A DNA stretch of 43,069 nucleotides from an uncultured Methylococcaceae bacterium (GTDB lineage Bacteria > Pseudomonadota > Gammaproteobacteria > Methylococcales > Methylococcaceae): positions 1 to 43,069 of the forward strand of contig CAIOOA010000006.1 in assembly GCA_903859815.1 (NCBI GenBank). Reading direction: 5' to 3'. How positions within the stretch are numbered: position 1 is the stretch's first letter; every line of letters starts with the position of its first letter. The translations under genes and the position numbers were made by a program. This document shows, piece by piece, positions 1-43,069 of this stretch. A model generated the notes under the pieces. The model saw only the letters and a list, made by a program, of their open reading frames with translations, ran no database searches and had not been told where the DNA came from.

Positions 1-51
1 AAGAGCAAAATCTGGTCTGTGGTTTCCCGGCCAATCGTCCCTTGCCCGACC

Positions 52-142
52 GCCTAACCCACTATTCGACCGGACGCGGGGTTAAGCTTTGGCTCATTTT
101 TCAACCTTCGTCCGCCCGCGCCGGTCAATGCGGGCGTTAGGT
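52..142 (+). repeat. attC recombination site 1 (divergent)
   Basis: Starts GCCTAAC and ends GTTAGGT, with complementary inner arms around CCGGACGCGG and CGCCGGTCAATGCGGGC. Its interior differs from the later near-identical attC sites, so this cassette probably joined the array from a different source. The 51 bases before it are the tail of a truncated upstream cassette and include the AAGAGCAAAAT linker seen before other attC sites. Confidence 0.8.
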
Positions 143-189
143 GTTGCGGTATCGCCGTCATTTACCGCTTCAGTAAAGGAGTTATTGCA

Positions 190-543
190 ATGAAAACATT
201 GATATTTACCACTGCGTTGCTCATAACGGTTTCAATGCCAACCTTTTCGGCACCTGACTTTACACAGCTAGAACATTGGAAAGCGGAAGTGCGGGGCGAA
301 GATTATACAGCAGGTAGCTTGGACAGCGTGGAAGCAGAAACGGCCAAGCACTTTGTTGTTCGCCAAGATGCAGGCACTTCTTGCGCTGCCGGCAATCATT
401 GGCTCTTTAATAAACTGAGCAAATCTTACAAGCCGGTTGATGCGGGAACCTGCGATGATAGGAAATTTAAAGTCAATTTAGAATCTCAAAAGTTAATCTT
501 CAAGAGCGGTAAAAAGATAACTGCTCAGTATCCAATTTGGTGA
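190..543 (+). CDS. Small secreted protein of unknown function (cassette gene)
   Basis: Encodes 117 residues. The first ~20 residues are a Sec signal peptide: Lys at position 2, a hydrophobic core, and a cut near TFSA-PD. The mature part is small and polar with two cysteines (in SCAAGNHW and GTCDD) that could form a periplasmic disulfide. I do not recognise the family. The start follows AAAGGAG (175-181), a strong ribosome-binding site. It is the only gene in its cassette, with attC 1 ending 47 bases upstream and attC 2 beginning 9 bases after the stop. Secreted orphan proteins are common cargo of chromosomal integrons. The gene is convincing, its function unknown. Confidence 0.8.
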   Translation: MKTLIFTTALLITVSMPTFSAPDFTQLEHWKAEVRGEDYTAGSLDSVEAETAKHFVVRQDAGTSCAAGNHWLFNKLSKSYKPVDAGTCDDRKFKVNLESQKLIFKSGKKITAQYPIW

Positions 544-552
544 TCTTGTGTT

Positions 553-668
553 GCCTAACAAGGCACTCCAGCCGGCCGCGCCTTTTTTGTGTCTTTCAAG
601 TTCCGTTTTATGTTCAGCGGTTCCGGTTTCGCGGCGGGCACGTCTGCTAAGGGCCGTAGCCGTTAGGC
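553..668 (+). repeat. attC recombination site 2 (long, divergent)
   Basis: GCCTAAC at 553 and GTTAGGC ending at 668 bound a 116-bp site, longer than the 91-96 bp sites that follow, with a different interior. Toward its 3' end it contains AAGGGCCGTAGCC, a string that elsewhere in the array occurs upstream of attC (for example near 1566 and 4403). It may therefore be a recombinant site. Confidence 0.75.
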
Positions 669-725
669 AGTACAGAACAGCAACTGCTTCCGTTCTCGGT
701 TATCCTTAGTTTTTGAGTAGGCATC

Positions 726-1559
726 TTGAAAATATCACCCACTCACACACAAGCTTTACTTCTAATAGCTTGTTTTTATAATACAAGCACAGTTGCAGAA
801 GATACCGTTATGGGTAGCTTCGTCAAAGGCATGGCCTACGAAATAGGCGGCAGATTAATGGGGGCTATTATTGATAATATGGTGAAGTCCCCTAAATCAC
901 AATTGAAATGGTATCAGGGTGCGGCTCACCCACGCTATCCTAATGTAATAGCAGATAATTCTCCCAATACTTGGAGACCTGCTGAAGGATATGTTTGGGC
1001 CAATCCAAATGATAGCAACGACTGGACTGTTATTTTGAAAAAGTCAAATCGTGCATCATATTTTATGGACTCTAACTCCCTCCCATCAAATATTAGCTAT
1101 CAAGTTGTCTACGGGGGAAGCGATGGTGTAAATTTGAGATCAGCACCAGGTAGCAAAGATATTATAGCGACAGCCTACAAACAAAGCGTTATCGCAATAC
1201 ATGGCTTATCTTATAAGCCATATTTTGTTGATAATATTCCTTGGGTTAAAGTTAAGTTAGTCGGGTGGATGGCGAAAAAACGACATGACAAGGAATATCC
1301 ATATATTTTGCCTGTCCAAGGCAATCTTGCATATGTCGCATGGGATGGCGGTGATGATGAAAGCGATAATTTCATAGCGTTAAAAGCTCGGCCAAACATA
1401 TCTACTACTCGCATCGCAAAGGTCTATACCAATACGTCTATACGAATTAGTGAATCACAAGACAACGGCAATTATGAATGGGTTAAAGCCGAATTGATTG
1501 GATGGATGGCATTAAGCAACAGAAATGGAACACAGTTGTTATCAGAAATTGAGCAGTGA
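726..1559 (+). CDS. Secreted protein with two bacterial SH3-like domains (cassette gene)
   Basis: Encodes 277 residues from a TTG start at 726. That start includes a signal peptide (hydrophobic ALLLIACFYNTSTVA, cut near A-ED); the next ATG (809) would lose it, so TTG is preferred although the ribosome-binding site is weak. Two related repeats follow. Residues ~125-185 contain VNLRSAPGSK and end WVKVKLVGWMAKK; residues ~215-270 contain LKARPNIS and end WVKAELIGWMAL. The NLRSxPG and GWM patterns are typical of bacterial SH3 (SH3b) domains, which usually bind peptidoglycan or mediate periplasmic contacts. The middle is rich in Trp and Tyr. No catalytic domain is seen. Likely envelope-associated; exact role unknown. 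Confidence 0.78.
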   Translation: MKISPTHTQALLLIACFYNTSTVAEDTVMGSFVKGMAYEIGGRLMGAIIDNMVKSPKSQLKWYQGAAHPRYPNVIADNSPNTWRPAEGYVWANPNDSNDWTVILKKSNRASYFMDSNSLPSNISYQVVYGGSDGVNLRSAPGSKDIIATAYKQSVIAIHGLSYKPYFVDNIPWVKVKLVGWMAKKRHDKEYPYILPVQGNLAYVAWDGGDDESDNFIALKARPNISTTRIAKVYTNTSIRISESQDNGNYEWVKAELIGWMALSNRNGTQLLSEIEQ

Positions 1560-1593
1560 GCCAAGTAGGGCCGTAGCCAGCGTAACGCGGTAA

Positions 1594-1624
1594 GGCGCAA
1601 TAGCGGTACTCCGCGTATTGCGCC
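1594..1624. repeat. Cassette 3'-end hairpin (GCGCAAT family)
   Basis: Arms GGCGCAATAGCGG and CCGCGTATTGCGCC form a long imperfect stem 57 bases before attC 3. Closely related hairpins occupy the same place in neighbouring cassettes. There is no T-tract after the stem, so it is not a classical terminator. It resembles REP-like intergenic hairpins. Confidence 0.8.
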
Positions 1625-1680
1625 GAATGGATAAAAAGAGCAAAATCCATGAATGACCGGCATTGTTTCGCTACCCACCC

Positions 1681-1771
1681 GCCTAACCCGCCGTTCCAGC
1701 CGACCCGCGTGGAAGTTTGGCGTGTTCAGTCTGGCTCCTTCCGCGCGGGCGGCTGAACGGGGTCGTTAGGC
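1681..1771 (+). repeat. attC recombination site 3
   Basis: GCCTAAC (1681-1687) pairs with GTTAGGC (1765-1771). The inner arms CCGTTCCAGCCGACCCGCG and CGCGCGGGCGGCTGAACGG are complementary, with a short variable loop between them. It is almost identical to sites 4, 6 and 7. Confidence 0.92.
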
Positions 1772-1811
1772 GTGGGAGGCTCCCCGGACGTAACCGTATA
1801 AGAGCAAAAAA

Positions 1812-2369
1812 ATGAAGATGAAATTATTGGCAAATTTGGCAATTGGGGCGTTGATACTTGGAATATCGGGTCCGGTAAGTGCGACTCCTTTCCAATGGAC
1901 AGTCGCAGGTGGTGGAAACGGTCATTGGTATGAGTTTGTGTCTTCTATTGTTACTTGGGATACCGCTAACGCAAATGCGCAGGCTTCAACATACAATGGC
2001 ATGCCCGGACACCTCGCTACCATTACCAGTGCAGAGGAAAATGACTGGGTCTTTAGTAATGTTGGCCTAGCCGGAATCAGTATTTGGCTTGGTGCTACAG
2101 ACCAGTCACATGAAGGAACCTGGACATGGGTAACAGACGAAACATGGAACTATACAAATTGGGATAATTTATATGGAGAGCCAAATGGTGGTGTCGGGGC
2201 TAATTATCTTGCTTTTAATTGGAATATTGCATCTCGCTGGAACGATGAAAGCGGATCAGCTAGGTATATTGTAGAGTATCAAACGGCTTCTGTTCCAGAA
2301 CCTGCTACCATGCTCCTTCTAGGCACAGGCTTAGCCTGTCTCGTAGGAACACGAAGAAAGAAAAAATAG
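1812..2369 (+). CDS. PEP-CTERM C-type lectin-like protein (cassette gene)
   Basis: Encodes 185 residues: an N-terminal signal peptide (residues 1-24, cut after VSA), a C-type lectin fold and a C-terminal PEP-CTERM sorting signal. The lectin part shows GHLATITSAEEN (66-77), WLGATDQ, WTWVTDE and YTNW. It has both calcium/sugar motifs: EPN (123-125), the mannose-type version, and WND (143-145). The tail is VPEPA (161-165), a hydrophobic helix, then RRKKK. PEP-CTERM proteins are cut and anchored by an exosortase and are tied to exopolysaccharide or biofilm matrix. No exosortase gene is in the window, so one must be encoded elsewhere for this cassette to work. Start: ATG at 1812 after an AAGAG ribosome-binding site. 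Family call is confident; the sugar ligand is inferred. Confidence 0.9.
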   Translation: MKMKLLANLAIGALILGISGPVSATPFQWTVAGGGNGHWYEFVSSIVTWDTANANAQASTYNGMPGHLATITSAEENDWVFSNVGLAGISIWLGATDQSHEGTWTWVTDETWNYTNWDNLYGEPNGGVGANYLAFNWNIASRWNDESGSARYIVEYQTASVPEPATMLLLGTGLACLVGTRRKKK

Positions 2370-2412
2370 GATAATCGGGGTCACATACGAATTAAATGTT
2401 ATAGGGCCGTAG

Positions 2413-2444
2413 GGCGCAATAGCGGTTCCGCCGCATATCGCGCC
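2413..2444. repeat. Cassette 3'-end hairpin (GCGCAAT family)
   Basis: GGCGCAATAGCGG pairs with CCGCATATCGCGCC, 56 bases before attC 4 and preceded by AGGGCCGTA. Same position and sequence family as the hairpin at 1594. Confidence 0.78.
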
Positions 2445-2499
2445 GAATGTAAAAAAGTGCAAGATCCATGAAAATCCGGCATTGTCTTTTTATCCACGC

Positions 2500-2590
2500 G
2501 CCTAACCCGCCGTTCCAGCCGACCCGCGTGGACGTTTGGCTTTATTTTTCTGGCTCCTTCCGCGCGGGCGGCTGAACGGGGTCGTTAGGC
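2500..2590 (+). repeat. attC recombination site 4
   Basis: GCCTAAC (2500-2506) to GTTAGGC (2584-2590), 91 bp, with the same inner arms as site 3. Its last bases (TTAGG) also lie where a ribosome-binding site is needed for the gene starting at 2596. Confidence 0.92.
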
Positions 2591-2595
2591 AACCT

Positions 2596-3549
2596 ATGTA
2601 CTCACTTGATCAGCCACTTACTGGAGACCTTATTCTCTGTAGGTCTCACAATACAAAAAGCAAGAATTTGCTTTGGCAAAGAATATTTCGTCCAAAAATC
2701 GGAGCATCCTATACACATGTTCTACTTATGTGTACCAATACATTTGCTATACACGCAACACCAGTTGGCGGTGTAAGCTTTATAGGTCTTTATGATTTAC
2801 TATGCACATCAGAATACAAAAACTCTTGGAAAATATATAGAAATTTAGAAATTGAAAATTTTACAAAAGAAGATTTTTTATCAGCACATAAAAAAATTAA
2901 CGAAGCATCCATGTATTTTTTTTTACAAAAATACAATTATGCCTTCAATATTCCAGAACCGTGGTACATCACCAAAAGAACACGAAAAAGTTTTTGTTCG
3001 CAATTAATTTCAAGAATTTTTGCTCGAATCAATATTGATCTTGACGTTACAAATAAAAATCCATCTCTTGTTCTGCCAGCAGATATAGAGTTATCAACAA
3101 AAGATCAAAGTAAATGGCGAGAAGTTACTCATATCTATACTTCACGAATAGACGATGCTAATAAATCGAAAGCATTGCTTCTGAGCATAATTAATTCAGA
3201 AATGCAAGATATTGAACTCTATCAAGTCCAATCAAAATTTGATACCACAGTGCAAAATCATCATGCCCGTGAACTAATAGCACTGCAGCAGTTTGAAGAG
3301 ACAGTAAATAAATTAGATCAAATTATTCACTCCGTTAATTCTGCATTCGATCCAAATATACATCCAAGAAAGCCATACAAATTTCCGACAAATCGCGAAG
3401 AATATCTCAGAAACGGCAGCATAAAGAATTGGATAACGCGTGATATTTACAGAAAATATTTGACGGGGAGATATATAAAATCTGCATTAGAAAAATTTCG
3501 TTTTTGGACAAAATGGCTAATTCATCGGTCGAGGGGACGATCATCTTAA
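2596..3549 (+). CDS. YiiX-like permuted NlpC/P60 (papain-fold) protein (cassette gene)
   Basis: Encodes 317 residues. An in-frame TTG lies further upstream (2536), but it is inside attC 4, so the ATG at 2596, just six bases after the attC, is taken as the start. The N-terminal half matches the YiiX/YaeF permuted papain fold: TGDLILCRS (9-17), SYTHVLLM with candidate catalytic His41, an AIHATPVGG turn, then KSFCSQLISRIF with candidate nucleophile Cys134, and LPADIELS. Such proteins are amidases or peptidases acting on cell-wall or lipid-linked substrates. Residues ~200-317 are charged, probably helical, and match nothing I know. The gene is much more AT-rich than the attC modules around it, a sign of foreign origin. 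No signal peptide is seen. Confidence 0.72.
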   Translation: MYSLDQPLTGDLILCRSHNTKSKNLLWQRIFRPKIGASYTHVLLMCTNTFAIHATPVGGVSFIGLYDLLCTSEYKNSWKIYRNLEIENFTKEDFLSAHKKINEASMYFFLQKYNYAFNIPEPWYITKRTRKSFCSQLISRIFARINIDLDVTNKNPSLVLPADIELSTKDQSKWREVTHIYTSRIDDANKSKALLLSIINSEMQDIELYQVQSKFDTTVQNHHARELIALQQFEETVNKLDQIIHSVNSAFDPNIHPRKPYKFPTNREEYLRNGSIKNWITRDIYRKYLTGRYIKSALEKFRFWTKWLIHRSRGRSS

Positions 3550-3561
3550 TCAACGCGGTAA

Positions 3562-3593
3562 GGCGCAATAGCGGCCCCGCCGCGTATTGCGCC
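3562..3593. repeat. Cassette 3'-end hairpin (GCGCAAT family)
   Basis: GGCGCAATAGCGG pairs with CCGCGTATTGCGCC. It begins 13 bases after the preceding stop codon and 57 bases before attC 5. Nearly identical to the copy at 1594. Confidence 0.8.
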
Positions 3594-3649
3594 GAATGGG
3601 AAAAGAGAGCAAAATCCATGAATGCCGGACACTGTATCTCTATCCACCC

Positions 3650-3745
3650 GCCTAACCCGCCGTTCCAGCCGACCCGCGCCCATCGCTTGCCGTGTTGGGT
3701 TCGGGTTCCGCCTTGGGCGCGGGCGGCTGAACGGAGGAGTTAGGC
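3650..3745 (+). repeat. attC recombination site 5
   Basis: GCCTAAC (3650-3656) to GTTAGGC (3739-3745), 96 bp. The outer and inner arms match the other sites, but the loop is longer and distinct (CATCGCTTGCCGTG region). Confidence 0.9.
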
Positions 3746-3806
3746 CCCACTTCATTACATCATCTGTCAACGCGATTTCGCTGAATCAATCAATGAGGAG
3801 ATTAAT

Positions 3807-4403
3807 ATGCCTGTATTGGACATTAGCCGCTTGAATACTTCGATCGGTATATGCGGCGTGGTGAGCACCTTGGCTGCCGTTTATTCAATGCGGCCAGGAG
3901 TGCAACATTCTGTGAACATCCAAACGAGTGAAAGCAGTGATGCCTTGACCTACGTGTACGACATCATCTGCGGCTTCTTGTCCTACCTAGAAGAAAACGG
4001 TGACAAGGAAGTCATTCAGGAGACGGAGGCTATCACGAAGTCCTTCGGAGGTGTCTATTCGAGTTGGACCGTCACGGGGTACCTCACTCGAGGGCGACGC
4101 GAAGAGGACCTCAAGGGTGGGCGCTATGCCATGGCCTTGACTCCGAACGGGATATTGGCGTTGCTAGAGTTCCTAGGCTTGCGAGGTGTCCGGTCTGACA
4201 AGGACGTGCCTGGGGACGCCATCATCGGCTTAACGCGCTCAGGCGCACCAACTAACAATTGGGGAAATCTCGCGCACTGGACCTTTCGATCTTCTGCTGG
4301 CACATGGCTCAATCATGGAGCAAACTATACGTCCCTCTCCGCCTTGAACCAAGCCGCCAGTCGAGATTACTCGGCTATCACTTGGATCAGTGTGCACGGA
4401 TAA
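3807..4403 (+). CDS. Hypothetical cassette protein with Cys/His motifs
   Basis: Encodes 198 residues from ATG 3807, after GAGGAG at 3791-3796, a strong ribosome-binding site. I do not recognise a family. Visible features are Cys16 in SIGICGVVSTL near the N-terminus, an acidic helical stretch (SYLEENGDKEV), and WGNLAHWTF with His157 followed by His170 (WLNHGANYTS). A Cys in a small-residue helix early and a His later is the order used by papain-fold peptidases, so that fold is possible but unproven. No signal peptide is present; the N-terminal hydrophobic patch is short. Codon use is less AT-rich than in the preceding cassette. Confidence 0.7.
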   Translation: MPVLDISRLNTSIGICGVVSTLAAVYSMRPGVQHSVNIQTSESSDALTYVYDIICGFLSYLEENGDKEVIQETEAITKSFGGVYSSWTVTGYLTRGRREEDLKGGRYAMALTPNGILALLEFLGLRGVRSDKDVPGDAIIGLTRSGAPTNNWGNLAHWTFRSSAGTWLNHGANYTSLSALNQAASRDYSAITWISVHG

Positions 4404-4412
4404 GGGCCGTAG

Positions 4413-4444
4413 GGCGCAATCGCGGCTCCGCCTCGTATTGCGCC
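4413..4444. repeat. Cassette 3'-end hairpin (GCGCAAT family)
   Basis: GGCGCAATCGCGG pairs with CCTCGTATTGCGCC, beginning 10 bases after the preceding stop codon and preceded by AAGGGCCGTA as at 2403. Confidence 0.78.
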
Positions 4445-4466
4445 GCATGGGAAAGTTGAAACATTC

Positions 4467-4495
4467 GGCGGAATACGCTAAACCGCTATTCCGCC
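4467..4495. repeat. Second hairpin in the same cassette tail (GCGGAAT type)
   Basis: GGCGGAATACGC pairs with CCGCTATTCCGCC and is followed by CTACC. It is a sister of the GCGCAAT hairpin with compensating base changes in both arms. It makes this cassette tail longer than the others. Confidence 0.78.
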
Positions 4496-4571
4496 CTACC
4501 TGTTTTCAAGATAATTTAACAAGCAAAGAAAAAAAACCCATGAAACCCCGGCCTTATCTCTCTGCCCATCC

Positions 4572-4662
4572 GCCTAACCCGCCGTTCCAGCCGACCCGCG
4601 TGGACGTTTGGCTTCATTGTTCTGGCTCCTTCCGCGCGGGCGGCTGAACGGGGGCGTTAGGC
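4572..4662 (+). repeat. attC recombination site 6
   Basis: GCCTAAC (4572-4578) to GTTAGGC (4656-4662), 91 bp, near-identical to sites 3 and 4. Confidence 0.92.
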
Positions 4663-4701
4663 GTCGCAGGTGGTGTTTTCGTCATCCTGATCTTCTGTCT
4701 G

Positions 4702-5196
4702 GTGACTCTTCTCTGCGTAACTTGCCTATTTTTCATTTGCAATTCAAACTCTAGCGAGGCTACAACCATGGGAATGACACAAGTAGATGCTTGGGATTCA
4801 AGCAGAATACTTGATCCACGCAATCCACGCATCACGGGCTATTCCAGTCGGACCACGATAAATTGGGCGGGGCTCAGATTAAGCAGTAATAATTTTTTCC
4901 AAAAACTGAGACGTATACGGCAAGTAGAGGCATGGCCTGTCTTTGCATGCGCAGAGGTTAACGCGGTACATTTACTAACGCAAGGCAATTCGAAGCTCTC
5001 GAACATTCGAATACAAAAGGCGGTTGATGGTCATCTTTTGAAGCCCCCCTGCAGTAACTGCGATCAATGGCTAGAATTAACTGAGAATCGCATCTACAAG
5101 ATTCGCGATAGTTTTTTGATGACGGATCAAGAAGAAGCCGATAGCCGCACACCTAAACCTGGACCAACAAAAGCTGATTTTCCGCCGTTGTCGTAG
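4702..5196 (+). CDS. Cytidine-deaminase-fold protein, possible toxin-type deaminase (cassette gene)
   Basis: Encodes 164 residues from GTG 4702. It carries the zinc-site signature of the deaminase superfamily: CAEVNAV (Cys83-Ala-Glu85, ligand plus catalytic Glu) and PPCSNCDQW (Cys117 and Cys120 ligands). The first ligand is Cys rather than His, and the protein is short, as in deaminase domains of bacterial polymorphic toxins (YwqJ-like) rather than metabolic cytidine deaminases. The start is uncertain. A hydrophobic stretch covers residues 2-13 and the open frame continues hydrophobic upstream into the attC boundary; ATG 4768 is an alternative that would give a soluble protein. The tail is Pro-rich. 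No immunity gene is seen in the cassette. Deaminase fold is fairly sure; substrate unknown. Confidence 0.68.
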   Translation: MTLLCVTCLFFICNSNSSEATTMGMTQVDAWDSSRILDPRNPRITGYSSRTTINWAGLRLSSNNFFQKLRRIRQVEAWPVFACAEVNAVHLLTQGNSKLSNIRIQKAVDGHLLKPPCSNCDQWLELTENRIYKIRDSFLMTDQEEADSRTPKPGPTKADFPPLS

Positions 5197-5204
5197 CCGG
5201 GTAG

Positions 5205-5232
5205 GTCGGGCAAAGTCTTTTTGTTGCCCGAC
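5205..5232. repeat. Cassette 3'-end hairpin (unrelated stem)
   Basis: GTCGGGCAA pairs perfectly with TTGCCCGAC around a T-rich loop. It sits where the other cassettes carry the GCGCAAT hairpin, 9 bases after the stop codon and before the conserved AAAGAGC linker, but the stem sequence is different. Confidence 0.8.
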
Positions 5233-5287
5233 GAAAAGAGCGAAGAGCAAGAGCCATGAACCCTCGGCCTTGTCTCCCTGCCCACCG

Positions 5288-5381
5288 GCCTAACCCGCCG
5301 TTCCAGCCGACCCAAGTGGTGGACGTTTGGTGTGTTCATTCTGGCTCCTTTCACGCGGGCGGCTGAACGGGGTCGTTAGGC
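5288..5381 (+). repeat. attC recombination site 7
   Basis: GCCTAAC (5288-5294) to GTTAGGC (5375-5381), 94 bp, with the same arms as sites 3, 4 and 6. Confidence 0.92.
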
Positions 5382-5407
5382 CACAACATTTAGAGGAGAA
5401 CGTTTAA

Positions 5408-5947
5408 ATGCCTGGATTTCTCGACGCGACGCTGGGTGGACTCCTAGGTAGTAGTGTCACTACCGCGATCTTGGGAGCCTTGTTTCTCAGGCACAACAAG
5501 ACGATCGAAGCGCAGATTGGCACCAAATTTGGCGAGAATTTAAAAGTTTTTGAATCAACGCGCTCTTGGAAAGAACAAGCCCTGTCGCAATTGCTCGGGC
5601 CGATTCAGATGCAGTTGGAGCGAACAAAGCGCGCATATAACCGTTGGGACAACAGAAATCTTCATTTGGAAGGGAAGGTAATTCGAGAGGGCAACCTCGC
5701 GATCCGTGACCTTCTTCTGTCGAAGGGTCATCTAATCCCTCCGCATCTGATGCAACACGCTGTAAGCCTAGTCGAGCATTATGATTCATGGCTTGAAGCG
5801 TATGATCGTATTCGCGGAGATCCATTGAAAGCGGATGAGGCGGACTTCGTCTTTGTCGGACCCGAGGGATATCCATTTCCAGTAGAGGCCGAAGCAGAAT
5901 TCAAGGCCGAGTTCCGAAAATTGCAGGGGGAACTGTATGGGGTCTAA
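5408..5947 (+). CDS. Membrane-anchored helical protein of unknown function (cassette gene)
   Basis: Encodes 179 residues from ATG 5408, after AGAGGAGA (5392-5399), a strong ribosome-binding site. Residues ~7-27 (LGGLLGSSVTTAILGALFL) form one transmembrane segment, followed by RHNK. The rest is soluble, charged and largely helical, with a possible coiled coil at ~30-90 (KTIEAQIGTKFGENLKVFE onward) and an ordered segment with FVFVGPEGYPFP near 147-160. The positive residues just after the helix suggest the bulk is cytoplasmic. I do not recognise a named family. It is the last full cassette before the array ends. Confidence 0.75.
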   Translation: MPGFLDATLGGLLGSSVTTAILGALFLRHNKTIEAQIGTKFGENLKVFESTRSWKEQALSQLLGPIQMQLERTKRAYNRWDNRNLHLEGKVIREGNLAIRDLLLSKGHLIPPHLMQHAVSLVEHYDSWLEAYDRIRGDPLKADEADFVFVGPEGYPFPVEAEAEFKAEFRKLQGELYGV

Positions 5948-5957
5948 GGCCGTAAGT

Positions 5958-5978
5958 CGGAACCATGGACGGGTTCCG
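5958..5978. repeat. Cassette 3'-end hairpin (unrelated stem)
   Basis: CGGAACC pairs with GGTTCCG around ATGGACG, 11 bases after the stop codon and preceded by AAGGCCGTA. Third stem sequence found at the same structural position. Confidence 0.75.
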
Positions 5979-6044
5979 CCGAATGAAAAACAAGGGTGAA
6001 AGAGCAAAGTCCATGAATACCCGGCTTTGTCTCCCTGCACGCCC

Positions 6045-6125
6045 GCCTAACCCGCCGTTCAAGTCAACCCGCGTGGACGTTTGCCGTTTTCATTCTGGCC
6101 CCTAGGATGAACGGGGTCGTTAAGC
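6045..6125 (+). repeat. attC recombination site 8 (degraded; end of array)
   Basis: GCCTAAC (6045-6051) to GTTAAGC (6119-6125). The right arm is damaged: the CGCGCGGGCGG part is missing and CCCTAGGATGAACGG remains. The core has A instead of G at the second R. No attC or cassette gene follows, so this is the distal end of the array. Confidence 0.82.
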
Positions 6126-6286
6126 ATGACGAACAACCGGACTGAAAGCGGAGATTATAATAAATATAATAACAACCGATCCTTCTGCAAATACCCGCGC
6201 ATTGCGGTTTGTCACATTTTTTCTGGTGCTTGGCAGCGTCATCGGTCAGTTTTCTACATTTATTTTTGGACATAACTAGACGTTAT
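6126..6286. other. Gene-free junction after the cassette array
   Basis: AT-rich, with several stop codons in all frames. I see no gene. It contains GGTCAGTTTTC near 6244, similar to the GGTCAACTGAAT core of the 42-bp repeats that follow, so it may be an eroded part of the same remnant. Confidence 0.5.
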
Positions 6287-6454
6287 CGGTCAACTGAATC
6301 ACTTTACTGGCTGAGAATGTTTGTCTGGCGGTCAACTGAATAAGATTACTAGCTTACAATCTTTGTCTGGTGGGCTACTGACTCAGTTTAGCGGCTTACA
6401 AATTTTGTCAGTGTGCTGGAAAAATAAGTTTGGCGGCTTACGATTTCACTTTGC
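6287..6454. repeat. Degenerate 42-bp tandem repeats (possible IS21-family end remnant)
   Basis: About four units at 6287, 6329, 6371 and 6413. The first two share CGGTCAACTGAAT and TTTGTCTGG; later units decay but keep GGCTTAC. Subterminal repeats with a GGTCAA-type core are known from the ends of IS21-family elements. No istA or istB gene is present, so at most a remnant remains. The 71-residue ORF across it is a by-product of the repeats. Repeat structure is seen directly; the IS assignment is tentative. Confidence 0.55.
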
Positions 6455-6540
6455 GGATTCCAATCGTGATTTTATCGGCTATCATTATTTGCTGGTTCCT
6501 AAGCTCTTGCTCTCATCGTTATACACAAGTGGTTGAAGCC

Positions 6541-6703
6541 CGTCATTCCGGCATGGACTGCCGGAATCCAGTCACAGGGAGGTGAATCTGCGGGTTGGTG
6601 TGCATCTTGAATCAAACACTTACATAACGGCGAGTTACCGTCCCCTTCGGCTTCGCTCAGGACAGGCATGGCTCTGGATTCCTGCATCCCTGCTGAAATG
6701 ACG
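6541..6703. mobile_element. MITE/REP-like element, copy A
   Basis: Bounded by CGTCATTCC at 6541 and the imperfect inverse GAAATGACG ending at 6703, with further inverted pairs inside (CCGGAATCCAGT against CTGGATTCC). The interior at 6609-6643 is the reverse complement, with a few changes, of 19604-19638 in copy B, so the two copies lie in opposite orientations. Copy A carries about 23 extra bases (CCTTCGGCTTCGCTCAGGAC). It encodes nothing. Confidence 0.75.
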
Positions 6704-6728
6704 GCACTACGTCTTGGCTGGACTTGTG

Positions 6729-6852
6729 TATAAAGCAAGCTTTGATGCTCCGAACACCAGTCAAAGCAAGCTTTGACGCTCCGAACCCAAGTCAAAGCAA
6801 GCTTTGACGCTCCGAACACCAGTCAAAGCAAGCTTTGACGCTCCAATCCAAT
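6729..6852. repeat. 31-bp palindromic tandem repeats, four copies
   Basis: Units begin at 6729, 6760, 6791 and 6822. Each is a palindrome GTCAAAGC-AA-GCTTTGAC followed by GCTCCGAAC. Unit 1 has lost the leading bases and has T for C once. The array sits just downstream of alr (minus strand), where its hairpins could stop transcription or stabilise the 3' end. There are no unique spacers, so it is not a CRISPR array. Confidence 0.9.
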
Positions 6853-6874
6853 AACTTAAATTAACGGCTCAGAT

Positions 6875-7954
6875 TCACCTGATGATCCGCTTCACCCTAG
6901 GCGTGACATTGCATAGCAATACATAGGGGATGGTGTCGGCATGGCGGGCAATTTCCTCGACGGGCAAGCCCTCGCCCCACAAAGTCACTTCATCCCCAAT
7001 GGCTGCCGAGGGGCAATCGGTCAAGTCTAGCGTAATCATGTCCATGGAAACCCGCCCAATCAGATTGACTTGATGGTCTCGCACCAGCACGGGAGTCCCC
7101 GAATGGGCATGGCGAGGATAACCATCGCCATAACCAATCGCAGCGACCCCCATGCGGGTGGGGCGTTGGCAAACCCAATCCCCGCCATAACCAACGGCAT
7201 CGCCAACATTGAGTGGCTTGATGGCGATCAAGCGGGTACGCAAGGTCATCACCGGCTTAAGTCCATCCTGCTCCGCCGTGCGATTGGGGAAAGGCGACAC
7301 GCCATACAGGGCAAGGCCAGGCCGCACCCATTCTGCCAACGCATTCTCCCAGGCCAAAAGCCCCGCCGAGTTGGCGATGCTACGCTCGCCCGACATGGCT
7401 GAAACCTGACCGCCAAACAAACCGAGTTGTTGCTCAGTCACGGAATCTTCCACATCGTCGGCATTGGCAAGATGGGTAATCGTGCATAAGGGTTGGCGAA
7501 TGGCCGGACAGCGGCTCAATCGCGCATGACAGTCGGCAAACTCATCGACACTCAAACCTAGGCGGTGCATGCCACTATCCAGCTTGAGCCAAGCCTTCAC
7601 TGGCTGATCCAAGCTGGCAGATTCCAAGATTTCCACTTGCTTGGGATGATGAACGATGGGTTCCAAACCATACCGCGAGTGCAAGGCCAATTCCTCGGCA
7701 TTGATGAAACCTTGCAATACTGCGATGCGTTGGCCTATACCGGCCTCGCGCAAGTTCACGCCCTCATCCACACGGGCAACGGCAAAGGCATCGGCTTCCA
7801 CCAAGGCATGGGCAATGTCCACGGCTCCGTGACCGTAGGCATTGGCCTTGATGACGGCCATGATTTTGGACTGCGGGGCGGCTGTGCGGATGCGGCGGAG
7901 GTTATGAGTCAATGCTTGCAAATCGAGCAAGGCATGGGCCGCTGGTTGTGTCAA
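6875..7954 (-). CDS. alr: Alanine racemase
   Basis: PLP enzyme that interconverts L- and D-alanine to supply D-Ala for peptidoglycan, in the cytoplasm. Encodes 359 residues, the usual length. The PLP-binding lysine is Lys36 in [10 protein letters not shown]. Later come [18 protein letters not shown] with the second catalytic base, GYGDGYPR, and GRVSMDMI near the C-terminus. The start is TTG at 7954, with a perfect GGAGG six bases upstream (complement of 7961-7965) and no better ATG nearby. It lies downstream of dnaB on the same strand, an arrangement common in proteobacteria, separated by a 23-bp inverted repeat. Palindromic tandem repeats follow the stop. Confidence 0.95.
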
Positions 7955-7987
7955 TGGGTTCCTCCAGTAGGATGTATAAAAATGATG

Positions 7988-8084
7988 CAGGAGTTCAAGG
8001 CTTGCCTTGCATAGACTTACAATTTGTATGGATGCCTATGTACTTGCGAGGGAAGTTCCTAGCAAGGCAAGCCTTGCACTCCTG
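7988..8084. repeat. Inverted repeat between dnaB and alr
   Basis: A 23-base arm at 7988-8010 (CAGGAGTTCAAGGCTTGCC start) matches the reverse complement of 8062-8084 at 22 of 23 positions. Each arm contains its own palindrome around GCAAGGC-AA-GCCTTGC. The design (palindrome with central AA, then (A/G)CTCC) resembles the 31-bp repeats at 6729. It could form a large hairpin in the dnaB-alr transcript. Confidence 0.85.
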
Positions 8085-8102
8085 ACGCAATTCTTCCCTT
8101 GC

Positions 8103-9629
8103 TCATTTGCCACGCAACACCGGGTTGACGGAGGCCAAAAAGGACGGCAGATGATGCGCCACATCATCGCTAATCGTAAAATCACCGTAGTCTTGGCTGG
8201 GGGGTCGGTACGCTTCGGCATAGAGATCATGCATGTGGTTCTCAAAACGGGTGAATTGGCCCATGAACGTCAGCGGAACCATGCCGATGGGTCCATTGCG
8301 CTGCTTGGCGATGATGATCTCGGCCTTGCCTTTGTCCGGGCTATCCGGGTTATAGACTTCATCACGATAAATGAACATGATGATGTCTGCATCTTGTTCA
8401 ATCGCGCCGGATTCCCGCAAATCCGACGGCATGGGACGTTTGTTGGTGCGCTGCTCCAAGTTGCGGTTAAGCTGCGACAAGGCAATGACGGGCACATTCA
8501 TTTCCTTGGCAAGTGCTTTGAGCGACCGGGAAATCTCGGAAATCTCGTTGACCCGGTTTTCGGCATTGCCTGAGGTTTGCATGAGTTGCAAATAATCCAG
8601 CACGACTAGCCCCAGTTGACCATATTCCCGTGACAAGCGCCGACAGCGGGCGCGCACCTCAGTGGGTGTCAAGGCCGGCGTATCGTCGATGAAGAGCTTG
8701 GTTTCCGCCAACATGTTGATGGCTGAGGTCATGCGCGGCCATTCGTCGTCATGCAGTTGGCCAGTCCGCACCCGGTGCTGATCGATTCGTCCCAATGAAG
8801 ACATCATGCGCATCGCCAGTTGTTCGCCCGGCATTTCCATGCTGAACACGGCGACGGGCAGATTCTCTTCTTTGTTCTTGATGGCTACATTTTCGGCGAT
8901 GTTCATCGCAAATGTCGTCTTGCCCATCGACGGCCTACCCGCCACGATGATCAAATCACCGCGTTGCAGACCGGAGGTCATTTCGTCCAAATCTTCAAAA
9001 CCCGTGCTAATGCCGGTGATATGGCCCTTTTTTTGGAATAACTCCTCAATGCGGTTCACCGCGCCTGCCAATAGGCTTCTAATGTCCTTGAAGCCGCTGT
9101 GAGTACGACGGCGTTGATCGGCAATTTGAAAGATTTTTTGCTCGGCCTCTTCAACCAAGGCACCCAGTTCACGCCCTTTGGTATGGTAAGCCGAATCGGC
9201 AACCTCGGTGGCCGCATGGATCAATTGGCGCAATACCGAACGCTCACGCACAATGTCGGCATAGGCGACGATATTGGTGGCACTCGGCGTGTCTTTTGCC
9301 AGTGCCCCAAGATAGGAAAAACCACCGGCATCGCCCAGCCATTTGTTCTTTTCCAAAACTTCCGCCAAAGTCACCACGTCGAACGGCAGTTGTCTATCCG
9401 CCAATATGCTGATGGCACGGAAAATCAGCTTATGGTCATGCCGGTAGAAGTCATTTTCAACCAACCGGTCGGCAATCTTTTCCCAAGTCTCATTGTCCAG
9501 CATCAATCCACCCAGGACAGATTGTTCGGCTTGGACGGAGTAAGGCGGGACTTTCATGGACGCAAGTTGGCGATCCTCAAAATAAGGCACTTCCAATTCG
9601 TAGTCGGGGAAAAATTCAGGTTCAGCCAT
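8103..9629 (-). CDS. dnaB: Replicative DNA helicase DnaB
   Basis: Hexameric 5'-3' helicase at the replication fork. Encodes 508 residues from ATG 9629. The N-terminal domain (VPPYSVQAEQSVLGGLMLD) carries the primase contact region. The RecA-like motor domain shows Walker A GRPSMGKTT, Walker B LGLVVLDYLQLM, and SQLNRNLEQR, followed by DLRESGAIEQDADII. An in-frame TTG at 9674 would add 15 residues but lies inside hldE. The ATG at 9629 overlaps the hldE stop by eight bases (ATGGCTGA), which suggests translational coupling and is preferred, although no clear ribosome-binding site is visible. Confidence 0.95.
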   Translation of the reverse strand: MAEPEFFPDYELEVPYFEDRQLASMKVPPYSVQAEQSVLGGLMLDNETWEKIADRLVENDFYRHDHKLIFRAISILADRQLPFDVVTLAEVLEKNKWLGDAGGFSYLGALAKDTPSATNIVAYADIVRERSVLRQLIHAATEVADSAYHTKGRELGALVEEAEQKIFQIADQRRRTHSGFKDIRSLLAGAVNRIEELFQKKGHITGISTGFEDLDEMTSGLQRGDLIIVAGRPSMGKTTFAMNIAENVAIKNKEENLPVAVFSMEMPGEQLAMRMMSSLGRIDQHRVRTGQLHDDEWPRMTSAINMLAETKLFIDDTPALTPTEVRARCRRLSREYGQLGLVVLDYLQLMQTSGNAENRVNEISEISRSLKALAKEMNVPVIALSQLNRNLEQRTNKRPMPSDLRESGAIEQDADIIMFIYRDEVYNPDSPDKGKAEIIIAKQRNGPIGMVPLTFMGQFTRFENHMHDLYAEAYRPPSQDYGDFTISDDVAHHLPSFLASVNPVLRGK

Positions 9630-11043
9630 TGCGTATTGATTCAATGATTCCAGTGGTTGAAAAACCTTCGACAAAATTCAACACCTTGACCTCGCCACCA
9701 TTACTGATGACACAGTCATGACCTGCAATCGTGGTGATGTCGGCATAATCGCCGCCTTTCACAAGCACGTCAGGCAGCAGTTTGCAGATAGCCTCCCTAG
9801 GGGTGTCTTCGTCAAAGGGGGCGACCCAATCCACACATTCTAAAGCGGCCAACATCGCCATGCGATGCTCCAAGGTGTTGACCGGCCTACCCTGCCCTTT
9901 CAAACGCTTGACCGAGGCATCGGTATTGACCAGCACGACCAGGCGGTTGCCGAGTTCCTTGGCTTGTTGGAGATAATGCACATGGCCCGGATGGAGGATG
10001 TCAAAGCAGCCATTGGTCAACACCACCTTTTCACCCTCTTGTCGAGCCAAACGCAAGCTTTCCATAAGCCCTTCCAAGTCACTGACACCACGGCGCAGTG
10101 CCTTGAACCCGCCCAAGGCATATTCCAATTCCTGCCTGCTGACACTTGCCGTCCCCAGCTTGCCCACGACAATTCCGGCAGCAAAATTCGATAACAGGGT
10201 GGCTTCCGGCAATGGGCATCCCGCCCCCAAAGCGGCTGCAAGCACCGAAATAACCGTATCGCCGGCCCCCGTCACATCGAATACCTCCACGGCTTTGGTG
10301 GGCAAGTGCAAAGGGGCGAGCCTCGGCCGCAGCAGACTCATGCCTTGTTCTCCCCGAGTGACCAACAAAGCCCCCAGTTCCAAGCGCTGCAACAAAGCCA
10401 TGCCCTTTTCCTCCAAATCCTTCTGGTTGGCACAGTGACCCACCACGTTTTCAAACTCAGCCAAATTGGGGGTGAGCAGATCGGCGCGACGGTATTTGTC
10501 AAATTGATTGCCTTTCGGGTCCACCAAGACGGGCTTGCCGGCGGCTTTGCAAAAGTCGATCATTGCTTGGACGGATGCCAAGGTGCCTTTGCCATAATCG
10601 GAAAGAACCACAATACCCGCCTCCGCAAGACGATGTCGAAAAGACTCCAACAGAGAAGTCGAATCCACATTATGCAAGGATTGCTCAAAATCCAATCGGA
10701 TCAACTGTTGATGCCGGCTCAATACGCGAAGCTTGGTGATGGTCGGGAAATCATCCCTACGCAGCACTGAGCAGACAATCCCCGCCTGATGCAATAGTCC
10801 AATCAGCGTATCCCCTGCCGCATCCAATCCACAATATCCCATGACCTCAACCCTACCGCCCAAAGTCGCTATATTGAGCGCGACGTTGCCGGCCCCGCCG
10901 ACACGTTCTTCGCTACCTTGGATATGCACGATGGGAACCGGCGCTTCAGGCGAAATGCGCGTGGCGCTGCCTTGCCAGTAACGATCTAACATCAAGTCAC
11001 CGACGACCAAGACGCTGGCGGATTGGAAATTAGGAAGACGCAT
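9622..11043 (-). CDS. hldE: Bifunctional heptose 7-phosphate kinase / heptose 1-phosphate adenylyltransferase
   Basis: Makes ADP-heptose for the LPS inner core. Encodes 473 residues from ATG 11043; an in-frame ATG at 11112 would add 23 residues of unlikely sequence, and the family begins near RLPNFQSASVLVVGD. Residues 1-~320 are a PfkB/ribokinase-type kinase: GDLMLDRYW, GGAGNVALN, DYGKGTL and the anion-hole motif DVTGAGDT. Residues ~340-473 are a nucleotidyltransferase with TNGCFDILHPGHVHYL (HxGH) and VKGGDY. Its stop overlaps the dnaB start by eight bases, an unusual partner, since dnaB usually follows rplI or stands alone. Confidence 0.95.
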   Translation of the reverse strand: MRLPNFQSASVLVVGDLMLDRYWQGSATRISPEAPVPIVHIQGSEERVGGAGNVALNIATLGGRVEVMGYCGLDAAGDTLIGLLHQAGIVCSVLRRDDFPTITKLRVLSRHQQLIRLDFEQSLHNVDSTSLLESFRHRLAEAGIVVLSDYGKGTLASVQAMIDFCKAAGKPVLVDPKGNQFDKYRRADLLTPNLAEFENVVGHCANQKDLEEKGMALLQRLELGALLVTRGEQGMSLLRPRLAPLHLPTKAVEVFDVTGAGDTVISVLAAALGAGCPLPEATLLSNFAAGIVVGKLGTASVSRQELEYALGGFKALRRGVSDLEGLMESLRLARQEGEKVVLTNGCFDILHPGHVHYLQQAKELGNRLVVLVNTDASVKRLKGQGRPVNTLEHRMAMLAALECVDWVAPFDEDTPREAICKLLPDVLVKGGDYADITTIAGHDCVISNGGEVKVLNFVEGFSTTGIIESIRNG

Positions 11044-11351
11044 GGAAAAATAGTGTAAAAGAATTTGGTTGCTTAGGATACCACGAAGCAGCGGGGGGCG
11101 GTTGGACAGCATTTCAATACAGCCGTTTCGACGAATTGAGAATGGCTCGTTTGAAATAGACCATGCACGAAACAGGTAAGCTTATGCTAAGATTCACTCA
11201 AGATAGGATCTGACCAAGAGCAAGGCCCAAAAAACTTGAAGTTCTTGGGATTGGCTGCACGATAGGGAGCAATATTCCAATAACCACCTTTATTAAAACA
11301 GGGGATAGGCCAATAAGCTCAAATTCCCGCTCACTTTTGGAGGAAAGAACT
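11044..11351. other. Intergenic region between hldE and a small membrane gene
   Basis: Separates two divergent genes and should hold both promoters. The only clear signal is GGAGG at 11339-11343, the ribosome-binding site of the gene starting at 11352. I find no convincing -35/-10 pair, repeat or RNA gene. Confidence 0.5.
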
Positions 11352-11552
11352 GTGTTAAATTTTAAATTCGACAAAGAAATCTTCATGGCTTACCCGCTAT
11401 TGACTAGCCTGTTTGTCATGGATTTCTCCATGTTGTTGTTCACCCCCTTGATACGTTTTCCGGTCTTCATCAGCATCTTTTTGGTTGCCGGACTGGTCTA
11501 TCTGTCAATGTTCTTTGGGGTGAAGCTCCACGAGACGCAAACGGCGAAATAA
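11352..11552 (+). CDS. Small two-helix membrane protein of unknown function
   Basis: Encodes 66 residues from GTG 11352, eight bases after GGAGG. A TTG at 11337 would place the ribosome-binding site inside the gene, so GTG is preferred. Two hydrophobic segments (residues ~15-34, YPLLTSLFVMDFSMLLFTPL, and ~39-56, FVISIFLVAGLVYLSMFFG) make a helical hairpin, with a short charged N-terminus and the tail KLHETQTAK. I recognise no family. A strong terminator lies directly after the stop, so it is probably its own transcription unit. Confidence 0.65.
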   Translation: MLNFKFDKEIFMAYPLLTSLFVMDFSMLLFTPLIRFPVFISIFLVAGLVYLSMFFGVKLHETQTAK

Positions 11553-11561
11553 TCAACAGAG

Positions 11562-11594
11562 GGGGCTAAGGCTATAGCTTTGGCCCCTTATTTC
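11562..11594 (+). terminator. Rho-independent terminator after the small membrane gene
   Basis: GGGGCTAAGGC pairs with GCTTTGGCCCC (11 pairs, two of them G-T) around the loop TATA, followed by TTATTTC. It begins 10 bases after the stop at 11552. Confidence 0.75.
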
Positions 11595-11613
11595 GCTGCA
11601 GAACATTACTATT

Positions 11614-12138
11614 ATGCCCACTGCCGAATCCCCTTTAGTATTACCGTCCAGTCTGTTCCGCCGACTAGGGTCATTGCTTTACGATGGACTGCTAGTCTTG
11701 GCGCTGTTATTCATAGCCACGGCAATCTTGATGCCGTTTCGTGGGGGTCAGTTTCAATCCCATGAATGGGGCTATGGGGTTTATCTATTACTGGTGGTTT
11801 TTCTCTTTTTTGCTTGGTTCTGGACCCGGGACGGTCAGACTTTGGGCATGAGGGCTTGGAAAATTCGCTTAGTCTCATCAACCGGGGGGTTGGTCAGTTG
11901 GAGACAAGCTGGCTTAAGGTTCGTACCGGGTTTGCTGTTTATCGGCCTGGCAAAACTGGGGGAAGCACTACTGCCTAGTGCGGCGAAACCCATCGGCTTG
12001 CTATGCTTGGGTTTGTTTGCGCTGGATTTCTGTTGGGCTTTGGTAGACAGAGAAAAACGCTGCCTGCATGATTTAATCGCCTCCACCCGAATGGTGCATA
12101 TTAAAGAAGCCAAAAGCCCTGCGGCTTCATCTCAGTGA
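11614..12138 (+). CDS. RDD family membrane protein
   Basis: Encodes 174 residues from ATG 11614. It is an RDD-domain protein: FRRLGSLLYDGLLVLALLF (first helix with conserved Arg and Asp), a second helix around YLLLVVFLFFAWFW, then TRDGQTLGMRAWKIRLV and a later helix, ending LVDREKRCLHDLIASTRMV, which holds the family's final RxxxHD pattern. RDD proteins are multi-pass membrane proteins of unsettled function; some are linked to ion exchange. The gene ends two bases from the convergent lptG. RDD genes beside lptFG are common in gammaproteobacteria, suggesting an envelope role. Confidence 0.88.
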   Translation: MPTAESPLVLPSSLFRRLGSLLYDGLLVLALLFIATAILMPFRGGQFQSHEWGYGVYLLLVVFLFFAWFWTRDGQTLGMRAWKIRLVSSTGGLVSWRQAGLRFVPGLLFIGLAKLGEALLPSAAKPIGLLCLGLFALDFCWALVDREKRCLHDLIASTRMVHIKEAKSPAASSQ

Positions 12139-12139
12139 A

Positions 12140-13204
12140 TTAACGCTTCATCAAGATAAGGGTCATCGAGATGCTAAACACCATCACCGTCGGGAAACTG
12201 GCCGCAACAATGGGGTTCATTTGATTGATCAAGCCAAAATTGCCGAAGATATTGTCAAACACGTAAAAACCTAGCCCAATCACCACACCCACGACGATTC
12301 GACTGCCCACGCTGGTTTCGCGACTGTACGTCATCACCAGCGGCACTGAAACCAGCAACATCACCAAGGTCACGAAGGGATTGACGATACGCCCCCAGAA
12401 TGCCAGTTCCACATTCAGGTTTTTCTGTCCATTATTTCTCAAGTATTCCATGTACTTCCACAACTCATAAGCAGAAAGGTTTTTTGGCTGCACGACAAAG
12501 ACATTCAGCAATTCAGGGGCCAAGACGGAAGCCCAATCGACCGAGGCTTTTGACTCGCTACTCGCTGTATTATCTTTGATATGGGTGATTTTAATATCCA
12601 GCAACTTCCATTTATTGCCATCATAAATAGCCTTGTCGGCATGGGATTCCAGTTTCAAACGACGATTTTCGTCAAATTCAAAAATGCTGATGTCCCCCAA
12701 CTCATCTTGACTCTTGATTTGCCTAATATTGATGTAAGTATTCTTATCACGCAACCAGAAACCGTACTTGGAGCGCGATGCGACTTGTTGCTTAGTGGCG
12801 GCGGATTTGTAGGCCACTGCCTCCCGCTCGGACGGCGGGGCTATGTATTCGCCTATGAAGGATGAAAATACTGCCAAAATCAGCCCAGCCCGGATGACCG
12901 CCCAGATGATCCTTCCCTTCGATGCACCGGCTGCCTGCATGGCAATCAACTCGCGATTGCTGCTCAAACCGCCTAGCGTCACCAAGCTCCCCAGCAATGC
13001 CGCCGATGGCAATAGCTCGTAAAAGTCACGAGGGGAAGTCATGCTCAGGTAGATGAAAATGTCCTTGATGCCGTAAGTCCCCTCGTCCATGTCGCTTAAT
13101 TCGTCGGTGAATGTGAAGAAATTCAACAGGCTGAGTAATACCACCGAAGCGACTAAGGAGCCTTTCAACACCTCCTTGGCAATATAGCGATTCAGCAAAT
13201 TCAT
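12140..13204 (-). CDS. lptG: LPS export ABC transporter permease LptG
   Basis: Inner-membrane half of the LptB2FG extractor that pulls LPS out of the membrane and passes it along the Lpt bridge. Encodes 354 residues. It starts MNLLNRYIAKEVLKGSL and has the family pattern: three N-terminal helices, a periplasmic beta-jellyroll (residues ~130-265) and three C-terminal helices (PFVTLVMLLVSVPLVM and onward). The start overlaps the lptF stop by four bases, so the two are translated together. It is convergent with the RDD gene. Confidence 0.95.
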   Translation of the reverse strand: MNLLNRYIAKEVLKGSLVASVVLLSLLNFFTFTDELSDMDEGTYGIKDIFIYLSMTSPRDFYELLPSAALLGSLVTLGGLSSNRELIAMQAAGASKGRIIWAVIRAGLILAVFSSFIGEYIAPPSEREAVAYKSAATKQQVASRSKYGFWLRDKNTYINIRQIKSQDELGDISIFEFDENRRLKLESHADKAIYDGNKWKLLDIKITHIKDNTASSESKASVDWASVLAPELLNVFVVQPKNLSAYELWKYMEYLRNNGQKNLNVELAFWGRIVNPFVTLVMLLVSVPLVMTYSRETSVGSRIVVGVVIGLGFYVFDNIFGNFGLINQMNPIVAASFPTVMVFSISMTLILMKR

Positions 13205-14352
13205 AGTGCCGTCCTACCCCTGAGTATCTGCCAACACCAGCGCAGACCGACTGATTTAATCAAATTTATGGCTATGGCCAACAACATTAGGATGTACACA
13301 CCGGAAAAAGCCAGCCAAAGCGGGGCTTTTCCGTTGATTACCAAGCCTTGGGAAACGCTTTGCAGATTAAAATAAACGATGAAAATGAGAAATGCAGTGA
13401 CAACATTACCGTACACACCGCTTCGAGGCGCCACGCGGGAGATGGGGATGGCTAACATGCCCAACATCAACACCCCAAACGGCACGGCAAATCGGCGTTG
13501 CAACTCTGCCAATTCGCGAGGGTTTTGAGATTTAAACAACATTGCCGTGGGGATGGTGGATTCACGTTTGATCAGGCTATCTTCGTCTTCATTATCGTCA
13601 TCGATTTTCACGGCGTATTCGTCAAATTCGCTGATGATATAATCGACATGTCCGGGTGTGCCTTGATAGCGGACGCCTTTGTTCAAAACGACAAAATGCG
13701 AACCGGTGACGGTTTGCTTAAGATAACCGCTATCGGCGACAGTCACCCCATTCTTTTCACCGCTGCGGCTTTGCACGAAAACCTTCTTCATCAGGCCGTT
13801 TTCCTCGTCCACCGATTCTGTATACAGCACGACATCACCCCGGCTGAATTCATTGAAGCGTCCGGGCTTGATGCCTCGCAGGTCGGCGGTCTTTTCGTCC
13901 TGCCTCAGCAAAGATTGTACTTTTGCCTCAGACCAGGGCAGTGTTTTCAGAGACATGTAGGCCGATAGCAAGCATAGCGGGATGACAAACCAAGCAACGG
14001 CACGATAAAGCCTACCGTAGCCGACACCGCTGGATGCCAGCACAGACATTTCCTGATCCCGGTACATGCGCCCGAAAACCATTAAAATCCCTAAAAACTG
14101 GGCAGCCGGCAAGAAAATAATCAATGTTCCGAGAAACTTCAAGCCTAGCAGGGTCATCAAGGTGCCCGCAGCGATTTCCCCATCTATCGCTTTGGTTAGG
14201 ATGCTGAGGAACTTGCGGCTTACAATGATAGTCACCAATACTGTCAGCACTGCTAACACCGTTTTCGACAGTTCCAAGATCAACATTCGATCCAGAACAG
14301 GCAACTTCACCCATTGTTTGATAAAAGACGGTTTAAAAACGGTCGAATTCAT
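13201..14352 (-). CDS. lptF: LPS export ABC transporter permease LptF
   Basis: Partner of LptG in the LPS extractor. Encodes 383 residues. The N-terminus includes MLILELSKTVLAVLTVL, and the early helices carry the MTLLGLKFLGTLIIFLPAAQFLGIL stretch, interrupted by the conserved RDQEMSVLASSGVG loop that couples to the ATPase. A jellyroll domain follows (residues ~130-270), then LQRRFAVPFGVLMLGML and C-terminal helices. Divergent from pepA across 56 bases, the usual gammaproteobacterial arrangement. Confidence 0.95.
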   Translation of the reverse strand: MNSTVFKPSFIKQWVKLPVLDRMLILELSKTVLAVLTVLVTIIVSRKFLSILTKAIDGEIAAGTLMTLLGLKFLGTLIIFLPAAQFLGILMVFGRMYRDQEMSVLASSGVGYGRLYRAVAWFVIPLCLLSAYMSLKTLPWSEAKVQSLLRQDEKTADLRGIKPGRFNEFSRGDVVLYTESVDEENGLMKKVFVQSRSGEKNGVTVADSGYLKQTVTGSHFVVLNKGVRYQGTPGHVDYIISEFDEYAVKIDDDNEDEDSLIKRESTIPTAMLFKSQNPRELAELQRRFAVPFGVLMLGMLAIPISRVAPRSGVYGNVVTAFLIFIVYFNLQSVSQGLVINGKAPLWLAFSGVYILMLLAIAINLIKSVGLRWCWQILRGRTAL

Positions 14353-14408
14353 AATATGCTTTGTGTGATTTCCGACTTAACACTTAAATTAATGACAAGG
14401 ATATTATC

Positions 14409-15908
14409 ATGGACTACTCCATAAAAAGCGATTCACCCGAAAAGCTCTCCACCGAATGTTTGCTACTGGGCTTCCATCCCAAACGCAAACTAGGGCCCAC
14501 CGCCAGCGCTATCGACGAAGCCTTGGGCGGAGTCATTACACGACTGCTCAAGCGCGATGACCCTGAAGGCAAACCCGGAGAGATTCTGACCGTCAACCTT
14601 CTGCCCGAAGGCAAGATCGAACGCTTGATCTTGGTTGGCATGGGCAAGAAAGACGAGTTGACAGTCTCCAGCTACCGCAAAGCCCTGGCTGCCGCAGCCA
14701 ATGCCTTGAAAGCCACCGGAGCCAAGCAAGCGGTCAGCGTATTGCACGAGGCCGATATCCAAGACAAGCCCTTGGCATGGAAAATCCGTCAAGCGGTCGA
14801 ACTCACCGAATCGGCACTGTATCGGTATACCCAGACCAAATCCGAGAAAGACCAACCTAAACCACCCCGCTTGGAACAACTGCAATTCTTGCTGGATGCG
14901 GAGAGTGATGTGGAGGCTGCGGAATCGGCCATCAAACAAGCACAAGCCATTGCCAGTGGCATGAAACTAGCGCGTGATTTGGGCAATCTCCCCGGCAACA
15001 TCTGCACCCCGACCTATTTGGCCGAACAGGCACATAAGCTGGGCAAGCATCACAAAAAGCTCAAAGTGAAAATCCTTGACGAAGCAGGCTTGGAAGAACT
15101 CGGCATGGGTTCATTCCTCTCGGTTTCCAAGGGTAGCCGTGAACCCGCCAAGCTCATCATCCTTGAATACCATGGTCTTCCTGCCAAGGTCAAGCCGCAT
15201 GTCTTAGTCGGCAAAGGGCTGACCTTCGATGCCGGCGGCATTTCGCTGAAGCAAGCCGGCGGCATGGACGAAATGAAATATGACATGTGCGGCGGTGCGG
15301 CCGTGATCGCCACCTTGGGGGTTGCAGCCGAACTCGGCCTTCCCCTGAATGTCATCGGCATTGTGCCAGCGTCTGAGAACCTCCCGGACGGGGCCGCCAA
15401 CAAACCGGGCGACATCGTCACCAGCATGGCCGGCATCACCATCGAAATCTTGAACACCGATGCCGAAGGCCGGTTGATTTTGTGCGATGCATTGACCTAT
15501 GCCAAGCGCTACGACCCGGTTGCCGTCATTGACACCGGTACCCTCACGGGTGCAATCATCACTGCTTTGGGCCGCCATCCTAGCGGCTTGATGGGAAATG
15601 ACGATGCATTATGCGAAAGCCTGATTAAAGCAGGGGAAAGCACCCATGACCGGGTTTGGCGTTTGCCCATTTGGGAAGACTACCAAGAGCAATTAAAATC
15701 CAACTTTGCCGATGTCGCCAACATTGGCGGCCCGGACGGAGGGTCCATCACCGCCGCCTGTTTCCTGGCCCGGTTCACCAAAGACTATAAATGGGCGCAT
15801 GTGGATGTTGCCGGCACGGCTTGGAAGACTGGTAACGAAAAAGGCGCAACCGGCCGACCCGTTCCGCTGCTGTGCCAATACTTGATCGACCAAGCCGACG
15901 CTGCGTAG
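14409..15908 (+). CDS. pepA: Leucyl (cytosol) aminopeptidase PepA
   Basis: M17 metallopeptidase removing N-terminal residues in the cytoplasm; in E. coli the protein also acts as a DNA-binding regulator (XerA). Encodes 499 residues, the usual length. The two-metal catalytic domain shows [25 protein letters not shown], the family signature [10 protein letters not shown] and [10 protein letters not shown]. The N-terminal alpha/beta domain covers residues ~1-170. Starts at ATG 14409, divergent from lptF, and is followed 37 bases later by holC. Confidence 0.96.
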
Positions 15909-15945
15909 AGGCGAATTCATTCTATGTTTTTGATTTGATTTCGAC

Positions 15946-16383
15946 ATGACACGAGTCGATTTTTATGTGCTACCCACCAGCACCCCGCATGACCGCCGGG
16001 TGCTGGCTTGCAAGCTCACCGAAAAAGCCTGGCGGCAAGGCATGAACGTTTACATCCATACCGGTTCGGACACCGAAACGGGGATTGTGGACAAACTATT
16101 GTGGACCTTCCGCCAAGGGAGTTTCATCCCTCATGAAAAATCCACCGCCTCACCCGCAGAGCGTGAGGATATGTCAGTGTTGGTTGGTCATGGCAACCCA
16201 CCGGAAAATTTTCGTGACGTAGTCATCAATCTAAGCTTGGACCCACCGCCCCTATTTGCGGAATACCAACGAGTCGCGGAACTGGTGGACCAAGACGAAA
16301 CTATTCGTACCGAGGGCCGCAAACGCTATATGGTTTACAAACAGCAAGGCTGTGAGTTGGAGACACATAAATTGGAAGCTTAA
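15946..16383 (+). CDS. holC: DNA polymerase III chi subunit HolC
   Basis: Clamp-loader accessory subunit that binds single-strand-binding protein and the psi subunit. Encodes 145 residues. Family features are RVDFYVLPTS at the N-terminus, CKLTEKAWRQGMNVYIHT, LLWTFRQGSFIPHE and NLSLDPPP. pepA-holC is a standard pair, often followed by valS; here valS is absent and a convergent kinase gene follows instead. Confidence 0.93.
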   Translation: MTRVDFYVLPTSTPHDRRVLACKLTEKAWRQGMNVYIHTGSDTETGIVDKLLWTFRQGSFIPHEKSTASPAEREDMSVLVGHGNPPENFRDVVINLSLDPPPLFAEYQRVAELVDQDETIRTEGRKRYMVYKQQGCELETHKLEA

Positions 16384-16420
16384 GTGCAATTCTCGTGGAA
16401 CCCAACTAAGGCGACTGCCG

Positions 16421-19400
16421 TTAAGTCAAGCCCTCGCGGGATTCCTTCAAAACACACTCCAAGGTGGTGAAAAGCGCATCAGTATTGATCGGCTTGCGCA
16501 GACAGGCGTTGATGCCTAAAGCCTGTAAATCAGCCTCGTCCAATCCCTCCCCGTAACCCGTGCAAAGAATGACTGGGAGGTCTTGGCGGACTTCGGCAAT
16601 GGCACTGGCCAATTCCAAGCCGGTCAGTCTGGGCATGGCTTGGTCAGTCACCACGCAGTCCACACTATCGGGATTCGCCCAGAATGAGCGCAAGGCCGAC
16701 AGTGAATCTGAGAATCCAGTCACACTATAGCCTTCTTTCTCAAGCAGTTCAGACAAATACCGGACGATTGCCAGCTCGTCGTCCACCACCCACACACGCC
16801 CCCCCGGTTGCCAAGCTAGGTTTGTATGTTGAGCATTGACTTGCGCCGCTTTATCGACAACCGGTTCCAAGCTTTCGGGCAACAACAGGCGGAACTGAGT
16901 TCCCTTGCCCAACTCCGACTCGACCTCAATATGCCCACCCACCCGGTGCAGAATGCTCAAAACAATGGAAAGCCCCAAGCCGCTGCCCTTGCCGACCTCC
17001 TTAGTGGTGTAGAAGGGATCGAATATTTTCGAAAATGATTCTTTGGGAATGCCCTCACCATTGTCGGCCACTTCCAGTGCCGCATAGATCCCCTCAATGT
17101 ACCCAAGGCAGATGGTACATTGGCTGGGGGGTTTGTAAATTCGCTTCAAGCAGACTTCGATCCTCCCATGCACACCAATGGCATCACGAGCATTGATGAC
17201 TAAGTTGACCAGCATTTGATACAAGTCGATAGGTTCGATTTTCAATGGGGGCGCATCGGCATCGATTTGGCTAATCAGTTCCATGTTGGCCGGCAAAGTC
17301 GATGCCAACATTTTCAACATGTCTTGCACGGCATGTTGAGGCTTGATGATGGGAGGCTGACGGTCGGGTCGATTGCGGCTGTAATCCATCATTTTCAAGA
17401 CTAAATCACGGCCCCTCTCACCGGCGCGAATGATTTCGCCCAGATATTCGGAAAGTTTCCCATCCGTTTCGTTGGCATAGCGCTTTGCTGCAAGCTCGGC
17501 AAAACCCAATATCGCGGCAAGCAAATTGTTGAAATCATGCGCTATGCCCCCGGTCAATTGGCCCAAGGCTTCCATTTTCTGATTTTGCATCAACTGGTTT
17601 TCGATTAACCGCATCTCTTTTTCGGCCTTTCGCAGATGGGTGATGTTGTACAAAAAGACAAACGAGCCCAGCAACTGTCCTTGCCCGTCACGCAACGAGG
17701 CAACGGAAAACACGAAGATGCATTCGCTACCGTCTTTCCGGCGCAAACGCCGCTCATAACGCTCAAACTTCTCATGGTTGGCAGCCGATATGCGTTTCCA
17801 GTGGTCGCTCAATTCTTCCTCGACGATAAACTCATCAATGGGTTTACCTAGCATTTCTTCAGGGGCATGACCCAATAACTCGACCATGGCGGGATTGACG
17901 AAGGTGATGCGATGCCGGATATCCAGCGCCACGATGCCTTCGTGGCTAGACTGGACTATCAACCGATATCGTTCTTCACTCGCCCTTAATTTTCGCTCCG
18001 CCTCCTTCAATTCCGTCACTTCCAATACGATGACCCCTATCCCTAGGATTTCACCGGATTTATCGCGCACCGGGTAGTAACTCACCAGCCAATCTCCCAT
18101 GCGTTCTGGATCGGAAGGCATGGGGGCTCGTATTTGTTGGTTGCTGATGATCTCGCCTTTGGACAACACTTGATGAAAAAAAGGCAATAGATGCTCGGAA
18201 AGTTCAGGCAAAACTTCACTGATCGTCAGTCCTAAATGGTCATCTATCGGTTTGCCATTCAGATCTGCAAGCACTTTGTTAATCCTCAAGAAGCGCAATT
18301 GCCGATCATGGTAGGCCATGCCCACCGTGGCGCTGTCAAAAAAAGTTCTCAACAAAGCATAAGCTTCTTTGCGGGCTTTCTCTTCGCTAACCTGCTCCGA
18401 CATATCGCGGGCGATAGTGGAAATTAAATCGATCTCCTTACTACCCTGACTTTCATGCCCAATGATGACTAGTGAAATGGGAAACTCAATGCCATCTTGA
18501 TTGACCAGTGCAGTGTTGCCTGCCCAGGAGCCATAACGAACGGCATGAGGAATTCCTTGCCCAGAAACCATCCGGTAAGACCATTCGGGATGAAACTTGA
18601 AAATGGATGCATCCGTCAAGTCTTCGTCGGGCGATAACCCCAACATTCGTCGACCAGCCAAATTCATATAGCGAATGCGCCCTTCACGATCTGCGATGGA
18701 CACCATATCGCTGGTTTTTTCAATGATCTCCGCCAGTTGGCTACGCTCTTCCTCCAGCAAGATTAACTCGCTAATGTCGGACAAGGTACCGAGCAAGAAA
18801 GTTTGACCGTTTAACTCCATCAACTCGGCAGAAACCAGCGCCACACCCGTGGTTCCGCTCTTGCGACGAAAAGTCATCCGGTAGTTTTTAATGCGGCCCG
18901 TCCCGGCAATTGCATTGAGCATTTCCTCCCTTTGCTCTGGGTAAGCCCAAATCCCTAAGGCCAATGAACTTCTGCCTAGGGCTTCCAAGCGAGTCAAACC
19001 ATGCATGGCGAGAAAGGATTCATTGGCATTCACGATAATGCCGCTGTCAGGGCGGGAAATGACAATGCCTAAGGGGCTATTATGGAATACCGAAGCGTAG
19101 AACACCTCGTTGGCGTCATCGGCAAAATCAGTCTTGGCCTTGGGAGTGACTTTGTCAAAAATGGCGATAAAATGTTCCGGGAGGGGGCTGAATACCATGA
19201 CGGAAACCGTCATATCCAAAGCGGCAATGTAGGACTCTAAGGTTTGCGAACCTTGCGTCAATGCCACCTTGCCTAGCAAGGCTAATAATTGCGGATTGCT
19301 GTGGAATGAACCGGGTATGACATCGGTGGCCCTTTTGCCAATGACATCCTGCAACCCGGTCAGTTTCGCAAAGGCAGGATTCACCTCCAAATAAATGAAG

Positions 19401-19552
19401 TTAACCGCTTCGTTTCCCTGATAAAGCACTTTGCAAAAAGCACAGGCTTGCGGCATCAAGGCAAAACAATCGCTGAAATGGGCGGCACACAGTTGATTTG
19501 CCGAAACATCTTCAGTCGTCAAATGATCCGGCTTGGTAGTAGCAATTCTCAT
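16421..19552 (-). CDS. Multi-PAS hybrid sensor histidine kinase
   Basis: Encodes 1043 residues from ATG 19552. An in-frame ATG at 19603 would add 17 residues read from a MITE-like repeat and is rejected. About five PAS-type sensor domains fill residues ~20-640 (for example SPLGIVISRPDSGIIVNANE, VSIADREGRIRYMNLAG, GIVALDIRHRITFVNPAM). The kinase core has the H-box GGIAHDFNNLLAAILG, N-box LVNLVINARDAI, DNGEGIP and GSGLGLSIV. A C-terminal receiver (residues ~910-1040) carries the VTDQAMP phospho-Asp and a CTGYGEG switch. A CxxC (QCTICLG) sits within the ATPase domain. No transmembrane helix is seen, so it senses in the cytoplasm. It lies downstream of an HTH-receiver gene on the same strand and is probably its partner. 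Confidence 0.9.
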   Translation of the reverse strand: MRIATTKPDHLTTEDVSANQLCAAHFSDCFALMPQACAFCKVLYQGNEAVNFIYLEVNPAFAKLTGLQDVIGKRATDVIPGSFHSNPQLLALLGKVALTQGSQTLESYIAALDMTVSVMVFSPLPEHFIAIFDKVTPKAKTDFADDANEVFYASVFHNSPLGIVISRPDSGIIVNANESFLAMHGLTRLEALGRSSLALGIWAYPEQREEMLNAIAGTGRIKNYRMTFRRKSGTTGVALVSAELMELNGQTFLLGTLSDISELILLEEERSQLAEIIEKTSDMVSIADREGRIRYMNLAGRRMLGLSPDEDLTDASIFKFHPEWSYRMVSGQGIPHAVRYGSWAGNTALVNQDGIEFPISLVIIGHESQGSKEIDLISTIARDMSEQVSEEKARKEAYALLRTFFDSATVGMAYHDRQLRFLRINKVLADLNGKPIDDHLGLTISEVLPELSEHLLPFFHQVLSKGEIISNQQIRAPMPSDPERMGDWLVSYYPVRDKSGEILGIGVIVLEVTELKEAERKLRASEERYRLIVQSSHEGIVALDIRHRITFVNPAMVELLGHAPEEMLGKPIDEFIVEEELSDHWKRISAANHEKFERYERRLRRKDGSECIFVFSVASLRDGQGQLLGSFVFLYNITHLRKAEKEMRLIENQLMQNQKMEALGQLTGGIAHDFNNLLAAILGFAELAAKRYANETDGKLSEYLGEIIRAGERGRDLVLKMMDYSRNRPDRQPPIIKPQHAVQDMLKMLASTLPANMELISQIDADAPPLKIEPIDLYQMLVNLVINARDAIGVHGRIEVCLKRIYKPPSQCTICLGYIEGIYAALEVADNGEGIPKESFSKIFDPFYTTKEVGKGSGLGLSIVLSILHRVGGHIEVESELGKGTQFRLLLPESLEPVVDKAAQVNAQHTNLAWQPGGRVWVVDDELAIVRYLSELLEKEGYSVTGFSDSLSALRSFWANPDSVDCVVTDQAMPRLTGLELASAIAEVRQDLPVILCTGYGEGLDEADLQALGINACLRKPINTDALFTTLECVLKESREGLT

Positions 19553-19744
19553 TATGGCTAAAACGCCGTCATTCCGGCATGGACTGCCGGAATCCAGTGC
19601 CATGGACGGTAACTTGTCGGTTCATAAGTGTCTGATTAAACATGACTGGCAAATCCTAGTTTCACGTCCCTGTTACTGGATTCCTGCTTCCCGGCAGGAA
19701 TGACGGGTTATACATCAACGCTTTGCCTCATAATGAGAATTGCT
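19541..19744. promoter_or_regulatory. Long inverted repeat enclosing the kinase start codon
   Basis: AGCAATTCTCATTAT (19541-19555) is perfectly repeated in inverse orientation at 19730-19744. The kinase start codon (complement of 19550-19552) lies in the left arm. A MITE-like element with its own terminal inverted repeats lies between the arms. A transcript crossing the region could fold with the start codon base-paired. No ribosome-binding site is visible for the kinase. The structure is read directly; a regulatory effect is inferred. Confidence 0.6.
19567..19705. mobile_element. MITE/REP-like element, copy B
   Basis: CGTCATTCCGGCA at the left and its inverse TGCCTTCC-like/CCGGCAGGAATGACG at the right bound 139 bp, with inner pairs CTGCCGGAATCCAGT and CTGGATTCCTGC. 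The interior 19604-19638 matches copy A (6609-6643) in inverse orientation. No coding capacity. It sits between the HTH-receiver gene and the kinase. Confidence 0.8.
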
Positions 19745-19803
19745 GGCTTGGCAGTCAAAGGCTTCATTCGATGAAAGGGGAAAAACCAGTGGATGTGGCA
19801 TTA

Positions 19804-20364
19804 TCAATCAACGGGGATTCCGAGCAGTAAGGCCAGTTTCGAGGTGTCCAAAGGTTTGACCAACATTCGCTCGGCCCCTGACTCGATGATGCGTTGTTCA
19901 TTCTCCGGCGAGGGATAGCCAGTCATCGCGATGATGCGAAGACCCCCCGTCGCTGGATTTTGCTTGATCCTTTTACAAACATCAAATCCGTCCAATCCGG
20001 GCATCATCAAGTCCAACAACATGATATCGGGTTCAAAATCAACTACTTTGCTCCCGGCATCAAACCCGTCGCTGGCAATCTCAACGATCACCCCTAGCCC
20101 CGACAACCAAGCGGACAGGAAACGCCCAAGCGCAGGGTCGTCGTCTACAATCAACACCCGCAAGCCCTTTTTACGGGATAGCAGGGGACGTTCCCGAATG
20201 AATCTTTCCACTTCCGACACTAAAAACCGCCGATGCCCTCCCGGTGTCAGTTCAGCTTTTAATAGGCCCCTGTTGGTCCAACCTCTTACCGTGATGGGTG
20301 AAACCATTAGCATGGCAGCCACTTCATTGGGTGTTAAATAAGCTTTATTGATAATTTGTTGCAT
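19804..20364 (-). CDS. Response regulator with N-terminal MerR/excisionase-like HTH and C-terminal receiver
   Basis: Encodes 186 residues. Residues ~8-60 are a MerR/excisionase-like winged HTH (YLTPNEVAAMLMVSPITVRGWTNRGLL, then GGHRRF). Residues ~68-185 are a CheY-like receiver with acidic Asp74-76, phospho-acceptor Asp118 (LLDLMMPGLDG), Thr148 and Lys170. This is the reverse of the usual order in DNA-binding response regulators, where the receiver comes first. It lies upstream of the hybrid kinase on the same strand and is divergent from the pilin operon. A perfect inverted repeat in that intergenic region is a candidate operator. Likely controls itself, the pilins, or both. Confidence 0.87.
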   Translation of the reverse strand: MQQIINKAYLTPNEVAAMLMVSPITVRGWTNRGLLKAELTPGGHRRFLVSEVERFIRERPLLSRKKGLRVLIVDDDPALGRFLSAWLSGLGVIVEIASDGFDAGSKVVDFEPDIMLLDLMMPGLDGFDVCKRIKQNPATGGLRIIAMTGYPSPENEQRIIESGAERMLVKPLDTSKLALLLGIPVD

Positions 20365-20403
20365 TTTCTTGTTGTTATCTAAAAAAAATATAAAACAATT
20401 GCC

Positions 20404-20439
20404 AAAACGATTACATCGATATAATCGTTTTAATCGTTC
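20404..20439. promoter_or_regulatory. Candidate operator overlapping a promoter -10 box
   Basis: AAAACGATTA (20404-20413) and TAATCGTTTT (20422-20431) are perfect inverse copies around CATCGATA, and a third half-site TAATCGTT follows at 20431. A consensus TATAAT (20420-20425) lies inside the repeat, with TTGCCA (20399-20404) 15 bases before it. Position upstream of both the HTH-receiver gene and fimT suggests a binding site for that regulator. Confidence 0.6.
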
Positions 20440-20673
20440 TGTGCTATGCTTCTTATATAAACCCTAATTGAATCAGGAAATGTGCAGATCGGAAATACTT
20501 AAGTACTGTTTTGCCGGGCTTTTTACTGCTTGCAACGCACATTCCTACATTCCTAGCTTGCTCTGAATGCAAATTATTAACGCAGTATTTAGCTCATAAG
20601 TGATTTCCATTGTTGGGAAGGATACGGACTTTATCCGGGAATTTTTCCCTAGACACATCGCTAAGGGGCATGT
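20440..20673 (+). promoter_or_regulatory. Leader region upstream of the minor pilin operon
   Basis: If transcription starts near 20432, fimT has a leader of about 240 bases. It contains a possible long-range pair GGAAATGTGC/GCACATTCC (about 20477-20543) and two small hairpins near the end (GGATA/TATCC and GGGAA/TTCCC). AAGGGG at 20664-20669 is the likely ribosome-binding site. It does not match a riboswitch class I can identify, including the c-di-GMP types. Confidence 0.35.
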
Positions 20674-21258
20674 ATGAATTTTACAGGAAAACTCATCCAA
20701 GAGGGTATGACGCTGTTAGAGTTGATGATCACCTTGACGTTGATGGGCATCTTGCTGTCCATAGGAGTCCCGGCCATGCTCAAATTTGGCGCCAATATTC
20801 GATTGGTGACCCAAGCCAATGACCTTGTCGCCGACATCGTTTATTCCCGAAACGAAGCCGCCACCCGAGGGCGGAGAGTCTCGATGTGTGTGAGTCAAAA
20901 CGTGAAAAGTTCGGAAACGGGGACTAACCGGTCAACTTGCGCCGCGAATGGAACCAGTGCTTGGGCAACCGGGAGAATCATTTTTGTGGACATGAATGGC
21001 AATGGCATCAGGGATGTCACCAATAATGCTGCCACCCATGATTTGCTATTAAAGAAAGTGTTCGCTTTGCCTGCGGGATATTCGCTGACGGTGACGGGTT
21101 TTGCCGATACCGCCCACCTCACTTTCAGCACATTTGGCGGCTTGACGCCGACCACCGCAGGAAGTTTCAAAGTCTGTTCGACCGCCAATTCCGCAGGCTA
21201 CCGCATCGCGGTGGCTGCAACTGGCCAACCGCTCTCAACCAAGGTTAACTGCCCATGA
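20674..21258 (+). CDS. fimT: Type IV pilus minor pilin FimT/GspH family
   Basis: Encodes 194 residues. The prepilin signal is EGMTLLELMITLTLMGILLSI: cleavage by PilD after Gly11, Met at +1 and Glu at +5, then the N-terminal helix that packs in the inner membrane or pilus core. The globular part has a GspH-type ending with paired cysteines (VCSTANS ... VNCP). First gene of a six-gene minor pilin operon. In related species FimT/FimU-type minor pilins form part of the tip complex and can bind DNA during uptake. Confidence 0.88.
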   Translation: MNFTGKLIQEGMTLLELMITLTLMGILLSIGVPAMLKFGANIRLVTQANDLVADIVYSRNEAATRGRRVSMCVSQNVKSSETGTNRSTCAANGTSAWATGRIIFVDMNGNGIRDVTNNAATHDLLLKKVFALPAGYSLTVTGFADTAHLTFSTFGGLTPTTAGSFKVCSTANSAGYRIAVAATGQPLSTKVNCP

Positions 21259-21268
21259 GGATGCCATC

Positions 21269-21790
21269 ATGCCAACACTCCATTTTTCCAACCGAAAACC
21301 CACTCCTAATGGAATGACCCTGCTCGAAGTGCTCGTCGCCATCACTGTGCTATCGTTTGGCATGTTAGGCATGTTGGGTTTGTTGATAAACGGACTGAAG
21401 CTGACTTCAAGCTCCAATTATCGAAACATCGCCAATATTGAATCACAAGCCATGGCCGACCTGGTCAGGGCGAACGCGAGAAATTTAAGCCTGTACAACG
21501 TACCCACAGATTCTCCGAGTAGCAGTTGCTTTACGTCATCAGGCTGCTCCAGCTCGGAATCAAGAGTCCAGACGGAGTTTTCACTTTGGCTGGACCGCTT
21601 GGCCACGATGCTGCCTTCCGGCGATGGCATGATATGCCGGGACAGCACTCCCACCGGGCAAACCAGCGGGACACCCAGTAATTGGGCTTGTGACAATGCC
21701 GCCGATAGCCAATTCGTGGTGAAAGTATGCTGGAATGAATCGCGCATACCTTCCTCACCCGCCATCGCCTGTGTGCAAAGCCATATTTGA
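21269..21790 (+). CDS. pilV: Type IV pilus minor pilin PilV
   Basis: Encodes 173 residues from ATG 21269, with GAGG eight bases upstream overlapping the fimT stop. Prepilin cleavage at PNG/MTLLEVLVAITVLSFGM, with Glu5. The C-terminal half is Cys- and Ser-rich (SSSCFTSSGCSSSE, then paired Cys near WACDNA and KVCWNE), typical of PilV. Acts with PilW, PilX, FimT and PilE to prime pilus assembly and recruit PilY1. Confidence 0.9.
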   Translation: MPTLHFSNRKPTPNGMTLLEVLVAITVLSFGMLGMLGLLINGLKLTSSSNYRNIANIESQAMADLVRANARNLSLYNVPTDSPSSSCFTSSGCSSSESRVQTEFSLWLDRLATMLPSGDGMICRDSTPTGQTSGTPSNWACDNAADSQFVVKVCWNESRIPSSPAIACVQSHI

Positions 21791-21795
21791 TTGCC

Positions 21796-22773
21796 ATGAA
21801 ACAGAACGGCTTCAGCTTGGTGGAAATGATGGTGGCTTTGGGCATCAGCATGCTCATTACCCTCGTCATTACCGCCGCATACCTAGGGGGAATTGCCACG
21901 CAACGCTCCCAATCTGACATGACCCGCTTGCAGGAGTCTGCACGGTTTGCCTATCTGCTGATTGCCAAAGAATTGAAAAAATCAGGGTATCGAAATCCCA
22001 ATAGCTTCCCCAATGCCACCACGGGTGTGCCGCCCATACCCTTTTGCATTGAAAACGCACTTGGCTATGCCGGAGCACCCTTGTTGCCGCAAAACGACCC
22101 AACGACAGTCCAGGCCAACATGAAACAGACAAACGGAACCGTGCTAAGCAGTTCGGTGGCAGTCTCAAATAGGAGTGACAGCCTTTTTGTGCGTTATTAT
22201 GGCAACGACATTGTGTCGGGTGTCCCGGAATACGCCCCCACACCCGACCCGGCCATCGTGGATTGCTTGGGCAATGTCGTAGGGCTCGCATCGTTGGCCA
22301 GCGTGTCCAATTTTGCCGGTCAAGCAACGATGGTGGAAGAAACGCTTTATGTTGCTCCCGACCCCGACAATGCCAATGAACCGTCATTGTTTTGCAGCAA
22401 CACGTTTTGGGTTAACGGCACGGCCACCCGCACAGCAAGCGTCGCCTTGGTGCCCGGAGTCGAGAGCTTGCAGTTTTTGTTTGGCGAAGACACCAACAGT
22501 GATTCCCAAGTTGACCGTTATGTCACAGCGGCAAACCTGACATCGACCTTCAACATATTGAACGTCATGGTCTCCATGATCATTCGCAGCCAAAACTCTG
22601 TGGAAATCAGTTCCACCCAACGGGTTTTCAATCATTTTGGCCCGGACTACGCAGCCTCAAACACTGCTCCGAATGGCGATGCCGCCAGCATTTTCACTGC
22701 TCCCACTGATAAACGCCTTCGGATTCATTTTGCATCCGTGGTTGCATTGCGCAACTTTCCCACCTGCCAGTGA
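21796..22773 (+). CDS. pilW: Type IV pilus minor pilin PilW
   Basis: Encodes 325 residues from ATG 21796. A TTG at 21787 is in frame, but the ATG gives the normal short leader MKQNG/FSLVEMMVALGISM, with Glu5. The body is long, as in PilW (the largest minor pilin), and includes PGVESLQFLFGEDTNSDSQVDRYV and a conserved end near LRIHFASVVALRNF. The junction with pilV reads TGATTGCCATG and has no clear ribosome-binding site, suggesting re-initiation after the pilV stop. Confidence 0.9.
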   Translation: MKQNGFSLVEMMVALGISMLITLVITAAYLGGIATQRSQSDMTRLQESARFAYLLIAKELKKSGYRNPNSFPNATTGVPPIPFCIENALGYAGAPLLPQNDPTTVQANMKQTNGTVLSSSVAVSNRSDSLFVRYYGNDIVSGVPEYAPTPDPAIVDCLGNVVGLASLASVSNFAGQATMVEETLYVAPDPDNANEPSLFCSNTFWVNGTATRTASVALVPGVESLQFLFGEDTNSDSQVDRYVTAANLTSTFNILNVMVSMIIRSQNSVEISSTQRVFNHFGPDYAASNTAPNGDAASIFTAPTDKRLRIHFASVVALRNFPTCQ

Positions 22774-22778
22774 TTGCC

Positions 22779-23417
22779 ATGTCATATATTCAATTCATCG
22801 AAGTTTTCGACTGTTGCCCCCAAGACCATAATGTCGAATTAATCACTCTAGGACAGCAACGAGGCGTAGTGTTAGTGTTTTCGCTGGTGTTTTTGTTGAT
22901 TTTGACCATGCTAGGCGTAAGCGTGGTTGGGACTACGACTAGCGAAGAAAAGATGTCACGCAATTTCCGCGACAGCTTGGTGGCACTAGATGCTGCCGAA
23001 GCAGCGCTGCGGGACGCGGAAATTCGGCTGACGGGATATTACACCGACCCTCCCACGCGCTTGAACGGCATTTTTGACGAAAACTGCACCAACGGGCTTT
23101 GCAACCAGACGGTCACACTGTCGGCCAGTCAACCCATCTATGCGGTCTATACCATGATTTCTAGCCCCGCCGTCGCCCTAGGCGGCAATGTCTGCGGCGG
23201 AAACACCCAAGTGACTGGCGCAGTGACTGGCTCGCCACTCATTTTGATCGGGGGGGTGACGAATGCCGTGCAACCTTGCTACCTGATCGAAGAACTGCCT
23301 TCCGCCATGCCCGGCGAATCAGCCTCTTTGGTGTCGTCGTATTATCGGATCACCGCAGTAGGCTGGGGGCGTAGTACTACTACCCAAGTAACCCTGCAAG
23401 AAGAATTCATCCCATGA
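22779..23417 (+). CDS. pilX: Type IV pilus minor pilin PilX
   Basis: Encodes 212 residues from ATG 22779 (GTG 22770 is the alternative). The leader is unusually long, ~28 residues to QQRG, then VVLVFSLVFLLILTMLGVS. As is common in PilX, there is no Glu at +5. The PilX N-domain pattern continues with SVVGTTTSEEKMSRNFRDS and AAEAALRDAE. Same TGATTGCCATG junction as between pilV and pilW. Together with PilY1 it is thought to sit at the pilus tip. Confidence 0.88.
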   Translation: MSYIQFIEVFDCCPQDHNVELITLGQQRGVVLVFSLVFLLILTMLGVSVVGTTTSEEKMSRNFRDSLVALDAAEAALRDAEIRLTGYYTDPPTRLNGIFDENCTNGLCNQTVTLSASQPIYAVYTMISSPAVALGGNVCGGNTQVTGAVTGSPLILIGGVTNAVQPCYLIEELPSAMPGESASLVSSYYRITAVGWGRSTTTQVTLQEEFIP

Positions 23418-23429
23418 AGGAGTATGACC

Positions 23430-26400
23430 ATGTTTCGGCTTTTAATTTTGATTTCGGCGCTATTATGCGGATTATTTCATCTAGGCATGGCAATGTCTGG
23501 AACCTTGTCCGACACGCCTTTGAGCCTGAAAGCCACCGTGCCGCCCAATGTATTGTTCGCCTTATCGGTGGAATATCCGACCGCCAACACCGCCGCCTAC
23601 CAAGGGGTCAATGACTATAAACCTACCAGCGAATATCTTGGTTTGTTCGACCCGGATAAATGCTATGATTATGATACTTCCAATAGTTGGTTTTACGCCC
23701 CTTCTGACACCTTGGCTGCAGCGCATGTTTGTGCCAGCACTTATTGGAGCGGCAATTTTCTGAATTGGGCATCCATGACCGGGTTGGATGAATTTCGTTT
23801 TGCCATGACCGGGGGCAACCGTTATCGCGATACGGAAAGTTTGACGGTACTGGAAAGGACTTACCAAGACGGACAAGGCGGAGTCGCCAACTTCCCCGAC
23901 AAAACCTTTAGCCTGTCAGACTCTGATTTTGTAGGTGCCGTACCCTTCTCGCTCAATACCATAACCGGCACCATCATCAACCAAGGCCAGAAGACACAAA
24001 TGCTAGTCAAGGCCACGACACCGACCACCATTACCTGCACCGATTGGAATACAGGCTCATCCACCAACTGCAAAACCTTTAGCTTAGCCTTCAATCCTTA
24101 CGCCAGCACCATCTCCTGCTCCACTTGGTCTGACAGTTCAAAGAAGGTCTGTACGGCATTCAAGTCCAGCAAGACTGGAGAAACCTTTGCCAGCATCAGT
24201 TGCAAAACCTATGTGAGCGGTAATAGTTCCAACCATTGTTTGACCTACAATACAACGTATTCAGCCAATCCATGGTCAGGGTCTACCTTTTTTGTACGAG
24301 TCAAAGTGTGTGACCCCAATGTGGGGCTGGAAAACAATTGCGAGCAATATGGAACCAGCTATAAACCCATCGGTACGCTCCAAGAAAATGGCGACAAAAT
24401 GCGGTTTGGCGTATTTTCCTATTTTAATTCAGACAGTATCGATAACGCGGTGATGCGCTCCAAATTAAAATATGTCGCCCCACAACAATATGCCAGTTCA
24501 ATTGGCACGGTGGTCAACAACAATGCCGAATGGTTGGAAGCAGACGGGACATTACTCCCAAACCCTGATCCCAATATTACCAACACCACTTATACAGGAT
24601 CTGTCAACAATTCGGGTGTCATCAATTACATTAATAAGTTTGGCAGCTTGGGAAGTACAACATCCCGATATAAAAAGTATGACAATGTCGGGAAACTCTA
24701 CTATGAAGCCCTGTCCTATATTCGGAACCGCGCCCCTGATACGGGTTATTATAGTGGGGTGACCAGCAGTAACAGTGATCAGTTCCCAGTCATCACTGCA
24801 TGGGATGACCCCCAACTGTTTTCCTGCCAAAAAAACTATATCATCGCCATGGGCGACACTCACACCCATTGCGATAAGAAATTGCCCGGCGGCACGTATA
24901 CTTCTAGCCAGAACTCTTGCAGTGCATGCACCAATGACTATGGTTCTTTAAACAATGGCGATAGCACCGACCTCCTCAATCCGTTGAATGTCACGACATG
25001 GACTAACAAAATTGGCGGTTTGGAGGGTAGGAGCAATATGGCGACCACCATCACCGGAGCGGGATGCGCCAGCTATTACATGTCAGGCGCAGCCTTTTGG
25101 GCAAAGGCCAACGATATAAGGGCGGCCGATGCCAGCAAAGCACAAACCCTAGGCAATCAGACGGTCAAGACTTTCGTCATCGATGTGCAGGAATATGCGG
25201 ACCAAGGCGTCAATTCACAATATTGGTATGCTGCAAAATATGGCGGGGCCGATTCTTACCTGTCGGATGGCACCCCGCAAGGCTGGACGAATGACACGGT
25301 CATCACCTCTTCCTCTTGGCCGAAAACCTTATTAAAAGCGGGCGACCCAGTGTCGATGATTAACGCCGTGCAAAGCGCGTTTCAGAGCATCAGGGCTGGC
25401 ATCGGAGTGGAATCTGCCTTGTCGCAATCTTCCGGCGACTTGCGCACGGCGGGGGGCGCTTACATCTACCAAGCCATTTTCAATTCGGGGGGTTGGGTTG
25501 GCGATGTGCTGGGGTTTTCCATCGACTCCAGTGGAAACGTTTCCAGCACACCGACTTGGAGGGCATCCGATTGGTTTGCCAGGACCGTCTATTCTCCAAA
25601 TGATCGACGCATATTCAGCTTCAACGACGGGCTGAAAGCGGACGGCACGGCAGACACCGGCAATATCTATTCCCGTCTGGGGATTGTATGGCCCCAAGCC
25701 AGTCTCACCAATTTAAACTTATTCTCCAGCCGTCAGCAAGCCCTGCTTAACAAGGACGAAGTAGGAGTCACTGATAGTCGGGGCGTGGCGCGGCTTAACT
25801 ATTTGCGAGGAGAAACCAGCAATGAGGGTAGGACGGGATACCAATGGCGCGCCCGCCTAGGGAAAATTGGCGACATCGTCAATTCCAGCCCGGCCTATGT
25901 CGGCGCTCCCTTGCCGGGACTCATCGGACCCGGCTATGGGCTTTTTCGGCAAACTTATGCCAATCGTAAACCGATGCTGTATGTTGGCTCCAACGGTGGA
26001 TTCTTGCATGGATTCGATGCCAGCCCACCAGGCACTCAGAATACCACCCCCGGACAAGAACTGCTGGCTTATATGCCTAGCGCCTTGTTTCCCACGCTGA
26101 GTCTATTGATGTCGGCGAATTACGCCCATAAATATTATGTCGATGGCAACCCTGTAGTCAGCGAAGCTTGTTTTGGCAGTTGCCCTGCTGACGGAAGCGG
26201 TTGGAAGACCGTGTTAAGCTCAGGCTTGAACGCCGGCGGACAGGGCATTTTTGCCCTCAATGTCACCAACCCGGCTAATTTTGCCACGATGACCGGAGCC
26301 AACCTAGTGTTATGGGAATTCACCGACCGCGATGATGCAGATTTGGGTTATACCTTCGGCGAACCCATCATCAGAAAGATGAACAACGGCAAATGGGCCG

Positions 26401-27803
26401 TTATCTTTGGCAATGGCTACAACAACACGGCCTCTGACAGCAGTGTTAGCACCACTGGCAGGGCTTATCTATTCATAGTTTTTGTCGATGGACCGGGAAG
26501 CTCCAGTAAACCTTGGTGGAGATTGGGGACGGACTATGTCAAAATCGAACTGAAAACCACAGGGGAACCCACGACTCTGCCCAATAATCCCCCCAATGGG
26601 CTTTCCGCCCCCGTCGGAGTGGACAAGAATCTGAACGGAACCGTTGACCTGATTTATGCGGGCGACCGGTTTGGCAATATCTGGAAAATTGATGTCTCCA
26701 GCGATTCCCCGTCGGCTTGGGCCCCTGCCTTTGGCACAACCTCGATACCCAAGCCTTTGTTCACTGCAAAGGATAGCCTGAATAACTTCCAGCAAATCAC
26801 CTCGTCGGTGGAAGTTTCCAAACATCCGCAAGGCGGTTATTTGGTATTTTTTGGGACAGGCTCTTACATAGACACGACCGACCCCTTACCTGATAACGGC
26901 AGCACATTCAATAAACAGACCTTCTACGGCATTTGGGACAAAGACAATTTTACGACAGTTCAACGAGCGAGTTTTACACCGATTACCCGCAGCCAATTGC
27001 AAGGTCAAACCGTAGTCGCACAGACTGCGGTGAGATCGGATGTCTATTATTTTCAATCCAATTGCATACCCAACTACGGCACATCGACGGCTAACACCTT
27101 TCAATTAAAGGCAGACGGCAGGACGATTGATTACGACAATTGCCCCACTGACGTCGCACAATCCAATGCCAACCCACAACTGGGATGGCGGTTTGACCTA
27201 CCTGGAGCTGGGGAGCGCATGATATCTGACCGCCCCATAGTTCAAGGCGGAGTGATCACCTTCACCACGCTAACCCCGGCTTTGGACCCTTGCACTGGCA
27301 ACACGGTGGGCAAAATGTATGATTTGGATTATCGGACGGGGGGCAGAGTCAGCCGGGGAGCCGCTGGTGTTTATGACCTCAATAATGACAAAATGATAGA
27401 CGGTAACGACAAATTCCCCTTCGCCGTATTGGGTTCGGTAATCAACAACACCTCGACTTGGATCGCCCCTTCCGGCAAGCTATTGATTTACGGAGCCAGC
27501 GAAACCCCCTTGCGGCTGAGGCTGCCTGATGGGTCCGGGCCAACTGGCTCGGGGGGGGGCGGAGGCGGGTCACCCTCCATTAGCACTATCACCACGACCG
27601 GGGGTTGTAGTGATTTTGTTGCGGGTTGGGGTTGCATGTCCTGCATGGGACGGAAGCCAACAGGGGGTAACTTCATTGATTTTGTCTCCAACCAAAAGCT
27701 TGGAGGTGAGGGAATTTTGGCAACCGGCATCAATATCAATGCCACGGCAAAATCCATTCCCACTTTATCCGGTAGAGTTAGCTGGCGGGAGATTATGAGA
27801 TGA
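23430..27803 (+). CDS. pilY1: Type IV pilus tip/biogenesis protein PilY1 (PilC family)
   Basis: Encodes 1457 residues from ATG 23430, seven bases after AAGGAG; ATG 23424 is too close to that site. The signal peptide ends near GMAMSG. The N-terminal part (VPPNVLFALSVEYPTAN) stands where some PilY1 proteins have a VWA domain, but no MIDAS DxSxS is visible. The C-terminal half is the PilC beta-propeller (MLYVGSNGGFLHGFDA), with EF-hand-like calcium loops DKNLNGTVD and DLNNDKMID. A nine-G tract at 27551-27559 encodes a Gly-rich linker before the last ~80 residues (CSDFVAGWGCMSCMGRK). PilY1/PilC proteins control retraction, adhesion and surface sensing. Overlaps pilE by four bases. Confidence 0.93.
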   Translation: MFRLLILISALLCGLFHLGMAMSGTLSDTPLSLKATVPPNVLFALSVEYPTANTAAYQGVNDYKPTSEYLGLFDPDKCYDYDTSNSWFYAPSDTLAAAHVCASTYWSGNFLNWASMTGLDEFRFAMTGGNRYRDTESLTVLERTYQDGQGGVANFPDKTFSLSDSDFVGAVPFSLNTITGTIINQGQKTQMLVKATTPTTITCTDWNTGSSTNCKTFSLAFNPYASTISCSTWSDSSKKVCTAFKSSKTGETFASISCKTYVSGNSSNHCLTYNTTYSANPWSGSTFFVRVKVCDPNVGLENNCEQYGTSYKPIGTLQENGDKMRFGVFSYFNSDSIDNAVMRSKLKYVAPQQYASSIGTVVNNNAEWLEADGTLLPNPDPNITNTTYTGSVNNSGVINYINKFGSLGSTTSRYKKYDNVGKLYYEALSYIRNRAPDTGYYSGVTSSNSDQFPVITAWDDPQLFSCQKNYIIAMGDTHTHCDKKLPGGTYTSSQNSCSACTNDYGSLNNGDSTDLLNPLNVTTWTNKIGGLEGRSNMATTITGAGCASYYMSGAAFWAKANDIRAADASKAQTLGNQTVKTFVIDVQEYADQGVNSQYWYAAKYGGADSYLSDGTPQGWTNDTVITSSSWPKTLLKAGDPVSMINAVQSAFQSIRAGIGVESALSQSSGDLRTAGGAYIYQAIFNSGGWVGDVLGFSIDSSGNVSSTPTWRASDWFARTVYSPNDRRIFSFNDGLKADGTADTGNIYSRLGIVWPQASLTNLNLFSSRQQALLNKDEVGVTDSRGVARLNYLRGETSNEGRTGYQWRARLGKIGDIVNSSPAYVGAPLPGLIGPGYGLFRQTYANRKPMLYVGSNGGFLHGFDASPPGTQNTTPGQELLAYMPSALFPTLSLLMSANYAHKYYVDGNPVVSEACFGSCPADGSGWKTVLSSGLNAGGQGIFALNVTNPANFATMTGANLVLWEFTDRDDADLGYTFGEPIIRKMNNGKWAVIFGNGYNNTASDSSVSTTGRAYLFIVFVDGPGSSSKPWWRLGTDYVKIELKTTGEPTTLPNNPPNGLSAPVGVDKNLNGTVDLIYAGDRFGNIWKIDVSSDSPSAWAPAFGTTSIPKPLFTAKDSLNNFQQITSSVEVSKHPQGGYLVFFGTGSYIDTTDPLPDNGSTFNKQTFYGIWDKDNFTTVQRASFTPITRSQLQGQTVVAQTAVRSDVYYFQSNCIPNYGTSTANTFQLKADGRTIDYDNCPTDVAQSNANPQLGWRFDLPGAGERMISDRPIVQGGVITFTTLTPALDPCTGNTVGKMYDLDYRTGGRVSRGAAGVYDLNNDKMIDGNDKFPFAVLGSVINNTSTWIAPSGKLLIYGASETPLRLRLPDGSGPTGSGGGGGGSPSISTITTTGGCSDFVAGWGCMSCMGRKPTGGNFIDFVSNQKLGGEGILATGININATAKSIPTLSGRVSWREIMR
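27551..27559 (+). repeat. Nine-G homopolymer inside pilY1
   Basis: Nine consecutive G within codons for a Gly-rich linker (GSGGGGGGS), about residue 1374 of 1457. One added G would meet TAG at 27581. One lost G would read a different frame to 27798 and replace the whole C-terminus. Tracts of this kind drive phase variation of the homologous pilC genes in Neisseria. Confidence 0.9.
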
Positions 27804-28324
27804 AATGCAATAAGCTTAGGCCGGTATTCCTACATGACTTGAATTCAAGCCATAATAAGTATAACTGGGCTGGTTTTACCCTCATTGAACTGATGACCGT
27901 GATAACGATCATGATCATTCTGGCAATGGTGGCAATACCCAACTACAACTCAACCGTAACAAAATCCGCACGGGCCGAAGCGCGCAGCACCTTGTACCAA
28001 ATCGCCCAACTGCAAGAGCGCTTTTTCACCACCAATAACACTTACTTATGCTTCAATGCCACCGGCTGCACCACCACTCCAACGGGTTGGAAAAACTATT
28101 CCGGCAGCAGTTATGCAAAACGCAAATATAACATCAACACCACAGCCCGAAGCGGAACCCTCTCCTGCGCCGGGGATACCGTCACCAACACCATCGCCAA
28201 CAGCTTCGTGATTACCGCCACCCCCGCCAATGGCTTCGCTGACACTGAATGCGGTAGTCTTACCCTAGATAACTGCGGAATAACCGGTAATTCAGTCACG
28301 TCAGCGACGAATTGCTGGAAATAG
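27800..28324 (+). CDS. pilE: Type IV pilin PilE-like minor pilin
   Basis: Encodes 174 residues; its ATG overlaps the pilY1 stop (ATGA). Prepilin site WAG/FTLIELMTVITIMIILAM with Phe at +1 and Glu at +5. The leader is long (~25 residues), longer than in most pilins. The body has the PilE-type features EARSTLYQIAQLQERFFTTN, YLCFNATGC and Cys pairs near the end (TECGSLTLDNCG ... TNCWK). Last gene of the operon. Named as the minor pilin encoded beside PilY1, not the major pilin. Confidence 0.88.
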   Translation: MKCNKLRPVFLHDLNSSHNKYNWAGFTLIELMTVITIMIILAMVAIPNYNSTVTKSARAEARSTLYQIAQLQERFFTTNNTYLCFNATGCTTTPTGWKNYSGSSYAKRKYNINTTARSGTLSCAGDTVTNTIANSFVITATPANGFADTECGSLTLDNCGITGNSVTSATNCWK

Positions 28325-28380
28325 ATTGGCTGGTTTTATTGTTAATACGGAATTAAGTGGGGTAAAGGAAACCATTAGGT

Positions 28381-30372
28381 CTAATTTGAAAAATACTTCT
28401 TTTCCAAGGTTTCCACCTGTTCTGGGTTGGCTAATAAGCCCAGTTGATCACCGGCCAGATAGACGATATCCATGGGCGGATTTAACATTAAATTGCCCTC
28501 ACGCATTATGGCCACTACATTCGCGCCGGTATGGACACGCAACAAGGATTCTGCTTGGGTTTTTCCAACCAAGGGGCTATCTTCCGGGATTTTACGCCAC
28601 GATATGTCCAGCAACTCGGAGGTATCCAGTAACTCCCGCAATAGTTTTTGCTCGCCTTGTGCTTTCACTAACACATCATAATGGTCTTTGCGTACAGTTT
28701 CAGCATAACGGCGAACTTCTTGAATGGGGAAACCCAAGTGCAGCAGGGTATGGCGGACTACCTGCAATCCCCCTTCCAATTCGGGATGAATCACTAGGTT
28801 CGCGCCTAAATTGGAAAGTCTTATCACGCCGGCCCGGGTGGCAGCACGCGCGATGATCTGAAGCTGGGGCGCAATATCCCTCGCTGCTGCGACAGTCAAT
28901 TCCGTAGAGGCTTCTTCCGGCAGCGTCACCACTAACAGTCTGGCCCTGCGCAAAGCGGCATGTTCAAGAATATCGGAATTCGCAGTGTCGCCCAACAAGG
29001 TGGGAACCCCTTTATGAGTCAAGCGTTCTATTCTTTCTATGCGAAAATCGATGACCAAATACGGTATCTTCAACTCTCCCAACACATCGACGATATGCGT
29101 ACCAACCCTGCCATACCCCACGACCACAACATGATCCGACACTGACGCATCCACTGGGGCATGAGCTTCCCCGTGACGATTCAGCCAGTGCCATAAGGGC
29201 TTGATTTTTCTTAGACCTCGTTCCAATGGATCAATAGACCTTAACATCAGTGGATTTACCACGATGGACAACAAAGCAGCCGCCAGAATCAAAGAATATT
29301 GATTTTTATCCAATAAACCGATGTTCAAACCGGTTTGCCCTAGAATGAAGGAAAATTCGCCAATTTGGCTGGAACCCGCTGCCACCACCAATGCGGTGCG
29401 GGCCGGACGCGGAAACGGCAGCACCCAAGCCCCTGCCACGACAAATTTTCCAAACACCACTAGGCAGGTCAGGATCAATACGGGCTTGATGTTGTCCATT
29501 AAATAATGGGGGTCCAGCAACATGCCAATCGAAACAAAAAACAGAATGGAAAAGGCTTCGCGGAACGGAAGCAGATCAGAGGCAATGCGGTGGCTCAACG
29601 GCGATTCACTGACGACCGCACCTGCCAGAAAAGCCCCCAAAGCCAAGGAAACTCCAAACAACAAGGAAGAACCCAGCGCAATGCCTAGTGAAATTGCCAA
29701 TATCGCCAAGATGAACAATTCGCGGGAGCGGGTATGGGCCACACGCAACAATAACCAAGGGATGAAACGCTTGCCTGCAAACAGCATGAACACCATGAAA
29801 CCCAGCGCCGCCATCAAAGCCGTGCCAATCGCTCGCCAATCCGTCGGAACTTTACTCGTGCTCAAGTTTGGAATGACCAGTAATATCAAGACCGTGGCAA
29901 TATCCTCCATCACCCGCCAGCCCACGGCAACCCTACCGTGCGAGGTGTTCAACAGCCCAAAATCCATAAAGCCTCGCAACATGACAATAGTGCTGGCAAT
30001 GGAAACCGCCAAGCCAAGCATCACCCCGGCCAAAATTGACCACCCCCAATACCAACTCAGTGCAAAACCCAAGGCTTGCATAGTCACCATCTGACCTAAG
30101 GTACCGATGATGGCTATATCCCGCACTTTCCACAAATCGGCAAACGAGAAATGCAAACCAACCCCAAACATCAGAAAAATGATGCCTAATTCGGCCAATT
30201 CGCTAATAATTTGTGGATCGCCCGCATACCCCGGCGTGAAGGGGCCAATGGCAACGCCGGCCAACAGATAGCCGACGATGGTGGGCATATGGAGGCGCTG
30301 GAAGATCAATCCCCCAACAAAGGCCGCTCCTAAAGCTACGGCTATGTTTTCAAGCAGTGTGAAATTATGCAT
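28381..30372 (-). CDS. ybaL: CPA2 K+/H+ antiporter with RCK domains (YbaL/Kef type)
   Basis: Encodes 663 residues. Residues ~1-385 are a Na+/H+-exchanger-type membrane domain of about 12 helices (MPTIVGYLLAGVAIGPFTPG, GIIFLMFGVGLHFS, ALGAFLAGAVVSES). Residues ~410-530 are an RCK-N domain with the nucleotide-binding VVVGYGRVGTHIVDVL and acidic VIDF; residues ~570-660 are an RCK-C domain (SPLVGKTQAESLLRVH, NPPMDIVYLAGDQLGLL). Such proteins export K+ in exchange for protons under electrophilic or osmotic stress. YbaL rather than KefB/C is suggested by the overall length and the VGLHFS motif. It is convergent with pilE, with 56 bases between them. Confidence 0.87.
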   Translation of the reverse strand: MHNFTLLENIAVALGAAFVGGLIFQRLHMPTIVGYLLAGVAIGPFTPGYAGDPQIISELAELGIIFLMFGVGLHFSFADLWKVRDIAIIGTLGQMVTMQALGFALSWYWGWSILAGVMLGLAVSIASTIVMLRGFMDFGLLNTSHGRVAVGWRVMEDIATVLILLVIPNLSTSKVPTDWRAIGTALMAALGFMVFMLFAGKRFIPWLLLRVAHTRSRELFILAILAISLGIALGSSLLFGVSLALGAFLAGAVVSESPLSHRIASDLLPFREAFSILFFVSIGMLLDPHYLMDNIKPVLILTCLVVFGKFVVAGAWVLPFPRPARTALVVAAGSSQIGEFSFILGQTGLNIGLLDKNQYSLILAAALLSIVVNPLMLRSIDPLERGLRKIKPLWHWLNRHGEAHAPVDASVSDHVVVVGYGRVGTHIVDVLGELKIPYLVIDFRIERIERLTHKGVPTLLGDTANSDILEHAALRRARLLVVTLPEEASTELTVAAARDIAPQLQIIARAATRAGVIRLSNLGANLVIHPELEGGLQVVRHTLLHLGFPIQEVRRYAETVRKDHYDVLVKAQGEQKLLRELLDTSELLDISWRKIPEDSPLVGKTQAESLLRVHTGANVVAIMREGNLMLNPPMDIVYLAGDQLGLLANPEQVETLEKKYFSN

Positions 30373-30497
30373 AGTGAAAGCGGCTAATCATGGCACTATC
30401 AAGACAGAGACGAGGGTGTGGCTTTGCGATCCGAAAGTCACGGAATTCAAAAGCCCACTTGGCAATTCATCCCTGAACCGTTCAAGAATTATACTCC

Positions 30498-32768
30498 TTA
30501 AGCGGTCTTTGCGGTTTGGGCAGCCGCTTCAATCAGTTGACCAAAACTGATTCCCGCATCATTCGCTGGAATCTCAGTGGGTAGGTAAACCTCAAAGCCT
30601 TGTTGTGACAATAAAAAGGCGGCTTGTTCAGTGAGTAGGCGATTTTGGAAAACCCCACCCGACAAACCCACTTTGCTGATGCCAGTTTCATGACTTATCA
30701 GCACAGCTTGAGCGGCGATTAATCTGGCAAGGCTGGCATGAAACAAGGAACCCCGCTCGCAGATGCCGAGAGTGGCATCCATCAGCATGGGCAACAAAGG
30801 AACCCAATCGGCTCGCCAAATGCCGGTTTCATCTCGGTAGTGAGACAATTCCATATACTGGGTGGAGGGTTCGCTGAGCGATTCCAATCCCATGGCGGCT
30901 TGTCCTTCAAAACTGGACTCCAAACCTATGCCAATCAACGCGGCGGCGGCATCAAACAAGCGACCAGCCGAGCTTGAAACAGGACAATTTATGTCGCGTT
31001 TCCAAGCATGGCGCAATAGCTCCACGTCATTTGGGCAAGATTCCCATTCCAGCCCCGCTTCCAGACAGAGTGCCAACCCGCATCGCCAGGGTTCGCGATT
31101 GGCTTTGTCACCCCCCAACAGTCGAAAATGCCTTAATGAACCTTTCCTAACCCAAGAACCGGGGCAACCCACTAATGCCTCCCCGCCCCATATCGTCCGG
31201 TCTTCGCCAAACCCCACGCCATCCCAAGTGAATACCAGCATGTTTTCGGTTATTCCATGTTCCCCAGCCAAAGCCGAAGCATGGGCATGATGATGGAAAA
31301 CCTTGATGATGGGGATCGCCTGTTTTTTTGCCCAACGACTTGAACGGTAATCGGGATGGGCATCATGGACAATCAAAGAAGGTTTGACTTTGTAGAGTTC
31401 TTGCAAATCGGCGATGACCCGTTCAAACACTTCGCCACTGCGCACCGTGCCAAGATCGCCAATATGAGGGGAAATCACCAGACGATTGCCAAAACCAAAC
31501 GCAACGGTGTTTTTAAGGTCGGCCCCGACGGCAAGAATCGGTTGTTTGAATTCAAACGGTAGAGTCCTTTCCACGGGTGCCAAACCCCGACCTAAGCGTA
31601 TCGGCCTAGGTTTGGCCGCTATACGCCGAAAAACTGAATCGTCAGCGGGTCTGCGGATGGGTCGGTTGTGATGCAGGAAAGCATCGGCGACTTGACCCAA
31701 CCGCTTTTCAACTTCTTCCCCGTCAGTTAGCACTGGCTCACCGCTAATATTGCCAGAGGTTGCCACCAAGGGTTTGCCAAAAGCATCCGTCAGCAAACGA
31801 TGCAAGGGGCTGTAAGCCAGCATTAGGCCAACTTCCCGCAATCCCGGCGCAATGGATTCCGCAAGCACAGCGGATTCCTGCCGTTTATGCATCAACACGA
31901 TGGGTCTCAATGGCGATTTGAGCAAATCCAATTCGCTAAATTCCGGGTCAGCAACCTCTCTGACGCTATCCAACCCGTCAATTCCTCGCCAAGGCAGCAG
32001 AACCGCAAGCGGTTTGGCGGGGCGGTGCTTAGCCTCTCTTAGCCGCTCGACTACCGCATTTTCAGTGGCATCACAAATTAAATGATACCCCCCCACCCCT
32101 TTGACGGCGACAATCAAGCCATTGTTTAGCGCATAAATGCAAGCATTCAACGCGGTTGGGTTGCCGGTGATGTCAGGCCCACCTAGTTGCCGAAAAGTCA
32201 ATGAAGGCCCGCATTCTGCACAAGCCAAAGGCTGGGCATGATAACGGCGATCCAAGGGGTTTTCGTATTCAGCCCGACAGGCCGGACACAACATGAATCC
32301 AGCCATGGCGGTATTGGGACGGTCGTAGGGCAAACGGTCAATTAACGTGTAACGCGGCCCGCATTGAGTGCAATTGATAAAGGGATATTGAAAGCGTCGC
32401 TCCACCGGGTCTTGCATTTCGGCTAGGCAATCATCACAGACGAAATAATCCGGCGGAATGTGGACATCAGCCCCCTCCCCCGCTTCGCTGTGTTTGATGA
32501 TGAAGCCGGTTAATCCTTCGGTGGAAACGTTTGTAATTTGTGGGAGGTTGGGCTGGGCTAAAGGCGGGGCTTGGTCAATTAAAGCCTTTTGAAATGCTTG
32601 GAGATTTTCCGGTGAGCCTTCAACTCTTATTTCCACCTCGCCGCTGCGATTCAGCACCCAACCTGCTAATTTATATTGATTGGCGATGCGGCTGACAAAC
32701 GGACGAAAGCCCACGCCTTGGACGCGACCTGTGATGAGGATGTGGTGGGATTGGCGACTATTATTCAA
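30498..32768 (-). CDS. hypF: Carbamoyltransferase HypF (hydrogenase maturation)
   Basis: Uses carbamoyl phosphate and ATP to carbamoylate the HypE C-terminal Cys, the first step to the cyanide ligands of the [NiFe] site. Encodes 756 residues. Order: acylphosphatase domain (TGRVQGVGFRPFV, ~10-90), two zinc fingers (CDDCLAEM, CTQCGPRY, CPACRAEY, CAECGPSL, ~105-190), a YrdC-like domain (~200-380), then a Kae1-like domain with HHAHASALAGEHG and FTWDGVGFGEDR. The start is a TTG at 32768, 8 bases after the stop of the upstream antitoxin gene, with no ribosome-binding site. Translation is probably coupled to that gene. It is separated from the other hyp genes by a toxin-antitoxin/mrr block. Confidence 0.95.
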   Translation of the reverse strand: MNNSRQSHHILITGRVQGVGFRPFVSRIANQYKLAGWVLNRSGEVEIRVEGSPENLQAFQKALIDQAPPLAQPNLPQITNVSTEGLTGFIIKHSEAGEGADVHIPPDYFVCDDCLAEMQDPVERRFQYPFINCTQCGPRYTLIDRLPYDRPNTAMAGFMLCPACRAEYENPLDRRYHAQPLACAECGPSLTFRQLGGPDITGNPTALNACIYALNNGLIVAVKGVGGYHLICDATENAVVERLREAKHRPAKPLAVLLPWRGIDGLDSVREVADPEFSELDLLKSPLRPIVLMHKRQESAVLAESIAPGLREVGLMLAYSPLHRLLTDAFGKPLVATSGNISGEPVLTDGEEVEKRLGQVADAFLHHNRPIRRPADDSVFRRIAAKPRPIRLGRGLAPVERTLPFEFKQPILAVGADLKNTVAFGFGNRLVISPHIGDLGTVRSGEVFERVIADLQELYKVKPSLIVHDAHPDYRSSRWAKKQAIPIIKVFHHHAHASALAGEHGITENMLVFTWDGVGFGEDRTIWGGEALVGCPGSWVRKGSLRHFRLLGGDKANREPWRCGLALCLEAGLEWESCPNDVELLRHAWKRDINCPVSSSAGRLFDAAAALIGIGLESSFEGQAAMGLESLSEPSTQYMELSHYRDETGIWRADWVPLLPMLMDATLGICERGSLFHASLARLIAAQAVLISHETGISKVGLSGGVFQNRLLTEQAAFLLSQQGFEVYLPTEIPANDAGISFGQLIEAAAQTAKTA

Positions 32769-32776
32769 GACGAGGA

Positions 32777-33058
32777 TTATGCGGCTTTCAATTCGACATG
32801 AACCCGTCGCCCTATCGCAGTGGCAATATCAATCAAAGCATCTAATGAAAACTGCGAAACACGTCCATCTAATAAATCCAGCATTCTTGGACCCGTCAGA
32901 CCACACCGTTGGGCTGCTTCTGTAGAAGTCCATCCGCTATCTTTGACAATTGCATTAATCTGTCGCATAAGTTCTGAACGGGTTCGCAAATTAGCCGCTT
33001 GCTCAGGGGTATCGGCAATCGCGTCCCAAACACTGGTGTAGCTTTCAATATTGCTCAT
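32777..33058 (-). CDS. higA: HigA-type antitoxin, XRE-family HTH
   Basis: Encodes 93 residues. The HTH covers ~45-75 (SGWTSTEAAQRCGLTGPRMLDLLDGRV), followed by a dimerisation helix and the end GRRVHVELKAA, as in HTH_37-type antitoxins paired with Gp49-like toxins. The ATG overlaps the toxin stop by four bases. It should neutralise the toxin and repress the shared promoter. Toxin first, antitoxin second is the higBA order. Confidence 0.88.
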   Translation of the reverse strand: MSNIESYTSVWDAIADTPEQAANLRTRSELMRQINAIVKDSGWTSTEAAQRCGLTGPRMLDLLDGRVSQFSLDALIDIATAIGRRVHVELKAA

Positions 33059-33381
33059 ATTGCACCTTTAGTCAGTTGCTCGAAGCGTTCTTTCGCAAGT
33101 TCAATGTCACGCCTAGAGGTGGATTGTGACTTTTTCTGAAACGCATGGAGGACATAAACATAGTCCAGAAAACGGGCAGTGTAAATGACTCGAAATATGC
33201 CTGAATCTTCGTGCAGTCTAATTTCCTCAACACCTCTACCAATAGATGACATAGGTTTAAAATTATCGGGTTGCTCTCCCCGTTGTACCTTGTCAAGCTG
33301 GTATCCGGCATCATGTCTGACATCTTCAGGAAAGTCTCGTATTGCCTTAAGTGAGTCGCCAAGGAAACGGAGTTCTTTCAT
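33055..33381 (-). CDS. higB: RelE/HigB-type toxin, Gp49-like family
   Basis: Encodes 108 residues. Family pattern: MKELRFLGDSLKAIRDFPEDVRHDAGYQLDKVQRG, then EEIRLHEDSGIFRVIYTARF (the beta-sheet with the conserved Arg and Tyr), YVLHAFQKKSQ and RDIELAKERFEQL. These proteins are ribosome-dependent mRNA endonucleases. No good ribosome-binding site lies before the ATG at 33381. Paired with the downstream antitoxin and located within the hydrogenase maturation genes. Confidence 0.88.
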   Translation of the reverse strand: MKELRFLGDSLKAIRDFPEDVRHDAGYQLDKVQRGEQPDNFKPMSSIGRGVEEIRLHEDSGIFRVIYTARFLDYVYVLHAFQKKSQSTSRRDIELAKERFEQLTKGAI

Positions 33382-33466
33382 AAAAAGTATCGAAGCGGAT
33401 TCTAAACTAAATTAAACCAAGAACGACTTTGCTTAGATAAGTAATAAATACAATAAAGTAAATATA

Positions 33467-34381
33467 TTATTCTTCGTCAAAATAATCAGAATCTATGCGT
33501 TTTATTTCATAAATATGCTGAGTGCTTACTCCAAGATTATTTTCAATCATCAATTCTGCCAACCTCACACCATCTATGAGTATAATTTTTGCCTCAATGC
33601 TATCAACGTAATTTTTTGCGTCACTAGTAAATCCTGATGTGGTGATAAAAATCCCCTTTTTTGCTTTTTGTCCCAATAATGCACCTGCAAATTTATGAAT
33701 TTCTGGTCTTCCGACTACGCCTTCCCATTTCTTTGCCTGAATGTATATAACATCCAATCCTAGTTTATCTTCTTTAATGATTCCATCAATTCCAGAATCT
33801 CCAGACTTGCCAACTACAGTTGCAGCTTCTTTGAAAGAGCCTCCATAGCCCATTTTTACTAGTAAATCTATAACCAACTTTTCAAAACGTTTTGGATTGA
33901 TCGTTTTTATCATCGAGAGTATTTCATCTGACAATGCGGACTTTAATATAGAATATCCACTGTCAATTGACTCTTGAGGTGTGATTGTTAAGTTTTCACT
34001 GTAGACTTCATGTGAGTTGTCTTTATTATCTTCTGGTTTTTTGCCTTGAAACTCAACAAACTCTCCGAATTGCCTCAGCATCTTAGTATTGATTATTTCA
34101 GGCTTTGTATGCAAAAGGTCACGTCCACGATCCGTTATCTGAAAGTACCCTCTTTTGGTCTTTTTTAGTAATCCAGCCTTAGTCAAATATGTTCTTGCCC
34201 AACCAATGCGGTTATTGATTACAAATGAAGAACCGCTTGGGAGCAGTTCTTGCTTCTCTTCCTCAGACAAGCCAAATTTCTTTGAAAGTTTATCTACAAC
34301 ATCTTTGAACAAATGTTCATTACCATCTGCGACGAAATTCATTAAAGGCAACATACATGTTTCGTAATCGGGAATAGACAT
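33467..34381 (-). CDS. mrr: Mrr-type restriction endonuclease (type IV)
   Basis: Cuts modified or foreign DNA; Mrr enzymes act on methylated sites. Encodes 304 residues. The N-terminal winged-helix domain (~1-95) includes RIGWARTYLTKAGLL and GYFQITDRGRDLL. The C-terminal catalytic domain (~155-290) includes INPKRFEKLVIDLLVKMGYGG, then the PD-(D/E)xK residues Asp199 (GIDG) and Gln215-x-Lys217 (IQAKKWEG), and GIFITTSGFT. Full length, with no sign of inactivation. Clearly AT-rich compared with the hyp genes on both sides, so likely acquired. No matching methyltransferase is present, consistent with type IV. Confidence 0.9.
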   Translation of the reverse strand: MSIPDYETCMLPLMNFVADGNEHLFKDVVDKLSKKFGLSEEEKQELLPSGSSFVINNRIGWARTYLTKAGLLKKTKRGYFQITDRGRDLLHTKPEIINTKMLRQFGEFVEFQGKKPEDNKDNSHEVYSENLTITPQESIDSGYSILKSALSDEILSMIKTINPKRFEKLVIDLLVKMGYGGSFKEAATVVGKSGDSGIDGIIKEDKLGLDVIYIQAKKWEGVVGRPEIHKFAGALLGQKAKKGIFITTSGFTSDAKNYVDSIEAKIILIDGVRLAELMIENNLGVSTQHIYEIKRIDSDYFDEE

Positions 34382-34470
34382 TACGCAAATATCCTATGGC
34401 TATTTATAATTTGGCATCAAACGCGGGTAAGTGAATCCCGGTTAGAAAAACGCTCCCATAACATCAATTT

Positions 34471-35598
34471 TTAAACATTGCCAACACTCGCCGTTTCCTT
34501 CCTCACCCCCGCCGCCCACCAAATCCGGCAAGCACCTTCGTCGGAGACCATGCACGGGCCGACCGGATTGCGTGGGGTGCAGGGCGAACCATAAATTTTG
34601 CATTCCGAAGGTGAAATTTTCCCCAATACGACTTTGGCGCATTCACAACCCGGCGGCATCTGACCGGCATGTTTGCGAGCAAGATCATTATACGAAGGAA
34701 ACTTCAAGCGAGCATTGTGGGCATCGTATTTAGGCTTTAATTCATATCCCGAAGCCGGTATCGGCCCAATGCCGCGCCAGTTTGCCGTGACAACGTCAAA
34801 ACAATCCGACAAGCATTGTTTTGCTGTTGGGTTGCCGCCCATTTTGACCGCCAAGGGATAGCAATTTTCCAAAGCCGGTTTGTTATGGATAAATTGTTGC
34901 AAAACCGAGTAAGTGGCTTCCAACAAGCTGTCAGGCATGAAACCCGCGATGGCGGTGGGAATATGATGATCCTTGACGACGAAATCCCATTCTTCCGGGC
35001 CCATGACGGTGGAGACATGACCGGGTGCAATCAGCGCATCGAAACCCGGTTCCTCGGAATTTAGCAAAGCGGCAACGGCAGGCCAAGTCAGCCGTCCACT
35101 CATCAATAAAAACAGATTTTCCGGCAAGCCTTCAGCTACCATCGCGGCAATGGGGGCCAATGTCGTTTCAAAGCCCACGGCATGGAACACCACAGGTGTT
35201 GCTGGATTTTCAATGGCGATTCGCACCGCATCCCTAGGTGAGGCGATAGGCCGCACATCCGCACCCGCCGCCTTGGCTTGTTCCAATGAGCGAATTTCAT
35301 TTTTTGACACATTGACCGGCACTCTTAGCATGTCGCCAAAGCTGACCACAATGAGCTTTTCCTTAAGTGCCAACTGAATGACTTGATAAATATCTTCCTC
35401 CGGGCAAATGCAAACCGGGCAACCCGGACCCGGTATCAGCCGGATTTGCTTAGGCAAAATGGTTCGCAAGCCCGCCATGGAGATGGAACGCTCATGACCG
35501 CCACAGACATTCATAATGCGGACTTCGCCGGGCAATTCCATGGCACGAATCTGCGCCAATCGTTGCTCAGCCATGCTTGAAGGGTTTGGATTCGTCAT
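34471..35598 (-). CDS. hypD: Hydrogenase maturation protein HypD
   Basis: Iron-sulfur scaffold that, with HypC, assembles the Fe(CN)2CO unit. Encodes 375 residues. Conserved motifs: MNVCGGHERSI (Cys implicated in iron binding), IPGPGCPVCICPEEDI, FGDMLRVP, HAVGFETTLAP, APGHVSTVMGPEEW, and the C-terminal [4Fe-4S] cysteines (GCECAKVVLGKISPSECKIYGSPCTP, then GPCMVSDEGAC). Starts at ATG 35598, 14 bases after hypB; ATG at codon 9 is possible. Part of hypCABD. Confidence 0.96.
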   Translation of the reverse strand: MTNPNPSSMAEQRLAQIRAMELPGEVRIMNVCGGHERSISMAGLRTILPKQIRLIPGPGCPVCICPEEDIYQVIQLALKEKLIVVSFGDMLRVPVNVSKNEIRSLEQAKAAGADVRPIASPRDAVRIAIENPATPVVFHAVGFETTLAPIAAMVAEGLPENLFLLMSGRLTWPAVAALLNSEEPGFDALIAPGHVSTVMGPEEWDFVVKDHHIPTAIAGFMPDSLLEATYSVLQQFIHNKPALENCYPLAVKMGGNPTAKQCLSDCFDVVTANWRGIGPIPASGYELKPKYDAHNARLKFPSYNDLARKHAGQMPPGCECAKVVLGKISPSECKIYGSPCTPRNPVGPCMVSDEGACRIWWAAGVRKETASVGNV

Positions 35599-35612
35599 TG
35601 TGTTTTGTCTAA

Positions 35613-36461
35613 CTAGGCGGATTTTTTGACTGGAACGAAGCGAATCTCAGGCTCGGCTCGGTGCAACATACGCCCTTCCGGTTGTACATTCGGTTTTACC
35701 GTCTCGTGTTGTTGACGGGCATTGCGGTAACTTTTCAATTCTGAATGCAACCAAGCGATCCATGCCTCCAATCCCTCGCCACTTTTTGAAGACAAGCGCA
35801 AGGCTGGGGCTTTTGAAGCCAAGTTACGCAGACAGCCTTCCGCCCGGTCAGGGGAAAATTCCGGCAGATAAGGCAGAATGTCGGTCTTGCTAATCAACAT
35901 CAGGTCGGCGGCACGAAACATCACCGGATATTTGGCTGGCTTGTCGTCCCCCTCGGTGACAGAAAGCAGGGCGACATTGCGATGATGGCCCAAGTCAAAG
36001 CTGGCCGGACAAACTAGATTGCCGACATTTTCGATGAACAACACATCCAATTCGTCCAAGTTCAAATGATCCAGCGCCTTTTCCACCAGATGGGCATCCA
36101 AATGACAGGCTGTTCCTGTAGTAATTTGGTGGGCCTGCACTCCCAGCGCCCGGATACGGTCGGCATCGTTCTCGGTTTCCAAATCACCTTCGATGACCGC
36201 TATTTTCAGGGAACCGTTTAATTGACGGATGGTTGCCTCCAACAAAGCCGTTTTTCCAGAACCCGGCGAAGACATTAAATTGATCGTCAACACGCCTTTG
36301 CTGTCAAATATGGCCCGGTTGAGATCGGCTTGCTGGTCGTTATGCAACAACAAGTTGTTCAAAATTTTAGCTGGCGAATTGCCGAGACTGGAACGCCCTT
36401 TGGGAGGGGTTAATAAATGACGGTTGCCGTCAGTGATATTGCATCCGCAGGTGTCACACAT
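35613..36461 (-). CDS. hypB: Hydrogenase nickel incorporation GTPase HypB
   Basis: GTPase that drives nickel insertion with HypA. Encodes 282 residues. The N-terminal nickel motif is MCDTCGC. The G domain has Walker A SSPGSGKT, EGDLETENDADR, the metal-site TTGTACHLDAH, IENVGNLVCPASFDLG and the guanine motif SKTDIL. There is no His-rich stretch, unlike storage-type HypB. A basic tail (~250-282) extends beyond the usual end. Confidence 0.96.
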   Translation of the reverse strand: MCDTCGCNITDGNRHLLTPPKGRSSLGNSPAKILNNLLLHNDQQADLNRAIFDSKGVLTINLMSSPGSGKTALLEATIRQLNGSLKIAVIEGDLETENDADRIRALGVQAHQITTGTACHLDAHLVEKALDHLNLDELDVLFIENVGNLVCPASFDLGHHRNVALLSVTEGDDKPAKYPVMFRAADLMLISKTDILPYLPEFSPDRAEGCLRNLASKAPALRLSSKSGEGLEAWIAWLHSELKSYRNARQQHETVKPNVQPEGRMLHRAEPEIRFVPVKKSA

Positions 36462-36521
36462 GATTAGAATACCTCTTAATATAAACCAACGACAATGAAC
36501 CGAAAGAATTTGAAGTGGAGG

Positions 36522-36887
36522 CTAATGAGTCTGCGGGTCTTCATCCACGACTAATTCGACCCTAGCGAGTATCAATTCATCCCCTCTAATCAAGCGCGTA
36601 TCATTGCCACCACAGGCTAAGCATAGCAAGTTGGAGGGAGTAACCTCGGATTGCTTACCACAGGCATTGCAAAACACAAGCGGTGCCACCACTTCGGTAA
36701 TCATTTCAGCCTGTTCAGCGATAGTGCCAGCCCGCGCTATGGTAAACGCACTTTCCAACAATAACGGCTCGACTCCTGCCAATTGCCCAATTTGGACTTT
36801 CACACTGGAAACGGAACGTGCCCCATGCTTGCGGGCTAAATCGTTCACTTGATCCATCAAATTTTGGCAAAGGGAAAGTTCATGCAT
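36522..36887 (-). CDS. hypA: Hydrogenase nickel insertion protein HypA
   Basis: Nickel chaperone acting with HypB. Encodes 121 residues from ATG 36887, giving the invariant N-terminus MHELSLCQNLM, where His2 binds nickel. The zinc site is CNACGKQSEV...LCLACGG (two CxxC). The start overlaps the hypC stop by eight bases (ATGCATGA), so longer upstream frames are rejected. Confidence 0.95.
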   Translation of the reverse strand: MHELSLCQNLMDQVNDLARKHGARSVSSVKVQIGQLAGVEPLLLESAFTIARAGTIAEQAEMITEVVAPLVFCNACGKQSEVTPSNLLCLACGGNDTRLIRGDELILARVELVVDEDPQTH

Positions 36888-37119
36888 TGAGTTGAGGCTC
36901 TTCGTCCAAAATCTGGTCGAACAATTCCCATGTCGATGCGGCATCCTCGGCTGAAAGCTTTTGTATCGCATAACCCACATGGATTAAAACATAATCCCCA
37001 ACGTTGACAGGCTCCCCCTGCAACAGAAACAGGCTCACATCGCGCTCCACACCCCGCGCAGCACAACGTGCGTCAAATCCATTGAGTTGGGTTATTTGCA
37101 TAGGGACGGCTAAACACAT
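36880..37119 (-). CDS. hypC: Hydrogenase assembly chaperone HypC/HupF
   Basis: Small chaperone that carries the Fe(CN)2CO unit from HypD to the large subunit. Encodes 79 residues from ATG 37119, which gives the required N-terminus MCLAVPMQI with Cys2. An ATG three codons upstream is rejected for that reason. Also has GVERDVSLFLL and the family block VNVGDYVLIHVGYAIQKL. A terminator-like hairpin separates it from hupE upstream. Confidence 0.95.
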   Translation of the reverse strand: MCLAVPMQITQLNGFDARCAARGVERDVSLFLLQGEPVNVGDYVLIHVGYAIQKLSAEDAASTWELFDQILDEEPQLNA

Positions 37120-37137
37120 GGGCAACAAACTCCAAAA

Positions 37138-37175
37138 GGAAAAAACAACAAACCCCTCTCTTTTTGGGAGAGGGG
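37138..37175 (-). terminator. Rho-independent terminator between hupE and hypC
   Basis: On the minus strand CCCCTCTC pairs perfectly with GAGAGGGG (arms 37168-37175 and 37153-37160) around a seven-base loop, followed by a T-rich stretch (complement of 37138-37152). It lies after hupE and before hypC, so it likely limits read-through from the structural genes into hypCABD. Confidence 0.85.
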
Positions 37176-37238
37176 CTAAAGTGTCGATGCTTAAGCTATC
37201 GATTTATAAGCTAGGGTCCAGCTTAGATAAGGATTGTA

Positions 37239-37826
37239 TCAAGCTGACATTAACAACAAACCAGCGGCGGCGATTGCCACTCCGCCTGCTTGCAATATAA
37301 TGTGTTTTTGCCGCAACGACAAGCCTAGTAAAACCCCGACCGCATGAAGGCTGGCAGTCGCCATGACAAACCCTAGGCCATAACCCAAAGGCGAAGCTGT
37401 TTGGGGAATTTCCAAGCCATGCGCGAAACCATGAAACATTGCAAAGCTGGACACAGCCAAAAGACCCCAAGCACTCGTTAGACGCAGACGGAAGGCAATC
37501 ATCAAGCCCAGAGCTAACACAGAAGCGGCAATGGCCGATTCCAACCAAGACACATCCATGGCGGGATTGGCTACTATCGCACCCACTGTCATTGCCGTGA
37601 CAAAGGCCGTCGGCACGCGCCACATGGCAGAACCGCCCAATTGCGCGGCCCAAAGACCAACAGCTATCATCGCCAACAGGTGATCCAATCCAAAGAATGG
37701 ATGGGCCAAGCCATTGGCAAAACCGGCTCCGTGAGCGCCAAACGTATGGGCAAATGCCGCAGGGGCGAATGCCAAACCTACAAAAGCGAAGAATGTGAAA
37801 GCAAGTCGTTTAAAGTTGGCTTTCAT
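37239..37826 (-). CDS. hupE: HupE/UreJ family protein, likely nickel permease
   Basis: Encodes 195 residues: a signal peptide (cut near AFA-HT), then about six hydrophobic segments. The family motif is HPFFGLDHLLAMIAVG (HxxxxxDH), thought to bind nickel, followed by GLWAAQLGG. Later FAMFHGFAHGLE carries a second His cluster. HupE proteins import nickel for hydrogenases. Located directly after hupL, as in several uptake-hydrogenase operons including, from memory, the hupSLECDHI cluster of Methylococcus capsulatus. Confidence 0.92.
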   Translation of the reverse strand: MKANFKRLAFTFFAFVGLAFAPAAFAHTFGAHGAGFANGLAHPFFGLDHLLAMIAVGLWAAQLGGSAMWRVPTAFVTAMTVGAIVANPAMDVSWLESAIAASVLALGLMIAFRLRLTSAWGLLAVSSFAMFHGFAHGLEIPQTASPLGYGLGFVMATASLHAVGVLLGLSLRQKHIILQAGGVAIAAAGLLLMSA

Positions 37827-37837
37827 GATGGTTTCCT

Positions 37838-39811
37838 TTATGAATGATTGAGACTAACTTGAACCAGCGGTTTGCCGTTGGAGTCCACGATATGGACGGC
37901 GCAACCGATGCATGGGTCGAAGCTATGGATAGTGCGAAGTATTTCCACGGGCCTATCAGGGTCAGCCAACTTATGCCCCTTTAAGGACGTCTCATAAGGA
38001 CCGGCTTGGCCCAGTCCATCCCGAGGCCCGGCATTCCACTGGCTTGCCACGATACATTGATAGTGCTTCACTTTAGCTTGGGTGTCCCCAGCAACACTAC
38101 TCTTGCCAATCTTTACCCAATGCCCCAGCGCACCGCGTGGCGCTTCGGTGAAACCAACACCCAATTTATCGGCAGTCCATGTATTGGCAGCAGCCAATAG
38201 CTTAAAGGCATTTGGATCGGAATAAGGGGCTGACTTGTTGGCATACAACGCATCATACCAGCCTTGCATGGCGTCGGCGATGATCTTGGTTTCCAAGGTA
38301 CGGGAGAAAATTCTGCCAAAGGTTGAATTAAGCTTGCCTAGCGGCAAACCCAATCCTGTCGTAGGACTGATCCAGTTTGCATTGACCAAGCTTACCACGG
38401 TCTTATCGCCGGGAAGCTTATTTCTTGCATACATCATTAGGATGTGCGCCAAGGGTCCAACTTCCATCGGTTTGGGTTGTGACGTTCCATTGGCCTGCCA
38501 ACGGGGAGATTTGATCCAAGAATACTTATCGGAGGCAAAAAACTTGTCCTGATAATCAGGGGTATCTGCTGCCGGTCCGGTATAGCTAAGATTGGTCTGA
38601 CCCACACTGGGATGCAAATTCTCAGAAGTACCCGAATAGGTATACCAAGCATGAGTGACATTTTCGGTGACTGACTGCGTATCTTTCAGCACGTTAAACA
38701 CTGTACGGGCCGCCGAAGTGGCATTTTTGGACAAGCCTAGTATTACCCCATGCGGAATCAGCATGTTGTCATTGGTAATGCTAGTGACTATGGATTCATC
38801 TACAGTCTTGCTCACATTGGCAAACTCCCCGTAACACAGGAAATTGCCCCCTAGGAAATTACCACTCGCATCGGTTAAGCCAGATGCACCATAATCCACC
38901 CAATCCGTGTATTTAGGCAAAGTCGCGTAATTAGGGGCTCCTTTGTTCAGACCAGCCAGCAACAGTGTGTCGGGAAGATAGACATTGTCCACAAACGTCT
39001 TCATCTTGGTTATCGCCGTCTTCACGACGTTAAAGCCGGTAGTGTTGAGTGCCGTTCCGCCTTCCGTGCCGACACTCAGGGTAATGGGAACGCCGCCGAC
39101 CAATAAATTGGGATGCGGGTCCCTGCCACCAAAGATCGCATGTAATTTGACGACCTCACGAGCCCAAGCCAAAGCTTCCAGATAATGGGTGACTAACAGT
39201 AGATTTTGTTCAGGCGTGAGTTTATACGCAGGATGCCCCCAATAGCTGGAATTAAACAAACCGAGTTGGGTTTTGCTTCTTGTCGCGTCCACTAAGTTTG
39301 CAATCTGTTTCTGAAAATAAGCCGTTGGCGTTGTTGTGGTAGTACCCACCCAAGGCTTATTATTCGGATTCGCGCCTACGGCGAGTGCAGCCGTTTTTGC
39401 TGGATCGGCAGTCAAGGCACTGGCTACATCAACCCAATCCAAGGCATGAAGATGGTAGAAATGCATGACATGGTCATGGACATACTGAGAGCCTATCATC
39501 ATGTTGCGAACCAGTTCAGCATTTTTCGGCACCCGTAGATTGAGGGCTTGCTCGACGGCACGAATGGAAGTCAACCCATGCACCACGGTGCAAACACCGC
39601 AAATGCGCTGTGCGAAAGCCCAAGTATCGCGAGGATCACGACCGGTCATGATTTGCTCGATACCACGCACCATGGTGCTGCTGCTGAGGCCGGGTTCCGT
39701 TACCTCATAATATGTTGCGCCCAGACTGTCGGTTTTCTCAGTCACAGCAGCCTGAATCCGAAGATGCCCTTCGATCCGTGTGACCGGATCTATCACTACA
39801 TTAGTAGTCAT
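37838..39811 (-). CDS. hupL: [NiFe]-hydrogenase large subunit, group 1
   Basis: Carries the Ni-Fe active site for hydrogen oxidation in the periplasm. Encodes 657 residues. Active-site ligands are in RICGVCTVVH (Cys71, Cys74) and DPCIGCAVH (Cys634, Cys637). After His640 there is a 17-residue tail that the maturation protease HupD should remove once nickel is inserted. It has no export signal of its own and would travel with the Tat signal of HupS. Start at ATG 39811 after AGGAGA. Longer than many group 1 large subunits, with extra Thr/Asn-rich stretches in the middle. Stop is 11 bases from hupE. Confidence 0.96.
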   Translation of the reverse strand: MTTNVVIDPVTRIEGHLRIQAAVTEKTDSLGATYYEVTEPGLSSSTMVRGIEQIMTGRDPRDTWAFAQRICGVCTVVHGLTSIRAVEQALNLRVPKNAELVRNMMIGSQYVHDHVMHFYHLHALDWVDVASALTADPAKTAALAVGANPNNKPWVGTTTTTPTAYFQKQIANLVDATRSKTQLGLFNSSYWGHPAYKLTPEQNLLLVTHYLEALAWAREVVKLHAIFGGRDPHPNLLVGGVPITLSVGTEGGTALNTTGFNVVKTAITKMKTFVDNVYLPDTLLLAGLNKGAPNYATLPKYTDWVDYGASGLTDASGNFLGGNFLCYGEFANVSKTVDESIVTSITNDNMLIPHGVILGLSKNATSAARTVFNVLKDTQSVTENVTHAWYTYSGTSENLHPSVGQTNLSYTGPAADTPDYQDKFFASDKYSWIKSPRWQANGTSQPKPMEVGPLAHILMMYARNKLPGDKTVVSLVNANWISPTTGLGLPLGKLNSTFGRIFSRTLETKIIADAMQGWYDALYANKSAPYSDPNAFKLLAAANTWTADKLGVGFTEAPRGALGHWVKIGKSSVAGDTQAKVKHYQCIVASQWNAGPRDGLGQAGPYETSLKGHKLADPDRPVEILRTIHSFDPCIGCAVHIVDSNGKPLVQVSLNHS

Positions 39812-39884
39812 AATTGTTCTCCTAGTAATTGTTTTTTACGCTTCATTTAAAAATTGAGGCGATCGAATGATTTTGTTGCCTGAC

Positions 39885-41018
39885 TTAATCGTCAACAAGG
39901 CTTGCTGGCAAGGGGCTGTAAAAACTCGGACTCTTGTAAGGCCCGTTTTTCCAGAATGGAACCGGGTTGGCTTTCGCTGTAGTCACCCCGCCATCCCAGA
40001 AATAAGGTTGCGAACAACCCATGCAACCATGCCCGGATTTCATTGGGAAACTGGTACGGGCGTTCCATTTCACCTCGGAACAGGCATTGTTGGAGATGGG
40101 CCCTTTGCAACCAAGCTTAAGCAGACAATAACCCTGACGAGCACCAGCATCGTCAAACGTGTTGGCGAACAACCCCTTTTCGAAGTAATCTTTACGATAG
40201 CATTCGTCATGTATGTCCTCCCCATAGAACACTCTTGGACGCTTCAAGCTATCCAAGGCGGGCGCTGCGCCATAAGTCAGGTAGTACATGATCACGCCAG
40301 TGATGACTTCGGCAATCGGTGGGCAACCAGAAATATTGATCAAGGGTTTATTGATCCCTTTGCTTGCCATCAATTCACCTATCGACACTGCTCCGGTGGG
40401 GTTAGGATCGGCATTGGGCAAACCGCCAAAAGCCGCGCAAGTACCTACGGCAAGAATCAACCCGGCTTGATTGGCGGCCTCGACAAAACGAGTTACACCA
40501 CTCTTCCCTCCACTAATGAAATATCCGTTAGTCGGGTCTTTCGGTATCGATCCATCGACAATCAAGACAAAGCTCCCATTATTGGCAGCCATTATTTCGT
40601 CGCGAATGGTTTCCGCCTCATGACCCGCCGATGTCATTAATGTTTCTTGGTAGTCAAGCGAAACCAAGTTCAAGATCAAGTTTTCGATGGTCGTTGAATT
40701 CGCGCTGCTTTGGATGGAAGAGTTCACCAAAGATTCAAGGCAACCCGTACATTCTTGGAACGACATGTAAATGACCGATGGCTTGGCCGCCAGTGCTGCG
40801 GCCGCCATGCGGGGTACCATGGCGGCTGGAATGGCCATCATTGAAGCCATGCCAGCGCAAAACTGCATGAATCCACGACGGCTGACACCCATTTGGGCGA
40901 GTCGGTCACCTATGGTCTCATTCAAGAGACTATCATTTTCGGGAGACGGGGGTTCTTGCAAGAGTCTGGTGATCAAATTTCGCCGCGACTCATTCGTTGA
41001 CTTATCATCGTCTTTCAT
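39885..41018 (-). CDS. hupS: [NiFe]-hydrogenase small subunit, group 1
   Basis: Electron-transfer subunit with three Fe-S clusters. Encodes 377 residues. It has a Tat signal SRRGFMQFCAG (Arg47-Arg48), with an unusually long pre-region and a second SRR near residue 11. Proximal cluster: QECTGCLES (Cys90, Cys93), then VGTCAAFGG and SGCPP. Distal cluster: DECYRKDYF, YCLLKLGCKGP. Medial cluster: ACSEVKW, HGCMGCSQPYFWD. The CTGC motif lacks the extra Cys of oxygen-tolerant group 1d enzymes (CTCC). No C-terminal transmembrane anchor is visible. GAGGA precedes the ATG at 41018. Confidence 0.95.
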   Translation of the reverse strand: MKDDDKSTNESRRNLITRLLQEPPSPENDSLLNETIGDRLAQMGVSRRGFMQFCAGMASMMAIPAAMVPRMAAAALAAKPSVIYMSFQECTGCLESLVNSSIQSSANSTTIENLILNLVSLDYQETLMTSAGHEAETIRDEIMAANNGSFVLIVDGSIPKDPTNGYFISGGKSGVTRFVEAANQAGLILAVGTCAAFGGLPNADPNPTGAVSIGELMASKGINKPLINISGCPPIAEVITGVIMYYLTYGAAPALDSLKRPRVFYGEDIHDECYRKDYFEKGLFANTFDDAGARQGYCLLKLGCKGPISNNACSEVKWNARTSFPMKSGHGCMGCSQPYFWDGGVTTAKANPVPFWKNGPYKSPSFYSPLPASLVDD

Positions 41019-41130
41019 AGGAATTTCCTCATACGTGTTTCTAGTTTTACTGATACGAACCAGCCCCGCTTAGGGCCAGCCGACCTCCTACAGTGAACAA
41101 CCGCCTATGGGCGGCATGTTCCCTAAATTT
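41019..41130 (-). promoter_or_regulatory. hupH-hupS intergenic hairpin region
   Basis: On the minus strand it contains CCGCCCATAGGCGG (near 41087-41102), a GC-rich hairpin without a T-tract, and GGCCCTAAGCGGGGC. It could stabilise the hupSL message or weaken read-through from hupDH. No clear promoter is seen. Confidence 0.35.
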
Positions 41131-41553
41131 TTACTTTTCAAGCGCCGAAAGAGCGCGGGTCAATTTTTTGAACCCTAATTCGATATCCCCAAGCTGACTT
41201 TTTAGAATGTCAGGAACCTCAGCAATTTGGATGGACTCCGTGACGATATCCCCCCTTTGATTATGGAATACCAGCCACCAAACACCCGCGTAGGCAGTTT
41301 CCCTTACTTCCGTTTTGCCTACACCCGTCACCATTGCGCTGACTTCGCCAAGGGATAGCCATTTTTCCAACAACTGTAAACTGGCCTGATTCAACGCCGG
41401 CAGGCTTCTTAAATCGATAATGCCGCCTTCACCCTTCGCGAGCAAATTCTGTAATTTGCCATGAATTTCAAATAGGATGGATTGGGCGATGGCGACATCA
41501 TCATCCGTTGGCATTTGTTCGACCCGGACGGGTATCTGACTGAGTTTACTCAT
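41131..41553 (-). CDS. hupH: Hydrogenase expression/formation protein, HupH C-domain
   Basis: Encodes 140 residues from ATG 41553, which overlaps the hupD stop (ATGA). HupH/HyaF C-domain pattern: LLAKGEGGIIDLRSLPAL, LSLGEVSAMVTGVGKTEVRETAYAGVWWLVF, ESIQIAEVPDIL. Family members help mature the HupS Fe-S subunit. HupH/HyaF proteins I know are about twice this length; this one has a single domain and may be a short form. Confidence 0.85.
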   Translation of the reverse strand: MSKLSQIPVRVEQMPTDDDVAIAQSILFEIHGKLQNLLAKGEGGIIDLRSLPALNQASLQLLEKWLSLGEVSAMVTGVGKTEVRETAYAGVWWLVFHNQRGDIVTESIQIAEVPDILKSQLGDIELGFKKLTRALSALEK

Positions 41554-42026
41554 ACCCGCCAACCTTCAATCAAGGCGATGGCACGATGACAGACCTCAGG
41601 CAGTGACTGCAAAACCGGCCCGCTTAACTCAACACCCCAGTCGGTATCCAATGGCTGAACGGCAATCAAGGCCCTACGCTTGGGCAAATGCCCCCCCAAA
41701 AATGCCATATCCATTAAGTCACTCAAGCCCACTTCATGTACGCTGCGATTGGGGTTGGTGCTCAGAAACCGATCCATTTCTTCGTCCTCGAACACTCGCA
41801 CTTCGCCGGGTTGGGCCTGCATTTGCGCCGCATCGACGACGATCAAATTATCGGATTCTTCGATATAACCCACCAAAAGATGGCCTAAGGTTCCCCCATC
41901 CAAACAGGAGACGTTGGACATTTGTTTGGTTTCCTCGGCAAGTCGAATCACCGCCTGTCCGCCCACACCATCGTCGGTCATTAGTTGATTGCCGATGCCA
42001 AGGATTAAAGTTTTATTTGTATTCAT
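41550..42026 (-). CDS. hupD: Hydrogenase maturation protease HupD/HyaD
   Basis: Endopeptidase that removes the HupL tail after nickel insertion. Encodes 158 residues. Motifs: LILGIGNQLMTDDGVGG (with the nickel-sensing Asp), the acidic residue of VVDAAQMQAQPGEV, and HEVGLSDLMDMAFLGG. The first gene of the hupD-H-S-L-E run, next to the divergent hypE. No strong ribosome-binding site precedes ATG 42026. Confidence 0.93.
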   Translation of the reverse strand: MNTNKTLILGIGNQLMTDDGVGGQAVIRLAEETKQMSNVSCLDGGTLGHLLVGYIEESDNLIVVDAAQMQAQPGEVRVFEDEEMDRFLSTNPNRSVHEVGLSDLMDMAFLGGHLPKRRALIAVQPLDTDWGVELSGPVLQSLPEVCHRAIALIEGWRV

Positions 42027-42660
42027 ACCAAAAATTGGAATCTTCTTTAGATTGTAGCCGTGTTATTGAATGGCGGATATGGGATATTCCACCCATTGAC
42101 AATATTGCAAAACACTGATCGAAAATCGATCAAACCGATTGACTCGTTTTATAAACATAACCCCGCCATAGACACAAAACACTTTCTAACTTAAGTTAAC
42201 CGCACAAGATGAAAAACACCCTATGGAAAGCATTAAGATTAGATTAAAAATTTAATCTGGAACCCACGGGAGCTTAACTCTTAGTTTGATTATTTTGATG
42301 GGATATAAGTGAGCAAACTTAAATTTTGGACACAAAAAATTCATATATCATTGATTTAGCAGTCAACTCTATGCCAAATTACCTTTTAGCATCTACTGGG
42401 TTCCTATATTTAATTGGGGGCAGCTAAAAGGCATGGTGGATTATAACCAACAAATTAGCTTTGGCAAATTTATTTTTTAAACCTAACTATATTTAAGGAT
42501 GCAATTTTCTTACCATACAAAGAAAAACAGATATTTACACTATTCAAACGATAACGGTTAGCATTTACCTTAATCTTACTTAAAATCAAAACTCTACATA
42601 CGATGCTTATGCCAATATGATAATGGTAATAATTACCAAGCATTCAACTAGGACAATTTC
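42027..42660. promoter_or_regulatory. Divergent intergenic region between hupD and hypE, with several inverted repeats
   Basis: 634 bases, AT-rich, no gene. It should hold the promoters for the hup operon (minus) and hypE (plus). Three inverted repeats are clear: GATCGA-AAA-TCGATC (42117-42131), AGATTAAA-AA-TTTAATCT (42241-42258) and CCTTTTAGC/GCTAAAAGG (42382-42390 and 42423-42431). I found no convincing sigma-54 -24/-12 element of the kind used by hupSL promoters. AGGA at 42650-42653 is the likely ribosome-binding site of hypE. Confidence 0.6.
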
Positions 42661-43069
42661 ATGATTGAACGAATCATGCTATCCTCGTCTCATTTCAAAA
42701 CAGAACATCTCACGCATCAAACCATGTCAAAGAGACCAAAATTGCAGGACGATTTCATCACCCTAGCCCACGGCAATGGTGGACGCTATATGCGGGAACT
42801 GATCGACCATTTATTCGTACATTACTTACAGAATGAAAGCCTGGACACCACGGTCGATGCCGCTAGGCTGTCGATTGACTTGATGTCCGGGGAACAGGAA
42901 TTGATGGTGACCACGGATGGCTTCACCGTCGAACCCTTGGAATTTCCGGGGGGAAACATAGGCAGTTTGGCGGTTCATGGCACCATCAATGATTTGGCTG
43001 TGTCGGGGGCCACGCCTATTTATCTGACGTTAAATGCCTTTATCGAAGAAGGATTGGATGTTGCCGTGC
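42661..43069 (+). CDS. hypE: Hydrogenase maturation protein HypE (partial, 3' end outside window)
   Basis: Dehydrates the thiocarbamate made by HypF into thiocyanate for the active-site cyanides. 136 residues are visible. The N-terminal family block is clear: LAHGNGGRYMRELIDHLF, then LMVTTDGFTVEPLEFPGGNIG, LAVHGTINDLAVSGATP and YLTLNAFIEEG. The ATG at 42661 follows AGGA by seven bases. ATG 42724 would give a start closer to typical HypE (SKRPKLQDDFITLAHG), so the start is uncertain. Divergent from the rest of the hup/hyp genes. Confidence 0.93.
   Translation, partial: MIERIMLSSSHFKTEHLTHQTMSKRPKLQDDFITLAHGNGGRYMRELIDHLFVHYLQNESLDTTVDAARLSIDLMSGEQELMVTTDGFTVEPLEFPGGNIGSLAVHGTINDLAVSGATPIYLTLNAFIEEGLDVAV

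Follow-up and report, generated by a model that had tools for sequence, protein, structure and literature searches.

Arrays of homogeneous attC sites are known in sedentary chromosomal integrons of Vibrio, Xanthomonas and others. Where their cassettes originate is an open question: the attC sites are alike within a taxon, and the ORFs are unrelated. In these integrons, a TIGR02249-type IntI lies beside a one-directional array of R''/L''/L'/R' attC sites that resemble each other within a taxon (PMC8352920). REPs and REPtrons with TnpA-REP are short dispersed palindromes, often following GTAG or GTAA, and their main location is intergenic (PMC8266576). In the group IIC-attC intron model, attC joins a gene via a shared element behind that gene (Leon and Roy, 2009, as described in PMC7923331). 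Our search of the open-licence literature returned no paper that we recognised as reporting a conserved region upstream of attC.

The window, by which we mean the whole 43,069-nt stretch analysed, contains the distal end of an integron of the sedentary chromosomal kind from an uncultured Methylococcaceae genus. As in the integrons described in PMC8352920, the genome encodes an integron integrase (G000:C242:7357-8385; TIGR02249, 481.6 bits with a cut-off of 265) beside a one-directional array, the attC sites of that contig lying on the minus strand below intI and so running away from it, and its attC sites share the R''/L''/L'/R' layout and the likeness within the taxon. Inspection of the region beside intI led to no assignment of an attI site. 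The difference is that homology here runs ~110 nt upstream of attC, across a linker and a REP-like hairpin. Eight attC-like sites were found in the window (Table 1), and the last six have a 50-nt linker immediately 5' of R'', giving cassette tails in the order REP-family hairpin (about 45-50 nt), linker, attC. Bottom-strand folds were better than shuffles for four of the five window attC sites folded. Because the consensus structure of the hairpin model yielded no base pair, the models of both linker (R1) and hairpin (R2) use sequence alone.

Table 1. attC-like sites and cassette-tail parts at the distal end of the array (window coordinates).
Feature	Positions	Strand	Remarks
Degenerate linker (AAGAGCAAAATC..., start at 1-12) before first attC	1-51	+	left part lost at contig start
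attC, different diverged type	52-142	+	arm score 25; GCCTAAC/GTTAGGT boxes
attC-like site lacking linker and tail homology	553-668	+	missed by arm-score finder
REP-like hairpin, TACT loop, tail 1	1580-1631	+	R2 match 3.5e-17; exact palindrome 1595-1623
Linker, tail 1	1631-1680	+	alignment A1; R1 match
attC, tail 1	1681-1771	+	bottom-strand DNA fold z -4.9
REP-like hairpin, tail 2	2400-2449	+	R2 match 1.9e-12
Linker, tail 2	2450-2499	+	alignment A1; R1 match
attC, tail 2	2500-2590	+	bottom-strand DNA fold z -4.5
REP-like hairpin, tail 3	3550-3599	+	R2 match; among exact palindromes; adjoins ORF stop 3547-3549
Linker, tail 3	3600-3649	+	alignment A1; R1 match
attC, tail 3	3650-3745	+	arm score 38
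REP-like hairpin of dispersed type, tail 4	4398-4450	+	R2 match; among exact palindromes
Second palindrome, GGCGGAATA type, tail 4	4462-4499	.	fold z -4.6; R2 match on minus strand
Linker, tail 4	4522-4571	+	alignment A1; R1 match
attC, tail 4	4572-4662	+	bottom-strand DNA fold z -4.8
Palindrome, GTCGGGCAA / GTAGGTCGGGCAA...TTGCCCGAC type, tail 5	5199-5238	+	fold z -1.7
Linker, tail 5	5238-5287	+	alignment A1; R1 match
attC, tail 5	5288-5381	+	bottom-strand DNA fold z -2.5
REP-like palindrome, GGAACC type, tail 6	5941-5987	+	R2 match 4.2e-4; fold z 0.23, at shuffle level
Linker, tail 6	5995-6044	+	alignment A1; R1 match
Last attC of array, damaged arm	6045-6125	+	fold z 1.06, not above shuffles

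The initial annotation had reported similarity between cassettes outside attC, and this similarity proved wider than described, extending ~110 nt upstream before falling to random. For the six window flanks, the mean pairwise local score was 38.7 in the upstream 60-mers, 20.8 at -120 to -60, 12.3 at -180 to -120 and 12.2 downstream (1000 random sets from the window: 12.3 +/- 0.89, maximum 18.9). The upstream similarity continues across the rest of the array, beyond the cassettes first viewed: 24 modules of the same genome scored 54.2, 26.0 and 12.2 in the same three upstream intervals, and the downstream flanks of 19 modules scored 12.2, compared with 12.3 for random sequence. The annotation's description of five of seven cassettes with GGCCGTA and CGAATGG around a stem-loop is inexact in its motif counts; within 125 nt before R'', GGCCGTA is present at three of the eight window sites, CGAATGG at two, CG[AC]ATG at four and the linker at six. 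Tail 4 has a further GGCCGTA beyond 125 nt, at about 4405.

A sharp boundary of this kind bears on whether the flank was merely carried along by ordinary homogenisation of attC, through gene conversion or cassette duplication with tracts that include the 110 nt and ORFs later replaced or decayed. Linker and attC are both homogeneous within genomes, as homogenisation would have it (attC distance 0.209 within and 0.266 between genomes; linker 0.245 within). However, such tracts should vary in their ends and extend downstream, and the block is bounded by R' and near the REP. One control array, L243, has highly similar attC sites (identity 0.93, or 0.75 with the sites of another finder) and yet no flank homology. 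We consider homogenisation of this sort quite unlikely.

The linker is a feature of the genus. It has 40 matches in its own genome, and by profile it was found in all seven congeners and in none of the 34 other genomes searched. A homologous flank accompanies attC in 10/10 genus arrays with at least four detected attC sites, nine of them single-sided and one (L272) weakly two-sided. That conservation outside attC is unusual, as first proposed, was borne out by the control arrays, 16 of 18 being without such flanks. No linker match was detected on plasmids at an E-value of 1e-5. The exact linker 16-mer occurs in 60 viral-contig stretches, none of which has a type-A attC profile match (E below 1), and these occurrences are taken as chance.

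Could the linker, and perhaps the hairpin, be kept for a function in cis, such as protecting mRNA ends, controlling how attC folds or binding a host factor, with tails simply inherited along with their cassettes? In genome G003 the linker survives alongside a different attC type, with more of its consensus conserved (36/50 positions vs. 51/90 for attC) and a higher mean pairwise identity (0.63 vs. 0.53), and the within-genome linker distance given above is close to that of attC; both would suit such a function. The absence of a comparable array-wide region from the control arrays tested argues against it, as does the folding of two linkers, neither of which was stable (z 0.5 and -0.7). The linker might also serve as the ribosome start of a 35-aa ORF read through attC. 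An ATG followed by 30-41 open codons is present in all six window tails, and the ATG is in place in 70 of 95 modules. Against translation, third codon positions are no more variable than first and second ones in our reading of the conservation line, frameshifted copies exist, and no family match was returned by Pfam (five window ORFs) or NCBIfam (four), so that we regard this ORF as highly improbable.

Palindromes of several types lie 5' of all six window linkers, those of tails 1 to 3 and the first of tail 4 being of GCGCAATA type. Compared with dinucleotide-shuffled sequences, most of them fold as RNA only moderately better or no better (z -2.8 to +0.2). The hairpins belong to a dispersed REP-like family. 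Like the REPs in PMC8266576, they are short, dispersed and multicopy, with 99 R2 matches (150 of 1427 candidates scored) and 34 exact palindromes, and many copies have a GTAG-like lead tetranucleotide (GCCGTAGGGCG / GCGGTAAGGCG leads), often GTAA rather than GTAG. The genome also has four Y1_Tnp matches, of which one is interrupted by a stop, and one such gene sits amid many REPs, again as in that source: the RAYT-like gene on contig C118 is surrounded by several GTAGGTCGGGCAA REPs (mainly of GTCGGGCAA type) and one GGCGGAA-type palindrome, which differ from the main tail type. What sets this genome apart from those systems is that the REP is a regular part of cassette tails and that no gene is assigned to its main type.

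Being dispersed, the hairpin is not exclusive to attC; model matches and exact copies also lie away from tails, an occurrence that the initial annotation had named as counting against a link with attC. The tail copies in this genome are nevertheless mostly of their own loop type. By motif, the TACT-type loop was found in 14 of 19 linker-associated hairpins of this genome vs. 1 of 42 others. A REP-type stretch lies 5' of 36/38 strong linkers in this genome and 54/66 in relatives, and only 3/1000 random background stretches score as high. Dispersed REPs show the same arm asymmetry as tail REPs (left arm variable, 68 vs. 11 changes); the asymmetry is therefore uninformative on hybrid REPs, and an argument built on it was dropped. 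Nor did we find general targeting of the attC R'' box by REPs, dispersed copies showing no enrichment next to CCTAA (3/48 vs. 2/48).

These observations bear on a rival view in which each hairpin is a REP that inserted on its own behind an ORF, unrelated to the linker-attC unit. About 19 of the 34 exact palindromes lie elsewhere than at tails in our reading of the copies (about 15 are at tails), several REP types occur among tails, and intergenic regions are where REPs mainly reside (PMC8266576). When hairpins are aligned to two consensus types, the loop link weakens (21/27 linker-associated vs. 12/57 other hairpins in this genome), and in relatives it is also weak, whether by alignment (36/51 vs. 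14/24) or by motif (18/37 vs. 3/7). The own-genome motif counts point the other way, as do the hairpin-linker distances, which are correlated beyond within-genome shuffles (Mantel; 4/999 shuffles reach the value), and independent insertion leaves the linker unexplained. It also fits poorly with L280, described below, where hairpin, linker and R'' start appear jointly; we find this reading doubtful. Linker and attC distances are not correlated beyond genome identity (Mantel; 298/999 within-genome shuffles reach the value), and hairpin and attC distances are not correlated (218/999). The hairpin-linker-attC block thus has no visible single genealogy at a fine scale, a pattern to be expected both from a star-like history and from separate evolution.

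The initial annotation had attributed the union of terminator-like hairpins and attC to group IIC-attC introns. The genome does contain group II introns, with five domain-V matches over threshold and one group II reverse transcriptase, but no attC or linker match was present in the stretches examined around them. The C-terminus of that reverse transcriptase looks HNH-like in our reading, with only weak family matches; the intron class is judged solely by this end of one protein, and four copies are at contig ends. The second reverse transcriptase resembles, as we read it, that of a diversity-generating retroelement; it sits behind an FGE-sulfatase-like ORF. The hairpins do not behave as terminators: their stems have no T tract following them, and a scan gave five terminator-like sites vs. 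6.6 expected. What this locus shares with the model as described in PMC7923331 is a shared element behind the gene as the joint to attC; the difference is that such an intron was not found here, and the shared element would be REP-linker. A role for group IIC-attC introns is therefore very improbable.

Unrelated ORFs have the tail in common, and many tails begin at the stop codon or close to it, with the REP lead as their left edge. The ORF stop lies inside the REP or within 6 nt of its edge in 15/33 ORF-tail cases of this genome and 16/52 related ones; it precedes the REP by over 30 nt in 8/33 and 15/52, and two and ten cases, respectively, are without a REP. At L271 (12943) a start codon and six codons lead straight into the tail. 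Among eight aligned pairs of related ORFs, three have different tails, and in three others the tail is the same in both genomes. L061 and L286 (94% amino acid identity) split in their last codons, one entering a REP and the other reaching its own hairpin only after a further stretch of over 100 nt of other sequence, and L161 and L277 are similar up to the stop codon and then have differing hairpins and the same linker. Some of the differing-tail pairs could instead stem from deletions or local rearrangements.

Tails are also found upon tails. In L050, L276 and L387 the first R'' runs only as far as GCC, GCCTAA and GCCTA, respectively, before a second REP immediately follows, and the older tails beneath stacked ones are broken in the R'' box or the linker. 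L280 and L288 have in common the ORF, the REP and the start of an old linker; within that old linker, L280 has a TACT hairpin, a linker and the start of R'', where L288 runs into its own attC type. This is the clearest insertion, yet after its new linker L280 has just the R'' start and then another REP, and therefore a complete hairpin-linker-attC block has not been caught moving. The three pairs with the same tail suit a cis function of inherited tails, but stacked tails and related ORFs with different hairpins are unexpected under it, and we hold it unlikely.

A ready-made tail joined to ORFs, the model first proposed, is the best reading because related ORFs carry differing tails, ORFs end in the tail, and tails are stacked; one-sided homology and the unrelated ORFs agree with it, although attC and linker lack a common fine genealogy. 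The introns and the terminator-like hairpins of the original model fall away. From these sequence comparisons we infer that, on balance, new or renewed cassettes probably arise by joining of a pre-existing REP-linker-attC tail. An existing tail would be attached to an ORF at its 3' end, or to an older tail of which part has been lost, most likely (as our guess) at the REP edge, and the product would afterwards be processed by IntI at G^TT of R' as usual. The joining might proceed by recombination or microhomology between the tail REP and REPs already behind genes, or by the single-strand chemistry of REP/RAYT, the REP taking the role of the shared intron in the group IIC-attC model. More tentatively, and with rather low probability, the REP hairpins may act as a portable joint, the tail being moved or recombined en bloc onto a decayed tail or onto any ORF whose end is close to a REP, in a genus-wide capture of tails perhaps involving a RAYT-type nuclease.

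In this genus the tail extends past attC and the joining event has a visible left edge, so that junctions are directly readable in related genomes, both as related ORFs with different tails and as tail upon tail. Cassette genesis thereby becomes testable in a harmless environmental genus.

The window spans bases 1–43,069 of contig C6 in a 5.80-Mb genome (G000; 315 contigs). Its first 6.1 kb are a terminal stretch of an integron cassette array, truncated at base 1, where the contig begins, and followed, by our reading of translations, by alr and dnaB. Six of the eight attCs there have a 50-nt linker immediately on their 5' side, and each of these six linkers is preceded by one or more palindromes. 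The sequences preceding these six attCs are far more alike than expected by chance over 60 nt; the similarity is still clear to ~110–120 nt, is absent farther out, and was not seen downstream of R', the attC box with the IntI crossover. The initial annotation had described a hairpin, conserved linker and attC shared between cassettes; the shared upstream region is confirmed, but the exact motif counts given for it were wrong. The integrase gene lies on another contig, C242 (TIGR02249, 481.6 bits), with cassettes running away from it, and its closest relatives in named genomes are in uncultured Methylococcaceae MAGs (82–89% identity). We infer that the window contig represents that array's distal end.

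Features with coordinates in G000 and in G567, a genome of another family
Locus	Position	Strand	Feature
Window	553–668; 6045–6125		attCs overlooked by the attC finder
Window	1812–2369		Cassette ORF encoding a C-type lectin domain and a PEP-CTERM sorting signal
Window	6287–6412; 6732–6849		Immediately beyond the array end, three direct repeats of 42 nt that have diverged, and a series of 31-nt tandem repeats
C242	7357–8385		Integrase gene
L016	G000:C274:24938–25588		Reverse transcriptase with an FGE-sulfatase-like ORF in front of it; resembles a diversity-generating retroelement
L061	~8172–8076	-	~95-nt sequence in an attC R'' box
L150	G000:C167 ~3790–3882		attC-like sequence of another type (~3790–3840, overlooked by the finder) passing straight into a TACT-loop hairpin, no linker
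L161; C274	L161; G000:C274:46564		REP and linker start, then shared GTTACATACAAACAAAAGAACA in place of attC
C274; C255	G000:C274:48455; C255:20995		REP and linker start, then shared GTCATCAACAAYCCATC-like sequence in place of attC
L387	G567:C210 820–1052		Two stacked tails with type-A attC

For comparison with this one-sided homology, we scanned 118 loci from other taxa: 78 surround IntI relatives (L193–L270) and 40 were chosen by contig position (L321–L360); four of the 118, shorter than 500 nt, were skipped. Three or more attCs were found in 18 control loci, and in 16 of these arrays no pair of 60-nt flanks scored >24 on either side. Two controls, L222 and L228, had some high-scoring pairs on both sides, L228 in the pattern expected of duplicated cassettes; in L243 the attCs are 93% identical (75% with the other site set) and the flanks are at random level. 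Among arrays with at least four attCs, flank homology was present in 10/10 of the genus (nine one-sided; L272 weak and on both sides) and in 0/6 of a control set that is small and does not include the large Vibrio arrays. The open-licence literature that we searched yielded no earlier description of a conserved region upstream of attC.

Across the genome, a BLAST search with linker plus attC found at least 40 places (40 of 55 candidates scored) and a linker profile at least 40 matches (150 of 3398 scored). An R''-type box stands at the expected place after 30 of the 40 linkers inspected in fetched loci. By our own reading, the other ten comprise three with a one-base variant box, three with inserted-looking sequence at R'', one running into another tail, two without an attC start and one running off the contig. 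A structured attC, by a strict arm criterion, follows 24 of the 39 linkers with enough sequence. The attC finder returned zero sites at threshold in 20 background contigs (245 kb) and zero in 20 further loci (159 kb) picked for hairpin or linker matches; the finder is stringent and overlooks some genuine sites. A ~95-nt sequence with CAAGAAGCAAATGC...GCATGCTTCTTG arms occupies the same spot of R'' (GCC^TAAC) in L061, L062 and L276, with related starts in L162, L272 and L284; it looks like a repeated site-specific insertion.

The tail hairpins are members of a dispersed family of palindromes whose leads include AACGCGGTAAGGCG and GGGCCGTAGGGCG, and their form fits the REP elements described in PMC8266576. 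A hairpin sequence model gave at least 99 genomic matches (150 of 1427 candidates scored), exact palindromes numbered 34 against 0 for the reversed control pattern, and many copies lie on contigs where the finder detected no attC. The genome has four Y1_Tnp-type matches, of which one contains an internal stop. Around the gene on C118 lie GTAGGTCGGGCAA-type REPs, a type also present in window tail 5, and one GGCGGAA-type palindrome. By motif, among hairpins whose right arm is intact, in loci that were in part fetched because of their matches, the TACT loop occurs in 14/19 tail hairpins vs 1/42 elsewhere in the own genome, with no difference in relatives (18/37 vs 3/7). When the hairpins are instead aligned to two consensus types, the contrast in the own genome is weaker (21/27 vs 12/57), and the relatives give 36/51 vs 14/24; such consensus-based counts depend on profiles made from these same sequences. 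Hairpin and linker distances correlate within genomes, a value reached by 4 of 999 shuffles. This correlation and the loop-type contrast indicate that the hairpin often came together with the linker, some tail hairpins having been swapped for other REP types. No selection on stem pairing was visible: the left arm is variable and the right arm nearly constant, an asymmetry shared by dispersed REPs of the main type.

The linker profile matched all seven genomes of the genus (40, 42, 21, 14, 1, 32 and 28 matches in G000–G006) and none of 34 others. Its exact 16-mer core occurs in 9/311 genomes of the order, with 8–14 copies in each of five of the seven congeners and one in each of 4/304 others; among those four, the linker is followed by a type-A attC only in G567, at L387, which is either a cassette gained by transfer or a contig placed in the wrong bin.

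ORF stops lie most often 40–50 nt before the linker, at the REP edge (20/93). In the ORF-tail cases, where an ORF with two linkers is entered twice, the stop touches the REP or falls within it in 15/33 own and 16/52 related cases and precedes it by more than 30 nt in 8 and 15; 2 and 10 have no REP. Of two related PEP-CTERM cassettes (54% identical), one has its final residues and stop encoded by the tail. In L271, one cassette has a start codon, six codons in all, ahead of the tail. Eight of 15 related cassette ORF pairs (three being one ORF counted with two linkers) were aligned. L049/L283, L054/L283 and L272/L287 each appear to be a single cassette that has kept its tail in both genomes; L061/L286, L161/L277 and L280/L288 have the same ORF with different tails; in L272/L278 and L272/L282 divergence is too great to place the junction. 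In L280/L288 a TACT hairpin, a linker and the first part of R'' stand within an older linker, and another REP replaces the remaining attC. A second tail is joined inside R'' of the first in L050, L276 and L387. MAG contigs are possibly chimeric at repeats, and any direction of change in the related ORF pairs is putative.

Group IIC-attC introns, suggested in the initial annotation as the joining agents, are unlikely here: the 3' end of one group II intron is present four times, at contig ends (L010–L013), and the 1.6 kb around each copy contains no attC or linker match. Within genomes, no shared genealogy of linker and attC was detectable. In the congener G003 the linker is kept beside an attC of another type, a persistence that favours some role for the linker, and selection on it may contribute to its conservation. 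Most likely, a ready-made tail is joined both to ORFs and to older tails, as a block bounded at one end by the REP edge and at the other by the point in R' where IntI crosses over.
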